Below are positions 1 through 64,000 of a stretch of DNA of 64,000 nt, in pieces. Source of the DNA: Bacteroidota bacterium (GTDB lineage Bacteria; Bacteroidota; Bacteroidia; Bacteroidales; JAGONC01); NCBI GenBank assembly GCA_026391695.1, contig JAPLDP010000086.1, forward strand, positions 1 through 64,000. Reading direction: 5' to 3'. A program made the position numbers and the translations under genes. How positions within the stretch are numbered: the first letter of the stretch is position 1; the number at the start of each line of letters is the position of its first letter. The notes under the pieces were generated by a model. The model was not told where the DNA came from and ran no database searches. It was given only the letters and a program-made list of their open reading frames with translations.

Positions 1-11
1 AGTGCATACAT
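1..11 (-). CDS. 5' end of a gene running off the left edge
   Basis: Only the first codons (ATG TAT GCA) lie in the window. The support is a strong Shine-Dalgarno sequence on the minus strand, AAGGAGG, five bases before the ATG. Such strong sites are uncommon in Bacteroidota, so a real start is likely, but nothing can be said about the product. It would be downstream of, and in the same direction as, the small genes at 272-664 and 703-1098, across a 260-bp gap in which I see no gene. Confidence 0.4.
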
Positions 12-271
12 AATTACCTCCTTTTTTAGTGATTTATAGTCTCATTCGTTTTTGAAAAATTTGAGTCTTATTGATTATACAGTTCATTTCACTCACTTCT
101 TTGATCGGTTTATTACGTTTCAGGGGACCGGATCGAAACCACCTGTATTGTCAGGGTTACATCTCGATAATCGCTCCCGGATAAGTGGCAGTCCTGCAAA
201 AAGACCATGCCGGTAAATAGCCTGGCAGGCATACTCTGAACAGGAGGGCGTATACCGGTATCAAAAACCTT

Positions 272-664
272 TTAACTCAAGTCGGACTCTTTAAAGCCTA
301 TCTTTCTCATAAGCTCGCCAAAACCCTGATCAGAAACCACTTTGATCAGAAACCGTTCGATTCCGGATACATCGCGCCAATAAGCTTGCTTCTTTGGTGC
401 CATGTCATTTATCACTCCGCTGAATACATTTACCTGAACCGGGATGTCCAATTCCCTGGCTCTCTTTTCAGGTGCCAGAATCAGGAATCCATAAAACTCT
501 CCCAGCTTTGGTGGCGGAGGTTGATGAATAGGCTCTTTTCCCACTGCTGACTTCAGCAGCCTTGCATATTGAACTGCCATTTCACCTGTCAATTTCACTT
601 CAGGATTAGGTAGTCCTGAGAAGAGTCCGATCTTGACTACGATAACATCATTTTTATCTTCCAT
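272..664 (-). CDS. Small protein with FSGLPNP motif, unknown function
   Basis: A 130-residue soluble protein without signal peptide or membrane segment. It opens with a short strand followed by LFSGLPNPEVKLTGEMA (residues 14-30), and has a proline run (HQPPPP) near residue 50 and a mixed alpha/beta C-terminal half. I associate 'FSG(R/L)PNP' followed by a Leu-Thr helix start with a family of uncharacterised bacterial proteins, but cannot verify this by search. It follows the Cys/His protein at 703-1098 by 38 bp on the same strand, so the two are probably co-transcribed and may work together, for example as enzyme and partner or inhibitor. That role is a guess. The ATG at 664 is preceded by a weak AAAGGG. 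Confidence 0.7.
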   Translation of the reverse strand: MEDKNDVIVVKIGLFSGLPNPEVKLTGEMAVQYARLLKSAVGKEPIHQPPPPKLGEFYGFLILAPEKRARELDIPVQVNVFSGVINDMAPKKQAYWRDVSGIERFLIKVVSDQGFGELMRKIGFKESDLS

Positions 665-702
665 GGTTCAATCCCTTTAATATTGATAATAAATTGATTG
701 GA

Positions 703-1098
703 TCAGTTTATGACCACAGCCGACTTATCGACGCAAAAACAGCCGCAAAAGATCGTATAGCCTCCCCGGTCGTTAGTCCTCGAATCTGTAATGATATTTC
801 CACTGTTATCCGAATTTTTTGCAGAAGTCCAGCCCATTTTGTGGGACCACCTGCCATCACGATCCTTCCGGTACCAATGGTAATCATGTCCAGGATACAA
901 AGCCAATGCCTCCGGGTGCTGACACTTTTCGCAGCCACATCCCTTGTCACAGTCAACCGGTTTCAAACCATCTGTAATTGCCGCACTGACAACTGCTTTG
1001 CAATTATTCAGGTCTGCCCAGGAAAGGGTGATGCCATGAGCGCGACCGGGTTGTGCATACGTGCCGGTCTTGATGTCGCATCCATAGTTGTAACAAAT
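703..1098 (-). CDS. Cys/His small protein, papain-like hydrolase candidate, probable ATT start
   Basis: The reading frame is open from a TAA at 1102-1104 to TGA at 703 (131 codons from ATT) and has no in-frame ATG; the first TTG is 44 codons in. Residues before that TTG are clearly part of the protein (CYNYGCDIKTGTYAQPGRAH), so initiation at ATT 1098, or ATC 1101, is the best reading, with AGGAGA 6 bases upstream. The C-terminal half has YHWYRKD, W-SHK-GWT, DNSGN-IxD, DRGGYTIFCGCFCV. The arrangement of an N-terminal Cys in CYNYG and a later His in DYHWYR suggests a papain-like NlpC/P60 or CHAP-type amidase, by memory of related sequences only. Cysteine content is high (10). The family catalytic Cys would be at residue 2, so an N-terminal truncation or frameshift is possible. 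Confidence 0.6.
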   Translation of the reverse strand: MCYNYGCDIKTGTYAQPGRAHGITLSWADLNNCKAVVSAAITDGLKPVDCDKGCGCEKCQHPEALALYPGHDYHWYRKDRDGRWSHKMGWTSAKNSDNSGNIITDSRTNDRGGYTIFCGCFCVDKSAVVIN

Positions 1099-1117
1099 GA
1101 TTTATCTCCTCTGTTCT

Positions 1118-1150
1118 TATTTATACCAAAACACCCTAAAAGGTCGGGGC
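1118..1150. repeat. 33-bp direct repeat, copy 1
   Basis: Identical over 33 bp to 1698-1730 and in the same orientation; core ACCAAAACACCCTAAAAGG. Similarity continues on the right (gaaaaa-ttttcaaca, about 1158-1173 against 1738-1753). It sits 20 bases upstream of the proposed ATT start of the gene ending at 703. Read on the minus strand both copies and their flanks encode a similar peptide (PDLLGCFGIN), so it may be a shared 5' coding stretch, a leader or a regulatory element. It has no TTTG-N19-TAnnTTTG promoter. Confidence 0.8.
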
Positions 1151-1254
1151 AAAAAGTGAAAAAGTTTTCAACAAAATGAAAAATATTTCGTAAAGCGTTA
1201 ATAATCAATGAGAATAATTTTGAAAAAATTTCAAAATTTCGGATAAGATTTAGC

Positions 1255-1290
1255 AAAAAGGGACTCCAACCGCTACGCGGTTTGAGTCCC
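1255..1290 (-). terminator. Intrinsic terminator, minus strand
   Basis: Arms GGGACTC/GAGTCCC (1260-1266 and 1284-1290) continue after one mismatch with AACCG/CGGTT (1268-1272 and 1278-1282), loop of five bases. On the minus strand the stem is followed at once by five T (1259-1255). It would end transcripts from the peptide-like gene at 1477-1623, before the gene starting at 1098. Confidence 0.6.
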
Positions 1291-1303
1291 AATAGATATG
1301 GCC

Positions 1304-1333
1304 GCACCATCGCAACGCGACTTCGCTTGGTGC
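1304..1333. repeat. Palindrome with nested small stems
   Basis: Arms GCACCA (1304-1309) and TGGTGC (1328-1333) enclose 18 bases that contain short self-complementary pieces (TCGC/GCGA on the minus strand). It lies 13 bp from the terminator hairpin. Together they look like a REP-type palindromic unit. No function can be read from the sequence. Confidence 0.5.
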
Positions 1334-1369
1334 ATAATGATTTAATCATCCAATTATCCCTTAAGAATA

Positions 1370-1417
1370 TTCACTTGCCTGTCACCACCCCAATTTAACC
1401 TACGGCAGGCAAGTGAA
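1370..1417. repeat. Perfect 12-bp inverted repeat
   Basis: TTCACTTGCCTG (1370-1381) is repeated as its exact complement CAGGCAAGTGAA (1406-1417), separated by 24 bases. There is no flanking T-run. It may be a recombination or protein-binding site, or part of a palindromic repeat family. With the hairpins above it fills the gap 1099-1476, in which I see no gene. Confidence 0.6.
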
Positions 1418-1476
1418 ATACTTAAAAGCAGGAATCCTTAGATTCAGACCTTAAAGTCCTTCTGAATTACCAGATT

Positions 1477-1623
1477 TTAAGGATCATCATCACTTTTGGG
1501 ACCTGGAGGTGGGCTAATTGGTGGAGGTGGAGGTGGATCCCCCCCTCCCCTGATCTTATTCATTTGAAAATAAGTCAGTTGGTCATACTGGTTCTTAGTA
1601 AAGAACGGATTTTGAGTGTACAT
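1477..1623 (-). CDS. Possible double-glycine-leader peptide with proline-rich tail
   Basis: From the only in-frame ATG (1623) the frame encodes 48 residues: a leader ending LTYFQMNKIRGG and a tail GDPPPPPPISPPPGPKSDDDP. A leader of about 26 residues with hydrophobic spacing before GG resembles Bacteroidota double-glycine precursors that are cleaved and exported by peptidase-containing ABC transporters. However, the frame stays open to 1755 without ATG, and its upstream part (GAIEADVEKLKKSRQTLQNA) also looks like coding helix, so the real start may be a non-ATG codon near 1683, or this may be the 3' end of a broken gene. No transporter is nearby. The direct repeat 1698-1730 lies just upstream. 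Confidence 0.4.
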   Translation of the reverse strand: MYTQNPFFTKNQYDQLTYFQMNKIRGGGDPPPPPPISPPPGPKSDDDP

Positions 1624-1697
1624 AGTTCTGGCATTTTGAAGTGTTTGTCTACTCTTTTTAAGCTTTTCGACATCCGCTTCAATGGCGCCATTGTATC

Positions 1698-1730
1698 TAT
1701 TTATACCAAAACACCCTAAAAGGTCGGGGC
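1698..1730. repeat. 33-bp direct repeat, copy 2
   Basis: Exact copy of 1118-1150, 580 bp away, in the same orientation. It precedes the peptide-like frame at 1477-1623, and the frame through it reads PDLLGCFGIN before continuing into that peptide. The rest of 1731-1870, upstream of the CHAT gene, is AT-rich with no recognisable gene. Confidence 0.8.
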
Positions 1731-1870
1731 TAACACGGAAAAACTTTTCAACATTTTATAAAATTTTTTCAAAATGGTTGATAATTAGTAATTTATAATA
1801 GAACTTTTTTTATCTTTATAATCTGGGATGGTTCAACTGCCCGAAGAGATTTTACCTGACAGGGATTAGT

Positions 1871-4800
1871 ATGATAGTATCGCCTATTTATAGTTTCCTG
1901 ATCGTGTTTGTCATTACATTAAATGTACTGGGAGGTGAAGTGCATTATGGTGCCTCCGGCGATAACTCATTGCGTGCAATCCGGAAAGATACCGTTAGCC
2001 GGGCCGAAAGCTTTTACCAATCAGGTAATTACGACAGCGCTTTGTACTATTTTTCGAAAGCTTCTGAATTCTATTATCATGCCAGTGACTGGCCCACTTA
2101 TAGTAAAAGTCTAACCGGTATCAGTAAATGTTACCGGAAAAAGGGTGACATTGTTGATGCAGGGTTATTTCTTTATAAAGCCGACAGTTTATATAAAGTA
2201 AAGCACATCGAAGACAAGTTTCTTTTCGCAGATATTGAATATAACAAGTCTATGATTTTATTTGAAAATGGAGCTTATCATGAATCAATTGAAACTATAA
2301 ACGAGTTCATTAAAACCTGGAAACCTCTGGCCAATAATAAAGATACTGTTTTAGCCCTTTTTTATAACGCACTCGGATTGAATTACCGGACGCTAGGTGA
2401 TATTGATATGGCACTTGAATATTATCGGACAGCTGTCGATTTAAAAAAAAATGGGGAAGGCAGTAATGATAATGAGTTAGCAACATATTACAATAATGTG
2501 GCCATTACGTATTTGGTAAAAGGTTCTTATCTCGAAGCCATTAGCTATTCGAAAAAAGCTATTGATATATATGAATTGAGCCCAACTACATATACAGTAA
2601 ATTTGGCAAAGGTATATATAACACTTGGCGGAATCTATGAACAAATGGGTAACTATGATTCTGCTTTAATTATTTTTGATAAGGCGGCGTTTATATATCA
2701 ATCACATCTTGGTTCGAATTATTATAAACTTGGGGATGTATACATAAATATTGGCAATATTTTCAATTTGAAAGGTGAATGGTTAAAGTCAGTAGAATAT
2801 TACAATAATGCAAGGCTCATCTTGGAAGTAAATAATATTCCAAACAAATCAAGATTTTCAGACATTATATACACTACCGGTTTAATCTATTACAATAATC
2901 AGCAATATCAAGAAGCAAAATCGGAATTTGTTAAATGTATCGATATCAGTAAAAAATTTTGTCCTTCCTATCTTCCCTATACATACGCTGCTCTGGCTGA
3001 CTGTTACGTAATGCTTAATGATCCTGATATGGCCAGCCAATATTATTCAATGACCATTGAAGAAAGAATTAAATGTTCCGGCAGCCATCATCCTGATCTT
3101 GCCTTTGATTATCTCAGTTATAGTATTTTTTTATGGAGAACGAATGATAGTACAAGGTGTTTTAATTACATGCAAAAAGCCTATGATATTTATGTCCTCA
3201 ATTATGGAATAAGACATCCTTCTACTGCTAATGTATTGACGTATATGGGTGATTATTACTCAGGCAAGGGAGCCTACAGTCAGGCTCTGGATTATTACCA
3301 AAAGGCCTTAATAGCTGTATCAAAGAATTTTAATGTTGAGGATGATTTTTCAAATCCATCGATTCATGAATGCCTATCGGAGATCCAGTTGCTCAAAACA
3401 TTAAAAAGGAAAGCCGAAGCCCTTTATAAGCTTTATCAGCTTTATCCCGACAGCCTGCAGGTGCTTGAAGCCGGCCTGAAAACATCACAGCTTGCTGTCG
3501 ATCTGATACAATACTTACGTATATCCTATACTGACCCGGAAAGTAAAATCGCAGTGACGGAAAATTACCGCAGTACACTTATCACCGGACTTAAAATCGC
3601 AATGGAATTGTATGACGTGACAAAAAATGTCGAATTTTTAAGCCATGCCTTTGCCTTCGCCGAATTATCAAAAGCAGCAATTTTACAGGAAACGATGAAA
3701 GATGCCGAGGCAAAAATTGTGGGAAATGTTCCGGCAAGCTACATCGACAAGGAAAAAGAATACAATCATTCCATTTATGCATCTCAACAGCTTGTTTCAG
3801 AAGAATTACTACAAAAAAATCCCGATAGTGTGAAAATTGATCTGTGGAATGAAAAACTCTTTGAATTAAAAAACGAGAGAACAAATTTTGTCAAAGAGCT
3901 TGAAAAGAAATTTCCTTTATACTATGACCTGAAATATGGTCAGAACGTCATTACTCTTGACGGACTTCTTAAAAATATGGGTCCAAACGAGGCCATTATT
4001 GAGTACGTTGTTGAAGATCTGTTCATCTATATTTTTGCCTGTAATGATGAAGGAGAATCTGCAGTAGCCGTTGAAACCGTCGACAGCAGCTTTTATGCGC
4101 AAGTCGAAGAGATCATAAATGATTTATATACAGAAAATTTCGATCATCAGTCCATGAGCGAATTCTCTGAATTTACTGGCGCCTTATACGACCTCTATAC
4201 AAAATTATTATTGCCTGTTTCGGCATTATTGACAGATAAAGATTTGATCATCATACCTGACGGCAAGTTAGCGTACATTCCTTTCGAGATATTGCTTGAC
4301 GAGGCGCCTGTCAGTCAAAATGATTACTATAAACTGGGGTACCTGCTGAAGAGACATGCCATCGGATACAGCTACTCTGCGACGCTTCTGTCGGGTGAAA
4401 GGTTCCACAGGAATGTTGCAAAAAACAGGCTGGTGGCTTTTGCTCCCGATTACAACTACCATACTATCGCTGATAAAATAACTAATAGAGATACAACATC
4501 AAAAGACGCTCCGGTACATTTGAAGTTCGTGCAGGATGAAGTGTCGTTTATTGCCAGGTTATACCGGGGAGATGTTTTCAAAGACAGCGATGCAAATGAA
4601 ACGCTTTTTAAGTCATGTGCCGGTGATTACTCCATCATTCATCTTGCCATGCATGGGTTTATTGATGAAGATAATCCGATGTATTCGAAACTTATCTTTG
4701 CCTCAGATAACGACTCTGTTGATGACGGATATCTGTATACGTACGAAATATATAACCTGACTCTGAACGCTACGATGGCCGTATTGAGTGCCTGTAATAC

Positions 4801-5203
4801 TTTTTCGGGCCACTATATTAATGGCGAAGGCATCATGAGCATAGCACGTGGATTTTATTTTGCCGGTTGTCCCGGGATTATTGCAACACGATGGCCGGTA
4901 TATGATAAAAGCAGTGCTGAAATCATAAAAACATTTTACTCCTATCTCAAAAAGGGCAAATCCAAGATTGAATCGTTACGGCTTGCAAAACTAGCGTATC
5001 TTGAATCGGCCGATCCACTGAATAGCCATCCTCATTTCTGGGCCGGATTTGCCAGCATAGGGAATCCGGCAAATGTTCCATGTAGCGATAAGTACCGCCC
5101 AGCCTTTGTATTAACGCTGATCATCCTTATAGTGGGTATTTCAGGGATAAGTTTATTAAGAAGGTGCGGGTATAAGGTGAAATGGAAAAAGAGGCGATAT
5201 TAA
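1871..5203 (+). CDS. Secreted TPR-CHAT caspase-like protease
   Basis: An 1110-residue protein. Residues 1-22 form a signal peptide or anchor. About residues 40-560 are tandem tetratricopeptide repeats (for example YYNNVAITYLVKGSYLEAI), followed by a helical linker and a C-terminal CHAT domain. The CHAT catalytic pair is intact: His928 in HLAMHGF and Cys975 in VLSACNTFSG, with the usual GEGIMSIARGFYFAG after it. A membrane helix near 1078-1098 is followed by a basic tail, so most of the protein is probably periplasmic and anchored at its C-terminus. CHAT domains are caspase-fold cysteine proteases (separase relatives, Csx29). The stop overlaps by four bases the stop of the convergent anti-sigma-like gene. 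Substrate unknown; the neighbouring membrane anti-sigma-like protein is an obvious candidate, but that is inference. Confidence 0.85.
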   Translation: MIVSPIYSFLIVFVITLNVLGGEVHYGASGDNSLRAIRKDTVSRAESFYQSGNYDSALYYFSKASEFYYHASDWPTYSKSLTGISKCYRKKGDIVDAGLFLYKADSLYKVKHIEDKFLFADIEYNKSMILFENGAYHESIETINEFIKTWKPLANNKDTVLALFYNALGLNYRTLGDIDMALEYYRTAVDLKKNGEGSNDNELATYYNNVAITYLVKGSYLEAISYSKKAIDIYELSPTTYTVNLAKVYITLGGIYEQMGNYDSALIIFDKAAFIYQSHLGSNYYKLGDVYINIGNIFNLKGEWLKSVEYYNNARLILEVNNIPNKSRFSDIIYTTGLIYYNNQQYQEAKSEFVKCIDISKKFCPSYLPYTYAALADCYVMLNDPDMASQYYSMTIEERIKCSGSHHPDLAFDYLSYSIFLWRTNDSTRCFNYMQKAYDIYVLNYGIRHPSTANVLTYMGDYYSGKGAYSQALDYYQKALIAVSKNFNVEDDFSNPSIHECLSEIQLLKTLKRKAEALYKLYQLYPDSLQVLEAGLKTSQLAVDLIQYLRISYTDPESKIAVTENYRSTLITGLKIAMELYDVTKNVEFLSHAFAFAELSKAAILQETMKDAEAKIVGNVPASYIDKEKEYNHSIYASQQLVSEELLQKNPDSVKIDLWNEKLFELKNERTNFVKELEKKFPLYYDLKYGQNVITLDGLLKNMGPNEAIIEYVVEDLFIYIFACNDEGESAVAVETVDSSFYAQVEEIINDLYTENFDHQSMSEFSEFTGALYDLYTKLLLPVSALLTDKDLIIIPDGKLAYIPFEILLDEAPVSQNDYYKLGYLLKRHAIGYSYSATLLSGERFHRNVAKNRLVAFAPDYNYHTIADKITNRDTTSKDAPVHLKFVQDEVSFIARLYRGDVFKDSDANETLFKSCAGDYSIIHLAMHGFIDEDNPMYSKLIFASDNDSVDDGYLYTYEIYNLTLNATMAVLSACNTFSGHYINGEGIMSIARGFYFAGCPGIIATRWPVYDKSSAEIIKTFYSYLKKGKSKIESLRLAKLAYLESADPLNSHPHFWAGFASIGNPANVPCSDKYRPAFVLTLIILIVGISGISLLRRCGYKVKWKKRRY

Positions 5204-5949
5204 TCGTGTCTCATTTTTGAAAGTAATGTCCCGGCCATTTTTTGATAATGGTGGCTTGTTCGCTTAAGTTCCTGCAATAATTCTTCCGCACCAGGTATAT
5301 TCTCTGTTTTTAAATAGGTTAAAGCCAGATACCATCGGGCCTGATCGGAAAACAAAATATCCTGATGGTCAATCACAGTCTGCAGGTAAGGAATGGCTTC
5401 ATTGTATCTCTCAAGTTCCATCAGTGAGATGGCTGTGTAAAACGGCGTGGCCATATCCGATGAATCGGTTTGCCTGACGCGGATAAAGTTGGAGTAAGCT
5501 CCCTGGTAGTCCTGCACATCATATAATTGCAACCCTGTTGAAAAAATTGTGTTGGTTTGATTGATGCCGGATCTGACATCGCCGGGTGTCTCATAAACAT
5601 GGTAATAACGTGCAAACAGTTTGTCACTGTCTTGATGTCTGCCGGGCATAATGATCCACATGGCCGCTGTAGCAACTGAAATCAGGATGAGGGCTGCCGC
5701 TGCATATTTCAACCACCCGACGGAGTGTTTTTTATTTACTACCTCGTGGTGGATTTCTTCAAGCATGTCCCTCAACCTATTCACGTCATCCTGCATCAAA
5801 GCCTTGTCCACTTTGCAATGCAGCCGGTACATCCTGTTCAGTTCGGGATTGGTATTAAGTTCATGTTCAAACTCTTCCCGCTCTTTCCCTGTCAAATCCC
5901 CATTTAGGTAATCAATTATTAACAAGTTGTAATTCCGGTTGATTTTCAT
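5200..5949 (-). CDS. Membrane anti-sigma-like protein with periplasmic TPRs
   Basis: A 249-residue single-pass protein. Residues 1-75 are cytoplasmic and carry a short anti-sigma-like helical region (IDYLNGDLTGKEREEFEHEL). The membrane helix is at about 80-101 (KYAAAALILISVATAAMWII). Residues 130-249 are tetratricopeptide-like repeats outside the membrane. Its start lies 38 bp inside the sigma factor gene, so the two are translationally linked. By analogy with ECF sigma/anti-sigma pairs it should hold the sigma factor at the membrane until a signal arrives. The zinc HxxxCxxC motif of ZAS anti-sigmas is absent. It is a clear relative of the protein at 26682-27440, with the same layout and an LFxxYY stretch just after the helix. 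Confidence 0.75.
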   Translation of the reverse strand: MKINRNYNLLIIDYLNGDLTGKEREEFEHELNTNPELNRMYRLHCKVDKALMQDDVNRLRDMLEEIHHEVVNKKHSVGWLKYAAAALILISVATAAMWIIMPGRHQDSDKLFARYYHVYETPGDVRSGINQTNTIFSTGLQLYDVQDYQGAYSNFIRVRQTDSSDMATPFYTAISLMELERYNEAIPYLQTVIDHQDILFSDQARWYLALTYLKTENIPGAEELLQELKRTSHHYQKMAGTLLSKMRHD

Positions 5950-6523
5950 GTTCCATCATTACTTTAAATTCCGGGTCTTCCCTGATATTTCTGATCAAGG
6001 TTACCTTGCAACTGTATTTTTTTCTTCTGACGTCGATAACACCTTCATAGTTCATTATGCTGGCAATTTCTTTTGTCTGGATTTTTTCCAGGTAAAATTT
6101 TATAATTTTCCGGCATTCCTCACTCAGATTATTAAAATGTTTATAAAATAACCTGGATTCGCGATTTATTATATAAGTTGCGAATAATTCGTCTACTTCT
6201 TCTTTTCTCAGGCACTCATAATCGTTGTTATCCTCATCAAACTGTTTCATGCGCCATCTTATCTCTTTAAACCACAGGTTTTTGCAAACCGAAAACAAAA
6301 AAGTCTGAAAAGAGCATGTGAGTTCAAGGTCACTATGTTTTATCTTTTCATAGATTATAATAATTGTTTCCTGAAAAATGTCCTTGGCATCGTCGACGCT
6401 GCCAAAATTATTCATTACAAATTGTTCGACCAGAGGATAATTGGCGCTATATACTTCATTAAGAATCTTACGGTCGCAGTGTCTAATTCCGTCAATGATT
6501 ATTTCGGACCCTCTGTATCTCAT
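5912..6523 (-). CDS. ECF-like RNA polymerase sigma factor
   Basis: A 203-residue sigma-70 family protein. Region 2 contains DDAKDIFQETIIIIYEKI (about 43-60), matching the region 2.1-2.2 DAEDxxQExF pattern, followed by FLFSVCKNLWFKEIR. Region 4 is near 130-175 (EECRKIIKFYLEKIQTKEIA), ending in a basic recognition helix. No region 1.1 or 3 is visible, as in ECF types. It is the first gene of a two-gene operon with the anti-sigma-like protein and has a textbook housekeeping promoter (6572-6602), so the operon is not obviously autoregulated. It is a paralogue of the factor at 27437-28012. Confidence 0.85.
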   Translation of the reverse strand: MRYRGSEIIIDGIRHCDRKILNEVYSANYPLVEQFVMNNFGSVDDAKDIFQETIIIIYEKIKHSDLELTCSFQTFLFSVCKNLWFKEIRWRMKQFDEDNNDYECLRKEEVDELFATYIINRESRLFYKHFNNLSEECRKIIKFYLEKIQTKEIASIMNYEGVIDVRRKKYSCKVTLIRNIREDPEFKVMMEHENQPELQLVNN

Positions 6524-6571
6524 CTTAGTTATGGCTTATTTGCCGGTGCAATTACAAAACAACCTTTTAAG

Positions 6572-6602
6572 CAAAGATAAAATAATTTATCTTAATCACA
6601 AA
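6572..6602 (-). promoter_or_regulatory. Promoter of the sigma/anti-sigma operon
   Basis: On the minus strand, TTTG (6602-6599), 19 bases, then TATCTTTG (6579-6572): an exact match to the Bacteroidota TTTG-N19-TAnnTTTG consensus. The transcript should begin near 6566, leaving about 43 bases before the ATG at 6523. Confidence 0.8.
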
Positions 6603-6848
6603 TTGTCAATTGATAAATATTTATTGTAAGTTGATATTACATTCATCTTTATCAGATAAAAAATGAATTTCTCCTTCTTGAGCGGTTGGGTATCCATAAT
6701 GAAGTAATTTTGAAGAACAGAAGCCGAGACAATTGGTTTTTGCCTTATATTAACTTAGATAAGAAAGAAAAATATCCAATATCGAATTACCAAAACCAAT
6801 TTCAATTGCCAATTTACCATGAGAATGACAATGATGAAAGTGTAAGTT

Positions 6849-6917
6849 TCCCCTAATCAGATAGATCTTGCTCATAATCACCTCTTCGGGAACCATTGGC
6901 ACATTTTCTTCATTCAT
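6849..6917 (-). pseudogene. N-terminal remnant of an ORF6N-domain gene
   Basis: An ATG at 6917 opens a frame beginning MNEENVPMVPEEVIMSKIYL and then IRG. This is the usual beginning of ORF6N (KilA-N-like) DNA-binding proteins, which normally continue with a lysine-rich strand and LDxDLAELY. Here the match stops at IRG and the frame runs on to 6750 with unrelated residues. It is best read as debris of a phage- or mobile-element-associated gene. The rest of 6524-7217 holds the sigma promoter and the ompA promoter and otherwise no gene I can support. Confidence 0.5.
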
Positions 6918-7087
6918 GATGACTGATTTATGCTGGTGAAATTTATTCATGCTCAGAAATAAGCTTTCAAATGTCAATCCGGAAAAAATGAATAGGTGAC
7001 CTTGTATCGATCGGAGTTTTTTATACGGTAAGAGTTGTATATATTACTATAATATTTTACCGGATTCAAAGTCAGGAATAAAAAAAA

Positions 7088-7118
7088 TTTGCTTTTGGTC
7101 ACTTTTTTTGTATCTTTA
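7088..7118 (+). promoter_or_regulatory. Promoter of the OmpA-family gene
   Basis: TTTG (7088-7091), 19 bases, TATCTTTA (7111-7118): the Bacteroidota sigma-ABfr type with one mismatch. It predicts a transcript start near 7124 and a leader of about 94 bases. Confidence 0.65.
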
Positions 7119-7217
7119 CGTAAACATTTTTTATACAATACCGTTTATAGGTTGCCATTGAATTTGATATAATTTTAAATTATAATATTAATTAAAATCT
7201 AACCAAAAACTACGCCT

Positions 7218-8792
7218 ATGAAAAAGCTGTTACAACTTATCAGATTGCATTTCCTTATTGGGATATTGCTTGTCAGTTTAACTGCAAATGCTCAGAATTA
7301 CAAGTATCCCTGGGCTGTCGGTGTAAGCTGGCACTGGGTCGATTTCTGGGCCGTGGAATTACCTGTCCGCGACCAGCTCACTCAAGCCCATTGGGTGGGT
7401 GAGGTATTACCGTCAAAAATATCGGTCGGACGTTCTCTTATCCCCTCTCTCACTTTAGAAGGTAACTTTGGATTTATGCAGTATGAAAATTCGAAGATTC
7501 GTTGGGGTGGCAACCCGAATCATGCTACTGATTCGGTCCTTCTGATTAATAACTTCCTTTGGTATGCTAACATTGAATTACAGTACCAGTTTGCCAATGG
7601 ATATCTACTGAATAAAAATTCCTTTTTTACACCCTACATTTTTGGTGCAATTGGTGCGACCGGTATTGATGAAAAACCGTACCTCACTTTCGGTCCTGGC
7701 ATTGGGCTTGAATTCTGGCCCTATAAACTGATTGGCATTAATTTTACAGCCGCTTATAAATATTTGACTGATTTCCAAGATTATATGAATTATTCTGTTG
7801 GCCTGAAAGTCAGGTTTGGAAAGGCAAAAGACACTGATAAAGATGGTATTTCAGATAAGGATGATGCCTGCCCATATGTATGGGGCCTTGAAAAATTTAA
7901 TGGCTGCCCGGATACGGATGGCGATGGTTTGGTGGATAGCCTCGATCGTTGCCCGACACAACCAGGACCCCTCGAATTTAAAGGTTGCCCTGACAGGGAC
8001 AAAGATGGGATACCGGATATCGACGACAAATGTCCTGACATAGCCGGACCTGTTGAATTAAAGGGTTGTCCTGACAAAGATAAAGATGGTATTCCGGATA
8101 TGGATGACAGATGTCCTGACATACCCGGACCTGTTGAATCAAATGGTTGCCCTGACAGAGATAAAGACGGTATTCCGGATATTGATGACAGGTGTCCTGA
8201 TATACCCGGACCGGTAGAATTTAAAGGATGCCCGGATTCAGATAAAGATGGTATACCGGATATTGATGATGCATGTCCGACAGAACCGGGGGTGATCGCA
8301 TTACAGGGATGTCCTGATACAGATGGCGATGGCATAATAGACAAAGATGATAAATGCCCGAAAGAGAAAGGACCTAAGGAAAATAACGGCTGTCCTGTGA
8401 TTGAGAAAATCACGGTAATTGATACGGTCAAGGTTAAACAAATTGAAAAAACCCTGCAGAGCTTCGCTGACCTCATTGAGTTTGAAACAGGTAAGTATGT
8501 CATCAAGCCGATATCTTATCCGAAGCTTGATAACATCGTTAAGATCATGGGCGAATATCCAAACTCAAAATTCACCATTGATGGTCACACCGATGATGTT
8601 GGCAGTGATGCTTCTAACCAGACCTTATCAGAGAACCGTGCCATGGCTGTAAGGCAATACTTTATTGATAAAGGCATCGATGGAAGCCGGTTAGCTGCTG
8701 CCGGATATGGCGAATCGCGACCCAGAGATACCAATGCCACAGTTGAAGGCCGAGCAAGGAACAGACGTGTTGAAATACACCTTGCTCAATAG
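7218..8792 (+). CDS. OmpA-family outer membrane protein with thrombospondin-3 repeats
   Basis: A 524-residue protein. The signal peptide ends near LTANAQ (residue 26). Residues 27-200 form an outer-membrane beta-barrel-like domain, ending YSVGLKVRFGKA. About 204-396 hold seven aspartate-rich thrombospondin type 3 repeats of about 23 residues (pattern GCPDxDxDGIPDxDDxCPD), which bind calcium in the family. About 415-524 are the OmpA C-terminal peptidoglycan-binding domain, with TIDGHTDDVGSDASNQTLSE and RNRRVEI. It should tether the outer membrane to the wall. It has its own promoter and terminator, so it is a single-gene unit. The high sequence similarity between repeats makes the region prone to recombination. 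Confidence 0.92.
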   Translation: MKKLLQLIRLHFLIGILLVSLTANAQNYKYPWAVGVSWHWVDFWAVELPVRDQLTQAHWVGEVLPSKISVGRSLIPSLTLEGNFGFMQYENSKIRWGGNPNHATDSVLLINNFLWYANIELQYQFANGYLLNKNSFFTPYIFGAIGATGIDEKPYLTFGPGIGLEFWPYKLIGINFTAAYKYLTDFQDYMNYSVGLKVRFGKAKDTDKDGISDKDDACPYVWGLEKFNGCPDTDGDGLVDSLDRCPTQPGPLEFKGCPDRDKDGIPDIDDKCPDIAGPVELKGCPDKDKDGIPDMDDRCPDIPGPVESNGCPDRDKDGIPDIDDRCPDIPGPVEFKGCPDSDKDGIPDIDDACPTEPGVIALQGCPDTDGDGIIDKDDKCPKEKGPKENNGCPVIEKITVIDTVKVKQIEKTLQSFADLIEFETGKYVIKPISYPKLDNIVKIMGEYPNSKFTIDGHTDDVGSDASNQTLSENRAMAVRQYFIDKGIDGSRLAAAGYGESRPRDTNATVEGRARNRRVEIHLAQ

Positions 8793-8818
8793 TACAAATT
8801 AACAGTCTGCTCATAATT

Positions 8819-8856
8819 AAAAGGGCTGTCCACTTTATTGCGGATTGCCCTTTTTT
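8819..8856 (+). terminator. Terminator after the OmpA-family gene
   Basis: AAAAGGGC (8819-8826) pairs with GCCCTTTT (8847-8854) across a 20-base loop and is followed by T residues to 8856. It lies 27 bases after the stop codon. The remaining 8793-9077 gap otherwise holds only the next promoter. Confidence 0.7.
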
Positions 8857-8988
8857 ATATGTGTTACCCGGAATATCTTTATCAATAAAAACCAATATCA
8901 CTAAGGTATTTTAAAGGTGGACCCTGATGTTTTTTCAATATAGTGAAATAAAAAAATTATTGTATTGTAATAAATTTTAATTTTACTA

Positions 8989-9019
8989 TTTGATATAAAT
9001 ATTATCTTTAATATCTTCG
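8989..9019 (+). promoter_or_regulatory. Promoter of the lipoprotein gene
   Basis: TTTG (8989-8992), 19 bases, TATCTTCG (9012-9019). It matches the Bacteroidota consensus with one change in the -7 box. Predicted start near 9025, about 53 bases before the ATG. Confidence 0.65.
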
Positions 9020-9077
9020 TGTTTAATTTCATAAGTACCGAATACATCTTTTTACTAATTTTTAAAATAATAAAACT

Positions 9078-10850
9078 ATGAGACAGTTTGATTTACGCGT
9101 TTTAGCTTTTCTTTCCATCTTCATCTTCTTTTTATCCAGTTGTGTTACAACAAAATTACCGGAAGCCTATAAAACAACGCCTCCGGTACTGGAAATGAAA
9201 GGTGGAAAAATTGATGTCAGTGTTCAGGCGACTATCCCGCCGAAATCCTTTAATAAGAAAGATAAGGTAGAATTTACTCCTGTTCTAAAGTATGCCGGGC
9301 AGGAAAAACAGCTCAAGACCATTACCCTTGTTGGTGAAAAGTACAAAGGGGAAGGCGACGTTATTTATAAAAAGGCAGGTGGCACAATCAAATACAGTGA
9401 TATTATCGATTATGTACCTGATATGGATGTGTCAGAACTGATGGTGGCTCCGAAACTCTACAAAAAGGGGAAAAACCTTGTACAGCTTGCTGAAGTAAAA
9501 CTCGCTGACGGGGTCATTCATACGTCAGACTTTATTATGCATGACGAGGATCTTTTGCATGCTGACAGAAAAACCTGCGAAGCCTTAAAAATGGATTGTT
9601 CGGAGTATTATGAGAAAGAAACTCTCATAAGCAAATCGGGCATTATCTACTTTAAGGTTAATATGAATAATCTGGATTTGAAACTGCCTTTAAATAAAGA
9701 TCCCAAAGCTGCTGAACAGCTCAAAGCTTTCAAAGATTATATTGCACAGGGCTGGAAGATCAAGAGTGTAAATCTCGATGCATGGGCCTCACCTGAAGGT
9801 GAAGAAACATTTAATGCCGGGCTGTCGAACCGCAGGGCAGAAACCGGCAAGAAATACTTTATTGATATGATAAAGGAACTGGCCAAACAAAAAGAAACAA
9901 AGGTTACTATTAAAGATCCTGAAAAAGAACTTCAGCTTACTCCTGTTGGCCATGGCGAAGACTGGGATGGCTTCGTGAAAGCAGTTGAAGGATCCGGTAT
10001 CAAGGAAAAAAATACCATACTTAATGTGGTCAGATCTCAGCCTGATGTTAACAAGAGGGAACAGGAGATCCGCAATATGACATTAGTGTATAAAGAGATA
10101 GCAGATGAGATCCTTCCTGCTCTCAGGAGGGTGATGATGAAAGTAACCTGCTATGAGCCAAAAAAATCAGACGAGGAGATCGCCAGATTGGCAACCACAA
10201 ATCCTTCTGCGTTAACGGATAAGGAATTGCTTTATGCCGGAACACTAACCGAAAATCTGGATACCAAACTACAGATTTACAAAGCGTATATCAACCTGTA
10301 TCCAAATGACTGGAAAGGATTGAATAATACCGCATGGGCTTATCTGATGCAAGGTAAACCTGGCGATGCCCAGCCATTACTTGAAAAAGCCAATCAGGTC
10401 AAGCCGAATAATCCGATGATTATCAACAACCTGGGCGCAGTTGCTTCGAAAAATAAAGATTTTACCAAGGCTGAAACTTATTACGGACAGGCTAAGAACC
10501 TCGGTGTAAAGGAAGATTATAATATGGGTATCATGCTTATTCCCAAAGGTGAATTTGATAAGGCCCTTACCATGATGGCAGGCAAGAAATGCAATTATAA
10601 TATCGCTCTTGCCAAATTAATCAAGGGAGATAATTCAGGTGCCGAGGCTGAATTAAAGTGTGCTCCGGATAATGCCCAGACTTTTTATCTGAAAGCCGTT
10701 CTGGGTGCCAGAACCGACAATACCACCATGCTGTATGACAATCTGGGCAAGGCCATCAATGCTGATGGCGCTTACAAGGCAATGGCCATAAGAGACAGAG
10801 AATTCCTTAAGTATTTCAACGAACCCAACTTCCAGAATGCGGTGAAATAA
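9078..10850 (+). CDS. Outer membrane lipoprotein, OmpA-like domain and TPRs
   Basis: A 590-residue protein with a lipobox (FFLSSC, Cys22). Residues 30-180 look like a beta-rich domain. About 190-360 resemble an OmpA-type fold interrupted by an insertion, with WASPEGEETFNAGLSNRRAETG matching the region where OmpA has its NxxLSxxRA helix. About 385-590 carry tetratricopeptide repeats (WKGLNNTAWAYLMQGKPGDA). Proteins of this layout in Bacteroidota are envelope-linked and often secretion- or wall-associated; I do not assign a precise function. It lies between its own promoter and a strong terminator, next to the OmpA-family gene. Confidence 0.75.
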   Translation: MRQFDLRVLAFLSIFIFFLSSCVTTKLPEAYKTTPPVLEMKGGKIDVSVQATIPPKSFNKKDKVEFTPVLKYAGQEKQLKTITLVGEKYKGEGDVIYKKAGGTIKYSDIIDYVPDMDVSELMVAPKLYKKGKNLVQLAEVKLADGVIHTSDFIMHDEDLLHADRKTCEALKMDCSEYYEKETLISKSGIIYFKVNMNNLDLKLPLNKDPKAAEQLKAFKDYIAQGWKIKSVNLDAWASPEGEETFNAGLSNRRAETGKKYFIDMIKELAKQKETKVTIKDPEKELQLTPVGHGEDWDGFVKAVEGSGIKEKNTILNVVRSQPDVNKREQEIRNMTLVYKEIADEILPALRRVMMKVTCYEPKKSDEEIARLATTNPSALTDKELLYAGTLTENLDTKLQIYKAYINLYPNDWKGLNNTAWAYLMQGKPGDAQPLLEKANQVKPNNPMIINNLGAVASKNKDFTKAETYYGQAKNLGVKEDYNMGIMLIPKGEFDKALTMMAGKKCNYNIALAKLIKGDNSGAEAELKCAPDNAQTFYLKAVLGARTDNTTMLYDNLGKAINADGAYKAMAIRDREFLKYFNEPNFQNAVK

Positions 10851-10872
10851 TCATCCATTCTACATTCTATGG

Positions 10873-10909
10873 ATCCCGGGGATTTCATCAAATCTCCGGG
10901 ATTTTTTTT
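10873..10909 (+). terminator. Strong terminator between convergent genes
   Basis: ATCCCGG (10873-10879) pairs with CCGGGAT (10896-10902), with further pairing of GATTT/AAATC inside, followed by eight T (10902-10909). It ends the lipoprotein transcript. The converging kinase gene stops at 10908, inside the T-run. Confidence 0.8.
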
Positions 10910-11543
10910 ACCCCAGCCGGATCCGGTAAATGCCTACTGTATACTCCTGAAAAATTACCTCTTTTATTGCGGCATAATGTGCCGGGTTATTGATGAAATC
11001 AATCCTGTTGACATCAAGAACGAGTATCCGCAAATCCTGCTGCTGCTTTATATAATCAAAATAGCTTTGCTGAATGACCTCCAGGTATGATGACTGTATG
11101 CTCTGCTCATACGACCGTCCCCTCAGACTGATATTCAGAAGAAGCCGGTCAATATCCACATGCAAATATACCAGCAGATCAGGCTTAGGTAGATTTGACA
11201 TGATAATATTAAAAAGTCTTGCGAACAAGAACATTTCGTCGTCATGAATAGTCTGCCGCGCAAAAATCAGTGATTTGTTGATATAATAATCGGAAATGGT
11301 AAATGACCGGAAAAGATCCTGACGTAAAAGATCAACTTTCAACTGCTGATACCTGGCTGCCAGAAAGGATAATTCGAGAGGAAAGGCATATTTATCAGGA
11401 TCTTTATAAAATTTGGGAAGAAAAGGATTATCTTCAAATTGTTCCAGTATCAATTTTGCATTATACTGTTGAGCAATCTGTGTAGCCAGCGAAGTCTTAC
11501 CGGCTCCGATATTGCCTTCGATGCAAATATAATTGTAAAGCAT
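10908..11543 (-). CDS. Deoxynucleoside kinase (deoxyadenosine/deoxyguanosine type)
   Basis: A 211-residue member of the dNK/dGK/dAK family, which phosphorylates deoxynucleosides for salvage. The P-loop is GNIGAGKTS (10-18). A Glu-Gln-Phe segment follows (LILEQFEDNPFLPKFYKD), then an SDYYINKSLIFA stretch corresponding to the DRS/DYY substrate-binding region, and a lid with RGRSYEQSI. Length is normal. It lies just downstream of folK, a pairing seen in Bacteroidota, and the two are probably co-transcribed with a 52-bp gap. Substrate preference cannot be read safely from the sequence. Confidence 0.88.
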   Translation of the reverse strand: MLYNYICIEGNIGAGKTSLATQIAQQYNAKLILEQFEDNPFLPKFYKDPDKYAFPLELSFLAARYQQLKVDLLRQDLFRSFTISDYYINKSLIFARQTIHDDEMFLFARLFNIIMSNLPKPDLLVYLHVDIDRLLLNISLRGRSYEQSIQSSYLEVIQQSYFDYIKQQQDLRILVLDVNRIDFINNPAHYAAIKEVIFQEYTVGIYRIRLG

Positions 11544-11595
11544 TGACTATGAACAATTAATGATTAATGATTCATGTTTTATGAAATTCGGAAAT

Positions 11596-12081
11596 TTATC
11601 CGACTTTAGAAACCTTAAGTCGATCATCACATTCATTTAAAAGAACAGATACAGGTTTATTGAATACAGGATGTACCAGGTCTGGTGCTATTTCTGCCAA
11701 AGGAATAAGTGTAAAAAGCCTTTTGTGCAATTCCGGGTGAGGGACGATCAAATCTTTTTCATAAATGACCTGGTTATCGAAAAATAAAATATCAATATCA
11801 ATAGATCGGGAAGCATAACGATTTTCAGATCTCTTTCTTCCGAGGGAATTTTCGATCAGGAGGACAGTTTCAAGAATCTCTGACGGGGTGGCAGATGTTT
11901 CTGCAATGATCACCTGGTTCAGAAAATAATTTTCACCGGCGAAACCCCACGGTTCAGTTTCATAAACGGATGATTGATTCAAGATATGTCCAATATGTTG
12001 CCTGATCTGAAGAGCGGCTTTTTTCAGCATGACCTCCCTGGCGCCTAAATTACTCCCCAGAAGCAGATATACTTTACTCAT
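11596..12081 (-). CDS. folK: Dihydropterin pyrophosphokinase (HPPK)
   Basis: A 161-residue protein that transfers pyrophosphate from ATP to 6-hydroxymethyl-7,8-dihydropterin in folate synthesis. It begins KVYLLLGSNLGARE, the family N-terminus. The middle has YETEPWGF. The signature region near residues 85-100 reads RYASRSIDIDILFFDN, with the Asp-x-Asp pair that binds magnesium. VPHPELHKRLFTLIPLAEI is the usual closing motif. Length is normal. It is divergent from sppA across a 99-bp gap. Confidence 0.95.
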   Translation of the reverse strand: MSKVYLLLGSNLGAREVMLKKAALQIRQHIGHILNQSSVYETEPWGFAGENYFLNQVIIAETSATPSEILETVLLIENSLGRKRSENRYASRSIDIDILFFDNQVIYEKDLIVPHPELHKRLFTLIPLAEIAPDLVHPVFNKPVSVLLNECDDRLKVSKVG

Positions 12082-12180
12082 ATTGAAATATCTGAAAAAA
12101 GGATAATCAAAAATACAATAAGATTGGAATCGTGTATTACTTTTTTATAATTTCATACCCACATTTAAAATTAACCGGAA

Positions 12181-13959
12181 ATGAAAGATTTTTTCAAATT
12201 TATGTTCGCATCAATGTTGGGTTTTATTCTGACTTTGATTATCCTGTTTCTCATTTTCATCGTGATTGTCTTTTCTGCTGTTTCCATGTCAGGCTCAAAG
12301 GATGTGGTGATGATACCGGCAAAATCATTACTTTATCTGAAATTCGAAAACCCTGTTCCTGACCGGGCTCCAAAATCAATCAATCCGTTTGACTTTTCAA
12401 ACTTTGCTTTCGAAAAGATCATGGGGCTGAATGATATTCTCAGGAACATTGAAAAAGCCAAGAATGATCCTAACATAAAAGGCATTTACCTTGAACTGAG
12501 TGTTATTCCATCGGGCATCTCCACCATTGAAGAGATACGCAATAAGTTACTGGAATTCAAAGAATCGGGTAAATTCATCATCTGTTATGGTGAAGTATTC
12601 ACGCAAGGGGCATACTATATGGCTACCATTGCCGATAAAATATACATGCATCCTAAAGGAGTCATGCAGTTCAAGGGTGTGAATGCCGAGCTGATGTTCC
12701 TCAAGGGAACGCTCGAAAAGCTTGATATTCAGGTTCAGATCATCCGGCCTGCAGGAAATAAATATAAAAGTGCTGTTGAGCCATTCTTCCTTGAAAAAAT
12801 GAGTGATGCCAACCGTGAACAGATCATGGCTTATGTTGGTGATGTATGGAACCATATCGTGAAGGGCGTATCGGAGTGCAGGAACCTGCCGGTTAATGAA
12901 ATAAATGCCATTGCCGACAGCCTGTTGGTCAAAAATTCGGAGGATGCACTAAAATACAGATTTATTGATGGACTGATGTATAAGGATGAGTTACAGGCTG
13001 AACTCAGAAATCTTCTGAATCTGCCGGAAAACAAAAAGATCAGCCTTGTCAAGCTGTCGAAATATGATGGGGTTATACTGAAAGATACAAAGCCGAAGTT
13101 TACGTCCAATAAAATTGCTGTGGTTTATGCTTTGGGTGATATAGCAGGTGGTGAAGGGGATGATAACAGCATCGGATCGGAGAGGTTGTCGGAGGCTATC
13201 CGTCAAGCGCGGAAAGACAGCACTGTAAAAGCCATTGTTTTCCGCGTCAATTCACCTGGTGGTGATGCCCTCGCATCAGATGTCATTCGCCGCGAAATTG
13301 AACTGGCAAAAAAAGTTAAACCGGTTGTCGCATCTTATGGCGATGTGGCAGCTTCGGGAGGATACTGGATATCCTGCAACGCCGACAAGATCATCGCCGA
13401 TGAAACAACATTAACCGGATCGATTGGAGTGTGGGGAATAATTCCAAATTTTCAGGGACTTCTGAATAAAAAACTGGGTATCACAATGGATAATGTCCAG
13501 ACCAATAAAAATTCCGGCTTTCCTTCTGTTACCAGGCCTATGACAGATTACGAATCTTCCATTATGCAATCGTATGTTGATGATACTTATTCGGATTTCC
13601 TGAATCTTGTATCCGGCGCACGCAGCATGACAACCGACAGTGTAAATGCTATTGGACAGGGCCGCATTTGGAGTGCCTCCGATGCAAAAGCCATTGGTTT
13701 GATTGATGATTTTGGAGGAATAGAAAAAGCCATAAAACTGGCTGGGGAAATGGCCGGAATTACCGATTATAAGTTACTCTCACTTCCCCGACAAAAAGAT
13801 CTCTTCCAGCAAATCATTGAAGGGCTGACTGGAAGAGGTGAATCCTCCATCATTAAAAAAGAACTTGGCGAAAATTACAGATATTATCAACTTATCAGAA
13901 ATGTCACCCATTTAGATGGTATTCAGGCCAGAATGCCTTTTGAAATGACCATCAATTAG
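12181..13959 (+). CDS. sppA: Signal peptide peptidase SppA, long (67K) type
   Basis: A 592-residue inner-membrane serine protease that digests released signal peptides. One N-terminal membrane helix (about 10-38) is followed by two ClpP-like halves. The catalytic Lys is 196 (NKYKSAVEPF) and the catalytic Ser is 392 (VAASGGYW), both present, so the Ser-Lys dyad is intact. The oligomer-forming NSPGGDA motif precedes the Ser. Length equals the E. coli type. Six bases separate it from the next gene, so the secreted-protein genes downstream may share its transcript. Confidence 0.95.
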   Translation: MKDFFKFMFASMLGFILTLIILFLIFIVIVFSAVSMSGSKDVVMIPAKSLLYLKFENPVPDRAPKSINPFDFSNFAFEKIMGLNDILRNIEKAKNDPNIKGIYLELSVIPSGISTIEEIRNKLLEFKESGKFIICYGEVFTQGAYYMATIADKIYMHPKGVMQFKGVNAELMFLKGTLEKLDIQVQIIRPAGNKYKSAVEPFFLEKMSDANREQIMAYVGDVWNHIVKGVSECRNLPVNEINAIADSLLVKNSEDALKYRFIDGLMYKDELQAELRNLLNLPENKKISLVKLSKYDGVILKDTKPKFTSNKIAVVYALGDIAGGEGDDNSIGSERLSEAIRQARKDSTVKAIVFRVNSPGGDALASDVIRREIELAKKVKPVVASYGDVAASGGYWISCNADKIIADETTLTGSIGVWGIIPNFQGLLNKKLGITMDNVQTNKNSGFPSVTRPMTDYESSIMQSYVDDTYSDFLNLVSGARSMTTDSVNAIGQGRIWSASDAKAIGLIDDFGGIEKAIKLAGEMAGITDYKLLSLPRQKDLFQQIIEGLTGRGESSIIKKELGENYRYYQLIRNVTHLDGIQARMPFEMTIN

Positions 13960-13965
13960 ACTATC

Positions 13966-14907
13966 ATGAAAAACCATTACTTAACAATGATACTTATAGT
14001 TTTGGGATTGTCAGGATTTTCCCAGACGCAGCCGCAGTTGGAAAATCCGGGTTTTGAGTCGTGGGAAAACGCGGGAACGGTGGTGGATGAACCTACAGAC
14101 TGGAGTTCAATAAAGACCTCGGATAATGAACAGCTTAACAATGCTGCTCCGCAGGTTTGGGAACAAAGCACAGAAGCTCATACCGGCAGTTATTCGGTGA
14201 GGCTTGAAAACAAATCCACCTTTGGTATTGTGGCAACCGGAACTCTCACCAATGGCCGTGTCCATACCTACCCTATTGCCGACAGCGGTTATGTCTATAC
14301 CATCCCTGATGACCCGCGGTGGTGCACTCCATTTACCGGCAGACCCGACAGTATCGGCGGATGGTTCCGTTTTTATCCCGTCGATAATGATAAAGGTAAA
14401 CTCACAGCTATCCTGCATGTGAATTCAGGTGCATTACCAAAACACGGAACACAGGATAACTGGGTTGCACATGCTGAATATATTTTCCCTCCTGATACAG
14501 TGGATACATGGATGCGTTTTTCGGTTCCGTTCGAATATTTTAAGCCTGATGCACCGCAATTCATCCTGCTTGTCTTGAACTCAGGGTATCGCACCCAGGC
14601 TATTGCAGGAAGTGTTGCCTACTTTGATGATATTGAGCTGATCTATAATCCGGGAAGTATAAATGAAAGCAGCTTACGGGGCGTGAATATCTATTATTAC
14701 GATCACTGCATTTATCTCAAAGAATTACCTGATGATTTATTTAATTCTTCCACATTTTTCCTGATTGATCTTGACGGAAATATTATTCTGACGCAACCTG
14801 TCACTTCTGATGTTTTACCTGTTAATATTCAGCTTCCGGCTGGCATCTACATCGGAAAAATAGCGTATAAAAAAGACACCATATCCATGAAGATATTTAT
14901 TGATTGA
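13966..14907 (+). CDS. Secreted PCMD-like protein with sorting tail
   Basis: A 313-residue protein with a signal peptide (cleavage near GFSQ, residue 20). Residues 25-228 form a beta-rich domain (NPGFESWE, VATGTLTNGRVH, PFTGRPDSIGGWFRF, AYFDDIELIYN) that resembles putative carbohydrate-metabolism/binding (PCMD) domains. The last 80 residues (IYYYDHCIYLKE, ending LPAGIYIGKIAYKKDTISMK) look like a type IX secretion type A sorting domain. A paralogue without the tail lies at 17370-18074, and the TonB receptor sits between them. Probable role is binding a surface substrate for that receptor; inferred from position only. Confidence 0.7.
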   Translation: MKNHYLTMILIVLGLSGFSQTQPQLENPGFESWENAGTVVDEPTDWSSIKTSDNEQLNNAAPQVWEQSTEAHTGSYSVRLENKSTFGIVATGTLTNGRVHTYPIADSGYVYTIPDDPRWCTPFTGRPDSIGGWFRFYPVDNDKGKLTAILHVNSGALPKHGTQDNWVAHAEYIFPPDTVDTWMRFSVPFEYFKPDAPQFILLVLNSGYRTQAIAGSVAYFDDIELIYNPGSINESSLRGVNIYYYDHCIYLKELPDDLFNSSTFFLIDLDGNIILTQPVTSDVLPVNIQLPAGIYIGKIAYKKDTISMKIFID

Positions 14908-14947
14908 CAAGTATCCTGAGCAGTCTTTAAAGACAAATATCCAAGAG

Positions 14948-17356
14948 ATGGCAGTCAGGTATTCATTCATACTCTTCTTTACTCTCTGTTCTGTGCTCCT
15001 GGTGACAGGCCAGGATAAAGGATATTTCAAAGGTGTTGTATTTGATAAAGTGACCAGGGAACCTCTTGTGGGTGTAAATATTATCCAAAAAAGAGATCCT
15101 TCTGTTGGTGCTGCCACTGACTTCGAGGGCAGGTTCCTGATAAGCGTTCTTCCCGGGAAACATACTTTTATTGTCCGTTTCACCGGGATGGCGACCGATA
15201 CCATTAACCTGACCATAAACCCGGGCGACACATGTTACCGGGAAATCGGTCTTGAACCCTATGTGAATGAACTTGAAGGCATTGAGGTTAAAGTCGGTAA
15301 ATATGATAAGAATATTGAAGACCTGACTGTCTCGATGGAGGTCATTAAGGCTCAGCTCATTGAAAGCAAGAACACGAGAAGTATTGAAACAATCCTGGAT
15401 CAAACGCCCGGGTTGAATATTCTTGACGGTGAAGCCCAGATAAGAGGTGGAAGCGGATTTACTTTTGGTGTTGGCAGCAAAGTAGCAGTTTTCATTGATG
15501 AGATGTCAATACTCACCGGTGATGCAGGCAGACCTCTATGGGACATTATTCCTACTGAAAACATTGAACAGATTGAGGTCGTCAAAGGAGCCGCCTCCGT
15601 CCTCTCAGGTTCCAATGCCCTCAGTGGAGCCATCTATATCCGGTCGGCTTATCCAAAGATTAAACCTCTCACCAAAATAGTCTCTTTCGGAGGGTTTTAT
15701 TCCCCTCCTGAAAATCCTGCAGCAAAATGGTGGAAGGACTTTCCTTATTTGGCAGGAGTAAATTTTTTACACTCCAGAATGATAGGCAATTTAGATTTGG
15801 TCATCGGTGGTAATGTCAATTTTGATCATGGATTCCTGGGGCCTCCGAAACCCGGGCCAAAAGTCATTGATACAGTTTCCGACTTCATTAATAGTCAGAT
15901 GGCAACTAATTGGGCAAGGTTTAACTTCAACATACGGTACCGGTCGAAACGTATTCAGGGTCTTAACTATGGGATCAATGGGAATATCATGCAAAACAAC
16001 ACCAATATGGTCATGGCATGGCTCGATGACACATCCGGATTTTATCGGGCTTATCCCGGTGCTGCCATTCTTCAGGACCAATTTCTCTTTTATCTGGATC
16101 CCTTCGCCAGCTTTTTTTCTGAAACAGGCATAAAACACAGCCTCAAAGCCAGGATATTTCACCTCGACAATGACATGAGCAATGACCAGTCGAACCGCAG
16201 CACCGTATTCTTTACGGATTACCAGTTCCATAAGACCTACGGGTTCATGAATAATCTTGAATTCACCGGTGGATTATCGGCTCAATACACCAATTCATTA
16301 GCAAAAATGTATGCCGGGGGAGGGTCGCCTCATAATACCCTACTTAATTTTTCAGTGTATGGCGAATTGGAGGATAATCTCTATAAGACGGTCAACCTGA
16401 CTTTAGGTGCCAGGATCGAATATTTCAGGCTCAATGACTCGGTGACGGATGTCAAACCTATCTTCCGACTGGGGGCCAACATGAAATTATTTCAGGAGAC
16501 TTACCTGCGTTTCTCATATGGCCAGGGTTACCGGTATCCGACCATCGCCGAAAGATTTATCAAAACCTCTATGGGTGCAATTGCAGTGTTTGATAATCCC
16601 GGCCTTGTTCCTGAAAGCAGCTGGAATGCTGAAATGGGTATCAAACAGGCCTTTAAATTCTGGAAATATTTCGGGTATATCGACATTGCTACTTTCTATC
16701 AGGAATACCGCAATACCATTGAATATCTTTTCGGTTTCTGGGATCCGACATATACTTTTGCCGTAGCAGGATTTAGATTTTTAAACACCGGTAAATCCAA
16801 AATAACCGGCATTGATATTTCTGTTTCAGGCGTGGCTAAAATCGGTGATGCCGGACAGTTTACCCTGGTGATCGGATATAATTATATATTACCTAAAACA
16901 CTCGAACCGGATTATGTATTTGCCCATGATTATAATCCGGGAGGTCATACCGATTTCAGTTATAATACCACCAGTGTGGATCCGGGCCATGGAATTTTGA
17001 AATACAGGTTCCTGCACACCATCAAGGCTGACCTGAATTATCAACACGCACAGTGGGCTTTCGGCTACACCCTGAAGTTTTTCAGTAAAATCGAAAACCT
17101 GGATAAATCTATTGAAGAATTTGAACAGGCAACAATTAACTCAGGAGGATCATTACAACCCATTCAATATATGGATTATTTTTACCACCATAACAATGGG
17201 AATGTGATCATGGACGGAAGAATCAGCTATCAGTTTTCAGACCGGCATAAGATTGCTCTTATCAGTGAGAACCTATTAAACCGGACATACTCTTTAAGGC
17301 CTTTAAAAGCTGAGCAAATGAGAACGATGATGGTTCAGTATACCTTGACTTTCTGA
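14948..17356 (+). CDS. TonB-dependent outer membrane receptor
   Basis: An 802-residue receptor from the ATG at 14948, chosen because MAVRYSFILFFTLC is a good signal peptide; a start at 14900 would overlap the previous gene. After the signal comes a carboxypeptidase-D regulatory-like domain (FKGVVFDKVTREPLVGVNII), then the plug (TPGLNILDGEAQIRGGSGF and IEQIEVVKGAASVLSGSNAL), then the 22-strand barrel ending TMMVQYTLTF. No SusD partner is present, so it is not a standard SusCD system. Cargo unknown. It is flanked by two paralogous secreted proteins, which suggests a dedicated uptake locus. Confidence 0.9.
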   Translation: MAVRYSFILFFTLCSVLLVTGQDKGYFKGVVFDKVTREPLVGVNIIQKRDPSVGAATDFEGRFLISVLPGKHTFIVRFTGMATDTINLTINPGDTCYREIGLEPYVNELEGIEVKVGKYDKNIEDLTVSMEVIKAQLIESKNTRSIETILDQTPGLNILDGEAQIRGGSGFTFGVGSKVAVFIDEMSILTGDAGRPLWDIIPTENIEQIEVVKGAASVLSGSNALSGAIYIRSAYPKIKPLTKIVSFGGFYSPPENPAAKWWKDFPYLAGVNFLHSRMIGNLDLVIGGNVNFDHGFLGPPKPGPKVIDTVSDFINSQMATNWARFNFNIRYRSKRIQGLNYGINGNIMQNNTNMVMAWLDDTSGFYRAYPGAAILQDQFLFYLDPFASFFSETGIKHSLKARIFHLDNDMSNDQSNRSTVFFTDYQFHKTYGFMNNLEFTGGLSAQYTNSLAKMYAGGGSPHNTLLNFSVYGELEDNLYKTVNLTLGARIEYFRLNDSVTDVKPIFRLGANMKLFQETYLRFSYGQGYRYPTIAERFIKTSMGAIAVFDNPGLVPESSWNAEMGIKQAFKFWKYFGYIDIATFYQEYRNTIEYLFGFWDPTYTFAVAGFRFLNTGKSKITGIDISVSGVAKIGDAGQFTLVIGYNYILPKTLEPDYVFAHDYNPGGHTDFSYNTTSVDPGHGILKYRFLHTIKADLNYQHAQWAFGYTLKFFSKIENLDKSIEEFEQATINSGGSLQPIQYMDYFYHHNNGNVIMDGRISYQFSDRHKIALISENLLNRTYSLRPLKAEQMRTMMVQYTLTF

Positions 17357-17369
17357 AATTAACACAGAA

Positions 17370-18074
17370 ATGAAAAACCATTTAGTTCAGGCTTCGATGG
17401 TGATGGGCATTTTTTTGACAGCCTGTAATTTTTCATTGGGGCAGGAGCAGTTGAAGAATCCAGGATTTGAAAAATGGGAAATAATCAGAAATGGCATTGA
17501 AGAACCTATTGGTTGGACCTCGCTGAAGAACAGTGATGGCGGCTATTTCATGAACAGGCTTGCACCGGATGGCTTGATCAGGAGCACTGATGCCCATAAC
17601 GGAACATACTCCGTTAAATTGATCAACAAATCAACTATGAATGTTGTTGCAACGGGAACGTTGACCAATGGAGCCATACATCCTGATTTTAAACCGGAAA
17701 AAGGATATGTATACACCAATCCCAATGAAAGTAATTCATACACTCCTTTTACTTCGAGGCCTGATAGTCTTACAGGATGGTTTAAGTTTTTCCCGAAAGA
17801 GAATGATAAAATAATGGTTTGGGCAATACTGCACACAGGACAAGGATCCATACCTGAATTCGGGACCAAAGCAAACTGGATCGGTGAGGCATTATTTGTT
17901 TCGTCCCCTGTGACAACTGATAAATGGACAAGGTTCTCGGTTCCTTTTACATATTACAATAACCAGCGACCCCAACATATTTTAATCATTCTGAATTCAG
18001 GGTATGGCATTGATGCCATAGATGGAAGCGAAGCTTTATTTGACGATATTGAATTGATCTATAACAGGAAATGA
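17370..18074 (+). CDS. Secreted PCMD-like protein, paralogue of 13966-14907
   Basis: A 234-residue protein with an N-terminal signal (LTACNFSLGQ). It may be a lipoprotein, since LTAC resembles a lipobox. It aligns end to end with residues 25-228 of the protein at 13966-14907: NPGFE-WE, STDAHNGTYSVKLINKST, VATGTLTNG, PFTSRPDSLTGWFKFFP, WTRFSVPF, LNSGYG and LFDDIELIYN. It lacks the C-terminal sorting tail, so the two copies probably sit in different places: one exported by type IX secretion, one lipid-anchored or periplasmic. It starts 13 bp after the receptor. Confidence 0.7.
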   Translation: MKNHLVQASMVMGIFLTACNFSLGQEQLKNPGFEKWEIIRNGIEEPIGWTSLKNSDGGYFMNRLAPDGLIRSTDAHNGTYSVKLINKSTMNVVATGTLTNGAIHPDFKPEKGYVYTNPNESNSYTPFTSRPDSLTGWFKFFPKENDKIMVWAILHTGQGSIPEFGTKANWIGEALFVSSPVTTDKWTRFSVPFTYYNNQRPQHILIILNSGYGIDAIDGSEALFDDIELIYNRK

Positions 18075-18112
18075 CAGCATATCTCATACCTTATTGAGGG
18101 CATGAAATGATA

Positions 18113-18580
18113 TCAATTCTTTAGAAGGATTTCTGCTTCATCAATCGTCCACTTCATAAGCGTTTCATATTCTGCATCACTCATTCGCGCATCTTTATGC
18201 ATCCATAAATAAATTTTCAACGGCATGCTTCTTTCTTCAAGTTCGTCATGCATCTTGGAAAGCAGACTTATCCTCTTACGGGCGTCATAATTTGCCCATC
18301 CTGAGAAGTTGACATTTTCCTTCCCCTCTTTGATGTCCCTGTATAACAGCCATGATACAGGAGCTATCCTTCCATACCAGGGATAACGGGTATTATCAGA
18401 ATGACAATCATAGCACGACGTGACCAATCTGTTCCTGAGATCTAGTGGCAGCACTTTTGCCTGCGTCAAAAGGTCTGAATGATTATCATGATCACCACTG
18501 TTTTTCGCAGGCCGAAAAAACTGAATAATGATCAATAAAAGGATCAGAACCGAAAAGAAAGTATACAGAAATTTTTTCAT
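18113..18580 (-). CDS. Haem-binding domain protein (c-type, single CxxCH)
   Basis: A 155-residue protein with an N-terminal membrane anchor (residues 5-20). It has one CYDCH motif (56-60) for covalent haem attachment, followed by DNTRYPWYGRIAPVSWLL, characteristic of the small Haem_bd family of Bacteroidota. The rest is helical (SLLSKMHDELEERSMPL). It is probably a periplasmic electron carrier or haem sensor. It is convergent with the PCMD-like gene and lies downstream of nifJ on the same strand, 78 bp away. Confidence 0.85.
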   Translation of the reverse strand: MKKFLYTFFSVLILLLIIIQFFRPAKNSGDHDNHSDLLTQAKVLPLDLRNRLVTSCYDCHSDNTRYPWYGRIAPVSWLLYRDIKEGKENVNFSGWANYDARKRISLLSKMHDELEERSMPLKIYLWMHKDARMSDAEYETLMKWTIDEAEILLKN

Positions 18581-18658
18581 TTTTGAAAAATTGAGCTTAA
18601 ATTTTGCCTTATCATTTTTTGACTGGCTTGTATGGCAGTCAAAACAGGTTGGTCAATC

Positions 18659-21600
18659 CTATTTCTCAGAAAAATCCATATTAGCCAGTCTGGAATAATG
18701 CTTATAGCGCCATTTTGCGGTTCTTTCAGCCTCGCGGAAAAGGATGACAGCTTCTTCAGGGAATGCCTGCCTCAAAGACGTATATCGCACCTCCCCATTC
18801 AGGAAATCCTGAAATTTGCTCCAGTCGGGTTCTTTGGAATCCAGTTGAAATGGATTCTTACCTTCATTCTCAAGTAAAGGATTATAGCGGTAATTTTGCC
18901 AGTAGCCGGCCTCGACAGCTCTTTCCTGTTCTTCCTGTGTCTTGCTCATGCCTGCTCTCAGACCGTGGTTTATGCAAGGTGAATAAGCGATGATCAGTGA
19001 AGGTCCATGATATGCTTCTGCTTCCCTGATCGCCCTCAGTGTCTGTGACTGGCTTGCACCCATCGCGATCTGCGCCACATATACATAACCATAACTCATA
19101 GCCATGGCACCAAGATCCTTTTTCCTGACTTTCTTACCCGATGCTGCAAATTTGGCTACAGCGCCGACTGGGGTTGATTTTGAAGCCTGGCCTCCTGTAT
19201 TGGAGTAGACTTCAGTATCAAGCACCAGTATATTGATATCTTCACCTGCAGCGATCACATGATCCAGGCCACCATAACCGATATCATAAGCCCATCCGTC
19301 ACCACCGAACACCCAGATCGATTTTTTAACTAAGTACCGTTTAAGGGCAAGAATTTCCTTGACTGCCTGATGGAATTCATTTTTAAGAAGTGGCAATAGT
19401 TTTTCGGTAGCCTCTTTCGATTTTCGGGCATCATCTTTACCTTCAAGCCATAGTTTAAACACTTCCTGTGTGCCTGATGATACATTGTTCATATTCTCCT
19501 GCATCAACCTCGCTATTCGTTCCCTCATCTTTTTCACTGCTGTAACCATTCCGAATCCATATTCAGCATTGTCTTCGAAGAGCGAATTAGCCCAGGCAGG
19601 GCCATAACCGCTCAGCTTGTTGACCGTATAAGGTGTGGATGGTGCTGAACCGCCCCAGATGGATGAACAGCCGGTAGCGTTGGCAACCATCATCCTCTCT
19701 CCGAACAATTGGGTGATCAGTTTCACATAAGGTGTTTCACCGCATCCGGCGCAGGCACCCGAAAATTCAAAGAGAGGCTGGGCAAACTGGCTGTTTTTGA
19801 CATTCAGTTCTCTATTAACGATATTCTCTTTATAGATGACGTGGGTTTCAAGATAATTCCAGCGTTCTATTTCGCCTATTTGCGTTCCCAGAGGTTTCAT
19901 GACCAGGGCCTTTTCTTTTGACGGACAATTATCGGCGCAGTTTCCGCAGCCGGTGCAGTCAAGGGGTGAAACCTGAATACGGAAATTCAGCCCGGCAAAG
20001 GTCTTGGGGATGGCTGTGATGGTTACTGTTCCTTTCGGGGCCTTTTTAAGCTCTTCTTCTGTTAACAGGAACGGGCGTATAGATGCATGAGGGCATACAT
20101 AGGCACATTGGTTACACTGTATACAGTTTGCCGGGATCCATACCGGGATATTGACGGCAATGCCTCTTTTTTCATAGGCCGCTGTTCCCGGTGGAAATGT
20201 GCCATCTTCCCTGCCTGCAAAGGCACTCACCGGAAGATCGTCACCTTTCATGGCATTGATGGGCTCTACCATTTTGCTGATGAATTCGGGAACATTCCGG
20301 ACACCTGAATCCTGTTCTTTCACTTTAATCTGTGCCCATTCTTTCGGCACGTCAATTTTAACAACCTCTCCCCCCCTGTCGACGGAGGCAAAATTCATCC
20401 TGACAATATCTTCGCCTTTCTTTCCAAATGACTTGATGATGGCTTTTTTCATTTCAGCCACCGCCTGTTCATAGGGGATCACATTGGATATTTTGAAAAA
20501 TGTTGATTGCATGATGGTATTTGTCCTGGTCCCCAGCCCCAGTTCTTCAGCAATTTTTGTCGCGTTGATAATAAAGAATTGTATATTATTATCGGCCAGG
20601 TACTTTTTTATATTATCCGGAAGTCTTCGCTTGGTTTCCTCAACATCCCATATGCTGTTAAACAGGAAGGTGCCTCCCTTTTTCAGACCCTTCAGCATAT
20701 CATACTTATCAAGATAGGAAGGGACATGACAAGCCACGAAGTCAGGCATGGTGACCAGATATGTTGACTGAATGGGATTGTCGCCAAACCTGAGGTGCGA
20801 TGTGGTGATACCGCCTGATTTCTTGGAGTCATACGCAAAGTAAGCCTGGACATATTTTGGCGTGGTATCACCGATGATTTTTATGGAGTTTTTATTCGCT
20901 CCCACAGTTCCGTCAGCGCCAATCCCATAAAATTTGGCTTCATAAGTCCCCTTTGTCGATGTGTTGATTTCAGGAATTAATGGCAAGGACGAAAAGTTGA
21001 CATCATCCACAATACTGATGGTAAAATGGTTTTTAGGGTCCTTCATTTTAAGGTTTTCAAAGACTGACAGGACATGTGCCGGTGTTGTGTCTTTGGAGCT
21101 AAGGCCATAACGTCCGCCCACGATCAGGGGGCGTTCTTTCTTATCGAAGAACATTTCCTTGATTTCGAGGTACAAGGGTTCACCTGGGGCTCCCGGTTCT
21201 TTGGTCCGGTCAAGAACAGCTATTCTCTTCACACTTTTCGGGAAAACCCTGAAGAAGTATTTCTCCGAAAAGGGACGATAGAGATGACAAGTTATCAGGC
21301 CGACTTTTTCACCCTTTTTAATGAGATAATCCACCACTTCCCTTGTCGTTTCAGTTACGCTGGCCATTGCAATGATGATATGCTCGGCATCAGGAGATCC
21401 ATAATAGGTAAAGGGGTGGTATTCGCGACCAGTGAGCTTCAATATTTCCTGCATGTATTCTTCAACGATATCGGCCACTGGTTCATAAAATCTGCCGCCG
21501 GCTTCCTTAGCCTGGAAAAAGATATCAGGATTCTGTGCTGTGCCCCTGGTGACCGGATTTTCGGGATTCAGGGCCTTATCTCTGAAAGCCTGAAGGGCTT

Positions 21601-22198
21601 TTGTATCCATGAGACCTGCAAGGTCTTCAGTGTTAAGGGCTTCAATCTTCTGGATTTCATGTGAAGAGCGGAAACCATCGAAGAAATGAAGGAATGGCAC
21701 TCTCGATTTGATGGCTGTAAGATGGGCAACAGCAGCAAGGTCCATAATCTGCTGTATGCTGCTGCTGGCCAGCATGGCAAAACCTGTCTGCCTGACGGCA
21801 TATACGTCACCGTGGTCGCCAAAAATCGAGAGAGCATGAGCTGCGACAGTCCGTGCACTGACATGGAATACAGCCGGCAGGAGTTCCCCTGCTATTTTGT
21901 ACATATTGGGTATCATCAGCAATAAACCCTGGGAGGCGGTATATGTTGTGGTCAATGCGCCGGCTTGTAATGCACCATGAACAGCACCGGCAGCACCGGC
22001 TTCGGATTGCATCTCCCTGACATCGACAATCTCGTTAAAAATATTTTTCCTTCCCGTTGCAGCCCATTCATCAATATATTCAGCCATTGTTGAAGAAGGT
22101 GTTATCGGATAAATGCAAGCCACCTCACTGAACATATATGCGACATGTGAAGCCGCCATATTACCATCACAGGTAATGAATTTCTTCTTTTTTGTCAT
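18659..22198 (-). CDS. nifJ: Pyruvate:ferredoxin (flavodoxin) oxidoreductase
   Basis: A 1179-residue single-chain enzyme that oxidises pyruvate to acetyl-CoA and CO2, reducing ferredoxin. The N-terminal pyruvate-binding domain has YPITPSSTMAEYIDEWA. The middle has the gamma domain and two 4Fe-4S ferredoxin motifs (CIQCNQCAYVCPHA and CTGCGNCADNCPS). The C-terminal thiamine-diphosphate domain has ATGCSSIWGGSAPSTPY, GDGWAYDIGYGGLDH and DTEVYSNTGGQ. Length and order match the family. It marks anaerobic or microaerobic carbon metabolism. It is divergent from a DHOD-like gene across a 224-bp gap. Confidence 0.97.
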   Translation of the reverse strand: MTKKKKFITCDGNMAASHVAYMFSEVACIYPITPSSTMAEYIDEWAATGRKNIFNEIVDVREMQSEAGAAGAVHGALQAGALTTTYTASQGLLLMIPNMYKIAGELLPAVFHVSARTVAAHALSIFGDHGDVYAVRQTGFAMLASSSIQQIMDLAAVAHLTAIKSRVPFLHFFDGFRSSHEIQKIEALNTEDLAGLMDTKALQAFRDKALNPENPVTRGTAQNPDIFFQAKEAGGRFYEPVADIVEEYMQEILKLTGREYHPFTYYGSPDAEHIIIAMASVTETTREVVDYLIKKGEKVGLITCHLYRPFSEKYFFRVFPKSVKRIAVLDRTKEPGAPGEPLYLEIKEMFFDKKERPLIVGGRYGLSSKDTTPAHVLSVFENLKMKDPKNHFTISIVDDVNFSSLPLIPEINTSTKGTYEAKFYGIGADGTVGANKNSIKIIGDTTPKYVQAYFAYDSKKSGGITTSHLRFGDNPIQSTYLVTMPDFVACHVPSYLDKYDMLKGLKKGGTFLFNSIWDVEETKRRLPDNIKKYLADNNIQFFIINATKIAEELGLGTRTNTIMQSTFFKISNVIPYEQAVAEMKKAIIKSFGKKGEDIVRMNFASVDRGGEVVKIDVPKEWAQIKVKEQDSGVRNVPEFISKMVEPINAMKGDDLPVSAFAGREDGTFPPGTAAYEKRGIAVNIPVWIPANCIQCNQCAYVCPHASIRPFLLTEEELKKAPKGTVTITAIPKTFAGLNFRIQVSPLDCTGCGNCADNCPSKEKALVMKPLGTQIGEIERWNYLETHVIYKENIVNRELNVKNSQFAQPLFEFSGACAGCGETPYVKLITQLFGERMMVANATGCSSIWGGSAPSTPYTVNKLSGYGPAWANSLFEDNAEYGFGMVTAVKKMRERIARLMQENMNNVSSGTQEVFKLWLEGKDDARKSKEATEKLLPLLKNEFHQAVKEILALKRYLVKKSIWVFGGDGWAYDIGYGGLDHVIAAGEDINILVLDTEVYSNTGGQASKSTPVGAVAKFAASGKKVRKKDLGAMAMSYGYVYVAQIAMGASQSQTLRAIREAEAYHGPSLIIAYSPCINHGLRAGMSKTQEEQERAVEAGYWQNYRYNPLLENEGKNPFQLDSKEPDWSKFQDFLNGEVRYTSLRQAFPEEAVILFREAERTAKWRYKHYSRLANMDFSEK

Positions 22199-22361
22199 AC
22201 TAAGAATAATTTATGTTAACAAAAGTCTTTGATATTTAGATGTTTTGAATTTTCAGCCGTGGCGAAATTATAAAATTTCAATCAATCCTGTGAATAAATT
22301 AACAGGAATTTAAACTTCAGTGGCACTTATTTAAATTCATTTTAGATTATTGAAATCAATT

Positions 22362-22392
22362 GTTGAAGTATATAAATATTTTAATATATTTG
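22362..22392 (+). promoter_or_regulatory. Promoter of the DHOD-like gene
   Basis: GTTG (22362-22365), 19 bases, TATATTTG (22385-22392), an exact -7 box and a near -33 box. Transcription would start near 22398, which rules out upstream start codons and supports ATG 22423. Confidence 0.65.
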
Positions 22393-22422
22393 TCCGTCAA
22401 TAAGTTAAAAATATTACGATAT

Positions 22423-23436
22423 ATGGTTGACCTAAGAACCAAATACATGGGTTTAGAACTGAAAAATCCGATCATCATGGGTGCATGTAACCTCGTAACA
22501 GATCCGGATTTTTTAAAAAAGATCGAAGAAGCCGGCGCAGCGGCTGTTGTTTACAAATCCTTATTTGAAGAGCAAATCCAGCTCGAAAGCCTGGATCTAT
22601 CCCAACAGCTTGACGAATACCGCGAACGTAATGCCGAAATGATATCGCTCTTTCCAAATCTTGAACATGCCGGTCCGAAAGAATTTCTGATGAACCTGAA
22701 AAAAGCCAGGGAAGTTCTGCATATTCCTTTGATCGCCAGTCTTAACTGCATATATTTAGAAAGCTGGGAAGAATATGCACTATTGCTCGAAGAAATAGGA
22801 GTTGATGGACTTGAATTAAATCTTTATTCCACGCCTGTTGACTTTAATTTACCTGGTGTAGAAATCAGCGAGGGACAACTGGAAATCGTCAGAACCGTGA
22901 AAAGAGTGGTGTCGATCCCTATCAGTGTCAAATTAAGCCCCTATTACACCAATCCATTGTTCGTAATAAAGAGAATGGATAATCTCGGATTAAACGGGGT
23001 CGTGCTGTTTAACCGCTTATTCCAGCCGGATATTGACATTGACATTGAAGAGAATTATTTCCCGTATAATCTCAGTGTGCAGCAGGATAACCGATTATCG
23101 TTGCGGTTTGCAGGCTTGCTATACGGCAATATCAATGCCTCCTTATGTTGCAACACCGGCATCTTGACAGGTGAAGATGTGATCAGCATGATTCTGGCAG
23201 GCGCCGACTGTGTGCAGGTGGTAAGCACCATTTATAAAAACCATGCAGGGCAGATCGGCATAATGCTGAATGACATGACACAATGGATGGAGTCGAAGAA
23301 GTATAAGACCATTAATGATTTCAGAGGTAAGTTATCCAGGAAAAACACTACAGATCCGTTTGCTTATAAACGGGCTCAGTATGTCGATATCCTGCTGAAA
23401 TCGGATGAGATTTTTAAAAGGTATCCGATGAGATGA
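22423..23436 (+). CDS. Dihydroorotate dehydrogenase-like flavoprotein
   Basis: A 337-residue FMN TIM-barrel protein. It opens MVDLRTKYMGLELKNPIIMG, the usual family start, and has SLNC and LELNLYSTP, the SVKLSPYYTNP segment after the middle beta strand, and GADCVQVVSTIYKNH near the C-terminus. It belongs to the class called dihydroorotate dehydrogenase-like, whose members often neighbour nifJ and whose reaction is uncertain. It is not pyrD by context: no pyrimidine genes are nearby. A fumarate- or ferredoxin-linked dehydrogenase role is possible. Confidence 0.8.
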   Translation: MVDLRTKYMGLELKNPIIMGACNLVTDPDFLKKIEEAGAAAVVYKSLFEEQIQLESLDLSQQLDEYRERNAEMISLFPNLEHAGPKEFLMNLKKAREVLHIPLIASLNCIYLESWEEYALLLEEIGVDGLELNLYSTPVDFNLPGVEISEGQLEIVRTVKRVVSIPISVKLSPYYTNPLFVIKRMDNLGLNGVVLFNRLFQPDIDIDIEENYFPYNLSVQQDNRLSLRFAGLLYGNINASLCCNTGILTGEDVISMILAGADCVQVVSTIYKNHAGQIGIMLNDMTQWMESKKYKTINDFRGKLSRKNTTDPFAYKRAQYVDILLKSDEIFKRYPMR

Positions 23437-23482
23437 TCCCCAGTAAAGTTTTCACCTGAATGAAAATAAAAAATTCAGGTGA

Positions 23483-25123
23483 TTAGAACGGAAAGTCTTC
23501 CTTAAAATCCACTTTCTTTTCAATTTTAATATTAACAGGTAACTTAGCAATCAGATGCACAGGATTGGCATCCACCACGATGGCTTTGGGATCAGTAGGG
23601 CAGGCATATTCACAGGCGCCGCAACCGACACATATTTCATTATTTACTTCAGGGATCGTCAATCCGTATTGATACGGAACCATGGCAACGGCTTTTGTCG
23701 GACAATGTTCCGAACAAGCTCCGCAGGCGGTATTCTTTGTGTCGACGATACACTCTTTTTTGATAAACCGTGATTTTCCGATCTGGATTGTCTTCTTCTC
23801 GTCAATAGTAAGCGGTAGTATGGCACCTGTGGGGCATATCAGGGTACATAACACACAGTCATAGGTGCAGAAACTGACATGATAATCCATTTTGGGCTGC
23901 ATGATGCCTGTCAATCCATAATCCTTTATTGCCGGCTGGATGACCTGGGCAGGACAAGTAGCTATGCACAGATGACATGCTGTGCAGACCTGGACAAAAT
24001 GGGCCTGGCTGACAGAACCTGGCGGTGTTACAGGTTGTACATGTGGATTCACACCCTGAGGATCAGACAGATTGACTCCTTCATTTGCAAGAGTGCTGTC
24101 AGAATCACTTTCAGGCTGTGGATGCCGGCCATATAAATAACCAAATATGCCCATTATCAATGCACCGGAGGTCAGAAAGAAACGATGCCTGGCCATAGTA
24201 AATTCACCTGTATCAGAAGGGTCGATAAAATCTTCCTTCCTCCTGATCTTTATTTGGCTTCCTTTAAAAAATGAAAATTTATAGTTTACTCCATCAGAAG
24301 GACATGTTTTCAGGCAATCGAAGCAGTCTATACAGCGGGTGATATCCATGGTCCTGTTCCTGCTGTCGATGCATCCGCCCTTGCATTTCACCTGGCAGGC
24401 ACCACAGCTGTTACACAGGGCCTGATCCAGCGTTATCCTGAATAGTGAGATTTTTGATAGATACCCCAATAATGTTCCGACAGGACAAATCAGATTGCAG
24501 TATTGTCTGCCCCTCACCACCGAGAAGATAACGACTATACATAAAAACAACAGCGCAAAGGATAATGAAAAGATGCTCACTTTCTTCAATTCAACAGGAG
24601 TCAGGAAAGATATAGTCTGATCCCCCAACAGATAAACCATTAAATTATTCAGGCCAATTAATGCAGGCTTGAACAGGTTGGTCATCATCTTGCCGAAGAT
24701 GCTCCAGGGATCAAGCAGATTCAACAGGAAAGTTGAACCCGCAAGAATAAAAATGATAGTTAGTAATAGGATACAAATCCGAACAACTTGCTGTGCCTTA
24801 AGAAACCGGAATTTTTTTCTGCGGAAAAATCTTCTCCTAAAATAAATGATCATATCCTGCAATGTTCCAAGAGGGCAAATCGTTGAACAATAGATTCTTC
24901 CAAATAAAACAGTCAAAATCAAGACGATAAGAAATCCAAATGCAGCGAAGCTAAGAAGAGTGAAAAATTTGATGAGAGAAGGTGCAAATTGCAGAAAAAC
25001 GACCCCGCTGATAAACCCCGGTGTTACAATTCCTTTAATATTCAGAAAGATCAGGATGGTGAGAAGGAAAAACAGTAATGAAACAGCTATCCGAATCCCT
25101 TTGAGCCAGTTTCGTTTCATCAC
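23483..25123 (-). CDS. Membrane polyferredoxin, NapH/RnfB-like
   Basis: A 546-residue iron-sulfur protein. Five or so membrane helices lie in the first 230 residues, with two CPxGT motifs (CPLGTLQDMIIYF and CPVGTLLGYL) typical of NapH and CcoG relatives. Then come two clusters (CNSCGACQVKC, CIDCFDCLKTCP), a further helix near 310-330, and four more cluster motifs (CTACHLCIATCP, CVLCTLICP, CGACSEHCP, CVGCGACEYACP). That makes about six 4Fe-4S clusters in one chain. It starts one base after the DUF362 gene stops, so they form an operon. It likely passes electrons between the membrane quinone pool and a soluble partner; which partner is unknown. Confidence 0.85.
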   Translation of the reverse strand: MMKRNWLKGIRIAVSLLFFLLTILIFLNIKGIVTPGFISGVVFLQFAPSLIKFFTLLSFAAFGFLIVLILTVLFGRIYCSTICPLGTLQDMIIYFRRRFFRRKKFRFLKAQQVVRICILLLTIIFILAGSTFLLNLLDPWSIFGKMMTNLFKPALIGLNNLMVYLLGDQTISFLTPVELKKVSIFSLSFALLFLCIVVIFSVVRGRQYCNLICPVGTLLGYLSKISLFRITLDQALCNSCGACQVKCKGGCIDSRNRTMDITRCIDCFDCLKTCPSDGVNYKFSFFKGSQIKIRRKEDFIDPSDTGEFTMARHRFFLTSGALIMGIFGYLYGRHPQPESDSDSTLANEGVNLSDPQGVNPHVQPVTPPGSVSQAHFVQVCTACHLCIATCPAQVIQPAIKDYGLTGIMQPKMDYHVSFCTYDCVLCTLICPTGAILPLTIDEKKTIQIGKSRFIKKECIVDTKNTACGACSEHCPTKAVAMVPYQYGLTIPEVNNEICVGCGACEYACPTDPKAIVVDANPVHLIAKLPVNIKIEKKVDFKEDFPF

Positions 25124-25124
25124 A

Positions 25125-26048
25125 TCACAGGATAATCCTTTTAATATTGAGGCTATCCAATTTGGTGGTTCCCAGCTTCATTTCCTCGGCTATCCGGATA
25201 TAACCTATATCATAAGGATCTGATCCGAATATTTTTGCTGCTGCAGCGTCAACAGCAACCATATCGGGAGAGAGGAGCAATTGTTTCATCAGAGAAATGT
25301 CGTCAACAGAAACACCGCGAGGTCCGTTCTTCAGCATCACTCTGTATGCATCCACAATATTCAGGTCGGGTTTGCGGTATGAAGCAAAGTCTGCTATACA
25401 CTGGTGCAGGTCATTGCGATGCCAGAATCCTCTGTCCCACACCTCACCCATGCGGTTCTTCATGGCAATGGTCAGACGGGTTGAGGAATGGTGTTTTAAC
25501 ACAGGCACGTTTATAAGGACATCGGATTCGAGAATGAGCTCATGCACTTTAGCTTCTCTCAGTTTTTTACCCTTGGGAATTGTTACATTTTGATAATAGG
25601 ATTCCGTATTGCCGGGAACGATTTTTCCGCCGGCATCTTTCACAGCTTTTTCAATGCCGCTGTTGGAGTAACATTTTTCCCATTGATCGCAGGGATTATC
25701 GAAGACATATACTTCTTTTGCCCCGGCATTGAAGCAATGTTCAACAATGCGTTTCATAAGCATGGGATTAGTGTTGCCAGCCCTTTCAGGTGATACGTCC
25801 CAGCCCATGTTAGGTTTGACGACGACTTTCTGTCCTTTTTTAACGAACGTACCCATACCTCCCATAGCTTCAATGGCTTTGTCGAACATGACTTCCGGTT
25901 CGCCTCCCTTGACAGCGACCATGTCGAATGGTAATCCCGGAACATAGGGCGTACCGGCAAAGAGTTTTGTAAATCCCCCAATCGACATAGTGGCACCGGC
26001 TGCAACACCCGCACCAAGGGTCTTTTTTATGAAATCTCTTCTTTTCAT
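25125..26048 (-). CDS. DUF362 protein with Tat signal
   Basis: A 307-residue protein with a twin-arginine leader (MKRRDFIKKTLG, then a hydrophobic stretch), so it is folded in the cytoplasm and exported. The rest is the DUF362 domain, with VVVKPNMGWDVSPERAGNTNP, VLKHHSSTRLTIAMKNRMG and a C-terminal DPYDIGYI stretch. DUF362 proteins often carry or accompany iron-sulfur ferredoxin domains; here the ferredoxin part is the next gene. Function unknown in the family. It opens the two-gene operon. Confidence 0.85.
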   Translation of the reverse strand: MKRRDFIKKTLGAGVAAGATMSIGGFTKLFAGTPYVPGLPFDMVAVKGGEPEVMFDKAIEAMGGMGTFVKKGQKVVVKPNMGWDVSPERAGNTNPMLMKRIVEHCFNAGAKEVYVFDNPCDQWEKCYSNSGIEKAVKDAGGKIVPGNTESYYQNVTIPKGKKLREAKVHELILESDVLINVPVLKHHSSTRLTIAMKNRMGEVWDRGFWHRNDLHQCIADFASYRKPDLNIVDAYRVMLKNGPRGVSVDDISLMKQLLLSPDMVAVDAAAAKIFGSDPYDIGYIRIAEEMKLGTTKLDSLNIKRIIL

Positions 26049-26133
26049 GATTGTTCACATTTTCATCATCAAACAGGATAACCTTCCTGTATTGATTTAT
26101 GAATATTTTTGCAAAATATTTTTCTTCAAAAAT

Positions 26134-26664
26134 ATGAAAAACTTATCGAATAACTTTGACAGGAGAACATTTATTCAAACCGCACTTTTCAACATTCTGG
26201 CGTTTGGATTTGTATTTGCCATACCTTATGTTTCGAAGTATACCGGAATTCCCTTTTATGTCATAGAACCGATGCGGCTGGCCGTTATTCTGGCCATAGC
26301 CCATATGAACCGATGGAATGCATATATTCTTGCCCTGGTTCTGCCTTTGTTCATGTTTCTGACAGCCATGCATCCTTCGGTGTATAAAACACTCCTGCTG
26401 GGTTTAGAGTTATTGCTCAACGCCGGTTTATTTTATTTTCTGGTGAAAAAGATTAAGAATGCCTTTTTCACTATGTTGATCAGCATCGTTGCCGGTAAGA
26501 TGATTTATTATGGATTGAAGTATTTATTCATTGATATACAATTAATTGAAGGCCCATTGGTTTCAACTCCAATCATGTATCAACTTCTGACTACTTTCGT
26601 TTACAGTGGATATATTTATCTCATTCTGAGGCTGAGGGAAAGTCGGAAATCAAAAGAAGTTTAA
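26134..26664 (+). CDS. Integral membrane protein, unknown function
   Basis: A 176-residue protein from ATG 26134; the longer upstream frame overlaps the divergent DUF362 gene and is unlikely. About five membrane helices (FNILAFGFVFAIPYVSK; LAVILAIAH; YILALVLPLFMFLTAMH; LLLGLELLLNAGLFYFLV; FTMLISIVAGKMIYYG). The compact hydrophobic pattern recalls substrate-binding S components of ECF transporters, but no motif proves this. It converges on the second anti-sigma-like gene with 17 bp between. Confidence 0.7.
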   Translation: MKNLSNNFDRRTFIQTALFNILAFGFVFAIPYVSKYTGIPFYVIEPMRLAVILAIAHMNRWNAYILALVLPLFMFLTAMHPSVYKTLLLGLELLLNAGLFYFLVKKIKNAFFTMLISIVAGKMIYYGLKYLFIDIQLIEGPLVSTPIMYQLLTTFVYSGYIYLILRLRESRKSKEV

Positions 26665-26681
26665 GGCTGTTTGTTAAGCGT

Positions 26682-27440
26682 TTATTTTGATTTTTTAATC
26701 TGGTTCAGCAACCTGGAGGCGTCGTTTCTATAATAATTATTGGTATCGTAGGCCATATTTCTGAAAAGTTCGATGGCCTGGTCGGTTTGATTGATTTTCA
26801 GCAGGCATAATCCAAGATACCACTGAGCATGTTCGACGTAGAGATTTTTCCCGTTATTAATAATCTCTTCAAGGTTAATGATAGCCTTATCAACCTGGTT
26901 TGTTTCGATAAATGAAATAGCGAGATAGAATCTGACTGCAGCATTATTTGGATCATCGGCAATGACGTCATTAAACAGGTCGATAGCAGTAGGAAAATCT
27001 TTTTGCTGGTATAAGCGCAAAGCTTCAACGAGATAAGTGCCTTCGGAGCGAGTAATATTCAATTTATCTGAATCATAGTACATGCTGAACAGCCTGCTGT
27101 TGGAATAGGTTTTCGGCATCAGGAGATAGACAGAGGCAGCAATCATGATCAGGATAGTCACTGAAGCAGCCATGAGGGCATAACTTTTCCTCGTAAGGGG
27201 TATAATCCTGTTCCGATATTTTTTCTGTTTAGATTCCGAGATAGCATCGCTGAGTTTCTGCCGGAATTCAATGATATTCTGCTGTTTAAGAAGATCAGAA
27301 AGGTCTCTTTCAAATGCCAGCTCCTGGATTAGTTCCTTGTTTGACTGCAGTTCCAGCTCAAAGGCTCTGGCTTCGGCACTATCCATTTCGCCAACCAGGT
27401 ACCTGTCGATCATGAGCAGATATTTATATTTTTCGTTCAT
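26682..27440 (-). CDS. Membrane anti-sigma-like protein with TPRs, second copy
   Basis: A 252-residue single-pass protein. The N-terminal cytoplasmic part has IDRYLVGEMDSAEARAFELEL, similar in pattern to IDYLNGDLTGKEREEFEHEL of the copy at 5200-5949. The membrane helix is at about 88-108. The outer part has tetratricopeptide repeats (AVRFYLAISFIETNQVDKAI and AQWYLGLCLLKINQTDQAI). Its ATG overlaps the sigma factor stop by four bases (ATGA), so the two are translationally coupled. There is no CHAT protease gene beside this copy. Confidence 0.75.
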   Translation of the reverse strand: MNEKYKYLLMIDRYLVGEMDSAEARAFELELQSNKELIQELAFERDLSDLLKQQNIIEFRQKLSDAISESKQKKYRNRIIPLTRKSYALMAASVTILIMIAASVYLLMPKTYSNSRLFSMYYDSDKLNITRSEGTYLVEALRLYQQKDFPTAIDLFNDVIADDPNNAAVRFYLAISFIETNQVDKAIINLEEIINNGKNLYVEHAQWYLGLCLLKINQTDQAIELFRNMAYDTNNYYRNDASRLLNQIKKSK

Positions 27441-28012
27441 TGAGCTAAATATTTTTTACACTTTGGATCACTGAGTATCCGTTGTCTGAGATTTTCTTTA
27501 CAGAGATATTTTCTGGTTTTGGCATATTTTTCGGTTTTGTACCCCATGATGTCAGCAATATCTTTTAAGGTCGTATGACTGTAAAAAAGTTTAAGAACCT
27601 TCTGACAGTCCTTACTGAGTTTGACAAAGTGTTGCTGGTACAACCTGTATTTTTCCGACTGTTCATCATAGATTTCAAAGACCATTTCATCTGATAATTC
27701 GATATGGTTTTCGATATCCGCGATATTGGCCGGATTTTTCTCTTTTTCAAGGCGTTGTAACCAAAGATGCCTGCAAACCGAATATAAAAACGTTTTAAAA
27801 GAACAATCGAGCACTAAATCATTATCTAATACTCTCTGATAAATTATAACGAGGGCGTCCTGGAAAATATCTTCTGCATCCTGTTCATTGCCACTGTTTC
27901 TCAGGATCAAACTCCTGATAGTCTTGAAATACCATTCATACACATACTTCAGGATATTTTTATCGCCTGCGAGGATACCCTTCAGGATAGCCTCATCTTT
28001 ATAATGGATCAT
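27437..28012 (-). CDS. ECF-like RNA polymerase sigma factor, second copy
   Basis: A 191-residue sigma factor. Region 2 has EQDAEDIFQDALVIIYQRV (about 43-61) and FLYSVCRHLWLQRLE; region 4 is near 130-175 (DCQKVLKLFYSHTTLKDIAD). It is clearly homologous to the factor at 5912-6523, with matching DAxDIFQ and FL(F/Y)SVC motifs. It forms an operon with the anti-sigma-like gene. A TACATTTG -7 box lies upstream (minus strand, 28058-28051) but without a good -33 partner, which might mean an activator-dependent promoter. Confidence 0.85.
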   Translation of the reverse strand: MIHYKDEAILKGILAGDKNILKYVYEWYFKTIRSLILRNSGNEQDAEDIFQDALVIIYQRVLDNDLVLDCSFKTFLYSVCRHLWLQRLEKEKNPANIADIENHIELSDEMVFEIYDEQSEKYRLYQQHFVKLSKDCQKVLKLFYSHTTLKDIADIMGYKTEKYAKTRKYLCKENLRQRILSDPKCKKYLAQ

Positions 28013-28363
28013 CAGACTGCTTTTTATCGGAAATTTTCAAAAAGGTAATACAAATGTATGAGAATTATTTCGCATTTGTTAACATCTCAGTAAAATGTTA
28101 ATAAGCATGTATGACCTAATAACAGATGTGCAAATGTACAAACCATTTATCACACGGAGCAGGTTTATGATCGTATTCCATAAGTATTGCACCCAACTGC
28201 CTGAGGCAATCATATTTCTATCATGTTATAAGGCGACAGCCTGGTATTTAAAGGTAGTTCCAATTTTAATTCCGGATCACCATCCTCCGGAATCTTCTCA
28301 TCGGAACCGGCTTATATCGGAACTCCCATTGTATAATATCGTAACTTTGTAAAAAAATCAAAC
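28013..28363. other. Intergenic gap between sigma factor and mutS2
   Basis: No convincing gene. It holds a -7-like TACATTTG for the sigma gene (minus, 28058-28051), a short inverted repeat ATTCCGG/CCGGAAT (28269-28275 and 28287-28293), and TAACTTTG (28342-28349), a perfect -7 box 14 bases before the mutS2 GTG, again without a TTTG at the expected spacing. An 85-codon frame from 28095 lacks coding character. Confidence 0.4.
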
Positions 28364-30796
28364 GTGCTTTACCCTTCTGATTTTGAGATTAAAATAGGCT
28401 TTGACAGGATAAAGAATCTGCTGAAACAAGAGTGCCTGAGCCCATTAGGGGAATCATTTGTCGACCAGATGGTTTTTACGGATAGTTTTGACCAGATCAA
28501 CCTGATGGTCAAGCAAACATGGGAATTCAGGAACATTCTTATTGAGGGGTTATCCTTTCCGGCAGATGATTATTACGACCTGACACCAGAACTAAAGCGA
28601 ATCAGAACGGAAGGCACTTTCATCGAGAAAGAAACGCTACTGGACCTGATGACATCACTCAGGACCATCACCGGTTGTATTACATTCTTCAAATCAAGAG
28701 GTCCGGAAAAGTATCCTGCACTTTACATACTTGTCAGGGATCTGTTGCTGGATAAAGATATCATCCATCGCATTGAATCCATTATTGATGAAAAAGGCCG
28801 GATCCGTGATTCTGCTTCTCCTGTGCTGAAGAAAATCAGGGCGGAGATGCGTTCTATACAGACAATCATTGACAAGAAGTTAGGACAGACGCTTCAGCAG
28901 GCCAAGAAAGAGGGCTGGATCAGGGAAGATGCTGAAGTGACCATACGGGACGGACGTGCCGTTCTGCCGGTACAAGCGACCTATAAACGCAAGATCAGAG
29001 GCTTCATCCATGACGAGTCAGCCTCAGGTCAAACAGTGTATATTGAACCTGCAGAGGTTTTTGATCATAACAATGACCTTCGTGAACTCGAACTTGCCGA
29101 GCGGAGGGAGATTATAAAAATACTGACCGATTTAACGGATTTCTTAAGGCCATTTACTGATGAATTAGAGAAGGCCTATCATTTCCTTGGCGAGGTGGAT
29201 TTTATACGTGCCAAGGCACGTTTTGCCCTGGCCACAAAAAGCTGTAAACCTCTTATCCAGCCGGAACCATATATCAGGTGGATAGATGCCATACATCCCC
29301 TCCTGTACTTATCACATATAGCACAAAAAAAAAATGTTGTACCCCAGACTGTCAGTCTGAACAAACGGCAGCGTATATTGATCATTTCCGGTCCCAATGC
29401 AGGAGGAAAATCCATTTGTTTGAAGACCATCGGATTGCTGCAATTCATGATTCAGACAGGAATGCTGGTGCCCATGGATGAAATGTCGGAGACTGGAGTA
29501 TTCTCGAAGCTTTTTATTGATATCGGTGATGAACAATCCATTGAGAATGATCTCAGCACATACAGTTCGCATCTCCTGAACATAAAGTATTTCCTCACGC
29601 ATACCGACGAAAGGTCTCTTTTTCTTATCGACGAATTCGGTTCAGGAACGGAGCCCCAGCTTGGAGGTGCTCTGGCTGAAGCAGCGCTGGAGCGGTTTAG
29701 TGCATTGAATGCATTTGGAGTAATTACGACGCACTATGCAAATCTCAAGCTGCTTGAAAGCAAGCTGGATGGGGTAGTCAACGGTGCAATGCTATTTGAC
29801 TCGCGTCTCATGCAACCATTATACCGGCTTAAGATAGGCTATCCCGGCAGCTCTTATGCTTTTGAGATAGCCAACAAAATCGGATTCCCCCAAGATATCC
29901 TCAAAACTGCTGAACTGAAGACAGGACGCACACAGCTTGATTTTGACCAGCAGTTACAGCAACTGGAGATCGAAAAGGAAGAAATAAGCAAGAAACAAAC
30001 TGAGCTTAATGTTGCCGACGATTTTCTTGCTGAGGTAATTAGCAAGTATGAAACACTTAACCGGGAGCTTGAGAATACCAGGCAAAAGATACTTTCTGAA
30101 GCCCGCGAAGAAGCCCGCAGGATCATTGATGGAGCAAATCGTCTGATCGAAAATACCATCAGGGAAATCCGGGAACAACAAGCATCAAAAGAGAAAACAA
30201 AGAGATTGAGAGAAGACATTAAAATTTTTGCCAGCCAGCTTGAAGAAGCTGAGAGGCCATCACAATCAAAGGAGGAAGCAACACAGTCAATTCCAAAAGA
30301 ACAAAAAAAATCTACTCCTGTAAAAAAGGCCGGCATCGGAAAAGGTGATTATGTCAAAATCAGCGGACAGGACATATTGGGAGAGATTCTTGAAATTAAA
30401 GGGCAGGAAGCCACGATTGCCTTTGGCCAGGCCATCATTAAAGTCCATACAGACAAACTTGAAAAAATCAATCCGGATATCAGAACGGTCACAACACCCA
30501 CACATTACAGAACCTCAAAAAATATTGCCGATGAAATCAATAGCCGCATGGCCAATTTTAAACTGAGTATAGATCTGCGTGGAAAGAGAACCTATGAAGC
30601 GTTGGCTGAACTTCAAAAATATATTGATGATGCCATTCTCCTTGGCCTACCCGAGATCAGCATTCTTCATGGCAAGGGTAATGGCATCCTCAGAACACAG
30701 ATAAGGGATTTCTTAAAGACTATTCCACAAGTAAAGCACTTCTCCGATGAACATATTGAACGTGGAGGGGATGGGATAACTCTGGTAAAGTTCTGA
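28364..30796 (+). CDS. mutS2: MutS2 family ATPase with Smr nuclease domain
   Basis: An 810-residue protein starting on GTG. It has the MutS core and ATPase: Walker A ISGPNAGGKSICLKT and Walker B LFLIDEFGSGTEP with the following THYANLK. A coiled-coil stretch (about 510-640, lysine/glutamate-rich) is followed by a linker and a C-terminal Smr domain (LDLRGKR-type IDLRGKRTYEAL, HGKGNGILR). MutS2 lacks mismatch-recognition domains; relatives suppress recombination or rescue collided ribosomes, the latter shown in Bacillus. The length is normal. It stands alone on this strand. Confidence 0.93.
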   Translation: MLYPSDFEIKIGFDRIKNLLKQECLSPLGESFVDQMVFTDSFDQINLMVKQTWEFRNILIEGLSFPADDYYDLTPELKRIRTEGTFIEKETLLDLMTSLRTITGCITFFKSRGPEKYPALYILVRDLLLDKDIIHRIESIIDEKGRIRDSASPVLKKIRAEMRSIQTIIDKKLGQTLQQAKKEGWIREDAEVTIRDGRAVLPVQATYKRKIRGFIHDESASGQTVYIEPAEVFDHNNDLRELELAERREIIKILTDLTDFLRPFTDELEKAYHFLGEVDFIRAKARFALATKSCKPLIQPEPYIRWIDAIHPLLYLSHIAQKKNVVPQTVSLNKRQRILIISGPNAGGKSICLKTIGLLQFMIQTGMLVPMDEMSETGVFSKLFIDIGDEQSIENDLSTYSSHLLNIKYFLTHTDERSLFLIDEFGSGTEPQLGGALAEAALERFSALNAFGVITTHYANLKLLESKLDGVVNGAMLFDSRLMQPLYRLKIGYPGSSYAFEIANKIGFPQDILKTAELKTGRTQLDFDQQLQQLEIEKEEISKKQTELNVADDFLAEVISKYETLNRELENTRQKILSEAREEARRIIDGANRLIENTIREIREQQASKEKTKRLREDIKIFASQLEEAERPSQSKEEATQSIPKEQKKSTPVKKAGIGKGDYVKISGQDILGEILEIKGQEATIAFGQAIIKVHTDKLEKINPDIRTVTTPTHYRTSKNIADEINSRMANFKLSIDLRGKRTYEALAELQKYIDDAILLGLPEISILHGKGNGILRTQIRDFLKTIPQVKHFSDEHIERGGDGITLVKF

Positions 30797-30832
30797 TCAG
30801 GAATCTTGAGAGATAGAAAAATAAAAAAAAGA

Positions 30833-30903
30833 TGCCATTAAATTTTTCTTTTTTTCTCATTATCAGCCTGACAGGTTGATAATGACCTAACGTGTTGATG
30901 GCA
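30833..30903. repeat. Nested stem-loop before the carboxyltransferase promoter
   Basis: Inner stem CATTATCA/TGATAATG (30858-30865 and 30877-30884) with further CCT/AGG pairing inside; outer arms TGCCAT/ATGGCA (30833-30838 and 30898-30903). No T-run follows on the plus strand. It could be an operator or a mutS2 3'-end structure. Confidence 0.4.
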
Positions 30904-30917
30904 GCAATAATTTTTTA

Positions 30918-30948
30918 ATTGCTTATATGAAATTAATACGTAATTTTG
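30918..30948 (+). promoter_or_regulatory. Promoter of the carboxyltransferase gene
   Basis: ATTG (30918-30921), 19 bases, TAATTTTG (30941-30948), an exact -7 box and a one-mismatch -33 box. Start predicted near 30954, so the coding start is ATG 30988, not the TTG inside the -7 box. Confidence 0.6.
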
Positions 30949-30987
30949 TCATCAGAGGGAGATTTTCATCTAACAAAATCGCTTTTC

Positions 30988-32538
30988 ATGTCAACTTTAA
31001 GAAAGAAGACCTCTGATCTTAAAAAAAGGATGCGGTTTGCCCTGAAAGGTGGAGGACAAAAGGCCATAGATAAGCAGAAAGCGACAGGTAAGATGACTGC
31101 CCGTGAACGCATCATCACACTTCTCGATCCCAAATCATTTCATGAAGCCGATTTATTTGTTGAGCACGCCGGTAAGGAATTTGATATGGATAAGAAGTAC
31201 CTGCCGGGTGATGGTGTCATTACAGGTGCTGGAACAATCAGCGGTTACCCAGTCTGTATTTATGCACAGGACTTCACAGTAGCCGGTGGTTCTCTTGGAT
31301 ATATGCATGCCAAGAAAATCACTAAGATCATGGATTTGGCATTGAGGCTGAAAGTGCCTCTAATCGGCATTAATGATTCGGGAGGCGCCCGTATTCAGGA
31401 GGGCGTCAACTCCCTAGCCGGTTATGGTGAAATTTTTTACCGTAACACCGTGGCCTCCGGTGTTATCCCTCAAATTTCGGTGATACTTGGACCATGTGCA
31501 GGTGGTGCTGTTTATTCTCCCGCTTTGACCGATTTCGTTTTTGTGGTTGATAAAATATCCAAGATGTTCATCACAGGGCCGGAAGTCATCAAAGCTACTA
31601 TCGGGGAAGAGGTGACGATGGAAGAATTAGGTGGCGCAAAGGTTCATTCTGAAATATCAGGGAACGCCCATTTTTATGCTGAAAGTGAGACCGACTGCTT
31701 CGCACAGATCAAACAACTGGTGAGTTACATACCCTGGAATAATGAAAGGAAAGCTCAGCCCTTCCCTAAAAAGTCACCAAAGTCGCGGAACTACAAAATC
31801 GATGATATATTCCCTTCAAATCCCCGCCAACCATATGATATCCGGGACATTATCATGGCCATCTGTGACGATTCAGAATTTTTTGAAGTGCAGGAGCGTT
31901 TTGCAAGGAATATTGTCATAGGTTTTGCTAGGATGAATGGTGAGACTGTTGGTTTTGTAGCCAATCAGCCTCTTGTCCTGGCAGGTGTGCTGGACGTTGA
32001 TTCATCAGATAAAGCCGCCCGGTTCATTCGGTTCTGTGATGCCTTCAGCATCCCGCTCATCACTTTAGTCGACCTGCCGGGCTATCTTCCCGGAGTTGAC
32101 CAGGAGCATGCCGGAGTGATACGTCACGGCGCCAAGGTTTTATATGCCTATTCTGAAGCCACTGTTCCCAAACTCACAGTCATTCTGCGAAAGGCATACG
32201 GTGGCGGATATATCGCCATGTGCTCTCACCATCTCAGAGCTGACTTTGTTTTTGCTTGGCCTACCGCAGAAATTGCCGTCATGGGACCTGAGGGAGCTGC
32301 TAACATCATCTTCAAGACCGAGATACAGAATGCTGAAAATCCTGATGAGATGCGCAGGCAAAAAATCAAGGAATACAAAGAAAAATTTGCCAATCCGTAT
32401 GTTGCAGCAGCATATGGTTATATTGATGCCGTTATCGATCCCAGTGAAACGCGAAAGATGCTGCTGCACGCACTTGATATATCTGTTAACAAACGTGAAG
32501 AGCGGTTTAACAAGAAACACGGCATACCGCCTTTCTAA
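30988..32538 (+). CDS. Acyl-CoA carboxyltransferase subunit (PccB/MmdA type)
   Basis: A 516-residue subunit that transfers carboxyl between biotin and an acyl-CoA such as propionyl- or methylmalonyl-CoA. It has the N-terminal KATGKMTARERIITLLDP, the acyl-CoA pocket INDSGGARIQEGV and the oxyanion loops LGPCAGGAVYSPAL and YGGGYIAMCS. The size fits biotin-dependent carboxylase beta chains and decarboxylase alpha chains; the sequence alone does not separate them. The next gene is a biotin carrier, but no biotin carboxylase or sodium-pump subunit follows, so it could serve either in a carboxylase assembled from elsewhere or in a decarboxylase. Confidence 0.9.
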   Translation: MSTLRKKTSDLKKRMRFALKGGGQKAIDKQKATGKMTARERIITLLDPKSFHEADLFVEHAGKEFDMDKKYLPGDGVITGAGTISGYPVCIYAQDFTVAGGSLGYMHAKKITKIMDLALRLKVPLIGINDSGGARIQEGVNSLAGYGEIFYRNTVASGVIPQISVILGPCAGGAVYSPALTDFVFVVDKISKMFITGPEVIKATIGEEVTMEELGGAKVHSEISGNAHFYAESETDCFAQIKQLVSYIPWNNERKAQPFPKKSPKSRNYKIDDIFPSNPRQPYDIRDIIMAICDDSEFFEVQERFARNIVIGFARMNGETVGFVANQPLVLAGVLDVDSSDKAARFIRFCDAFSIPLITLVDLPGYLPGVDQEHAGVIRHGAKVLYAYSEATVPKLTVILRKAYGGGYIAMCSHHLRADFVFAWPTAEIAVMGPEGAANIIFKTEIQNAENPDEMRRQKIKEYKEKFANPYVAAAYGYIDAVIDPSETRKMLLHALDISVNKREERFNKKHGIPPF

Positions 32539-32656
32539 CCAAAAAAGTAATAACCTGATCTTCAAGGACGATCATTCTCATCTGCAAAACAGGCAGCCTA
32601 AGAATAGTCGCCTCTGATTTGCAAAAGACCAAAAATAACAAATAGTAATTAAAGTG

Positions 32657-32992
32657 ATGTTTATGAAAGAATTTGACGATTCAACAAACAACTTCAAGAC
32701 TTTAATTATTGACAGTATTAAATACCGGACGCAGCTGACCCAAAAGTTTCTAACCCGCAAATCTTTTAGCCCCGGTGACCCAAAAAAAGTTTTGTCGTTC
32801 ATTCCCGGATCCATCAGAAAAGTCAATGTCAAACCTGGCGACAAGGTCAAAGTCAATGACCGCCTCATGGTTCTTGAGGCTATGAAAATGAATAATTACA
32901 TTCTGTCACCCATCGACGGAGTCATCCGGAAAGTAAATGTCAAACCGGGAGACACAGTCCCTAAAGCCTGTATACTTCTCGAATTCAGATGA
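32657..32992 (+). CDS. Biotin carboxyl carrier protein
   Basis: A 111-residue protein. The C-terminal 70 residues are a biotinyl domain: PGSIRKVNVKPGDKVKVNDR, then VLEAMKMNNY with the biotinylated Lys77, then PIDGVIRKVNVKPGDTV. The N-terminal 40 residues are a variable linker. It follows the carboxyltransferase by 118 bp and surely serves it. Alternative starts are GTG 32654 and ATG 32663. It converges with engB with 13 bp between stops. Confidence 0.9.
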   Translation: MFMKEFDDSTNNFKTLIIDSIKYRTQLTQKFLTRKSFSPGDPKKVLSFIPGSIRKVNVKPGDKVKVNDRLMVLEAMKMNNYILSPIDGVIRKVNVKPGDTVPKACILLEFR

Positions 32993-33005
32993 TTTCCCGG
33001 ATTGT

Positions 33006-33626
33006 TTAGTTTACGGATTCCCTGTTTATCCGAAAAATAGGATTCGTATTTTCGATGAATTGAAGAATGTCATCCCTTCCTGACTTTGTTTTTGAAGACG
33101 TTTGAATTATCATTGGCAGCTCCTTCCAGGTTTCCGACAATTTTTTCATCAGGAATTTCATTGTCAAAGCCAGTTCATTAGCTGTTACCTTATCGGTTTT
33201 GGTATAAACCAGTGTAAAGGGTATTTGGTGATATCCCAGCCAGTTAATGAACTCAACGTCGATAGTCTGGGGTTCAAGCCGGGCATCAACAAGATAAAAA
33301 AGATTTAACAGGCTTTCCCGTTTCAGCAAATACGCGGTGATCATTTTCAGCCATTCTCTTTTTTTTCCTTTAGCCACGCGGGCGTAGCCAAGCCCGGGAA
33401 GATCCACTAGGTACCACTCATTGTTGACCATGAAATGGTTGATAAGCCGGGTTTTGCCCGGGTCAGCAGATATTCTGGCCAGGTTCTTCCTTTCCAGCAG
33501 CATATTGATAAGTGATGATTTCCCCACATTCGACCTACCCAGAAATGCATATTCCGGATACTCAGGTTTCGGGCATTTCATCACATCAGTACTACTTAAG
33601 ACAAAGGATGAGGTTTTTATGAACAT
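33006..33626 (-). CDS. engB: Ribosome assembly GTPase EngB/YsxC
   Basis: A 206-residue GTPase needed for large-subunit maturation. Motifs: G1 GRSNVGKSSLIN (about 31-42), G3 DLPGLGYA, G4 YTKTDK, G5 TSSKTKSG. The N-terminus FVLSSTDVMKCPKPEYPEYAF is typical. Length normal. It follows the acyltransferase gene on the same strand with an 11-bp gap. Confidence 0.95.
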   Translation of the reverse strand: MFIKTSSFVLSSTDVMKCPKPEYPEYAFLGRSNVGKSSLINMLLERKNLARISADPGKTRLINHFMVNNEWYLVDLPGLGYARVAKGKKREWLKMITAYLLKRESLLNLFYLVDARLEPQTIDVEFINWLGYHQIPFTLVYTKTDKVTANELALTMKFLMKKLSETWKELPMIIQTSSKTKSGRDDILQFIENTNPIFRINRESVN

Positions 33627-33637
33627 GGATAGGGGGG

Positions 33638-34573
33638 TTAGTGTTTCTTCTTATAGGAAGAAACGTGCCTGTCTTTTTTTATGTCATAAATATCCTCGAT
33701 AACCATGAGGATTGCAGTTTCTTCCACATGACCAAATGGGTGGTTAATAGAAGTTCCGAATACGAGCATGGTTGGCGACAGATTCATATAGGCATTAAAC
33801 AGAGGCGGAATGGTTTCGTTGAACCTTCGTACATTCCTGATCAGGATCTTGTAATCTTCATCGTAATTCTGGCCTATGAAGATATTTTTCAATTCCTCTG
33901 AGTCAGTTGTAATACCAACTGGTTCAAGTGGTTGAACGAGATTATCTGTGTCATGGAAATATTTATCCAGAAAATAGAGTATCATATCCCGTGCAGTTAT
34001 ATTAAACCGGGGAAACATAGTCATTTTACCGAAGAAATACCTGATGTCAGGATTATCAATAGTCAGGGCGCCCAATCCATCCCAAAGGTTATCAAGTGAA
34101 TAGATTCCTTTACGGATATTAAACAGGGGTTGGAAATCGGGTTGAACAAACGACCGGCCAAGCTCAATAGAATAAGGCAGATAGTCGTCGATAAATTTTT
34201 TTGACAATTTGAATAACTTGATTGTAGGGCTAAACAGATTCCCTTCAGCATCGCATCGGATATTATAACCTTCAAGATAGCGATAACCCCCGACGATTTC
34301 TCTGTCCTGGGGACTCCAGACAATCAATTGTTTGAAGGGATCTACAGTATCTGTATCAAACTGATCGATATCCACTGACTTTCCTGTACCACCGCCTGCC
34401 TCCCGAAAGCTGATCTCCCTCAGTCGCCCAAGTTCCATCATAATATTCGGTGAATCTTCATGAGTGATAATGAAGATTTTTTTATGTCCATTATTCGTAT
34501 CACGGACGAATTTATCTTCTGTAAGTTCTGCCTCAATTAATGCCGGATCAACAGGCGGGATAATCGGCTCCAT
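33638..34573 (-). CDS. glsB: GNAT-type N-acyltransferase, probable glycine-lipid synthesis
   Basis: A 311-residue protein of the OlsB/GlsB hemolysin-like acyltransferase type. It has LREISFREAGGGTGK (about 51-65), a loop shared by this family, then WSPQDREIVGGYRY and ELGRSFVQPDFQ. In Bacteroides, GlsB joins a 3-hydroxy fatty acid to glycine and GlsA adds a second chain by ester linkage. The gene upstream on the same strand is a PlsC-type acyltransferase, so the pair fits GlsA-GlsB. Ornithine or another amino acid as substrate is also possible. Confidence 0.75.
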   Translation of the reverse strand: MEPIIPPVDPALIEAELTEDKFVRDTNNGHKKIFIITHEDSPNIMMELGRLREISFREAGGGTGKSVDIDQFDTDTVDPFKQLIVWSPQDREIVGGYRYLEGYNIRCDAEGNLFSPTIKLFKLSKKFIDDYLPYSIELGRSFVQPDFQPLFNIRKGIYSLDNLWDGLGALTIDNPDIRYFFGKMTMFPRFNITARDMILYFLDKYFHDTDNLVQPLEPVGITTDSEELKNIFIGQNYDEDYKILIRNVRRFNETIPPLFNAYMNLSPTMLVFGTSINHPFGHVEETAILMVIEDIYDIKKDRHVSSYKKKH

Positions 34574-34605
34574 ATCTTAATAAAATGAATTTACACGTAA
34601 AATTA

Positions 34606-35469
34606 TTATTTATTCCATTCAACAAACGACTGTATATTACCTTCTCCCAGAGTGTAAACGTATTTTTTAATACGGCTGGCCCACTCCAGATCAGAATATC
34701 TCCTGTCAAAAGTTGTGTAAGGTACAGGTTTCCCAAACCTTATTGTGAGGGTTTTATTGCGTTGTCTGTACATTTCGTCAACAAGGTATAACATTTCAAT
34801 ATTGGCTTTAATTCTCAGCCGTTTCCGGATATTTGCCAAATTATAGAAAAAATTGGAATTCCGGCCCGAGATATGCACGGGGATGACATCCCGCTGATAC
34901 TTTCTGGATTTACTGATAAAAGTCTTTTTCCACTCAAGGTCGATGATTCCGTGGGATTGTTTCCGGGAGCAAAGACCTGCAGGAAAATATAAAATGGGAA
35001 CATCAGATGCAAAAGTCTGATCCATAATCTGGATATTCTCCAGGTTCTTGCCGTGTTTGTTAATTGGGATAAAGAGTTCTCGAATATTTGGAATATTCAT
35101 CAGGATATCATTAACAGGAAAAATGAGATCTTTACGTTTTTTCCCGATGACATGCATCAGTGCAAGACCATCCAGACCGCCAAGAGGATGATTGGAAGCA
35201 ATAATGAATCTTTTTTCAAAAGGAACATCTTCAAATCCGACGAGCTCACTGGTAGCATGTAATTCTGTCAGTATTGAGTTGATGAATTCCAGTCCATGTT
35301 TATCATTGTTCCTGTTTAAGAAATCATTAATCTCATCGATGTGGAGTATCCGTTTAAGATAGCTAAGCACAAAGCGTGGAAGTACTTTTAATAACCGTGG
35401 ATTCTTACTGGCAATAACGCTTTCCAGATCAATAAACTTCTTTGCTGTAATTCTGTTTTCCTGGTTCAT
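34606..35469 (-). CDS. glsA: PlsC-like O-acyltransferase, probable GlsA
   Basis: A 287-residue protein from ATG 35469, chosen because a strong AGGAGGAGAGG lies just upstream; a 308-residue form from 35532 is also possible. The acyltransferase motif I is NHPLGGLDG instead of the usual NHxxxxD, and a second block has YFPAGLCSRK (FPEG-like). Helical N-terminal half, no signal peptide. It lies 32 bp before the GNAT gene. Likely adds the ester-linked acyl chain of glycine lipids; inferred from family and pairing. Confidence 0.75.
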   Translation of the reverse strand: MNQENRITAKKFIDLESVIASKNPRLLKVLPRFVLSYLKRILHIDEINDFLNRNNDKHGLEFINSILTELHATSELVGFEDVPFEKRFIIASNHPLGGLDGLALMHVIGKKRKDLIFPVNDILMNIPNIRELFIPINKHGKNLENIQIMDQTFASDVPILYFPAGLCSRKQSHGIIDLEWKKTFISKSRKYQRDVIPVHISGRNSNFFYNLANIRKRLRIKANIEMLYLVDEMYRQRNKTLTIRFGKPVPYTTFDRRYSDLEWASRIKKYVYTLGEGNIQSFVEWNK

Positions 35470-35694
35470 GACATCCTCTCCTCCTGTTAGCAAATCCCAA
35501 ATTTCTCCTTTACCCATTTTATAACCATACAAATTTAAAAAGTTATGATGATAATTTCAAGGTATCATCAGTAATACTCAGAAATGATCCAAAACCTGGA
35601 GGTTCAGAGTAAATTGTTTAATCGCTGATTAACTTATACTTACGTAATAAATAATGATTTTTTGTTAAAAAAATGGAACTTTTTATCAACAAAG

Positions 35695-35736
35695 TGGTAA
35701 AAAGTGGGAAATAGTGGGAAAGATTTTATATATTTA
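35695..35736 (+). promoter_or_regulatory. MraZ operator and mraZ promoter
   Basis: Three boxes at exact 10-bp spacing: TGGTAAAAAG (35695), TGGGAAATAG (35705), TGGGAAAGAT (35715). MraZ binds TGGGN repeats separated by five bases in other bacteria, so this is the expected autoregulatory site. A TATATTTA -7-like box (35729-35736) follows, so the boxes cover the -33 region and bound MraZ would block RNA polymerase. Confidence 0.75.
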
Positions 35737-35753
35737 CACCATTAAAAGAAACC

Positions 35754-36215
35754 ATGCTGAATCTCATAGGTGAATATGAATGCAAGCTTGATCCCAAAGG
35801 AAGGATCATGCTTCCCTCTTCACTGAAGAAGCAGATACCGCCAGAGGCAGAAGACCGGTTTGTGATCAACAGGGGATTTGAGAAATGTCTGGTCATTTAC
35901 CCGATGAATGAATGGAAGAGCATCAGTGAGGATATTAACAGGCTGAATCTGTACGTCAAGAAAAACAGGGACTTTGTCAGGTATTTTCAACGGGGTGCAA
36001 CAGAGTTCAGGCTCGATGGGAATAACAGGCTTCTGCTGCCAAAAACATTGATTGACTATGCAGGAATTAGGAAAGACATTGTGCTTTTTGCCTATTCAAA
36101 CCGGATAGAGGTATGGGATAAGGATACTTACAACACCTTACTAACAAATGAACCCGAAGACTTTGCGCGGCTGGCGGAAGATGTGATGGGTAATAATGAT
36201 AAACAGCAGGATTAG
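35754..36215 (+). CDS. mraZ: Division/cell wall cluster regulator MraZ
   Basis: A 153-residue protein of two AbrB-like SpoVT folds. The family starts with a conserved strand (NLIGEYECKLDPKGRIMLPS) and repeats it in the second half (TEFRLDGNNRLLLPKTLI). It forms ring-shaped oligomers that bind DNA repeats ahead of the cluster, and those repeats are present here. Length is normal. It is the first gene of the long dcw operon, one base before rsmH. Confidence 0.95.
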   Translation: MLNLIGEYECKLDPKGRIMLPSSLKKQIPPEAEDRFVINRGFEKCLVIYPMNEWKSISEDINRLNLYVKKNRDFVRYFQRGATEFRLDGNNRLLLPKTLIDYAGIRKDIVLFAYSNRIEVWDKDTYNTLLTNEPEDFARLAEDVMGNNDKQQD

Positions 36216-36216
36216 C

Positions 36217-37113
36217 ATGAATTATCATCTGCCTGTATTACTGAATGAAAGTATCGATGGTCTGAATATCAAACCTGACGGAACATACATCGATCTGACA
36301 TACGGTAGCGGCGGTCATTCAAAAGAAATACTGAAGAGGCTCGGACAGGGGAAGATCCTTGCTTTTGACCAGGATGAAGAGGCCATGCAAAATATCGTTG
36401 ACGATGAACGGTTGATATTACTCAATCATAACTACCGGTATATGAAAAACTTCTTAAGGTTATACCATCTGCTGCCTGTTGACGGTATTCTTGCTGACCT
36501 CGGGGTATCGTCGCATCAGCTGGATAAAGGTGAAAGGGGGTTTTCGACGCGGTACGACGGGTTGCTGGATATGCGGATGAGCAGAAGAATAAAACGGACA
36601 GCCGGGGAGATCATCAACACCGGTTCAAGGGAATATTTACGTCATCTATTTATAGAATACGGTGAGATTCCAAACGCTGCAAAGCTTGCAGATAGCATTA
36701 TAAGACACAGGAGCGATACAGCCATTGACAGAGCAGAAGATTTTAAAAAGGCTATTGCCGGATGCATTACCAGAGGAAATGAGAACAGATATCTTGCCCA
36801 AGTATTCCAGGCTCTGCGTATTGAGGTGAACGAGGAGCTGATGGCATTAAAGGAAATGTTGAATCAAACCCTGGAGGTCCTGAGAAAAGGGGGCCGGCTA
36901 GTGATCATTTCCTATCACTCCCTTGAAGACCGGATAGTTAAAAACTTCATGCGTTCAGGCAATTTCGAAGGGGAAATCAACAAAGACCTATTTGGGCACT
37001 TTGACAGGCCTTTCCAGATTATCACGCGGAAGCCGATAGTGGCAAATCATGAAGAAATTCTGGCCAATTCACGTTCAAGGAGTGCTAAAATGAGAATTGC
37101 TGAGAGGACTTAA
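36217..37113 (+). CDS. rsmH: 16S rRNA C1402 N4-methyltransferase RsmH
   Basis: A 298-residue methyltransferase. The SAM-binding motif is YIDLTYGSGGHSKEIL, followed by ILADLGVSSHQLD and GERGFSTRYDGLLDMRM; the end has VIISYHSLEDRIVKNF. ATG 36217 is the family start (MNYHLPVLLNE); the longer frame overlaps mraZ. It lies in its usual second place of the dcw operon. Confidence 0.95.
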   Translation: MNYHLPVLLNESIDGLNIKPDGTYIDLTYGSGGHSKEILKRLGQGKILAFDQDEEAMQNIVDDERLILLNHNYRYMKNFLRLYHLLPVDGILADLGVSSHQLDKGERGFSTRYDGLLDMRMSRRIKRTAGEIINTGSREYLRHLFIEYGEIPNAAKLADSIIRHRSDTAIDRAEDFKKAIAGCITRGNENRYLAQVFQALRIEVNEELMALKEMLNQTLEVLRKGGRLVIISYHSLEDRIVKNFMRSGNFEGEINKDLFGHFDRPFQIITRKPIVANHEEILANSRSRSAKMRIAERT

Positions 37114-37115
37114 AA

Positions 37116-37517
37116 ATGAATGATATAACTGGAAGAAAAAACACCCTTCTTGAAAAGAAGGAGCCAAAGAAGGATAAACACGGAAATAGCAAGAGAGCTA
37201 TTGGTAAGACGGCGCATTCCATCCTGGACGGGACATTTCTCACCAGAGAGAGTATGATCCGCCAGTTGCCTTTCCTTCTCTACCTGGCTTTTCTGGCAAT
37301 CATTTATATCACCAACTCGGTTTATGCCGAAAAGAATGTGATTGAGACAGACAGGTTAAGGAAAGAGATGAAAGAGTTAAGATACAATTATATCACGACG
37401 AAATCACAGCTTATGTTCATCAGCAAACAGTCGGAAGTGTCGAAAAGAATCAAACCTACGGGTCTCAAGGAAGCAACAAAACCGGCCTTCAAGCTTATTG
37501 AAGGCAAGGGGAAATAA
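37116..37517 (+). CDS. ftsL: FtsL-like division protein
   Basis: A 133-residue bitopic protein with a basic cytoplasmic head (1-48), one membrane helix (about 51-68, FLLYLAFLAIIYI) and a short periplasmic coiled coil (ETDRLRKEMKELRYNYITTKSQ). Sequence similarity within FtsL is poor; position between rsmH and the PBP, size and topology support the call. It lies two bases after rsmH. Confidence 0.8.
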   Translation: MNDITGRKNTLLEKKEPKKDKHGNSKRAIGKTAHSILDGTFLTRESMIRQLPFLLYLAFLAIIYITNSVYAEKNVIETDRLRKEMKELRYNYITTKSQLMFISKQSEVSKRIKPTGLKEATKPAFKLIEGKGK

Positions 37518-37536
37518 ACCGCCAATACCAGGCAAG

Positions 37537-39654
37537 ATGGTAAAAGATATAAAAAAAGACATATTGTGGAGGGTATATCTGATCTATGTGGTGATGTTCC
37601 TTTTTGGGCTGGCCATTGTCGGCCGCATTATCTATATTCAATTCTACCAGGGAAAAATGTGGAGGGAAAAAGCTGCTGATCAGACCATCAGATTTGAGAA
37701 CGTTGAAGCTATGCGCGGGAACATTTATACCTGTGATGGCAGCCTGTTGGCTACTTCCATCCCCATATTCGACATCATCATTGATGCGGCAAAGCCAAAA
37801 CGTGAGTTATCGGATGAATTTTTCTATAAAAATATTGATTCCCTTACCGATTGTTTCGCCCGGGTTTTTAAAGATCGTACCTCCAGGGACTACAAACAGG
37901 CGATAGTGACTGCGCGGCAAAAAGGTGACCGGTATTATCTGCTGAAAAGAAAAGTCACCTATGATCAAATGAACCTGCTCAAAGATAATCGGGCATACAG
38001 GTTATGGAAAAACAAAGCGGTTATATCTATTGAGACGAAAAGCAGGCGTGAAATGCCTTTCAGGCTGCTGGCCAGGAGGACAATCGGATATCAGTCAGAT
38101 AATGCAGGCGCCTTTGTTGGATTGGAAGGAGCATATAATGACTATCTGCAGGGTAAAAACGGCGAACGACTAGTAAAAAAAGTTGCCGGTAATATATGGA
38201 TTCCGGTCAATGATGAAAATGAGATAGAACCTGAAGATGGTGCCGACATCATTACGACCATAGATATCAACATTCAGGATGTTGCCGAAAGTGCTCTTTT
38301 AGAGCAGCTTATTACGCAGGATGCTGACCATGGGTGCGTGGTAGTTATGGAGGTACAGACCGGCCAGGTAGTAGCTATTGCCAATATAGGAAAAAACAAG
38401 GATGGACAATATGGAGAGGAACTTAATTATGCTATTGGAGAAAGCCTTGAGCCAGGATCGACATTTAAACTGGTCAGTCTCATGGCTGCGCTTGAAGAAA
38501 AGAAAGCTGATCTGAACGATATGATATATGTTGGAAATGGAACTTTCTTTTACCATGGCAGGGAAATCAAGGATGTTCATAAGTTTCCGGGGGGCAGCGC
38601 CAGTGTCAGAGATATATTCCAATACTCTTCAAATATTGGGATGTCGAAAATCATAATCAATGGATTCGAGAGTAATCCCAAAACATTTACCGACAGGTTA
38701 GGCAAGTTCGGTGTGAATGAGGCACTTGGATTAGAAATCAAAGGGGAGGTCAAACCGACCATACATACGCCTGAAAATTCATTATGGTCAATTCAGAGCC
38801 TACCATCTATGGCGACGGGGTACGAAGTGCGTATCACTCCACTGCAGCTCTTAACTTTTTATAATGCCGTTGCAAATGGCGGCAAGATGGTTAGGCCGCT
38901 CTTCGTCAAGGAGATACGGCGTTCGGGTCAGGTTGTAAAAGTATTCGAACCTGTTATTCTGAATCCGGCCATATGTTCGGAATCGACACTAAAAAAAGTC
39001 AGGGAATTACTACAAGGCGTGGTTGAGGAGGGCACAGCTTCAAAGCTAAAGAATCCACTTTATAAAGTTGCAGGTAAGACCGGTACAGCCAAGGTGGCAG
39101 CAAACAATCAGGGCTATGGCGAAAAAATATATTGTCCTTCATTTGTCGGTTATTTCCCTGCTGACAAGCCCAAATACTCATGCATTGTAACGATCAATAA
39201 ACCATCAAAGGATAAATACCTGGCGGGTGAGGTAGCTGTGCCTGTTTTTAAAGTCATTGCCGATAAAGTATTCTCTGCTCATTTCGCCCTGTCACCAGAA
39301 CATATCAAAGATACAACCAAGGCTGATATCCCTCCGATGGCAGGGGGCTATTCAGAGGAATTCAAGACCATTTGTACCCTCTTGCAGATACCGGTTATGA
39401 TCCCTCCCAAGTCTGAAGAGTGGCTGACTGTATTGGTGGTGGAGGAAAATATCGTATTCAAAGAGATGGTCATCGACAGCATGATTATTCCGGATCTCAC
39501 CGGTTTTGGCGTCAGGGATGCTGTTTGCCTGGTGGAAATAATGGGATTAAAGCCTGAGATATCAGGAAAAGGATTTGTAAAGGAACAGTCGTTGTTGCCG
39601 GGAGACACATGTAGTCGTGGCGATCATATCCGGTTGACACTGGCACCACTATAA
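37537..39654 (+). CDS. ftsI: Division transpeptidase PBP3/FtsI with PASTA domain
   Basis: A 705-residue class B penicillin-binding protein. One N-terminal membrane helix (about 8-30), then a dimerisation domain and the transpeptidase domain with SxxK in EPGSTFKL, SxN in YSSNIG and KTG in AGKTGTAK. A PASTA domain closes it (MIIPDLTGFGVRDAV, ending RLTLAPL). It cross-links septal peptidoglycan with FtsW. Start is ambiguous: ATG 37537 gives a normal N-terminus, TTG 37498 would overlap ftsL by 20 bp. Confidence 0.93.
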   Translation: MVKDIKKDILWRVYLIYVVMFLFGLAIVGRIIYIQFYQGKMWREKAADQTIRFENVEAMRGNIYTCDGSLLATSIPIFDIIIDAAKPKRELSDEFFYKNIDSLTDCFARVFKDRTSRDYKQAIVTARQKGDRYYLLKRKVTYDQMNLLKDNRAYRLWKNKAVISIETKSRREMPFRLLARRTIGYQSDNAGAFVGLEGAYNDYLQGKNGERLVKKVAGNIWIPVNDENEIEPEDGADIITTIDINIQDVAESALLEQLITQDADHGCVVVMEVQTGQVVAIANIGKNKDGQYGEELNYAIGESLEPGSTFKLVSLMAALEEKKADLNDMIYVGNGTFFYHGREIKDVHKFPGGSASVRDIFQYSSNIGMSKIIINGFESNPKTFTDRLGKFGVNEALGLEIKGEVKPTIHTPENSLWSIQSLPSMATGYEVRITPLQLLTFYNAVANGGKMVRPLFVKEIRRSGQVVKVFEPVILNPAICSESTLKKVRELLQGVVEEGTASKLKNPLYKVAGKTGTAKVAANNQGYGEKIYCPSFVGYFPADKPKYSCIVTINKPSKDKYLAGEVAVPVFKVIADKVFSAHFALSPEHIKDTTKADIPPMAGGYSEEFKTICTLLQIPVMIPPKSEEWLTVLVVEENIVFKEMVIDSMIIPDLTGFGVRDAVCLVEIMGLKPEISGKGFVKEQSLLPGDTCSRGDHIRLTLAPL

Positions 39655-39667
39655 ATATCTGAATCAC

Positions 39668-41137
39668 GTGCAAAAAGCTCTAAAAGACATATTAAAAAAT
39701 ATTTCGGTACTGAACCTGACAGGCCCGGTAGACAGGATGATCAAGGGAATTGGATTCGACTCCAGAATTGTGAAACCCGGCAGTCTCTTCGCAGCTGTCA
39801 GAGGATCAAGCAGTGATGGACATAACTATATAACACAAGCACTTGAAAAAGGCGCTGTAGTTATAGTATGTGAAGAATTCCCACATCAGATCTCCACAAA
39901 TATTACCTATATCCAGGTTGAAAACAGTGCCATGGCTCTAGGCATCCTGGCTTCAAATTATTATGATCATCCTTCCGGCAAGTTAAAGCTTATCGGTGTA
40001 ACAGGCACCAATGGCAAAACGACCACGGTTACCCTGCTTTTTAAGATCTTTCGTGAATTTGGTTATCATGCAGGTATGATATCCACGATACACAATCAAA
40101 TAGATGATGCCATCGTATCTTCATCACATACTACCCCTGATGCCATTGAGCTGAATAATCTTCTCAGCAAGATGGTGAATAAGGGATGCCGTTTTTGTTT
40201 TATGGAAGTCAGCTCACATGCCATAGTACAAAACCGGATAGCGGGTATTGAATTTTCAGGAGGATTATTCACCAATATCACCCATGATCATCTCGACTAC
40301 CATAAAACGTTTGTGGATTATATCGGTGCAAAGAAGGCATTCTTTGACGGACTTCCGGGGCATGCGTTTGCCCTGACCAATGCGGATGATAAAAACGGAT
40401 CGCTGATGTTGCAGAATACATGTGCCTTAAAATACACGTATGGGCTGAAAAGTCCTGCCGATTTTAAATGCAGGATTGTTGAAAACCAGTTTGAAGGATT
40501 GCTTTTAAACATCGACAGAGAAGAGACGTGGTTCAGGCTGACAGGTCAATTTAATGCATACAACATCCTGGCTGTATATGGCACGGCATTTCTACTGGGT
40601 GAGGAGAAAAAACATATTCTCACAGTTCTGAGCAATCAAACTTCTGTAGAAGGCCGTTTTGATTATATGAGGAGCCCGGATGATATTATTGCCATTGTGG
40701 ATTATGCCCATACACCAGACGCGCTGTCAAATGTGCTGGACACCATACATGCCATAAGGAGGGGGCAAGGGAAACTCATCACTGTTGTTGGCGCTGGAGG
40801 GGATCGTGATAAGGCAAAACGGCCTGTCATGGGCAGAATAGCATGCAGTAAAAGTGACCGGGTTATTTTCACTTCTGACAATCCCCGTTCAGAGGAACAA
40901 GAACAAATCATACGAGAAATGACCAGTGATCTGGAGGTGTATCACCTGCGCAGGACGATTGTTGTTGTTGACCGACGTGAAGCCATCAAGACGGCCTGTG
41001 CGATGGCCAGTCCAGGCGACATCATCCTTGTAGCAGGGAAAGGCCATGAAAAATATCAGGAGATCAAGGGTATACGATATCCATTTGATGATAAAAGAGT
41101 ATTACAAGACATTTTAATGCCTGCAACAGACAATTAA
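39668..41137 (+). CDS. murE: UDP-MurNAc-tripeptide ligase MurE
   Basis: A 489-residue Mur ligase. The ATP loop is GVTGTNGKTTTVTLL (about 116-130). The diaminopimelate-specific signature DNPR is present (TSDNPRSEEQ), so the wall peptide should contain meso-diaminopimelate. It starts on GTG 39668, 13 bases after ftsI. It adds the third residue of the stem peptide in the cytoplasm. Confidence 0.96.
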   Translation: MQKALKDILKNISVLNLTGPVDRMIKGIGFDSRIVKPGSLFAAVRGSSSDGHNYITQALEKGAVVIVCEEFPHQISTNITYIQVENSAMALGILASNYYDHPSGKLKLIGVTGTNGKTTTVTLLFKIFREFGYHAGMISTIHNQIDDAIVSSSHTTPDAIELNNLLSKMVNKGCRFCFMEVSSHAIVQNRIAGIEFSGGLFTNITHDHLDYHKTFVDYIGAKKAFFDGLPGHAFALTNADDKNGSLMLQNTCALKYTYGLKSPADFKCRIVENQFEGLLLNIDREETWFRLTGQFNAYNILAVYGTAFLLGEEKKHILTVLSNQTSVEGRFDYMRSPDDIIAIVDYAHTPDALSNVLDTIHAIRRGQGKLITVVGAGGDRDKAKRPVMGRIACSKSDRVIFTSDNPRSEEQEQIIREMTSDLEVYHLRRTIVVVDRREAIKTACAMASPGDIILVAGKGHEKYQEIKGIRYPFDDKRVLQDILMPATDN

Positions 41138-41146
41138 TTATACGGT

Positions 41147-42397
41147 ATGTTCTATTATTTGTTTTTATATCTGCAGAAAGCCACAGATTTTCCAGGTGCC
41201 GGTATGTTTCAGTATATCTCTTTCCGTGCGGCACTGGCAGTGATCACTTCATTGGTTATTTCACTTGTTTTTGGTAAAAGCCTGATCAATTTTCTCAGGA
41301 AAAAGCAGGTTGGAGAGGAGATCAGGGATCTTGGCCTTGAAGGTCAGAAGAAGAAACAGGGCACGCCGACAATGGGAGGGCTGATCATTCTTGGAGCTAT
41401 ACTGATTCCGACACTGCTTTTTGCCAAACTGCATAATGTTTACATCATTCTCATCCTGATCTCGACAACCTGGTTGGGAGTCATTGGTTTTATTGACGAC
41501 TACATAAAAGTATATAAAAAAGATAAAAAAGGCCTGGCCGCTAAATTCAAGATCCTGGGACAGGTCGGACTGGGTTTAATTGTCGGATTCACCATGTATT
41601 TTAATGACTCCATCGTCATCAGGGAGAAGCTGCCTCAGAAACAGGTGGTTTCGGTTGAAGAATCCCTGGAAAATGCGAAGGTGCCTGCTTCAATGCGGTT
41701 TTCAAAAGAAGCGGTAAAATCGACAAAAACGACTATTCCATTTTTTAAGAATAATGAATTTGATTATGCCATGCTGATTTCGTTCATTGGAAAAGATTAC
41801 AGGAAGTGGGCGTGGGTGATTTTTGTACCTGTTGTTATCCTGATTATTCTGACGGTTTCGAATGGAGCGAACCTGACTGACGGAGTGGATGGCCTGGCCA
41901 CAGGCACCTCGGCCATTATCGGAGCCACACTGGGTATATTGGCATGGGTATCGGGTAACATCATTTTTGCCGATTACCTGAACATCATGTATATCCCAAA
42001 TATCGGGGAGCTGGCTATATACATAAGTGCTTTTGTCGGTGCCTGTGTGGGATTCCTCTGGTATAACTCATACCCCGCACAGGTCTTTATGGGTGACACC
42101 GGCAGCCTGTCGCTGGGAGGTATCATTGCCGTATTTGCCATCATTTTAAGGAAAGAAATCCTGATCCCTATCCTTTGCGGGATCTTTCTTGTTGAGAATC
42201 TGTCAGTAGTCTTGCAGGTCGGCTATTTCAAATATACACGACGGAGATATGGCGAAGGAAGGAGAATATTCAGGATGTCGCCATTACATCATCACTTTCA
42301 AATGAAAGGAATACCGGAGCCAAAAATTGTCCAGAGATTTATGATCATTGGGATATTGCTTGCGGTTTTTACCATAATAACATTGAAGATCAGGTAG
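41147..42397 (+). CDS. mraY: Lipid I synthase MraY
   Basis: A 416-residue integral membrane enzyme joining UDP-MurNAc-pentapeptide to undecaprenyl phosphate. Ten helices are expected. Motifs: [33 protein letters not shown] and [11 protein letters not shown] near the end. An extra hydrophilic segment near residues 165-205 ([12 protein letters not shown] and following) is typical of the longer Bacteroidota form. It is ten bases after murE. Confidence 0.96.
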
Positions 42398-42413
42398 TTA
42401 AAGAAATGATAAA

Positions 42414-43799
42414 TTGAAAACGCATGAGATAAAGAGGATTGTAATACTTGGTGCCGGTGAAAGCGGAATTGGAGCAGCCATACTGGCCAGGAAGAAGGGA
42501 CAGGATGTTTTCATAAGTGACAATGGCTCCATTCAGGAAAAATACAAAAAAGTTCTTTTACATGCTGATATACCATTTGAAGAGCAACGGCACTCGCAGG
42601 AGATCATACTGGAGGCAGATGAAGTGATCAAAAGTCCGGGCATATCTGAGAACATGCCTGTCATAATGGAAATTAAAAAACTGGGGATACCGGTTATCTC
42701 GGAAATTGAATTTGCCTCAAGGTACACAAATGCAAGGAAGATATGCATTACAGGGAGCAATGGAAAAACGACGACAACATTACTGACCGGTCATATTTTG
42801 AAAAAAGCCGGCCTGAATGTGTGCGTGGCAGGAAATGTCGGGAACAGTTTTGCAATGCAGGTTGCAACTGGGAATTATGATTATTATGTGCTGGAGATCA
42901 GCAGCTTTCAGCTTGATGGCATGTGGGACTTCGAGGCTGAAGTAGCGGTGCTAATGAATATCACGCCCGATCATCTGGACCGGTATAATTATGATTTTCA
43001 GCAATATATAGATACAAAGTTCAGAATAACAAGAAATCAGGCTGAACATGATGCCTTTATATATTGCGCAGATGATAAGGTCATTGAAGCAGAGCTGATG
43101 AAACGAAGGATTGTATCGCACAGGTATCCGTTTTCGGTGTTAAAATCCATCTCCGGTGAAGGAGGATATCTGGAGAGACCGTATTCATCTGATGATAAAT
43201 ATATAAAGGACAATAAGTTAAGAATTGACATAAACTCTCAAATTTTCGAAATGACATTAGAAAATTTAGCCTTACAGGGGCGGCATAACATTTATAATTC
43301 TCTGGCGGCAGGGATAGCTGCCAGGGTGCTTGACCTTCGCAAAGAGGTCATAAAAGAAAGCCTTTCTGATTTTCAGAATATTGAGCACAGGCTCGAGTAT
43401 GTCGCCAAAATCCATGGAATTGAATTTATAAATGACTCCAAGGCCACCAATGTCAACTCGACCTGGTATGCACTGGAATCGATAAACAAGCCAATTATCT
43501 GGATAGCAGGTGGCATAGACAAGGGTAATGACTACTCGCAGCTCCGGGAACTGGTCAAAGCCAGAGTCAAAGCCATTGTGTGCATGGGACTGGATAACAA
43601 GAAAATCATCGATGCATTTTCCGACCTCGTACCTGTCATCTATGAAACCCATTCGGCAGAAGAAGCTGTCAATACAGCATATTCGGAGGGCACACAGGGC
43701 GATGTGGTTTTACTTTCGCCGGCCTGTGCCAGTTTTGACTTATTCAATAACTATGAAGACAGAGGGAGGAAATTCAAAATTGCAGTGAGAAATTTATGA
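42414..43799 (+). CDS. murD: UDP-MurNAc-L-alanine:D-glutamate ligase MurD
   Basis: A 461-residue ligase adding D-glutamate to the stem peptide. It starts on TTG 42414. An N-terminal Rossmann strand (IVILGAGESGIGAAILA) precedes the ATP loop ITGSNGKTTTTLL, DHLDRY, and the substrate loop NDSKATNVNSTWYALE. C-terminal VLLSPACASFDLF is the family motif. It is in normal dcw order. Confidence 0.95.
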   Translation: MKTHEIKRIVILGAGESGIGAAILARKKGQDVFISDNGSIQEKYKKVLLHADIPFEEQRHSQEIILEADEVIKSPGISENMPVIMEIKKLGIPVISEIEFASRYTNARKICITGSNGKTTTTLLTGHILKKAGLNVCVAGNVGNSFAMQVATGNYDYYVLEISSFQLDGMWDFEAEVAVLMNITPDHLDRYNYDFQQYIDTKFRITRNQAEHDAFIYCADDKVIEAELMKRRIVSHRYPFSVLKSISGEGGYLERPYSSDDKYIKDNKLRIDINSQIFEMTLENLALQGRHNIYNSLAAGIAARVLDLRKEVIKESLSDFQNIEHRLEYVAKIHGIEFINDSKATNVNSTWYALESINKPIIWIAGGIDKGNDYSQLRELVKARVKAIVCMGLDNKKIIDAFSDLVPVIYETHSAEEAVNTAYSEGTQGDVVLLSPACASFDLFNNYEDRGRKFKIAVRNL

Positions 43800-43836
43800 T
43801 TTAACATTTAAATAGTTTAAAAACAGACAACAACAG

Positions 43837-44997
43837 ATGTTTGCATTCTTTAAAAATATGAGGGGTGACAAGGTGATCTGGATGGTGGTGATCGTCCTGT
43901 CGGTTTTTTCGCTAATTGCTGTTTACAGTTCTACCAGCACCCTGGCGTATAAGTATAGGGCAGGCAATACGGAATATTATCTTTTCAAGCATTTTGGCAT
44001 CCTCATCCTGGCCTTTGTTCTCATGTACCTGGCACACCTCATCAAATACAGCTACTATTCCAGGATTTCACAGATATTTCTGATCATTGCCATACCATTA
44101 CTATTATATACTCTATTATTTGGTAAATCGATAAATGAAGCTGCACGGTGGTACACTTTGCCGGTTATCAATTTATCTTTTCAGCCATCAGATCTTGCCA
44201 AGCTTGCCCTGATCATGTTCCTGGCCAGACTGCTGACAAAGAAACAGGATGAAATCAAAGATTTCAAGACAGGATTTCTGCCAATAACCATTCCTGTTTT
44301 AGTGGTTTGCGGATTAATCCTACCGGCAAATTTTTCAACAGCGGCTATACTTTTTGCCACATCACTGGTGCTCATGTTCATCGGGCGGGTAAGAATGAAA
44401 TATATTCTCTCACTTGTAGGCCTGGGGTGTGTCATGATGGCCATTATTTTCCTGCTGGGTAAAAGTTTTCACAATGTCGGGCGACTGGAGACCTGGAGTA
44501 ACCGTGTAGAAAATTTCATTAGCGGGGGTGACAGCATTGCGGGCAATTACCAGCCTGCACAGGCTATGATTGCCGTTGCAAATGGGGGGATTTTTGGTAA
44601 AATGCCAGGCAACAGCACGCAGAAAAATTTTCTGCCCCAGGCTTATTCCGATTATATCTATGCCATTATTATTGAAGAATTCGGACTGGTCGGAGGCATC
44701 ATTATTTTACTGATGTACATCATTATTCTCCATAGGGCAGTAAGAATTGTTATCAAATGTCCCCGCCACTTCGGGGCCTTTCTCACTATCGGATTAACAT
44801 TCAGCCTGGTATTCCAGGCCATGATCAACATGGCAGTGGCAGTTAATTTGTTGCCTGTCACAGGACAAACATTGCCATTGGTGAGCATGGGAGGAACATC
44901 CCTATGGTTCACCAGCATAGCAATAGGTATAATATTAAGCGTAAGTAAAGAAATTGAAACCAATCCGGAGGCTGAAGTCGCTTATGCAGGAAGGTAA
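43837..44997 (+). CDS. ftsW: Septal peptidoglycan polymerase FtsW
   Basis: A 386-residue SEDS-family glycosyltransferase with about ten membrane helices. It carries AARWYTLPVINLSFQPSDLAKL and the C-terminal TGQTLPLVSMGGTS, both diagnostic of SEDS. By position between murD and murG it is FtsW, not RodA. It pairs with the transpeptidase at 37537-39654. The last 14 bases overlap murG. Confidence 0.93.
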   Translation: MFAFFKNMRGDKVIWMVVIVLSVFSLIAVYSSTSTLAYKYRAGNTEYYLFKHFGILILAFVLMYLAHLIKYSYYSRISQIFLIIAIPLLLYTLLFGKSINEAARWYTLPVINLSFQPSDLAKLALIMFLARLLTKKQDEIKDFKTGFLPITIPVLVVCGLILPANFSTAAILFATSLVLMFIGRVRMKYILSLVGLGCVMMAIIFLLGKSFHNVGRLETWSNRVENFISGGDSIAGNYQPAQAMIAVANGGIFGKMPGNSTQKNFLPQAYSDYIYAIIIEEFGLVGGIIILLMYIIILHRAVRIVIKCPRHFGAFLTIGLTFSLVFQAMINMAVAVNLLPVTGQTLPLVSMGGTSLWFTSIAIGIILSVSKEIETNPEAEVAYAGR

Positions 44998-46111
44998 GTA
45001 TAAGATCATCATCAGCGGAGGGGGAACAGGAGGACACATTTTCCCTGCGATAGCTATTGCCAATGCCCTTGAAAAGAAGCTTGAACAGATAGAAATCCTG
45101 TTCATTGGTGCAAAAGGCCGCATGGAGATGGAAAAGGTACCGGAGGCAGGTTACGCTATTGAAGGGCTGTGGATCAGTGGACTGCAACGCAAGCTAACAA
45201 TAAAAAATTTTCTAGTACCCCTGAAACTGGTCATCAGCCTTATAAAAGCCAACATTATTATCAGCAGGTTCAAACCTGCAGCAGCCGTTGGTGTTGGAGG
45301 ATATGCCAGCGGACCAACATTGCGTGTTGCAGCTTGGAAAGGCATACCCACGCTCATCCAGGAACAAAACTCTTATCCCGGTATAACCAATAAACTTCTG
45401 GCAAAGAAAACCGACAGGATTTGCGTAGCTTATGAGGGGATGGAAAGATTTTTCCCAAAAGAAAAAATCATCATTACAGGGAATCCCATCAGGGAGGATA
45501 TGGTCGACACTATAAACAAGAAAGATAAGGCACTGGAATTTTTCGGTTTAGAAAGAGGTAAAAGGACATTACTAGTCATTGGAGGAAGCCAGGGAGCGGT
45601 ATCGGTGAATGAAAGCATCGCTTATCACCTGAAATTATTTTCCCATCAGGGGATGCAGGTCATCTGGCAGACTGGAAAGCTTTATTATCCGAAGGCTTTG
45701 GAACTGGTTAGCAGTAAAAAATATGAAGGAGTCAAAGTTCAGGCTTTCATTACGAGGATGGACTATGCTTATGCAGTGGCAGATGTCGTGATATCAAGGG
45801 CCGGAGCCATAACTGTATCGGAATTGTGCGCTGTCAGGAAACCCGTCATTTTTATTCCTTTACCTACTGCAGCAGAAGATCATCAGACAAAGAATGCCAT
45901 GGCATTGGTTCATCACGAGGCTGCCCTGATGATAACAGATAGCAAAGCAAAAGTAAGTTTAGGACACACTGTTTCTGATCTGATAGCGGATACATTGAAG
46001 TGTGCAAAACTAGCCGAAAACATCGGACGTATGGCACAATTGCATGCAGCCGACCGCATAGCTGATGAAATCATCGGTCTGATAAATCGGAAAAAGAAAA
46101 ACTCACAGTAA
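44984..46111 (+). CDS. murG: Lipid II synthase MurG
   Basis: A 375-residue glycosyltransferase adding GlcNAc to lipid I at the inner face of the membrane. It has IISGGGTGGHIFPAIAIA at the start, GVGGYASGP, QEQNSYPGITN, VIGGSQGA and the C-terminal donor-site region SRAGAITVSEL with TAAEDHQTKNA. ATG 44984 is chosen since it places the GGGTGGH loop correctly; it overlaps ftsW by 14 bp, suggesting coupling. Confidence 0.96.
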   Translation: MQEGKYKIIISGGGTGGHIFPAIAIANALEKKLEQIEILFIGAKGRMEMEKVPEAGYAIEGLWISGLQRKLTIKNFLVPLKLVISLIKANIIISRFKPAAAVGVGGYASGPTLRVAAWKGIPTLIQEQNSYPGITNKLLAKKTDRICVAYEGMERFFPKEKIIITGNPIREDMVDTINKKDKALEFFGLERGKRTLLVIGGSQGAVSVNESIAYHLKLFSHQGMQVIWQTGKLYYPKALELVSSKKYEGVKVQAFITRMDYAYAVADVVISRAGAITVSELCAVRKPVIFIPLPTAAEDHQTKNAMALVHHEAALMITDSKAKVSLGHTVSDLIADTLKCAKLAENIGRMAQLHAADRIADEIIGLINRKKKNSQ

Positions 46112-46114
46112 AAA

Positions 46115-47488
46115 ATGAACATTGCAAACACGCATACGATTTATTTTCTGGGCATCGGCGGCATAGGCATGAGCGCAATGGCACGCTATTTCCATGCTTT
46201 AGGAAAGATGGTATGCGGTTATGATAAAACCCCCACGCATCTGACAGATCAGCTAAGAATGGAGGGAATCACGATAGATTTTACTGAGGATATTACCCTG
46301 ATCCCACCCCATGTCGATCTGGCCATATATACGCCTGCTGTGCCTGAGGATCACCCGGCATTTCAGCATTTTACGGATCATGGAGTGCCAGTGAGGAAAC
46401 GAGCGGAGATCCTTGGCCTTCTGACACAGGATCAGTTTACAGTTGCTGTAGCCGGGACCCATGGCAAAACTACGATCACATCGCTCATCACACATTTACT
46501 GAAAAGAGCCGGGAAACCTGTAACGGCATTCATCGGGGGAATATACAAAAACGATAATTCGAATCTCGTCATGTCGGAGAAGAGTCGGTTCATGGTTGTC
46601 GAAGCAGATGAGTTTGACCGTTCATTCCTTAATTTGTACCCGGATATCGCAGTCATCACATCTATCGATGCCGATCATCTGGATATTTACATTCACAGGG
46701 ATAAGCTGCTGGAATCGTTCTGCACTTTTGCCACACAGGTAAAATCCCATGGAAAAGTATTTCTGAAAAAGGGATTGCCGATTCATATAAAAGCCGGTAC
46801 GGATATAAAACACTATAGTGTCACCGAAGAAGCTGATATAGGGATTATCAGCCACTCCATCAGGAATGGCTTTCAACAATTTGATCTTAAAGCCGGTGAA
46901 AGGATTATAAGAGATCTTTCAATTGTTTTACCGGGGCTATACAATATTGAAAATGCCATTGTTGCAAGTGCTGTAGCCCTTGAACTCGGAATTGACGAGA
47001 TGCAGCTGAGAAAAGGGCTGGGGTCATTCAGGGGTGTGGAAAGAAGGTTTGATATCCGGATCCAGGCACCCGAAATCATTTTCATTGATGATTATGCTCA
47101 TCATCCTGAAGAAATCAGCGCCTGCATCAGCGGCGTACGAGATTTTTTCCCGGGAAAGAAGGTCACGGGCATTTTTCAGCCACACCTCTATTCGAGAACG
47201 CGTGACCTGGCAAAGGAATTTGCACTCAGCCTGGAAAAATTGGACGAAATCATCCTGCTGGATATTTATCCTGCAAGGGAACAACCAATTAAAGGCGTAA
47301 GCTCTAAGATGATCTTCGACAGGATCAGGAAATCAAATAAAACAATGGCCCGACGAAACGATCTGTTTAATATGCTGCAAGAGAGAAATTTAGAGATCGT
47401 ATTGACACTTGGTGCAGGAGATATTGACCAGTTGGTTCAGCCCATTGAAAATTTATTAAAAAGTAAGTATACCGATCAGGCGAAATAA
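46115..47488 (+). CDS. murC: UDP-MurNAc:L-alanine ligase MurC
   Basis: A 457-residue ligase for the first stem residue. N-terminal GIGGIGMSAMARYF binds the UDP substrate, ATP loop is VAGTHGKTTITSL, followed by EADEFDRSFL, DADHLDIY and DDYAHHPEEISA. Length normal. Three bases follow murG. No murF is present in this cluster, which is usual in Bacteroidota. Confidence 0.96.
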   Translation: MNIANTHTIYFLGIGGIGMSAMARYFHALGKMVCGYDKTPTHLTDQLRMEGITIDFTEDITLIPPHVDLAIYTPAVPEDHPAFQHFTDHGVPVRKRAEILGLLTQDQFTVAVAGTHGKTTITSLITHLLKRAGKPVTAFIGGIYKNDNSNLVMSEKSRFMVVEADEFDRSFLNLYPDIAVITSIDADHLDIYIHRDKLLESFCTFATQVKSHGKVFLKKGLPIHIKAGTDIKHYSVTEEADIGIISHSIRNGFQQFDLKAGERIIRDLSIVLPGLYNIENAIVASAVALELGIDEMQLRKGLGSFRGVERRFDIRIQAPEIIFIDDYAHHPEEISACISGVRDFFPGKKVTGIFQPHLYSRTRDLAKEFALSLEKLDEIILLDIYPAREQPIKGVSSKMIFDRIRKSNKTMARRNDLFNMLQERNLEIVLTLGAGDIDQLVQPIENLLKSKYTDQAK

Positions 47489-47489
47489 T

Positions 47490-48299
47490 ATGAGAAGCAA
47501 AAAATTCAAACGGATTTTATCGGTTTTCCTCTGGCTGAGTGTTATAGCCGGTATAGGGGTTTCGCTTGGGTCCATCACAAAAAAACAGGATAGTTCCCGT
47601 TGCCGCGACCTCATCATCAACATTGAATACAGGGATGCTGAACAATTCATTTCCGATAAAGATATCACGATGGGTCTGAACAATGCTTTTGGCTCGCTTG
47701 TAGGACAGCCTATGTCAAAAGTAAATGTCGAAGGGATCATGAAGGTGATCAAAAACAATCCGTATGTGGAAGATGCCAAAGCATTTTCCACTATCAACGG
47801 CATCATCAAGGTTGACGTCGTACAGAGAAAACCTTTCCTGCGCATCTTCGACACGCTGAACCGAAGCTGTTACCTTGATGATAAAGGCAGGCTGATGGCG
47901 CTGCACCCTGAGCATATAACGAGGCTACTGATAGTCAGTGGCAACATCCGGGCAAATCTGAGTGATGAGGTCATCAACACAAGGAATTTTCGGTGCAGGG
48001 CTGATGGATCGGCGGCGGAAGCGGAACTCAATAAGGTATTCCTGCTGACAAAAGAGATCAATAAAAGTTCATTTCTGACTGCACAGATCGAACAGGTCTA
48101 TATCACCAGTCAAAATAAAATTGAACTGATACCCAAGGTGGGCCATAATCTGGTCATTTTCGGGGATACAAGCGATATGGCAGAAAAACTTAAGAACCTG
48201 ACCGCATTCTATATGCAGGCCATTCAAAAAACCGGATGGGAAAGGTACGATACTATTAATCTGGAATATAAAAATCAGGTTGTTTGTTCAAAACACTAA
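47490..48299 (+). CDS. ftsQ: Division protein FtsQ
   Basis: A 269-residue bitopic protein: short basic cytoplasmic tail, membrane helix (about 9-27), then a POTRA-type domain (about 50-115, with VNVEGIMKVIKNNPYVEDA) and the FtsQ beta domain. The periplasmic part links FtsL and the divisome. Sequence weakly conserved, but position between murC and ftsA and domain order fit. Its start lies one base after murC. Confidence 0.88.
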   Translation: MRSKKFKRILSVFLWLSVIAGIGVSLGSITKKQDSSRCRDLIINIEYRDAEQFISDKDITMGLNNAFGSLVGQPMSKVNVEGIMKVIKNNPYVEDAKAFSTINGIIKVDVVQRKPFLRIFDTLNRSCYLDDKGRLMALHPEHITRLLIVSGNIRANLSDEVINTRNFRCRADGSAAEAELNKVFLLTKEINKSSFLTAQIEQVYITSQNKIELIPKVGHNLVIFGDTSDMAEKLKNLTAFYMQAIQKTGWERYDTINLEYKNQVVCSKH

Positions 48300-48303
48300 A
48301 ACT

Positions 48304-49578
48304 ATGGAGTCATCAGAAATTATTGTCGGTTTAGACATAGGCACATCAAAAATAGCTGCTATAGTAGGCAGGCGCAATGAAAACGGAAAGATAGAGATCC
48401 TGGGTGTTGGAAGAACAGAGTCAATTGGGGTAAAGAGGGGTGTGGTATCAAATATTGAACACACAGTAAGCTCTATACAGAAAGCCGTGCATGAGGCTGA
48501 ACAACGGTCTAGTGTAAAGATCGAAACGGTGAATGTGGGCATTGCAGGCCAGCATATTAAAAGCCTGCAACATCATGGCAGCATCATCCGCAGCAGTAAT
48601 GATGAGGAGATCAGCCATGATGAAATTGATGCGTTGACCGAGTCGATGTACAAACTGATCATGAATCCCGGAGAGGAGATTATTGATGTGATCCCGCAGG
48701 AATATACACTTGACGAGGAACCCGGTATCAAGCAGCCAAAAGGCATGTCGGGCATCATGCTGGAAGCCAATTTCCACATTATAACCGGGCAAACCACGGC
48801 AGCAAAGAACATTTACAAATGTGTAAGAAAAGCCGATCTTGAGGTCAGCGGGCTGATACTGGAGCCGCTGGCATCAGCTGTAGCCGTCCTCAGTGAAGAA
48901 GAGAAAGAAGCCGGTGTGGTGCTGGTTGACATTGGTGGCGGAACGACCGACATTGCCATTTTCCAGGATGGCATTATCCGCCACACAGCAGTTATACCTT
49001 TTGGAGGAGAAGTGATCACCGAAGATATAAAAGAGGGGTGCACGATCATCCACCGCCATGCAGAAGAGTTGAAGTGTAAATTCGGCTCAGCACTGGCCAG
49101 CGAAAACAAGGAAGAGGAAATTGTTGCCATACCAGGCTTGAGGGGACGTCCTCCTAAAGAAATAAGCCTCAAAAATCTGGCGCATATCATCCAGGCACGA
49201 ATGGAAGAGATCGTCGAGCACATCTATTTCGAGATCAAGAATTCGGGATATGAGAAAAAACTCATTGCAGGGATCGTGCTGACAGGAGGAGGAGCACAGC
49301 TCAGGCATATTGCACAGTTGACCGAATTCATGACCGGCATGGACACCCGGATCGGTTATCCTAATGAACATCTGGGTCCTGATGTGCCGGAAGAAATAGC
49401 CAGCCCGATGTACGCGACATGTGTGGGATTAGTCATGATCGGACTGGAGAGATCTGAAAAAGAGAGGTCTAAGCGTGAAGCACATCTGATGAAAAAGGAA
49501 AAACGTACGCCAAAAAAAGATCGACCCAGCTTCTTTGACAAGATCAAAGCCTGGTTCGATGAAGAGACCGGAGAGTGA
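48304..49578 (+). CDS. ftsA: Actin-like division protein FtsA
   Basis: A 424-residue actin-fold ATPase that ties FtsZ to the membrane. It has IIVGLDIGTSKIAAIVG, VGIAGQHIKS (1C domain), VVLVDIGGGTTDIAIF and GIVLTGGGAQLRHI. A C-terminal amphipathic, basic helix after DRPSFFDKIKAWFDEET should bind the membrane. ATG 48304 is chosen; the longer frame overlaps ftsQ. Confidence 0.95.
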   Translation: MESSEIIVGLDIGTSKIAAIVGRRNENGKIEILGVGRTESIGVKRGVVSNIEHTVSSIQKAVHEAEQRSSVKIETVNVGIAGQHIKSLQHHGSIIRSSNDEEISHDEIDALTESMYKLIMNPGEEIIDVIPQEYTLDEEPGIKQPKGMSGIMLEANFHIITGQTTAAKNIYKCVRKADLEVSGLILEPLASAVAVLSEEEKEAGVVLVDIGGGTTDIAIFQDGIIRHTAVIPFGGEVITEDIKEGCTIIHRHAEELKCKFGSALASENKEEEIVAIPGLRGRPPKEISLKNLAHIIQARMEEIVEHIYFEIKNSGYEKKLIAGIVLTGGGAQLRHIAQLTEFMTGMDTRIGYPNEHLGPDVPEEIASPMYATCVGLVMIGLERSEKERSKREAHLMKKEKRTPKKDRPSFFDKIKAWFDEETGE

Positions 49579-49668
49579 TGTGAATAAATCTCGTCTTTTT
49601 TGTGGATAAATAAATAATTAATAGAGAATTCACTGAATATATTAACTATAAATTTAAAACCTGAAATT

Positions 49669-51249
49669 ATGACTGAAATGCTGACATTTGATTCATCCAA
49701 GAATCAATCATCCATAATTAAAGTCATTGGTGTTGGTGGTGGTGGAAGTAATGCTGTCACCCACATGTACAAGCAGGGTATCAAAGGGGTGGATTTCATC
49801 CTTTGCAATACCGATGCCCAGGCTTTGTCTACAAGCCCTGTACCTTTAAAAATCCAGCTTGGTTCCAAAGGCCTTGGGGCAGGATCTATTCCTTCCGTGG
49901 GAAGGGAGGCAGCTCTTGAAAACATTGAAGAGATCAAAGCTATCCTCGAAACCAATACTAAAATGTTATTTATCACTGCCGGCATGGGTGGCGGAACAGG
50001 AACCGGAGGCGCCCCGGTAATAGCAGCCATAGCCAGGGAATTGGGGATTCTTACCGTTGGCATCGTTACCATTCCATTTGCTTTTGAAGGCCGTAAAAGA
50101 CGGCAACAGGCAGAACAGGGTATTGAGGAACTGAAAAAATATGTTGATACGTCGCTGGTGATATGTAATGATAAACTCCGTGAACTTTATGGTAATGTCA
50201 AATTATCAGAAGCTTTCGGCAAAGCTGATGATATCCTGGCCATTGCTGCCAAAGGTATTGCTGAGATCATCACGGTTCCGGGTCACATCAATGTTGACTT
50301 CGAGGACGCCAAAACTGTTATGAAAGACAGTGGAGTAGCCATTATGGGAACCGGCATTGCCGAAGGTGAAGACAGGGCACATAAAGCCATTGAAGAAGCG
50401 CTCTCCTCGCCATTGCTGAACGATAGCAATATCAAAGGCGCCAGCAACATTCTTTTATATATCACTTCGGGCAAGGATGAAATCACCATGGATGAGGTCA
50501 GCGAGATCACTGACTATATTCAGAATGAAGCCGGCAACGGCGCAGAGATCATCTGGGGCAACTCCTCCGAAGAATCGCTTGGGAAGAAGATATGCATCAC
50601 CATCATTGCCACAGGCTTTGGGACCCATAGTAAAAGACCAACCGACATTGACGAAGAAGGCATGAAAATCATTCATACACTTGATGAATCTCCTCTGGAA
50701 CCTGTCTATCCTAAGAGAGAAGAACCTATTGATGTGCTGAACAATGAGATTACTCTCATCACCAAGACACCAGAATCTGGCGACATGACGGAGGGTACCG
50801 CGGCAGAGCCGGAAAGTGATGACAGAACTTTTGTTTTTGACATTAACCATGTAGTAAAAGATAATATTGAACATGATGATCACAGTGACACATCTGCCGG
50901 TAAAGAGACAGAAAAAAAAGTCACCATTACCAGTTCATTGGCCTCAGAAGGACAGCATCCATATGACACGGCAAAGGACATTCTCCAGGCAGACACTAAA
51001 AGGGATGAGATGGAACTCAAGTCGATGGATCGGATCAGGAAGCTGAAGGATCTGAGTATCAAGCTAAAAACTCCGGGTGGTCTGGCTGAGCTTGAAAATG
51101 AACCAGCCTATATTCGCAGAAATGTAACACTCACTGATGTTCCGCCATCTGAAAGCTCATCTGTTGCGCGTTATGTCCTGATATCAGATGAAGAAAACAA
51201 TCCGGAGATCAAAACGAACAATTCGTTTTTACATGACAATGTGGATTAG
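49669..51249 (+). CDS. ftsZ: Tubulin-like division protein FtsZ
   Basis: A 526-residue GTPase. The tubulin signature GMGGGTGTGGAPV lies near residues 105-117, the N-terminal KVIGVGGGGSNAV is intact, and the T7 loop NVDFEDAKTVM is present. After the core (about 335) comes a long acidic linker of about 170 residues, then the terminal peptide TNNSFLHDNVD of Bacteroidota FtsZ. Longer than the 380-residue E. coli type because of the linker, usual for the phylum. It closes the dcw operon, 90 bp after ftsA. Confidence 0.97.
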   Translation: MTEMLTFDSSKNQSSIIKVIGVGGGGSNAVTHMYKQGIKGVDFILCNTDAQALSTSPVPLKIQLGSKGLGAGSIPSVGREAALENIEEIKAILETNTKMLFITAGMGGGTGTGGAPVIAAIARELGILTVGIVTIPFAFEGRKRRQQAEQGIEELKKYVDTSLVICNDKLRELYGNVKLSEAFGKADDILAIAAKGIAEIITVPGHINVDFEDAKTVMKDSGVAIMGTGIAEGEDRAHKAIEEALSSPLLNDSNIKGASNILLYITSGKDEITMDEVSEITDYIQNEAGNGAEIIWGNSSEESLGKKICITIIATGFGTHSKRPTDIDEEGMKIIHTLDESPLEPVYPKREEPIDVLNNEITLITKTPESGDMTEGTAAEPESDDRTFVFDINHVVKDNIEHDDHSDTSAGKETEKKVTITSSLASEGQHPYDTAKDILQADTKRDEMELKSMDRIRKLKDLSIKLKTPGGLAELENEPAYIRRNVTLTDVPPSESSSVARYVLISDEENNPEIKTNNSFLHDNVD

Positions 51250-51267
51250 ATGCTTGCTTAATCCAAT

Positions 51268-51287
51268 CCCACTCCTGAAGGAGTGGG
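51268..51287. terminator. Hairpin after ftsZ
   Basis: Perfect eight-base stem CCCACTCC/GGAGTGGG with loop TGAA. No T-run follows, so termination would be weak or factor-dependent. Such CCCACTCCTGAAGGAGTGGG palindromes also occur as repeats in genomes of this phylum. Confidence 0.45.
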
Positions 51288-51317
51288 CCATTTAATGACA
51301 TTTAATTTCTCTGTATC

Positions 51318-51764
51318 ATGAATCTCGAAAATAAAATCACTGAAGACATCAAGGCTGCGATGTTGAATAAAGAGAGAGATAAACTGGACGCCCTGCGGGC
51401 TGTAAAAGCAGCTATATTATTGGAAAAGACGAAGGGGTCGGCACATGAACTGGATGAGCAGAGTGCCATGCAACTTATACAGCGGCTGATAAAACAACGT
51501 AAAGAATCAGCCGAGATATACCTGGCACAAAACCGTAAGGACCTTGCTGATACGGAACTGTTCCAGGCAAAAGTCATCTCAGCATATCTGCCTGAACAGA
51601 TGAGTGAGGAACAGCTAAAGCAGGAGATCAAAATGATCATCGCTGAAACTGGCGCTAAAAGCATACAAGACCTTGGAAAGGTTATGGGTATAGCAACGAA
51701 AAAACTTGCCGGTAAAGCAGAGAATAGGATGATTGCAATGGTCGTAAGAGAATTGTTAAGCTGA
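51318..51764 (+). CDS. GatB/YqeY domain protein
   Basis: A 148-residue protein starting MNLENKITEDIKAAMLNKER. It matches YqeY: an N-terminal helical tail and a C-terminal helical GatB-tRNA-binding-like domain (SYLPEQ-type AYLPEQMSEEQLKQEIKMII, DLGKVMGIATKKLAGKA). The domain can bind tRNA in GatB; the free-standing protein has no agreed function. Independent of the dcw operon by the hairpin before it. Confidence 0.88.
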   Translation: MNLENKITEDIKAAMLNKERDKLDALRAVKAAILLEKTKGSAHELDEQSAMQLIQRLIKQRKESAEIYLAQNRKDLADTELFQAKVISAYLPEQMSEEQLKQEIKMIIAETGAKSIQDLGKVMGIATKKLAGKAENRMIAMVVRELLS

Positions 51765-51779
51765 TGGCAGGTCTGCTCC

Positions 51780-52616
51780 TTAGGCTCCCAGCATCAGCCT
51801 GCTGATAGCCGTGACCTTCAGTTCCTTGTCATTTTCCTCAATATACTGCTTCACAGTCTTTGAATTATCCTTCACAAAATCCTGGTTTAACAGGGTACTC
51901 TCCTTATAGAATTTGTTGAGCTTGCCGAGAGCGATCTTTTCGATCATGCTTTCCGGTTTCCCTTCCTGACGTGCCTGGTCTTTACCGATTTCAATCTCAC
52001 GGTCGATGACATCCTTCGGGACATCATCCCTGTCAATAGCAACCGGTGCCATAGCAGCGATCTGCATAGCCACTTCATGACCCACCTCTTCAAAGTTATT
52101 AGCGGTAGTCTTATTGAATCCGGCTAATGTTGCCAGACGGTTACCATAATGGTTGTATGAAAATACCCTTGGAGCTTCAATTACCTCATAATGCGGTATC
52201 TGCATCTTTTCACCGGTTTTTCCAATCCAGTCGGTCAGGTTCTCCCCTACTGTCCTGCCGTTAATATCCATGTTAACGAAAGCCTCAAGCGATCTGGGTT
52301 TTTTATCCAGTGCATGAACAACGATCTGGCTGACGAAAAGGCTGAATTCTTCGTTTTTGGAAACGAAATCGGTTTCGCAGTTTACCATCACATTAATACC
52401 GAAATTATTGTCTTTGCTGACGCCGGACAGGACAATGCCCTGGTTGGCTTCACGTTCAGCTCTTTTGGATGCAACCTTCAATCCTTTTTTCCTTAAATAA
52501 TCAATTGATCTTTCAAAGTCACCATCACATTCAATGAGTGCTTCCTTACAATCCATCATTCCCTGACTGGTCAGTTGTCTGAGTTTCTGAACATCTGCTG
52601 CTGATATATTTGCCAT
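51780..52616 (-). CDS. tsf: Elongation factor Ts
   Basis: A 278-residue guanine-exchange factor for EF-Tu. N-terminal UBA-like domain (ISAADVQKLRQLTSQGMMDCKEAL) is diagnostic; MVNCETDFVSKNEEF follows, the loop that contacts EF-Tu. Full-length for the family. Last gene of the rplM-rpsI-rpsB-tsf operon, 64 bp after rpsB. Confidence 0.97.
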   Translation of the reverse strand: MANISAADVQKLRQLTSQGMMDCKEALIECDGDFERSIDYLRKKGLKVASKRAEREANQGIVLSGVSKDNNFGINVMVNCETDFVSKNEEFSLFVSQIVVHALDKKPRSLEAFVNMDINGRTVGENLTDWIGKTGEKMQIPHYEVIEAPRVFSYNHYGNRLATLAGFNKTTANNFEEVGHEVAMQIAAMAPVAIDRDDVPKDVIDREIEIGKDQARQEGKPESMIEKIALGKLNKFYKESTLLNQDFVKDNSKTVKQYIEENDKELKVTAISRLMLGA

Positions 52617-52680
52617 GATTTTTAATAATTAACGATTAATAATTAACAATGATCAATAATATGAATAATTGGATTATATT

Positions 52681-53610
52681 TTATTTAATAGGTTTTTTAG
52701 AACTTTTGGAGATGATTTTTCTGGGTCTGCGGCCGGGTATTCTCACTTCTTCTTCCTCTTCGGTAATGTCCTTCATTTTTTTAGGTTCAACTTCAAATTC
52801 CTTTCGTGCCAGTTTGGCGTCCGCTTCCTCTTCAGCAGCTTCCAATTCCTCAATGATCTTTGATCTTGTGCTGATTTCATCTTCCATTTCCCTTTCCTCC
52901 TCGGCGCGTTTATCCCTGTCATATTTCCGTTCGCTGAGGCCTTCCTCGATAGCATCGACCATGATTTTGACGACGAGGTCAATAGCTTTGGATGCATCGT
53001 CATTGCATGGTATTGGAAAATCCACAGCATTGGGATTTGAATTGGTATCGACGATAGCGAACGTCGGAATATTGAGCTTTTTGGCTTCCGATACCGCGAT
53101 ATGTTCCTTAAGGATATCCACGACAAACAGAGCTGAGGGCAGGCGGTTAAGGTCGGTGATGCTACCCAGTTGTTTTTCCAGTTTAGCCCTTTCACGGGTG
53201 ATCTGAAGACGTTCTCTTTTTGAGAGGTTCTTGAAAGAAGGTGCCTTCATCATTTTATCGATAGAGGCCATTTTTCGCACGGCTTTACGGATGGTGGCGA
53301 AGTTTGTAAGCATACCGCCGGGCCAGCGTTCTGTCACATAAGGCATGCCTATCCTTCTGACATGCTGCCCGACAATTTCTTTAGCCTGTTTCTTAGTGGC
53401 GACAAACAACACCTTTTTACCTGATTTGACGATCTGCTTCATGGCAGAGGCAGCTTCATCAATCTTAGCCATGGTTTTATACAGGTCGATGATATGGATA
53501 CCATTACGTTCCATGAAAATGTACGGTGCCATGTTCGGATTCCACTTTCTTTTCAAATGACCGAAATGAACACCCGCCTCGAGTAATTCATTAAAACTTG
53601 TTCTTGACAT
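52681..53610 (-). CDS. rpsB: 30S ribosomal protein S2
   Basis: A 309-residue protein beginning SRTSFNELLEAGVHFGHLKRKWNP, diagnostic of S2. The core ends near residue 230; a charged tail of about 75 residues (ending KIISKSSKKPIK) extends beyond the E. coli form, as in other Bacteroidota. It sits between rpsI and tsf. The 99-bp spacer before it contains no clear promoter. Confidence 0.96.
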   Translation of the reverse strand: MSRTSFNELLEAGVHFGHLKRKWNPNMAPYIFMERNGIHIIDLYKTMAKIDEAASAMKQIVKSGKKVLFVATKKQAKEIVGQHVRRIGMPYVTERWPGGMLTNFATIRKAVRKMASIDKMMKAPSFKNLSKRERLQITRERAKLEKQLGSITDLNRLPSALFVVDILKEHIAVSEAKKLNIPTFAIVDTNSNPNAVDFPIPCNDDASKAIDLVVKIMVDAIEEGLSERKYDRDKRAEEEREMEDEISTRSKIIEELEAAEEEADAKLARKEFEVEPKKMKDITEEEEEVRIPGRRPRKIISKSSKKPIK

Positions 53611-53709
53611 TTATTCTGGATTTAAGTTTACTTTCTGATTAAATCAATTGCCGGGTAGCCACAGTACGTGAGTCTCAGCAATTTAGATACTAAACTTGAT
53701 TTCAAAGGA

Positions 53710-54096
53710 CTATCGTTTGCTGAACTGGAATCTTTTACGGGCTTTTCTCTGTCCCGGTTTTTTACGTTCCACCATACGCGGATCCCTGCGGAGACAACCT
53801 TTGGCCTTAAGTGGAGGCCTGAATTCCTTATCGATAGTGCAAAGGGCTTTTGAAATGGCTAAGCGTAACGCTTCAGCCTGACCATTAAAGCCACCGCCGG
53901 TCATGTTCGCCTTAATATCGTATTTATCCTGTGTGCCTGTGATTTCAAATGGCTGACGAACAATATTCTGAAGAAATGTGGTGGGGAAATATTCTTCGAA
54001 AGCACGGTCATTGACCGTTATTTTACCTTTTCCGGGTTGAAGATATATTCTTGCAACTGATGTCTTTCTCCTGCCTAAAGAATTGATCACTTCCAT
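53710..54096 (-). CDS. rpsI: 30S ribosomal protein S9
   Basis: A 128-residue protein with GRRKTSVARIYL at the start, GGGFNGQAEALRLAISKAL in the middle and the basic tail ending in KRFQFSKR, which reaches the P-site tRNA. Length normal. It starts one base after rplM stops. Confidence 0.97.
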   Translation of the reverse strand: MEVINSLGRRKTSVARIYLQPGKGKITVNDRAFEEYFPTTFLQNIVRQPFEITGTQDKYDIKANMTGGGFNGQAEALRLAISKALCTIDKEFRPPLKAKGCLRRDPRMVERKKPGQRKARKRFQFSKR

Positions 54097-54097
54097 A

Positions 54098-54553
54098 TCA
54101 TTTGATTGATGTTAAATTAACGGTTTTTGGATTCTGAGCCTGGTGTTTATGTTCATTTCCGGCATATACATATAGGTTCCGGAATAATTCACTGCCCAGC
54201 CTGTTCTTTGGCAGCATACCTTTTATGGCTTTTTCAACTACCGCGGTAGGTTTTTTAACCATCAGCACCTGAGGTGTAACGGAACGCTGCCCTCCGGGAT
54301 AACCGGTGTGACGTAAATACTCCTTATCGGTCATCTTTTTACCGGTCAGTTTGACTTTCTCTGCATTGATAACGATAACATTATCCCCGCAATCCACATG
54401 TGGTGTAAAATCCGTTTTTAATTTACCACGCAGTAACATGGCAACCTTGGAGGCCAGACGACCCAGAATCTGGCCTTCGGCATCGACCAGCAACCACTCC
54501 TTAATCACTGTCTGCTTGTTAGCACTTCTGGTTTTATAGCTTATCGTGTCCAT
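54098..54553 (-). CDS. rplM: 50S ribosomal protein L13
   Basis: A 151-residue protein with WLLVDAEGQILGRLASKVA, HVDCGDNVIVINAEKVKLTG and RHTGYPGG; family length. First gene of the operon, behind a perfect promoter and a 5'-terminal hairpin. Confidence 0.97.
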   Translation of the reverse strand: MDTISYKTRSANKQTVIKEWLLVDAEGQILGRLASKVAMLLRGKLKTDFTPHVDCGDNVIVINAEKVKLTGKKMTDKEYLRHTGYPGGQRSVTPQVLMVKKPTAVVEKAIKGMLPKNRLGSELFRNLYVYAGNEHKHQAQNPKTVNLTSIK

Positions 54554-54572
54554 CGTATTAAGTTTTCAAAAT

Positions 54573-54591
54573 CACCCTGCAAAAAGGGGTG
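54573..54591 (-). promoter_or_regulatory. 5' hairpin of the rplM leader
   Basis: On the minus strand the expected transcript begins almost with CACCC (54591-54587), nine bases, then GGGTG (54577-54573). It is 20 bases from the ATG. It may only protect the 5' end, or may be a site for L13 feedback control; the sequence cannot decide. Confidence 0.35.
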
Positions 54592-54622
54592 CAAAGTTAG
54601 GATTATATTTTTATTAAACAAA
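54592..54622 (-). promoter_or_regulatory. Promoter of the rplM operon
   Basis: Minus strand TTTG (54622-54619), 19 bases, TAACTTTG (54599-54592): exact consensus match, as expected for a heavily transcribed ribosomal operon. A divergent promoter for the gene at 54675 overlaps it. Confidence 0.85.
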
Positions 54623-54624
54623 AA

Positions 54625-54657
54625 TTTGGTTATGATAATTTTTATGACCTAATTTTG
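54625..54657 (+). promoter_or_regulatory. Divergent promoter of the membrane protein gene
   Basis: TTTG (54625-54628), 21 bases, TAATTTTG (54650-54657). The -7 box is exact; the spacing is two bases long. Start predicted near 54663, 12 bases before the ATG at 54675. Confidence 0.5.
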
Positions 54658-54674
54658 GAAATATCCTCACCAAA

Positions 54675-55406
54675 ATGTTCAGTATGAACAAAAGGCCAAA
54701 AATTCTGATAAGTTTTGTTTTTTTCGCTGTTGCCATGGCATTTCTTGAGAGCGCTGTGGTCATTTATTTGCGGGCACTATACTACCCCGGAGGTTTTGAT
54801 TTTCCACTGAAATTGATGGATCCCCGTATAGCCGGTACTGAAATCTTCAGAGAGGCGGCCACCATCATCATGTTATTAACTGCCGGGATAATAACAGGGA
54901 GAAACAATATGGAACGATTTGGATATTTCATCTTGGGCTTTGGCATCTGGGATATTTTTTATTATCTATTTCTAAAAATCATACTCAACTGGCCGGAATC
55001 ATTAATGACATGGGATATACTTTTTCTTATCCCATCAGTATGGGTTGGACCGGTGCTATGTTCTATCATTAATTCTCTGACAATGATTCTCCTGGCTTTG
55101 CTGATCATTCATTTCACAAACAGGGGAAAGAACCCAATGATAAATATCACTGAATGGATCCTGCTTATTGCAGGTTCATTGGTCATTATCACTTCATATA
55201 CAGAAGAATATATCAGGTATGTGACCAGTGAATTCAGTCTTTCTGAAATATTATCTTCTTCAAGGAAAGATGAAGTTCTTGCTTATGCTTTCAGATTTAT
55301 TCCGCAAAAATTTAACTGGTATATTTTTGCAGTAGGAGCGATTTTACACATCGTGGCTGTCGTTCATTATTTCAGGAGATGGCATTTAAAAAGTAATATT
55401 CAGTAA
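54675..55406 (+). CDS. Multi-pass membrane protein, unknown function
   Basis: A 243-residue protein with about six membrane helices (ILISFVFFAVAMAFLESAVVI; AATIIMLLTAGIITG; FGYFILGFGIWDIFYYLF; GPVLCSIINSLTMILLALLII; WILLIAGSLVIITSY; FAVGAILHIVAVVHYF). AFLESAVVIYLR near the start and the GIWDIFYY helix are its most distinctive motifs. I do not recognise a functional family. It has its own promoter and lies just ahead of gldA. Confidence 0.75.
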   Translation: MFSMNKRPKILISFVFFAVAMAFLESAVVIYLRALYYPGGFDFPLKLMDPRIAGTEIFREAATIIMLLTAGIITGRNNMERFGYFILGFGIWDIFYYLFLKIILNWPESLMTWDILFLIPSVWVGPVLCSIINSLTMILLALLIIHFTNRGKNPMINITEWILLIAGSLVIITSYTEEYIRYVTSEFSLSEILSSSRKDEVLAYAFRFIPQKFNWYIFAVGAILHIVAVVHYFRRWHLKSNIQ

Positions 55407-55448
55407 TTTCGCCGTTCGAACGTCCGGATTATAAATTCGATCATCATC

Positions 55449-56360
55449 ATGTCCATTGAAGTCAGACATATCACGAAGCTTTTCGGACAGCAGAAAGCCC
55501 TTGATGACGTCACCTTCACTATCCACCCCGGTGAGGTGGCAGGATTGCTTGGTCCTAATGGTGCCGGAAAATCGACGCTGATGAAGATCATCACCTGTTT
55601 TATCCCTCCTACTGCCGGGGATGTAATTGTTTATGGCTTCGATATTTTTGAAAAATCCATTGAGGTCAGAAAAAAAATAGGGTACCTGCCTGAAAATAAT
55701 CCTCTTTATCCTGAGATGTATGTTAAGGAATATCTTGAATTTATTGCAGGTATTCATCAACTCAGAGAGAAAACACAGCATCGCATCAAAGAAATCATTG
55801 GCATTACCGGCCTGGATATTGAGCAGAATAAGAAGATCGGGGCATTGTCGAAGGGTTACCGTCAGCGTGTTGGCCTCGCGCAAGCACTTATCCATGATCC
55901 TGAAGTTCTGATTCTGGACGAACCGACATCGGGACTTGATCCGAATCAGCTTATTGAGATCCGCAACCTGATCAAAAAGGTCGGGAAAGAAAAGACCGTG
56001 ATGTTGTCAACACATATTATGCAAGAGGTCGAAGCGGTATGTGGCAGGGCGATCATCATTGATAACGGAAAAATCGTGGCTGATGACCTCACATCCCGCT
56101 TATCGCATCTGTCGGCCGGGTATGAAAGCATCCACGTTGAATTCAGCGGTGCAATAGATCTGGCTGCATTGTCAGACATCCCTGGAATTATAGAAATTAT
56201 CCATGACGCTGAACATGCATGGATCATACATGCCCAACCTGGCAAAGATATCAGGCCGGACATATTCCATTTCGCTGTCAGACATGACCTCACCGTACTT
56301 TCCCTTAGAAAAGAAGAACAAAGCATTGAAAAGGTCTTTCAGTCATTAACAAAAAAATGA
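55449..56360 (+). CDS. gldA: ABC transporter ATPase, GldA-like
   Basis: A 303-residue ATP-binding subunit. Walker A GPNGAGKST (about 36-44), signature LSKGYRQRVGLAQAL, Walker B VLILDEPTSGLDP, H-loop STHIMQE. The C-terminal 85 residues are the extra domain found in DrrA/GldA types. Closest in feel to GldA, the gliding-motility ABC ATPase of Bacteroidota, but GldF and GldG are not beside it: metK follows. Non-gliding members also carry it, so motility should not be inferred. Confidence 0.8.
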   Translation: MSIEVRHITKLFGQQKALDDVTFTIHPGEVAGLLGPNGAGKSTLMKIITCFIPPTAGDVIVYGFDIFEKSIEVRKKIGYLPENNPLYPEMYVKEYLEFIAGIHQLREKTQHRIKEIIGITGLDIEQNKKIGALSKGYRQRVGLAQALIHDPEVLILDEPTSGLDPNQLIEIRNLIKKVGKEKTVMLSTHIMQEVEAVCGRAIIIDNGKIVADDLTSRLSHLSAGYESIHVEFSGAIDLAALSDIPGIIEIIHDAEHAWIIHAQPGKDIRPDIFHFAVRHDLTVLSLRKEEQSIEKVFQSLTKK

Positions 56361-56392
56361 TTCCCTGTAAAGTCCTTAATAAAATAAATTCC

Positions 56393-56400
56393 TACTTTTG
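56393..56400 (+). promoter_or_regulatory. -7 box ahead of metK
   Basis: TACTTTTG is an exact TAnnTTTG box, but no TTTG lies 18-21 bases upstream. Start predicted near 56406. The 75-base leader contains a CCCCCTCTC/GGGGGGTGAGG pairing at about 56418-56455 that resembles a dispersed repeat; I do not see a SAM riboswitch. Confidence 0.45.
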
Positions 56401-56481
56401 CCGCTTCTCCACCTATTTCCCCCTCTCATTGAGGAAAAGAGGCCGGGGGGTGAGGTATTATAAAAATAACATAAAGAAAAA

Positions 56482-57825
56482 ATGAGTTACTTATTCACTT
56501 CCGAGTCAGTATCCGAAGGTCATCCCGATAAAATTGCTGATCAGATATCCGATGCCTTGCTTGACGAATTTTTGCGTTATGATCCGAATTCAAAGGTTGC
56601 CTGTGAAACGCTGGTCACCACCGGTCTCGTCGTTTGCAGCGGTGAGGTGCATACGAACGGATATATTGATATTCAAAGGGTCGTGAGGGAAACCATCAGT
56701 GATATAGGTTATACAAAAGCCGAATACAAATTTGATGCGGGTTCATGCGGCATCATTTCTACTATCCATGAACAGTCATCCGACATACGTCAGGGAGTCG
56801 AAAGGGACAATGACGGTGAAAACCAGGGTGCAGGAGATCAGGGTATGATGTTCGGTATGGCCACAAAGGAAATGGATAACTATATGCCCATGCCTGTTGA
56901 AGTGGCGCATATCCTGTTACAGGAGCTCGCAGGTATCAGAAAAGAAAAAAAAGAGATGACCTATCTCCGCCCCGATTCAAAATCACAGGTGACTATCGAG
57001 TACGATGAAAATGGCAAACCCTTAAGAATACATACGATTGTACTTTCAACACAGCATGATGAATTCATCCTTCCGGATGACGACACTATTAGTTCCCTGA
57101 AAAAAGCCGAAGAGGCCATGCAGATGAAGATCAAGGAAGACATCCTGAGCATACTTATTCCACGGGTTGTCAATACACTGCCTGGCCGATTAAAAAATCT
57201 TTTCGATTCCCATTTTATTCTTCATGTAAATCCAACCGGTAAATTTGTCATTGGAGGGCCTCATGGTGACACAGGGCTTACAGGCCGCAAGATTATTGTC
57301 GACACTTATGGTGGCAAAGGGGCACATGGGGGTGGTGCATTTTCAGGAAAAGATTGTTCCAAGGTGGACCGTTCAGGAGCTTATGCAGCGCGTCATATCG
57401 CTAAAAATCTTGTCGCTGCCGGCGTTGCGGATGAAATTCATGTGCAGCTAGCCTATGCCATTGGCATCGCCGATCCGATTGGTGTTTATGTCAATACCGC
57501 TAATACGGCCCATGTCAGGAACGGACAGGGTAATATAATGACCGACGGGGAAATATCAGAGAAAGTAAAAAAAATCTTCCCGCTTAAACCATTTCAGATC
57601 ATTAAGCGCTTCGGGCTGAAAAATCCCATTTTCCTTGCGACAACTACCTATGGGCATTTTGGAAGAGATCATTATTCGAAGGAGATAGAGGTATATTATG
57701 AAAATAGCGATACCAATAAGAAGGTGATTAACGGGGAAACTAAAATATTTAAAAAAGTAGAATTTTTTTCCTGGGAGAAGCTGGATTATTTAGATATCAT
57801 AAAAAAGGAATTTGATATCCATTAA
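56482..57825 (+). CDS. metK: S-adenosylmethionine synthetase
   Basis: A 447-residue enzyme making SAM from methionine and ATP. Motifs: SEGHPDKIADQISDA, GAGDQGMMFG, GGPHGDTGLTGRKI, GGGAFSGKDCSKVDRS. The lysine/aspartate residues that bind methionine and ATP are intact. It is about 50 residues longer than E. coli MetK, mainly from an insertion near 155-215 and a longer C-terminus, as in relatives of this phylum. Confidence 0.96.
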   Translation: MSYLFTSESVSEGHPDKIADQISDALLDEFLRYDPNSKVACETLVTTGLVVCSGEVHTNGYIDIQRVVRETISDIGYTKAEYKFDAGSCGIISTIHEQSSDIRQGVERDNDGENQGAGDQGMMFGMATKEMDNYMPMPVEVAHILLQELAGIRKEKKEMTYLRPDSKSQVTIEYDENGKPLRIHTIVLSTQHDEFILPDDDTISSLKKAEEAMQMKIKEDILSILIPRVVNTLPGRLKNLFDSHFILHVNPTGKFVIGGPHGDTGLTGRKIIVDTYGGKGAHGGGAFSGKDCSKVDRSGAYAARHIAKNLVAAGVADEIHVQLAYAIGIADPIGVYVNTANTAHVRNGQGNIMTDGEISEKVKKIFPLKPFQIIKRFGLKNPIFLATTTYGHFGRDHYSKEIEVYYENSDTNKKVINGETKIFKKVEFFSWEKLDYLDIIKKEFDIH

Positions 57826-57833
57826 AACCAAAA

Positions 57834-57860
57834 AGGCTGCCCCGGATTAAGAGACAGCCT
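57834..57860. terminator. Bidirectional terminator
   Basis: AGGCTG (57834-57839) pairs with CAGCCT (57855-57860). On the minus strand TTTTGGTTTT follows, on the plus strand CTTTAG. It lies between the converging metK and the secreted protein gene. Confidence 0.6.
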
Positions 57861-57890
57861 CTTTAGCCAAAGAGACTCTTATATAAAATA

Positions 57891-58628
57891 TCATCTGTTT
57901 ACAAGGAGCTTCCTTGTTAGAATGGTTTGATTATCAACGATCAAAGAATATAAATAAATACCCTTTTGAAGATCAGAGGTATTCAGGACAAATTTGCCCT
58001 GCTGACCTGTAATAATTGTTTCTTTAACCTTTGATCCCAGGAGATTGCGAACGACAAGGGAGCCGTTCTTTATCCCGGATGGCAATGAATAATTGAATGA
58101 TGTAGAATTGCTTGCAGGATTGGGAAAGGCTTCCGAAAGTTCAATTTTCTTCTTAAGATCATCAGTCAGTCCGGCATATCCTGCAATAAAATTAACCAGC
58201 ACGCTGGCGCTGTCATTCGGGTCGCGCTCATCAAAAAACACATACCAGATCTTTGATGTTCCCAGAACTCCGTTACAGAAATAATCGCCGCTGAAATCAG
58301 TCGTATTGGTTATACCCGGTCCGATCGTCGTCGAACCAGGGGAAACATAAGTAGTGGGAGGATAACATGATCCACCCCAGCAGAAAGTATTGGTCGTACC
58401 AGGCATAGTATCCTGTACGATCTTTTTAACCTTTATGTCAATGCTTTCACCTGTGGTATTCTTTATATAAATGTAAGCATTAATCACATCAACCGGTGGA
58501 TTTACCAAAATAGGAAATTCAGATTTATCAGGTATATCTCCATCTTCCCATGATAGCGATAATGATTGGGAGGAGACAGCTAAAGATAAAATACCTGTGC
58601 AAGCGATAAGTAGTAATATTTCCTTCAT
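57891..58628 (-). CDS. Secreted protein with type IX sorting domain
   Basis: A 245-residue protein from ATG 58628 (MKEILLLIACTGILSLAVSS is a signal peptide; the longer form from 58670 has a poor one). Residues 25-155 are a beta-sandwich-like domain with two Cys pairs (TFCWGGSCYPP; YFCNG). The last 75 residues are a type A C-terminal sorting domain: LSEAFPNPASNSTSFNYSLP, then LVVRNLLGSKVKE and ending LTRKLLVNR. It is carried out by the type IX secretion system and fixed to the surface. The N-terminal domain is not recognised. Confidence 0.8.
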   Translation of the reverse strand: MKEILLLIACTGILSLAVSSQSLSLSWEDGDIPDKSEFPILVNPPVDVINAYIYIKNTTGESIDIKVKKIVQDTMPGTTNTFCWGGSCYPPTTYVSPGSTTIGPGITNTTDFSGDYFCNGVLGTSKIWYVFFDERDPNDSASVLVNFIAGYAGLTDDLKKKIELSEAFPNPASNSTSFNYSLPSGIKNGSLVVRNLLGSKVKETIITGQQGKFVLNTSDLQKGIYLYSLIVDNQTILTRKLLVNR

Positions 58629-58900
58629 AAAACCATTATTTACAGTATTACAGAACATTTTCAGACACAAAATTATACATTTTCCTATATTTATTTACAG
58701 ATCTGCGATTCTTTATGAAATTTTAACAGATAAGTGATTTTACATTATTTTTGTACGCCATAATCAGGCCAGTACCCGGATTATTCATATTAAATAACTT
58801 AAATTCATCCACTTTTGAAGAACATATTTACTCTTATTGCTTTATTTTGAACATCATCCATTATTTGAATAAGCAACCAAATCAAACCCTTAGAAACATT

Positions 58901-60562
58901 TTGAAAAAGCTCAGTTTTATTTTCTCATTGACTTTTATATCACTAATTGCCATTGCCCAGCAAGTAGCCCGCGACAAGGTGGTCGTTGAAATCGGCACCG
59001 GCACATGGTGTCAGTTTTGCCCGGGAGCAGCACTGGGTGCTGATGACCTCATTGCCAATGGTAAACAGGTAGCTATCATCGAATATCACAACGGTGATGC
59101 CTATGCAAATGCCTATTCCAACTACCGCAATGATGTCTATTACGCTTTGACCAGCTATCCCACAGCGCATTTCGACGGTGTTTTGGAGGTTGTCGGAGGA
59201 TACCAAACCCAGAGCATGTACTCCTACTATCTCCCAAAATATAACCAGAGGATCGCTATTGCTTCTTCTTTCACTCTGGATGTTCAGGGTGTTAATTCAG
59301 GATTAATTGATTTCGACATTACGGTCACTGTTGAAAAAGTAGCATCTGTTTCCAGTACTAACATGGTTCTCCATATGGTGCTTACACAGTCGGACATTGC
59401 TCAGAACTGGCAGGGGCTTACAGAGCTGAATTATGTTGAACGACTGATGATTCCCAACCAGTATGGTACTGCGCTGAACTTTGGCAGCGGCAATACGCAG
59501 GTTGTAAATAAATCGTTCTCGCTGAATCCATCATGGATACCTGAAAACTGCGAACTGGTGGTTTTCGTTCAGGACGTGACATCCAAAGAGGTGCTGCAAG
59601 GCACAAAGAAGAACCTGATGGATTTTAATGCAGCCTATGCCTATGATGCTTCAATTATCGGGCTTGATAACATTGGACAGGAAAATTGCACCGGGAAGCT
59701 TTCCCCTATAATTACTATCCGGAACAATGCTAATGACCCTCTTCTATCTCTCGGTCTTAACTATAACGTGAATAATGGTCCTTTGAGTACATATGCATGG
59801 ACTGGGAACCTTAGCTATCCCCAGACAGAAGCCATCACACTTCCTGAAATCAGCTTTGATGTCCAGCCCAACAATACTATTCAGATTTATTCTGATTATC
59901 CAAATGGTAATCCTGACCAGTATCCGAACAATGACACCATTGGCATCAGTTTCGTTTCTGCCAATGCCTATATGGGGCCTATATATCTAAATCTCAGACT
60001 TGATGGTAAACCCGAGGAAACGACCTATGAGGTTATCAACTCATCCGGAGATATCCTCTATTCAAAGGGGCCGTTCCCGGGACAGGCAAATCATTTCCTG
60101 AAAGATACATTCAATTTAGAATCTGATTGTTTCGCCTTTATCATTCATGATACAGGTGGAGATGGCATTTGTTGTGGTGAAGGTATTGGATTCTATAGAC
60201 TTTTTGATGATTATGATATACTCCTTCGTCTGGGCCAAGAGTTTGGTTCAATGGAAATAACCCAGTTTTGGACGCTTATTGATGCAATAAGGGATGGATC
60301 AGTTGCCAATGAGCTTAACATTTATCCCAATCCATCCCATGGTTCAACTGCTCTGTCATTCAGCCTCAGGAAAACAGAAACGGTTAAACTGGCTGTTTAT
60401 AACCTCATGGGAGAAATGATTCTTGAAAACAACCCTGGCAGCCTTCCGGCAGGTGAGCACACAACCACAATAAACAGTGATGAACTGCAGCCCGGCATCT
60501 ATTTTATCAGGCTTGTCATAGGTGAAAAGGTTGTGACTAAGAAGTTCTCTGTTATAAAATAG
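58901..60562 (+). CDS. Omp28-like thioredoxin-fold surface protein, type IX cargo
   Basis: A 553-residue protein. TTG 58901 is chosen because it gives the signal peptide LKKLSFIFSLTFISLIAIAQ; the first ATG (58751) would start inside a TATTTTTG -7 box (58746-58753). Residues 25-200 match Omp28 proteins: EIGTGTWCQFCPGA has a thioredoxin CxxC, and LTSYPTAHFDGV has the cis-proline region. Then come a beta-rich middle, DTGGDGICCGEG near residue 420, and a type A sorting domain (LNIYPNPSHGSTALSFSL, ending KKFSVIK). Possibly a surface disulphide or redox protein. Confidence 0.8.
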   Translation: MKKLSFIFSLTFISLIAIAQQVARDKVVVEIGTGTWCQFCPGAALGADDLIANGKQVAIIEYHNGDAYANAYSNYRNDVYYALTSYPTAHFDGVLEVVGGYQTQSMYSYYLPKYNQRIAIASSFTLDVQGVNSGLIDFDITVTVEKVASVSSTNMVLHMVLTQSDIAQNWQGLTELNYVERLMIPNQYGTALNFGSGNTQVVNKSFSLNPSWIPENCELVVFVQDVTSKEVLQGTKKNLMDFNAAYAYDASIIGLDNIGQENCTGKLSPIITIRNNANDPLLSLGLNYNVNNGPLSTYAWTGNLSYPQTEAITLPEISFDVQPNNTIQIYSDYPNGNPDQYPNNDTIGISFVSANAYMGPIYLNLRLDGKPEETTYEVINSSGDILYSKGPFPGQANHFLKDTFNLESDCFAFIIHDTGGDGICCGEGIGFYRLFDDYDILLRLGQEFGSMEITQFWTLIDAIRDGSVANELNIYPNPSHGSTALSFSLRKTETVKLAVYNLMGEMILENNPGSLPAGEHTTTINSDELQPGIYFIRLVIGEKVVTKKFSVIK

Positions 60563-60565
60563 TCC

Positions 60566-60632
60566 TCCGTGACCCTTTGTGGTTATTTATTATAACCACG
60601 AAGTAACACAGAGGTGCACAGAGGCACACAGA
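60566..60632. repeat. Palindromic REP-like sequence
   Basis: Perfect stem GTGGTTAT/ATAACCAC (60579-60586 and 60592-60599), loop TTATT, flanked by CCTCCGTG and CACAGAGG, which extend the symmetry loosely, then CACAGAGG repeated. This recalls the dispersed 'ctctgtgacc...ggttaataacc...cacagagg' repeats of many Bacteroidota. It could help end the converging transcripts. Confidence 0.5.
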
Positions 60633-60663
60633 GATTTTTAATGTTATCCAGAAGATATTCTTC

Positions 60664-61725
60664 TCATGCTTTATTAATTCCGAATTCAGGGAAATATTTC
60701 TTCTGAAAAGCCAAGGCGACGTTAACCAGCCCGATCATCACAGGCACTTCGACCAATGGACCGATAACCGCTGCAAAGGCTTCGCCGGAGTTGATCCCGA
60801 AAACGGCCACAGCCACAGCTATTGCCAGCTCAAAATTATTGCTTGCCGCTGTCAGCGAAATGGTCACGGTTTTGGCATATCCTGCTCCTGTTCTTTTTCC
60901 CATGAAAAAGGAGACAAGAAACATCACCACAAAATAAATGATCAATGGTATAGCTATCCTCACAACATCAAGGGGAATTTTTACAATATACTCGCCTTTA
61001 AGCGAGAACATGACGACAATAGTAAAGAGTAATGCAATGAGTGTGACAGGACTAATTTTCGGAATAAACCGTCTTTCATACCATTCTTTACTTTTGATCT
61101 TTAACAATGTAAAGCGGGTGATGATGCCCGCCAGAAATGGAATGCCGAGATAAATAAAAACGCTTTTGGCAATTTGTCCGATCGTGATGTCCACGGTAAA
61201 TGTCTTAATTCCCAGCCATGACGGAACTAAGGTGAGGAAAACGTAAGCATAAAAGGAGAAGAAAATTACCTGGAAAATTGAATTAAATGCGACCAGGCCG
61301 GCAGCATATTCCCTGTCGCCCTTGGCCAGGTCATTCCATACGATGACCATGGCTATGCACCGTGCCAGGCCAATGATAATCAGCCCCGCCATATACTCGG
61401 GATAACCCCTTAAAAAAATGATGGCCAGAAGAAACATCAGAACCGGCCCGATAAGCCAGTTTTGTATCAGGGACAAAAACAGTATCTTATAATTCCGGAA
61501 AACATCGCCCATTTCTTCATATCTGACTTTTGCCAATGGCGGATACATCATGAGGATCAAGCCAATGGCAATAGGAATATTAGTTGTTCCCGACTGGAAT
61601 TGTCCCCAGAAATCCTTTATCAGAGGAAAGAAATAACCTGAAAAGACGCCGACGAACATCGCCAGGAATATCCATAATGTGAGGTACCTGTCAAGAAAGG
61701 ATAATCTTTTTGTAATGGATGCCAT
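60664..61725 (-). CDS. acr3: Arsenite efflux transporter, ACR3 family
   Basis: A 353-residue membrane protein of about ten helices that exports arsenite with the proton gradient. It has the conserved [19 protein letters not shown] with the essential Cys in helix 4, and [17 protein letters not shown] and [13 protein letters not shown] near the end. ATG 61725 is chosen; a TTG at 61734 overlaps arsC. Last gene of the arsenic operon. Confidence 0.95.
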
Positions 61726-61730
61726 AATTG

Positions 61731-62156
61731 TCAATCTTTTAAATGTTCCTGCAAAAACTTATTGAATTGGATTTCTATCTGATCGCGTATCTCTCTGTAA
61801 ACAGCCATTGTTGCCTCCTCACTGCCGGCGAAATCAGTCGGATCTTCAAATCCAATATAAAGCCTGTGCTTTACCTGACCTGTAAAAACCGGGCATGTTT
61901 CTTTCGCATGGTCACATACAGTGATGACGTAATCAAATGGCTGTGATGTGAATTCATCAACATTCCTAGGCCGGTTCGTACTGATATCAATGCCCTTTTC
62001 TTGCATCACCCTGACAGCATAAGGGTTGATCTCTGCAGTGGGTTCAGTCCCGGCAGAAAAGACTTCCAGATTTTTTTTAAAGGATTTTAAAAATCCTGCC
62101 GCCATCTGGCTGCGGCAGCTGTTACCGGTGCAAAGTATAAGAATCCTGATATTCAT
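61731..62156 (-). CDS. arsC: Arsenate reductase, thioredoxin-linked
   Basis: A 141-residue low-molecular-weight phosphatase-type ArsC. The CX5R loop is CTGNSCR (Cys9 to Arg15), and the redox pair lies in CDHAKETCP. It reduces arsenate to arsenite, which the next gene exports. ATG 62156 is the correct start; the longer frame from 62249 overlaps arsG. Co-directional with the whole operon. Confidence 0.95.
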
Positions 62157-62176
62157 TTTTACATATAAATGTAAGT

Positions 62177-62878
62177 TTATAAAAGAAAAATAATGGAATA
62201 ATAGATGCCGACACCAATGAATAATGCAGCAACCACGATCCTGAACCATTTTTCGAAGACCCTGAGTTTATTGTAAAAACTGCCTATACTTGATATACTG
62301 TATGCAAGGAGCCATGCAATGATGATGACAGGTAAGCCGGTGGCAACAGCAAAAACCAAGGGGAGATAAAGGCCTGATGGGCTGGTAATGGTCATAGGTA
62401 TCAGCATTCCAAAATAAAGCACCCCGCTATATGGACAAAAGGCCAGTGCAAAGATGATCCCCAGGAATAAGGCACTCCAGCTTCTGTTTTTTCCACTCAC
62501 TTGCTGGAATTTATCTGCCCATTTACCTGAGCCCGGAAGCTTGATCCTGATCACATTAAGCAACAGTATTCCGAATATGATGAGCAAAGGTCCCAGTAGT
62601 TTCTCACCATAAATTTGAAAAAATCGGGCAACGTGGAACTTACTGGCGCCAAAATAAAGTATCAGTCCTAAAGAGGTATAACTGATTGCGCGGCCCAGGG
62701 TATACAACAAACCATTTATGAAGATTTTTACCCTGTTATCAATGTCTTTGCTGATGTACCCTATAGCTGTAATATTCGTCGCCAGCGGGCATGGGCTGAT
62801 AGCGGTCATCAATCCCAGCAGAAAAGCATAAACAACCGGAATAGTTGTGTTATCCAGCAACGATTGCAAAGAGTGCAT
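62177..62878 (-). CDS. arsG: ArsG-like aromatic arsenical permease
   Basis: A 233-residue membrane protein with six helices of the DsbD/CcdA type. It has a Pro-Cys-Pro (SPCPLATN) in helix 1 and FCPYSGVLYFG in helix 4, as in that superfamily. Its position directly after an ArsE- and ArsF-like pair matches the arsEFG operon known from Shewanella, in which ArsG exports aminobenzylarsenicals formed by ArsE/ArsF. The alternative is a plain thiol-disulphide carrier. Confidence 0.8.
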   Translation of the reverse strand: MHSLQSLLDNTTIPVVYAFLLGLMTAISPCPLATNITAIGYISKDIDNRVKIFINGLLYTLGRAISYTSLGLILYFGASKFHVARFFQIYGEKLLGPLLIIFGILLLNVIRIKLPGSGKWADKFQQVSGKNRSWSALFLGIIFALAFCPYSGVLYFGMLIPMTITSPSGLYLPLVFAVATGLPVIIIAWLLAYSISSIGSFYNKLRVFEKWFRIVVAALFIGVGIYYSIIFLL

Positions 62879-62879
62879 A

Positions 62880-63305
62880 CTATTTCAGCATTTCAGTAAT
62901 TTTATCCTTCAGGCCCCCGATAAACTTTTCGCGTTCATTCCGTGAATAAGAGAAAGCAAAATTGGTCATATCCTCTTTTATTTCCTTTCCGTCAGCAATT
63001 TTTATCAAAAGCAATGTAGATCCATATACCTCGTATTTCTCGACAAGGCTTTTATTCTCCTTATCATCAAAGTTCAATATTTTCAACCTGATCGTTCCAT
63101 TGTCCAATTCATTTTTGAAATACGTATCAATAGTATTGATCGTATTTTCCTCGATTGAGAGACATGTTGGACATCGGTATGTACCATGGAAATAATAAAC
63201 CTCCAGAACAGGATTATTATTGCCTGGAACACTAATAGAACCGACCGTCACCAAACTGAAACAGCTGAACAACATCAGACTTATCAAAATCAAAAACTTT
63301 CTCAT
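62880..63305 (-). CDS. arsF: ArsF-like nitroaromatic arsenical reductase subunit
   Basis: A 141-residue protein with an N-terminal signal or lipobox region (LFSCFS, Cys15) and a thioredoxin-like fold with RCPTCLS (CxxC). The family name is nitrophenyl compound nitroreductase subunit ArsF. It ends one base before arsG, so the two are coupled. In the described system ArsE and ArsF together reduce roxarsone-type arsenicals. Confidence 0.8.
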   Translation of the reverse strand: MRKFLILISLMLFSCFSLVTVGSISVPGNNNPVLEVYYFHGTYRCPTCLSIEENTINTIDTYFKNELDNGTIRLKILNFDDKENKSLVEKYEVYGSTLLLIKIADGKEIKEDMTNFAFSYSRNEREKFIGGLKDKITEMLK

Positions 63306-63358
63306 ATGCTATAATTTAATGTTTAATATTTCATTTTTCATCCTTCATATTTCATCCA

Positions 63359-63598
63359 TTAAATTTCCCTGCCGATAATCTCTTTTAGTTCTTTCACCGA
63401 AGGTACACGACCTGACACAACGACCTTTTCATTAATGATCAATGCGGGTGTGCGCATTACCCCATATGACATGATCTTCATGATGTCCTCTTCTTTTATA
63501 ACAGGGGTGTTCATTCCCATCTCGTCAAGTGCTTTAAGGGTCAATTTTTCGAGATTTTTACAATTGGCACAACCGGTACCTAAAACTTTTATTTCCAT
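63359..63598 (-). CDS. arsE: Small thioredoxin, ArsE-like
   Basis: A 79-residue thioredoxin-fold protein of the TM0996 type, with TGCANCKNL (CxxC at 10-13) and a typical GVMRTPALIINEKVVVSGRVPS cis-proline loop. It is small, soluble and cytoplasmic. Followed by ArsF, as in arsEFG. The general-purpose small thioredoxin role is an alternative. Confidence 0.8.
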   Translation of the reverse strand: MEIKVLGTGCANCKNLEKLTLKALDEMGMNTPVIKEEDIMKIMSYGVMRTPALIINEKVVVSGRVPSVKELKEIIGREI

Positions 63599-63619
63599 AA
63601 TGATACAATTTTATAATTC

Positions 63620-63925
63620 TTAATGATCAATAAATTCAGAAAACAACTTTTGAGCGATAGCCCAATTTTCCCTGTTGATACAATACTTTACTTTGGGAGG
63701 CTCGATATTTCCCTGAATAAGGCCGGCTTCCTTTAATTCATTCAGATGTTGTGAAACTGTAGCCTGGGCAATAGGAAGTTCTTTCAGTATTTCACTGAAG
63801 CAACAAGTGTCGAGTGAAAGCAGATGTTTCATAATAACAATTCGAGCCGGATGGCCCAAAGCCTTTGCAAATCTGGCTATTTGTATTTCATTATCAGTAT
63901 ATGCAGTGCTTGCGGGATGTGTCAT
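63620..63925 (-). CDS. arsR: ArsR-family repressor
   Basis: A 101-residue winged-helix regulator. The DNA-binding helix is LPIAQATVSQHLNELKEAG (about 48-66). Two cysteines in DTCCF (41-42) sit where arsenite-binding ArsR proteins have theirs. ATG 63925 is the start; the longer frame overlaps the next gene. It heads the operon and probably represses it until arsenite binds. Confidence 0.9.
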   Translation of the reverse strand: MTHPASTAYTDNEIQIARFAKALGHPARIVIMKHLLSLDTCCFSEILKELPIAQATVSQHLNELKEAGLIQGNIEPPKVKYCINRENWAIAQKLFSEFIDH

Positions 63926-63935
63926 ATTCCTTTTA

Positions 63936-64000
63936 TTAAAAGATAAAGTTAAATAAATAGCCAACAATCATGATACCAATGGCAACAATACCTATAAAAG
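63936..64000 (-). CDS. C-terminal end of a membrane protein, cut by the window edge
   Basis: The last 20 codons encode the helix FIGIVAIGIMIVGYLFNFIF before TAA at 63936-63938. It ends 10 bases before arsR on the same strand, so it is likely in the same operon. The ending GYLFN is reminiscent of DUF318/ArsP-type permeases, which are common in arsenic loci, but too little is visible to name it. Confidence 0.55.
   Translation of the reverse strand, partial: FIGIVAIGIMIVGYLFNFIF

Follow-up and report, generated by a model that had tools for sequence, protein, structure and literature searches.

The window (the whole stretch of DNA that was analyzed, 64,000 nucleotides) carries, near its first end, an intact gene for a TPR-CHAT protein, which faces the genes for a membrane anti-sigma factor and an ECF-type sigma factor. 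A second, paralogous sigma/anti-sigma pair is located elsewhere in the window, at a locus without a CHAT gene. The features relevant here are as follows.

1871 to 5203, plus strand: TPR-CHAT protein, 1110 aa, with a signal sequence, TPRs, a CHAT domain and a C-terminal transmembrane (TM) segment
4652 to 4654, plus strand: codon of catalytic His928, read directly from the sequence
4793 to 4795, plus strand: codon of catalytic Cys975, read directly from the sequence
4904 to 4906, plus strand: codon of Asp1012, candidate S1 residue in a W-x-x-x-D motif
5200 to 5203, both strands: four-base overlap of the CHAT and anti-sigma stop codons
5200 to 5949, minus strand: anti-sigma factor, 249 aa
5569 to 5574, minus strand: codons of Arg126-Ser127, candidate P1-P1' site in loop 116-130
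5912 to 6523, minus strand: ECF-type sigma factor, with a 38-bp overlap with the anti-sigma start
26682 to 27440, minus strand: paralogous anti-sigma factor, CHAT-free locus; its ortholog in the family adjoins MutS2
27437 to 28012, minus strand: paralogous sigma factor

The trio of TPR-CHAT protein, anti-sigma factor and sigma factor, as named in an earlier, sequence-only reading of this DNA, is indeed present as three open reading frames, with domains that were matched by profiles. The CHAT protein is predicted to start with an N-terminal signal sequence, followed by a TPR array up to approximately residue 600, the CHAT domain (residues 774 to 1065) and a C-terminal TM segment with a K/R-rich tail. 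With its match to PF12770 over residues 774 to 1065 (E = 3e-52; 178 bits versus a cut-off of 24) and its His928/Cys975 dyad, which had been claimed to be intact and is so at the codon level, it has the marks of this family, protease activity itself being a prediction. The anti-sigma factor shows the outer TPRs that had been attributed to it, in a layout consisting of a cytoplasmic N-terminal domain, a single hydrophobic segment (approximately residues 81 to 99), a juxtamembrane helix, a loop and a C-terminal TPR domain (TPR_19; 4e-6); its matches to anti-sigma profiles were weak and below the cut-off. The sigma factor matched Sigma70_r2 (3e-8) and, over residues 21 to 158, TIGR02937, the sigma70-ECF superfamily model (2e-13; 50.1 bits versus a cut-off of 42.9), and its gene overlaps that of the one-TM protein. 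The reported tail-to-tail arrangement was likewise seen, with the CHAT stop codon, TAA, at positions 5201 to 5203 of the plus strand, the anti-sigma stop codon at positions 5200 to 5202 of the minus strand and a common span of 5200 to 5203. The second sigma/anti-sigma pair (26682 to 28012, minus strand) had not been mentioned before, and neither had a candidate cleavage site or a small-peptide gene, both described below.

To place the trio in a wider context, we surveyed 198 genomes of the order, containing 101 anti-sigma loci, and considered a CHAT gene to be linked if it was located within 4 kb. A CHAT gene was present in 67 of the 69 genomes with a strong anti-sigma, versus 37 of the 129 genomes without (Fisher's test, 4e-23, a P value that is nominal, since related genomes are not independent), and in one of the two exceptions, a contig end cuts off a CHAT homologue after its N-terminal part. 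Linkage was observed at 58 of the 101 anti-sigma loci, where a rough density estimate predicted approximately 0.7 by chance; the CHAT gene was convergent at 38 of these, divergent at 14 and on the same strand at 6, and the gap between the convergent genes was mostly below 150 bp, with a four-base overlap in five of the 38. In a scan of named genomes, run with the CHAT profile (the anti-sigma profile being too variable), the same gene sets were found in records of Bacteroidales, Labilibaculum, Prolixibacter and Draconibacterium, as well as in those of Aquimarina, Fulvivirga and Saprospiraceae, although these counts are not fully independent, because some of the records are assemblies already included in the order survey. 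Additionally, a 15-kb Aureibacter plasmid was found to carry sigma factor, anti-sigma factor, CHAT, a small GG peptide, a C39 exporter, HlyD and TolC together. Finally, for a held-out set of 58 new CHATs, chosen by CHAT alone and with the prediction written down beforehand, 38 were linked to an anti-sigma gene, 8 were truly unlinked and 12 were unlinked but truncated, which amounts to 38 of the 46 with enough flank.

In the window's own family, represented by four other genomes (G001 to G004), no linkage between CHAT and the sigma/anti-sigma pair was found: there, CHAT adjoins PPK2, and the orthologous pair adjoins MutS2. Judged from this family only, a functional tie between the genes had seemed doubtful, a view that was reversed by the order-wide search; conservation of CHAT beside the sigma pair, on which the sequence-only reading depended, thus holds across order and phylum and fails among the closest relatives. 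This loss of linkage counts against the explanation that we favor below, as does the presence of a single CHAT gene, that of the window, in a source genome with two such anti-sigma factors. The unlinked state of the four closest genomes could also be taken to mean that the neighborhood is due to chance or hitch-hiking, with no functional tie at all. However, the linkage recurs in three orientations across the phylum and on the 15-kb plasmid, and the order-wide and held-out surveys, which place it beyond chance, refute that view statistically; we regard it as extremely improbable.

Cleavage of the anti-sigma factor by CHAT requires both to be on the same side of the membrane. Linked CHATs possess a hydrophobic N terminus (47 of 53) and a C-terminal TM segment with a basic tail (50 of 53), a pattern predictive of an exported, C-terminally anchored protein. 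Among the best PF12770 matches, approximately 25 CHATs were unlinked, and only 4 of these had such a C-terminal TM segment; a few of the 25 may in fact be linked, since their loci have short flanks. Exactly one TM segment was seen in 98 of 103 anti-sigma factors and, on the basis of hydropathy, CHAT and the outer TPR domain of the anti-sigma factor are both predicted to be periplasmic in nearly all linked pairs, so that the requirement is satisfied as far as prediction goes.

The catalytic His and Cys were invariant in linked (50/50) and held-out (58/58) CHATs and were kept in 96 of 97 pooled pairs, the one exception being an alignment gap at the His. A structural model of the window CHAT (pLDDT 83), in which Asp1012 is located at the start of a helix, had Csx29 as its best fold match (7y9x; Z = 28.5; root mean square deviation [rmsd] of 7.0 with 570 residues aligned), followed by separase (5fby; Z = 23.9; rmsd of 3.8 over 322 residues); since both are proteases, we count this in favor of a proteolytic role. 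A PDB search with the profile retrieved DdvA and Csx29, whereas a search with the single sequence retrieved TPR matches only. DdvA, a transmembrane anti-sigma factor of Myxococcus with a CHAT fold, was also among the structural matches of the model (8rw5, Z = 21.8; 8rot, Z = 21.5), which raises the alternative of CHAT as a nonproteolytic sensor subunit, with an ectodomain that binds the TPR domain of the anti-sigma factor, as may happen within DdvA. We consider this quite unlikely: the His and Cys, needless for pure binding, are kept without change even between highly divergent linked CHATs, and a substrate-like motif of Arg and a small residue is kept in the partner.

This motif is located between the TM segment and the TPR domain of the anti-sigma factor, where a helix with LFxxYY is followed by a variable loop in which a single Arg is conserved. 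The Arg, which is followed by Ser, Gly or Ala (Arg126-Ser127 in the window), is among the six anti-sigma columns conserved at 90% or more. The combination R[SGA], mostly at ten residues past YY, was present in 86% of the 94 linkers, compared with 26% once the residues within every linker had been shuffled, and in 35 of the 38 held-out anti-sigma factors (shuffled mean, 10). In an AF2 model of the window anti-sigma factor (mean pLDDT 87), the structural matches of which were generic TPR domains only, Arg126-Ser127 falls within loop 116-130, which connects helix 105-115 to the TPR helices (131-247). On the side of CHAT, the W-x-x-x-D motif has its Asp in 90 of 94 linked and 58 of 58 held-out CHATs; in a published model of separase, the Asp of the LWDVTD motif contacts the P1 Arg (PMC4626109), and we equate the two residues by motif match rather than by superposition. 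As a point against our reading, the S1 Asp is frequent among CHAT domains in general.

In favor of it, Asn at the S1 position was seen in just two CHATs (L134 and L146, 48% identical), and these are paired with the only two linked anti-sigma factors that have Gln at the site; the peptides of these loci have Thr before GG. We searched for further members of this Asn-S1 clade and found none, so the exchange of Asp-Arg for Asn-Gln, being confined to one clade of two loci, counts as a single event. A few other linked pairs (L163, L226 and L244) have no basic residue at the site. The main doubt over cleavage comes from a different comparison: the Arg motif was present in 83% of anti-sigma factors without CHAT in the fetched locus versus 89% of those with it, so that it could be structural or the target of another protease. 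Nearly all genomes of those CHAT-less loci encode a CHAT elsewhere. The catalytic residues, the exposed, conserved candidate site and the matching S1 Asp lend further support to the protease reading; what we consider new here is this putative Arg-Ser/Gly/Ala site in the loop between TM segment and TPR domain, along with the candidate, separase-like S1 Asp kept in CHAT.

Upstream of the window CHAT, a small gene and a set of promoter-like elements suggest what the sigma factor might control.

1477 to 1623, minus strand: double-glycine-leader peptide, 48 aa (..NKIRGGGDPPPPPPISPPPGPKSDDDP), divergent from CHAT
1701 to 1725, minus strand: promoter-like element GACCTTTT-N11-GTATAA, toward the peptide gene; its assignment to a sigma factor is tentative
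1121 to 1145, minus strand: second, identical copy of GACCTTTT-N11-GTATAA
28026 to 28051, minus strand: promoter element GTATTACCTTTT-N11-GAT, before the paralogous sigma gene

The element GACCTTTT-N11-GTATAA was found five times in the source genome and presumably belongs to the sigma factor encoded at 5912 to 6523. A search for shared promoters by dyad counting, with correction for frequency (uncorrected counts were swamped by A/T runs), showed TTACCTTTT-N11-GAT upstream of many sigma genes. In both the family genomes and the window's second pair, the sigma gene has GTATTACCTTTT-N11-GAT before it, with no matches for the reversed control. In G001 and G002, this sigma promoter element was also found at a distance of 38 to 51 bp from the start of CHAT, pointing away from it, and G003 and G004 have a close variant at the same distance; in these family genomes, the element near CHAT is directed toward a small gene whose product has a double-glycine leader. 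Elements facing away from CHAT were seen 19 times (2.4 when shuffled), versus 7 times in 163 for those facing CHAT (2.7 when shuffled), and the idea that CHAT itself is part of the sigma regulon was therefore set aside as weakly supported.

Of the 164 CHATs with 1 kb of upstream sequence, 48 had a double-glycine peptide gene immediately upstream, in most cases divergent, a count that is inflated because some of the peptides were seeds of the model, and the model matched 58 times in 180 kb near CHATs versus 20 times in the other 3.0 Mb. Moreover, 51 of the 58 peptides have R or K before GG, and the CHAT-peptide link persists in the family genomes in which the CHAT-sigma link was lost. These observations would suit a CHAT that processes or senses the double-glycine peptide and merely shares a regulon or island with the sigma pair, the anti-sigma factor being inactivated otherwise, for example, by a TPR ligand or a general site-1 protease. 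We think this unlikely, since the held-out CHATs were linked to an anti-sigma gene more often than they carry a recognizable peptide, no outer residue of the anti-sigma factor beyond the TPRs is as conserved as the site Arg and some peptides (L315, L319, L175 and pAT7) have a nonbasic residue before GG. Furthermore, each of the five family genomes encodes C39 exporters, which normally cut after GG themselves. A C39-type exporter was found in 12 of 239 loci.

The repeated adjacency of CHAT and anti-sigma genes, together with the Arg in a predicted exposed loop, suggests instead a protease that cuts an inhibitor and thereby starts a secreted-peptide program. On the basis of gene linkage, predicted topology, catalytic residues, the conserved site and promoter elements, we think it rather probable that the three genes form an envelope switch, in which the periplasmic CHAT would cut the anti-sigma factor after Arg126 and free the ECF sigma factor. 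The TPR-CHAT protein, held by its C-terminal TM segment as a periplasm-facing protease, would receive its trigger through its TPRs and cut in the loop between TM segment and TPR domain, upon which the outer TPR domain would be shed. The remaining stub would presumably be degraded by general intramembrane and cytoplasmic proteases, by analogy with RseA and RsiW, and the sigma factor, once released, would transcribe the divergent double-glycine-leader peptide gene, the product of which is presumably exported, and, in many relatives, the sigma operon itself. The proposal of the sequence-only reading, a protease releasing sigma without CRISPR, is thus strengthened by linkage, predicted sidedness, catalytic residues, the Arg site and the S1 Asp, and is weakened by the unlinked state of the window's own family. 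More speculatively, and with considerable doubt, the system might be a periplasmic, phylum-wide counterpart of Craspase without CRISPR, with CHAT as the dedicated, Arg-specific site-1 protease of the TPR-bearing anti-sigma factor, in which sigma drives the peptide gene (and, in some loci, the C39 exporter) and the peptide feeds back on the CHAT TPRs, which would make the whole a peptide-signaling loop.

Membrane anti-sigma factors of the RseA/RsiW type are first cut outside the membrane, by site-1 proteases such as DegS and PrsW. Here, the site-1 enzyme would instead be a CHAT cysteine protease and, if so, an enzyme of the caspase/separase fold would join the proteases that initiate anti-sigma destruction. 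It shares with separase a clan CD fold, a predicted Arg at P1 and the Asp of LWDVTD (PMC4626109), separase being a eukaryotic cohesin protease. For most CHAT proteases of bacteria, no substrate is known, and one class of them would now have a candidate substrate, cleavage site and output. We found no description of a CHAT and anti-sigma module in Bacteroidota in the literature searched, with most subscription journals outside it.

The closest known logic is that of type III-E CRISPR systems, in which the TPR-CHAT protease Csx29 cuts an inhibitor, Csx30, in a flexible loop, with an ECF-like sigma factor, CASP-sigma, as the third partner (PMC10028731, which also cites RseA and RsiW). The likeness extends to all three components, and, if our reading is correct, the same logic would also be widespread in Bacteroidota, as a switch at the cell envelope. 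However, Csx29 is RNA activated in complex with Cas7-11, whereas the window CHAT, with its predicted signal sequence and C-terminal TM segment, is not of the cytoplasmic Csx29 type, and Csx30 is cut at residues 427 to 429, whereas the substrate here would be a membrane anti-sigma factor with a predicted P1 Arg. No Cas7-11 was recognized by eye among the window genes read (positions 1 to 40000). Since the predictions place CHAT outside the cytoplasm, bound to the membrane, and since the sigma factor scored 16.7 bits against the III-E sigma model NF041236 (cut-off, 100), the window system is not a member of Craspase. ECF54 sigma factors, compared here by description, have CHAT proteins in their gene context as well, and proteolytic control has been proposed for them, but that group was described without an anti-sigma factor (PMC8999054), whereas the window has one in the membrane. 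Finally, DdvS/DdvA of Myxococcus (8rot and 8rw5) resembles the window system in having a transmembrane anti-sigma factor, an outer TPR/CHAT-like fold and an ECF sigma factor, but DdvA is one fused protein, whereas the anti-sigma factor and CHAT are separate here, each with its own TM segment.

Next to the gene for the TPR-CHAT protein, the predicted caspase-like protease, the following features were found in the window:

703-966, minus strand: ORF fragment (GHDYHWYRKDRDGRWSHKMGWT..); it lies downstream of the promoter-like repeat at 1121-1145
1121-1145 and 1701-1725, minus strand: two identical 25-bp promoter-like repeats
1477-1623, minus strand: 48-aa double-glycine-leader peptide

The peptide has a tail rich in Pro and Asp, and similar peptides adjoin the CHAT genes of many relatives. 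Genome-wide, the repeat occurs in five copies, near-identical ones included, which precede genes whose products are small or apparently exported; the ORF fragment is possibly a frameshifted gene.

At two loci of the window's own family (L016 and L019), CHAT lies between the peptide gene and a gene resembling polyphosphate kinase 2. At another surveyed locus (L116), a single CHAT lies between two different anti-sigmas, one per side, and is also flanked by two double-glycine peptides in tandem. The 15-kb plasmid pAT7 of Aureibacter tunicatorum (L385) carries the complete set: sigma, anti-sigma, CHAT, double-glycine peptide, C39 ABC exporter, HlyD and TolC.

The window also contains a second sigma/anti-sigma pair, with its own promoter element:

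26682-28012: second sigma/anti-sigma pair, without CHAT
28026-28051: promoter element GTATTACCTTTT-N11-GAT

This pair, 30-34% identical to the first, adjoins MutS2, an arrangement kept within the family.
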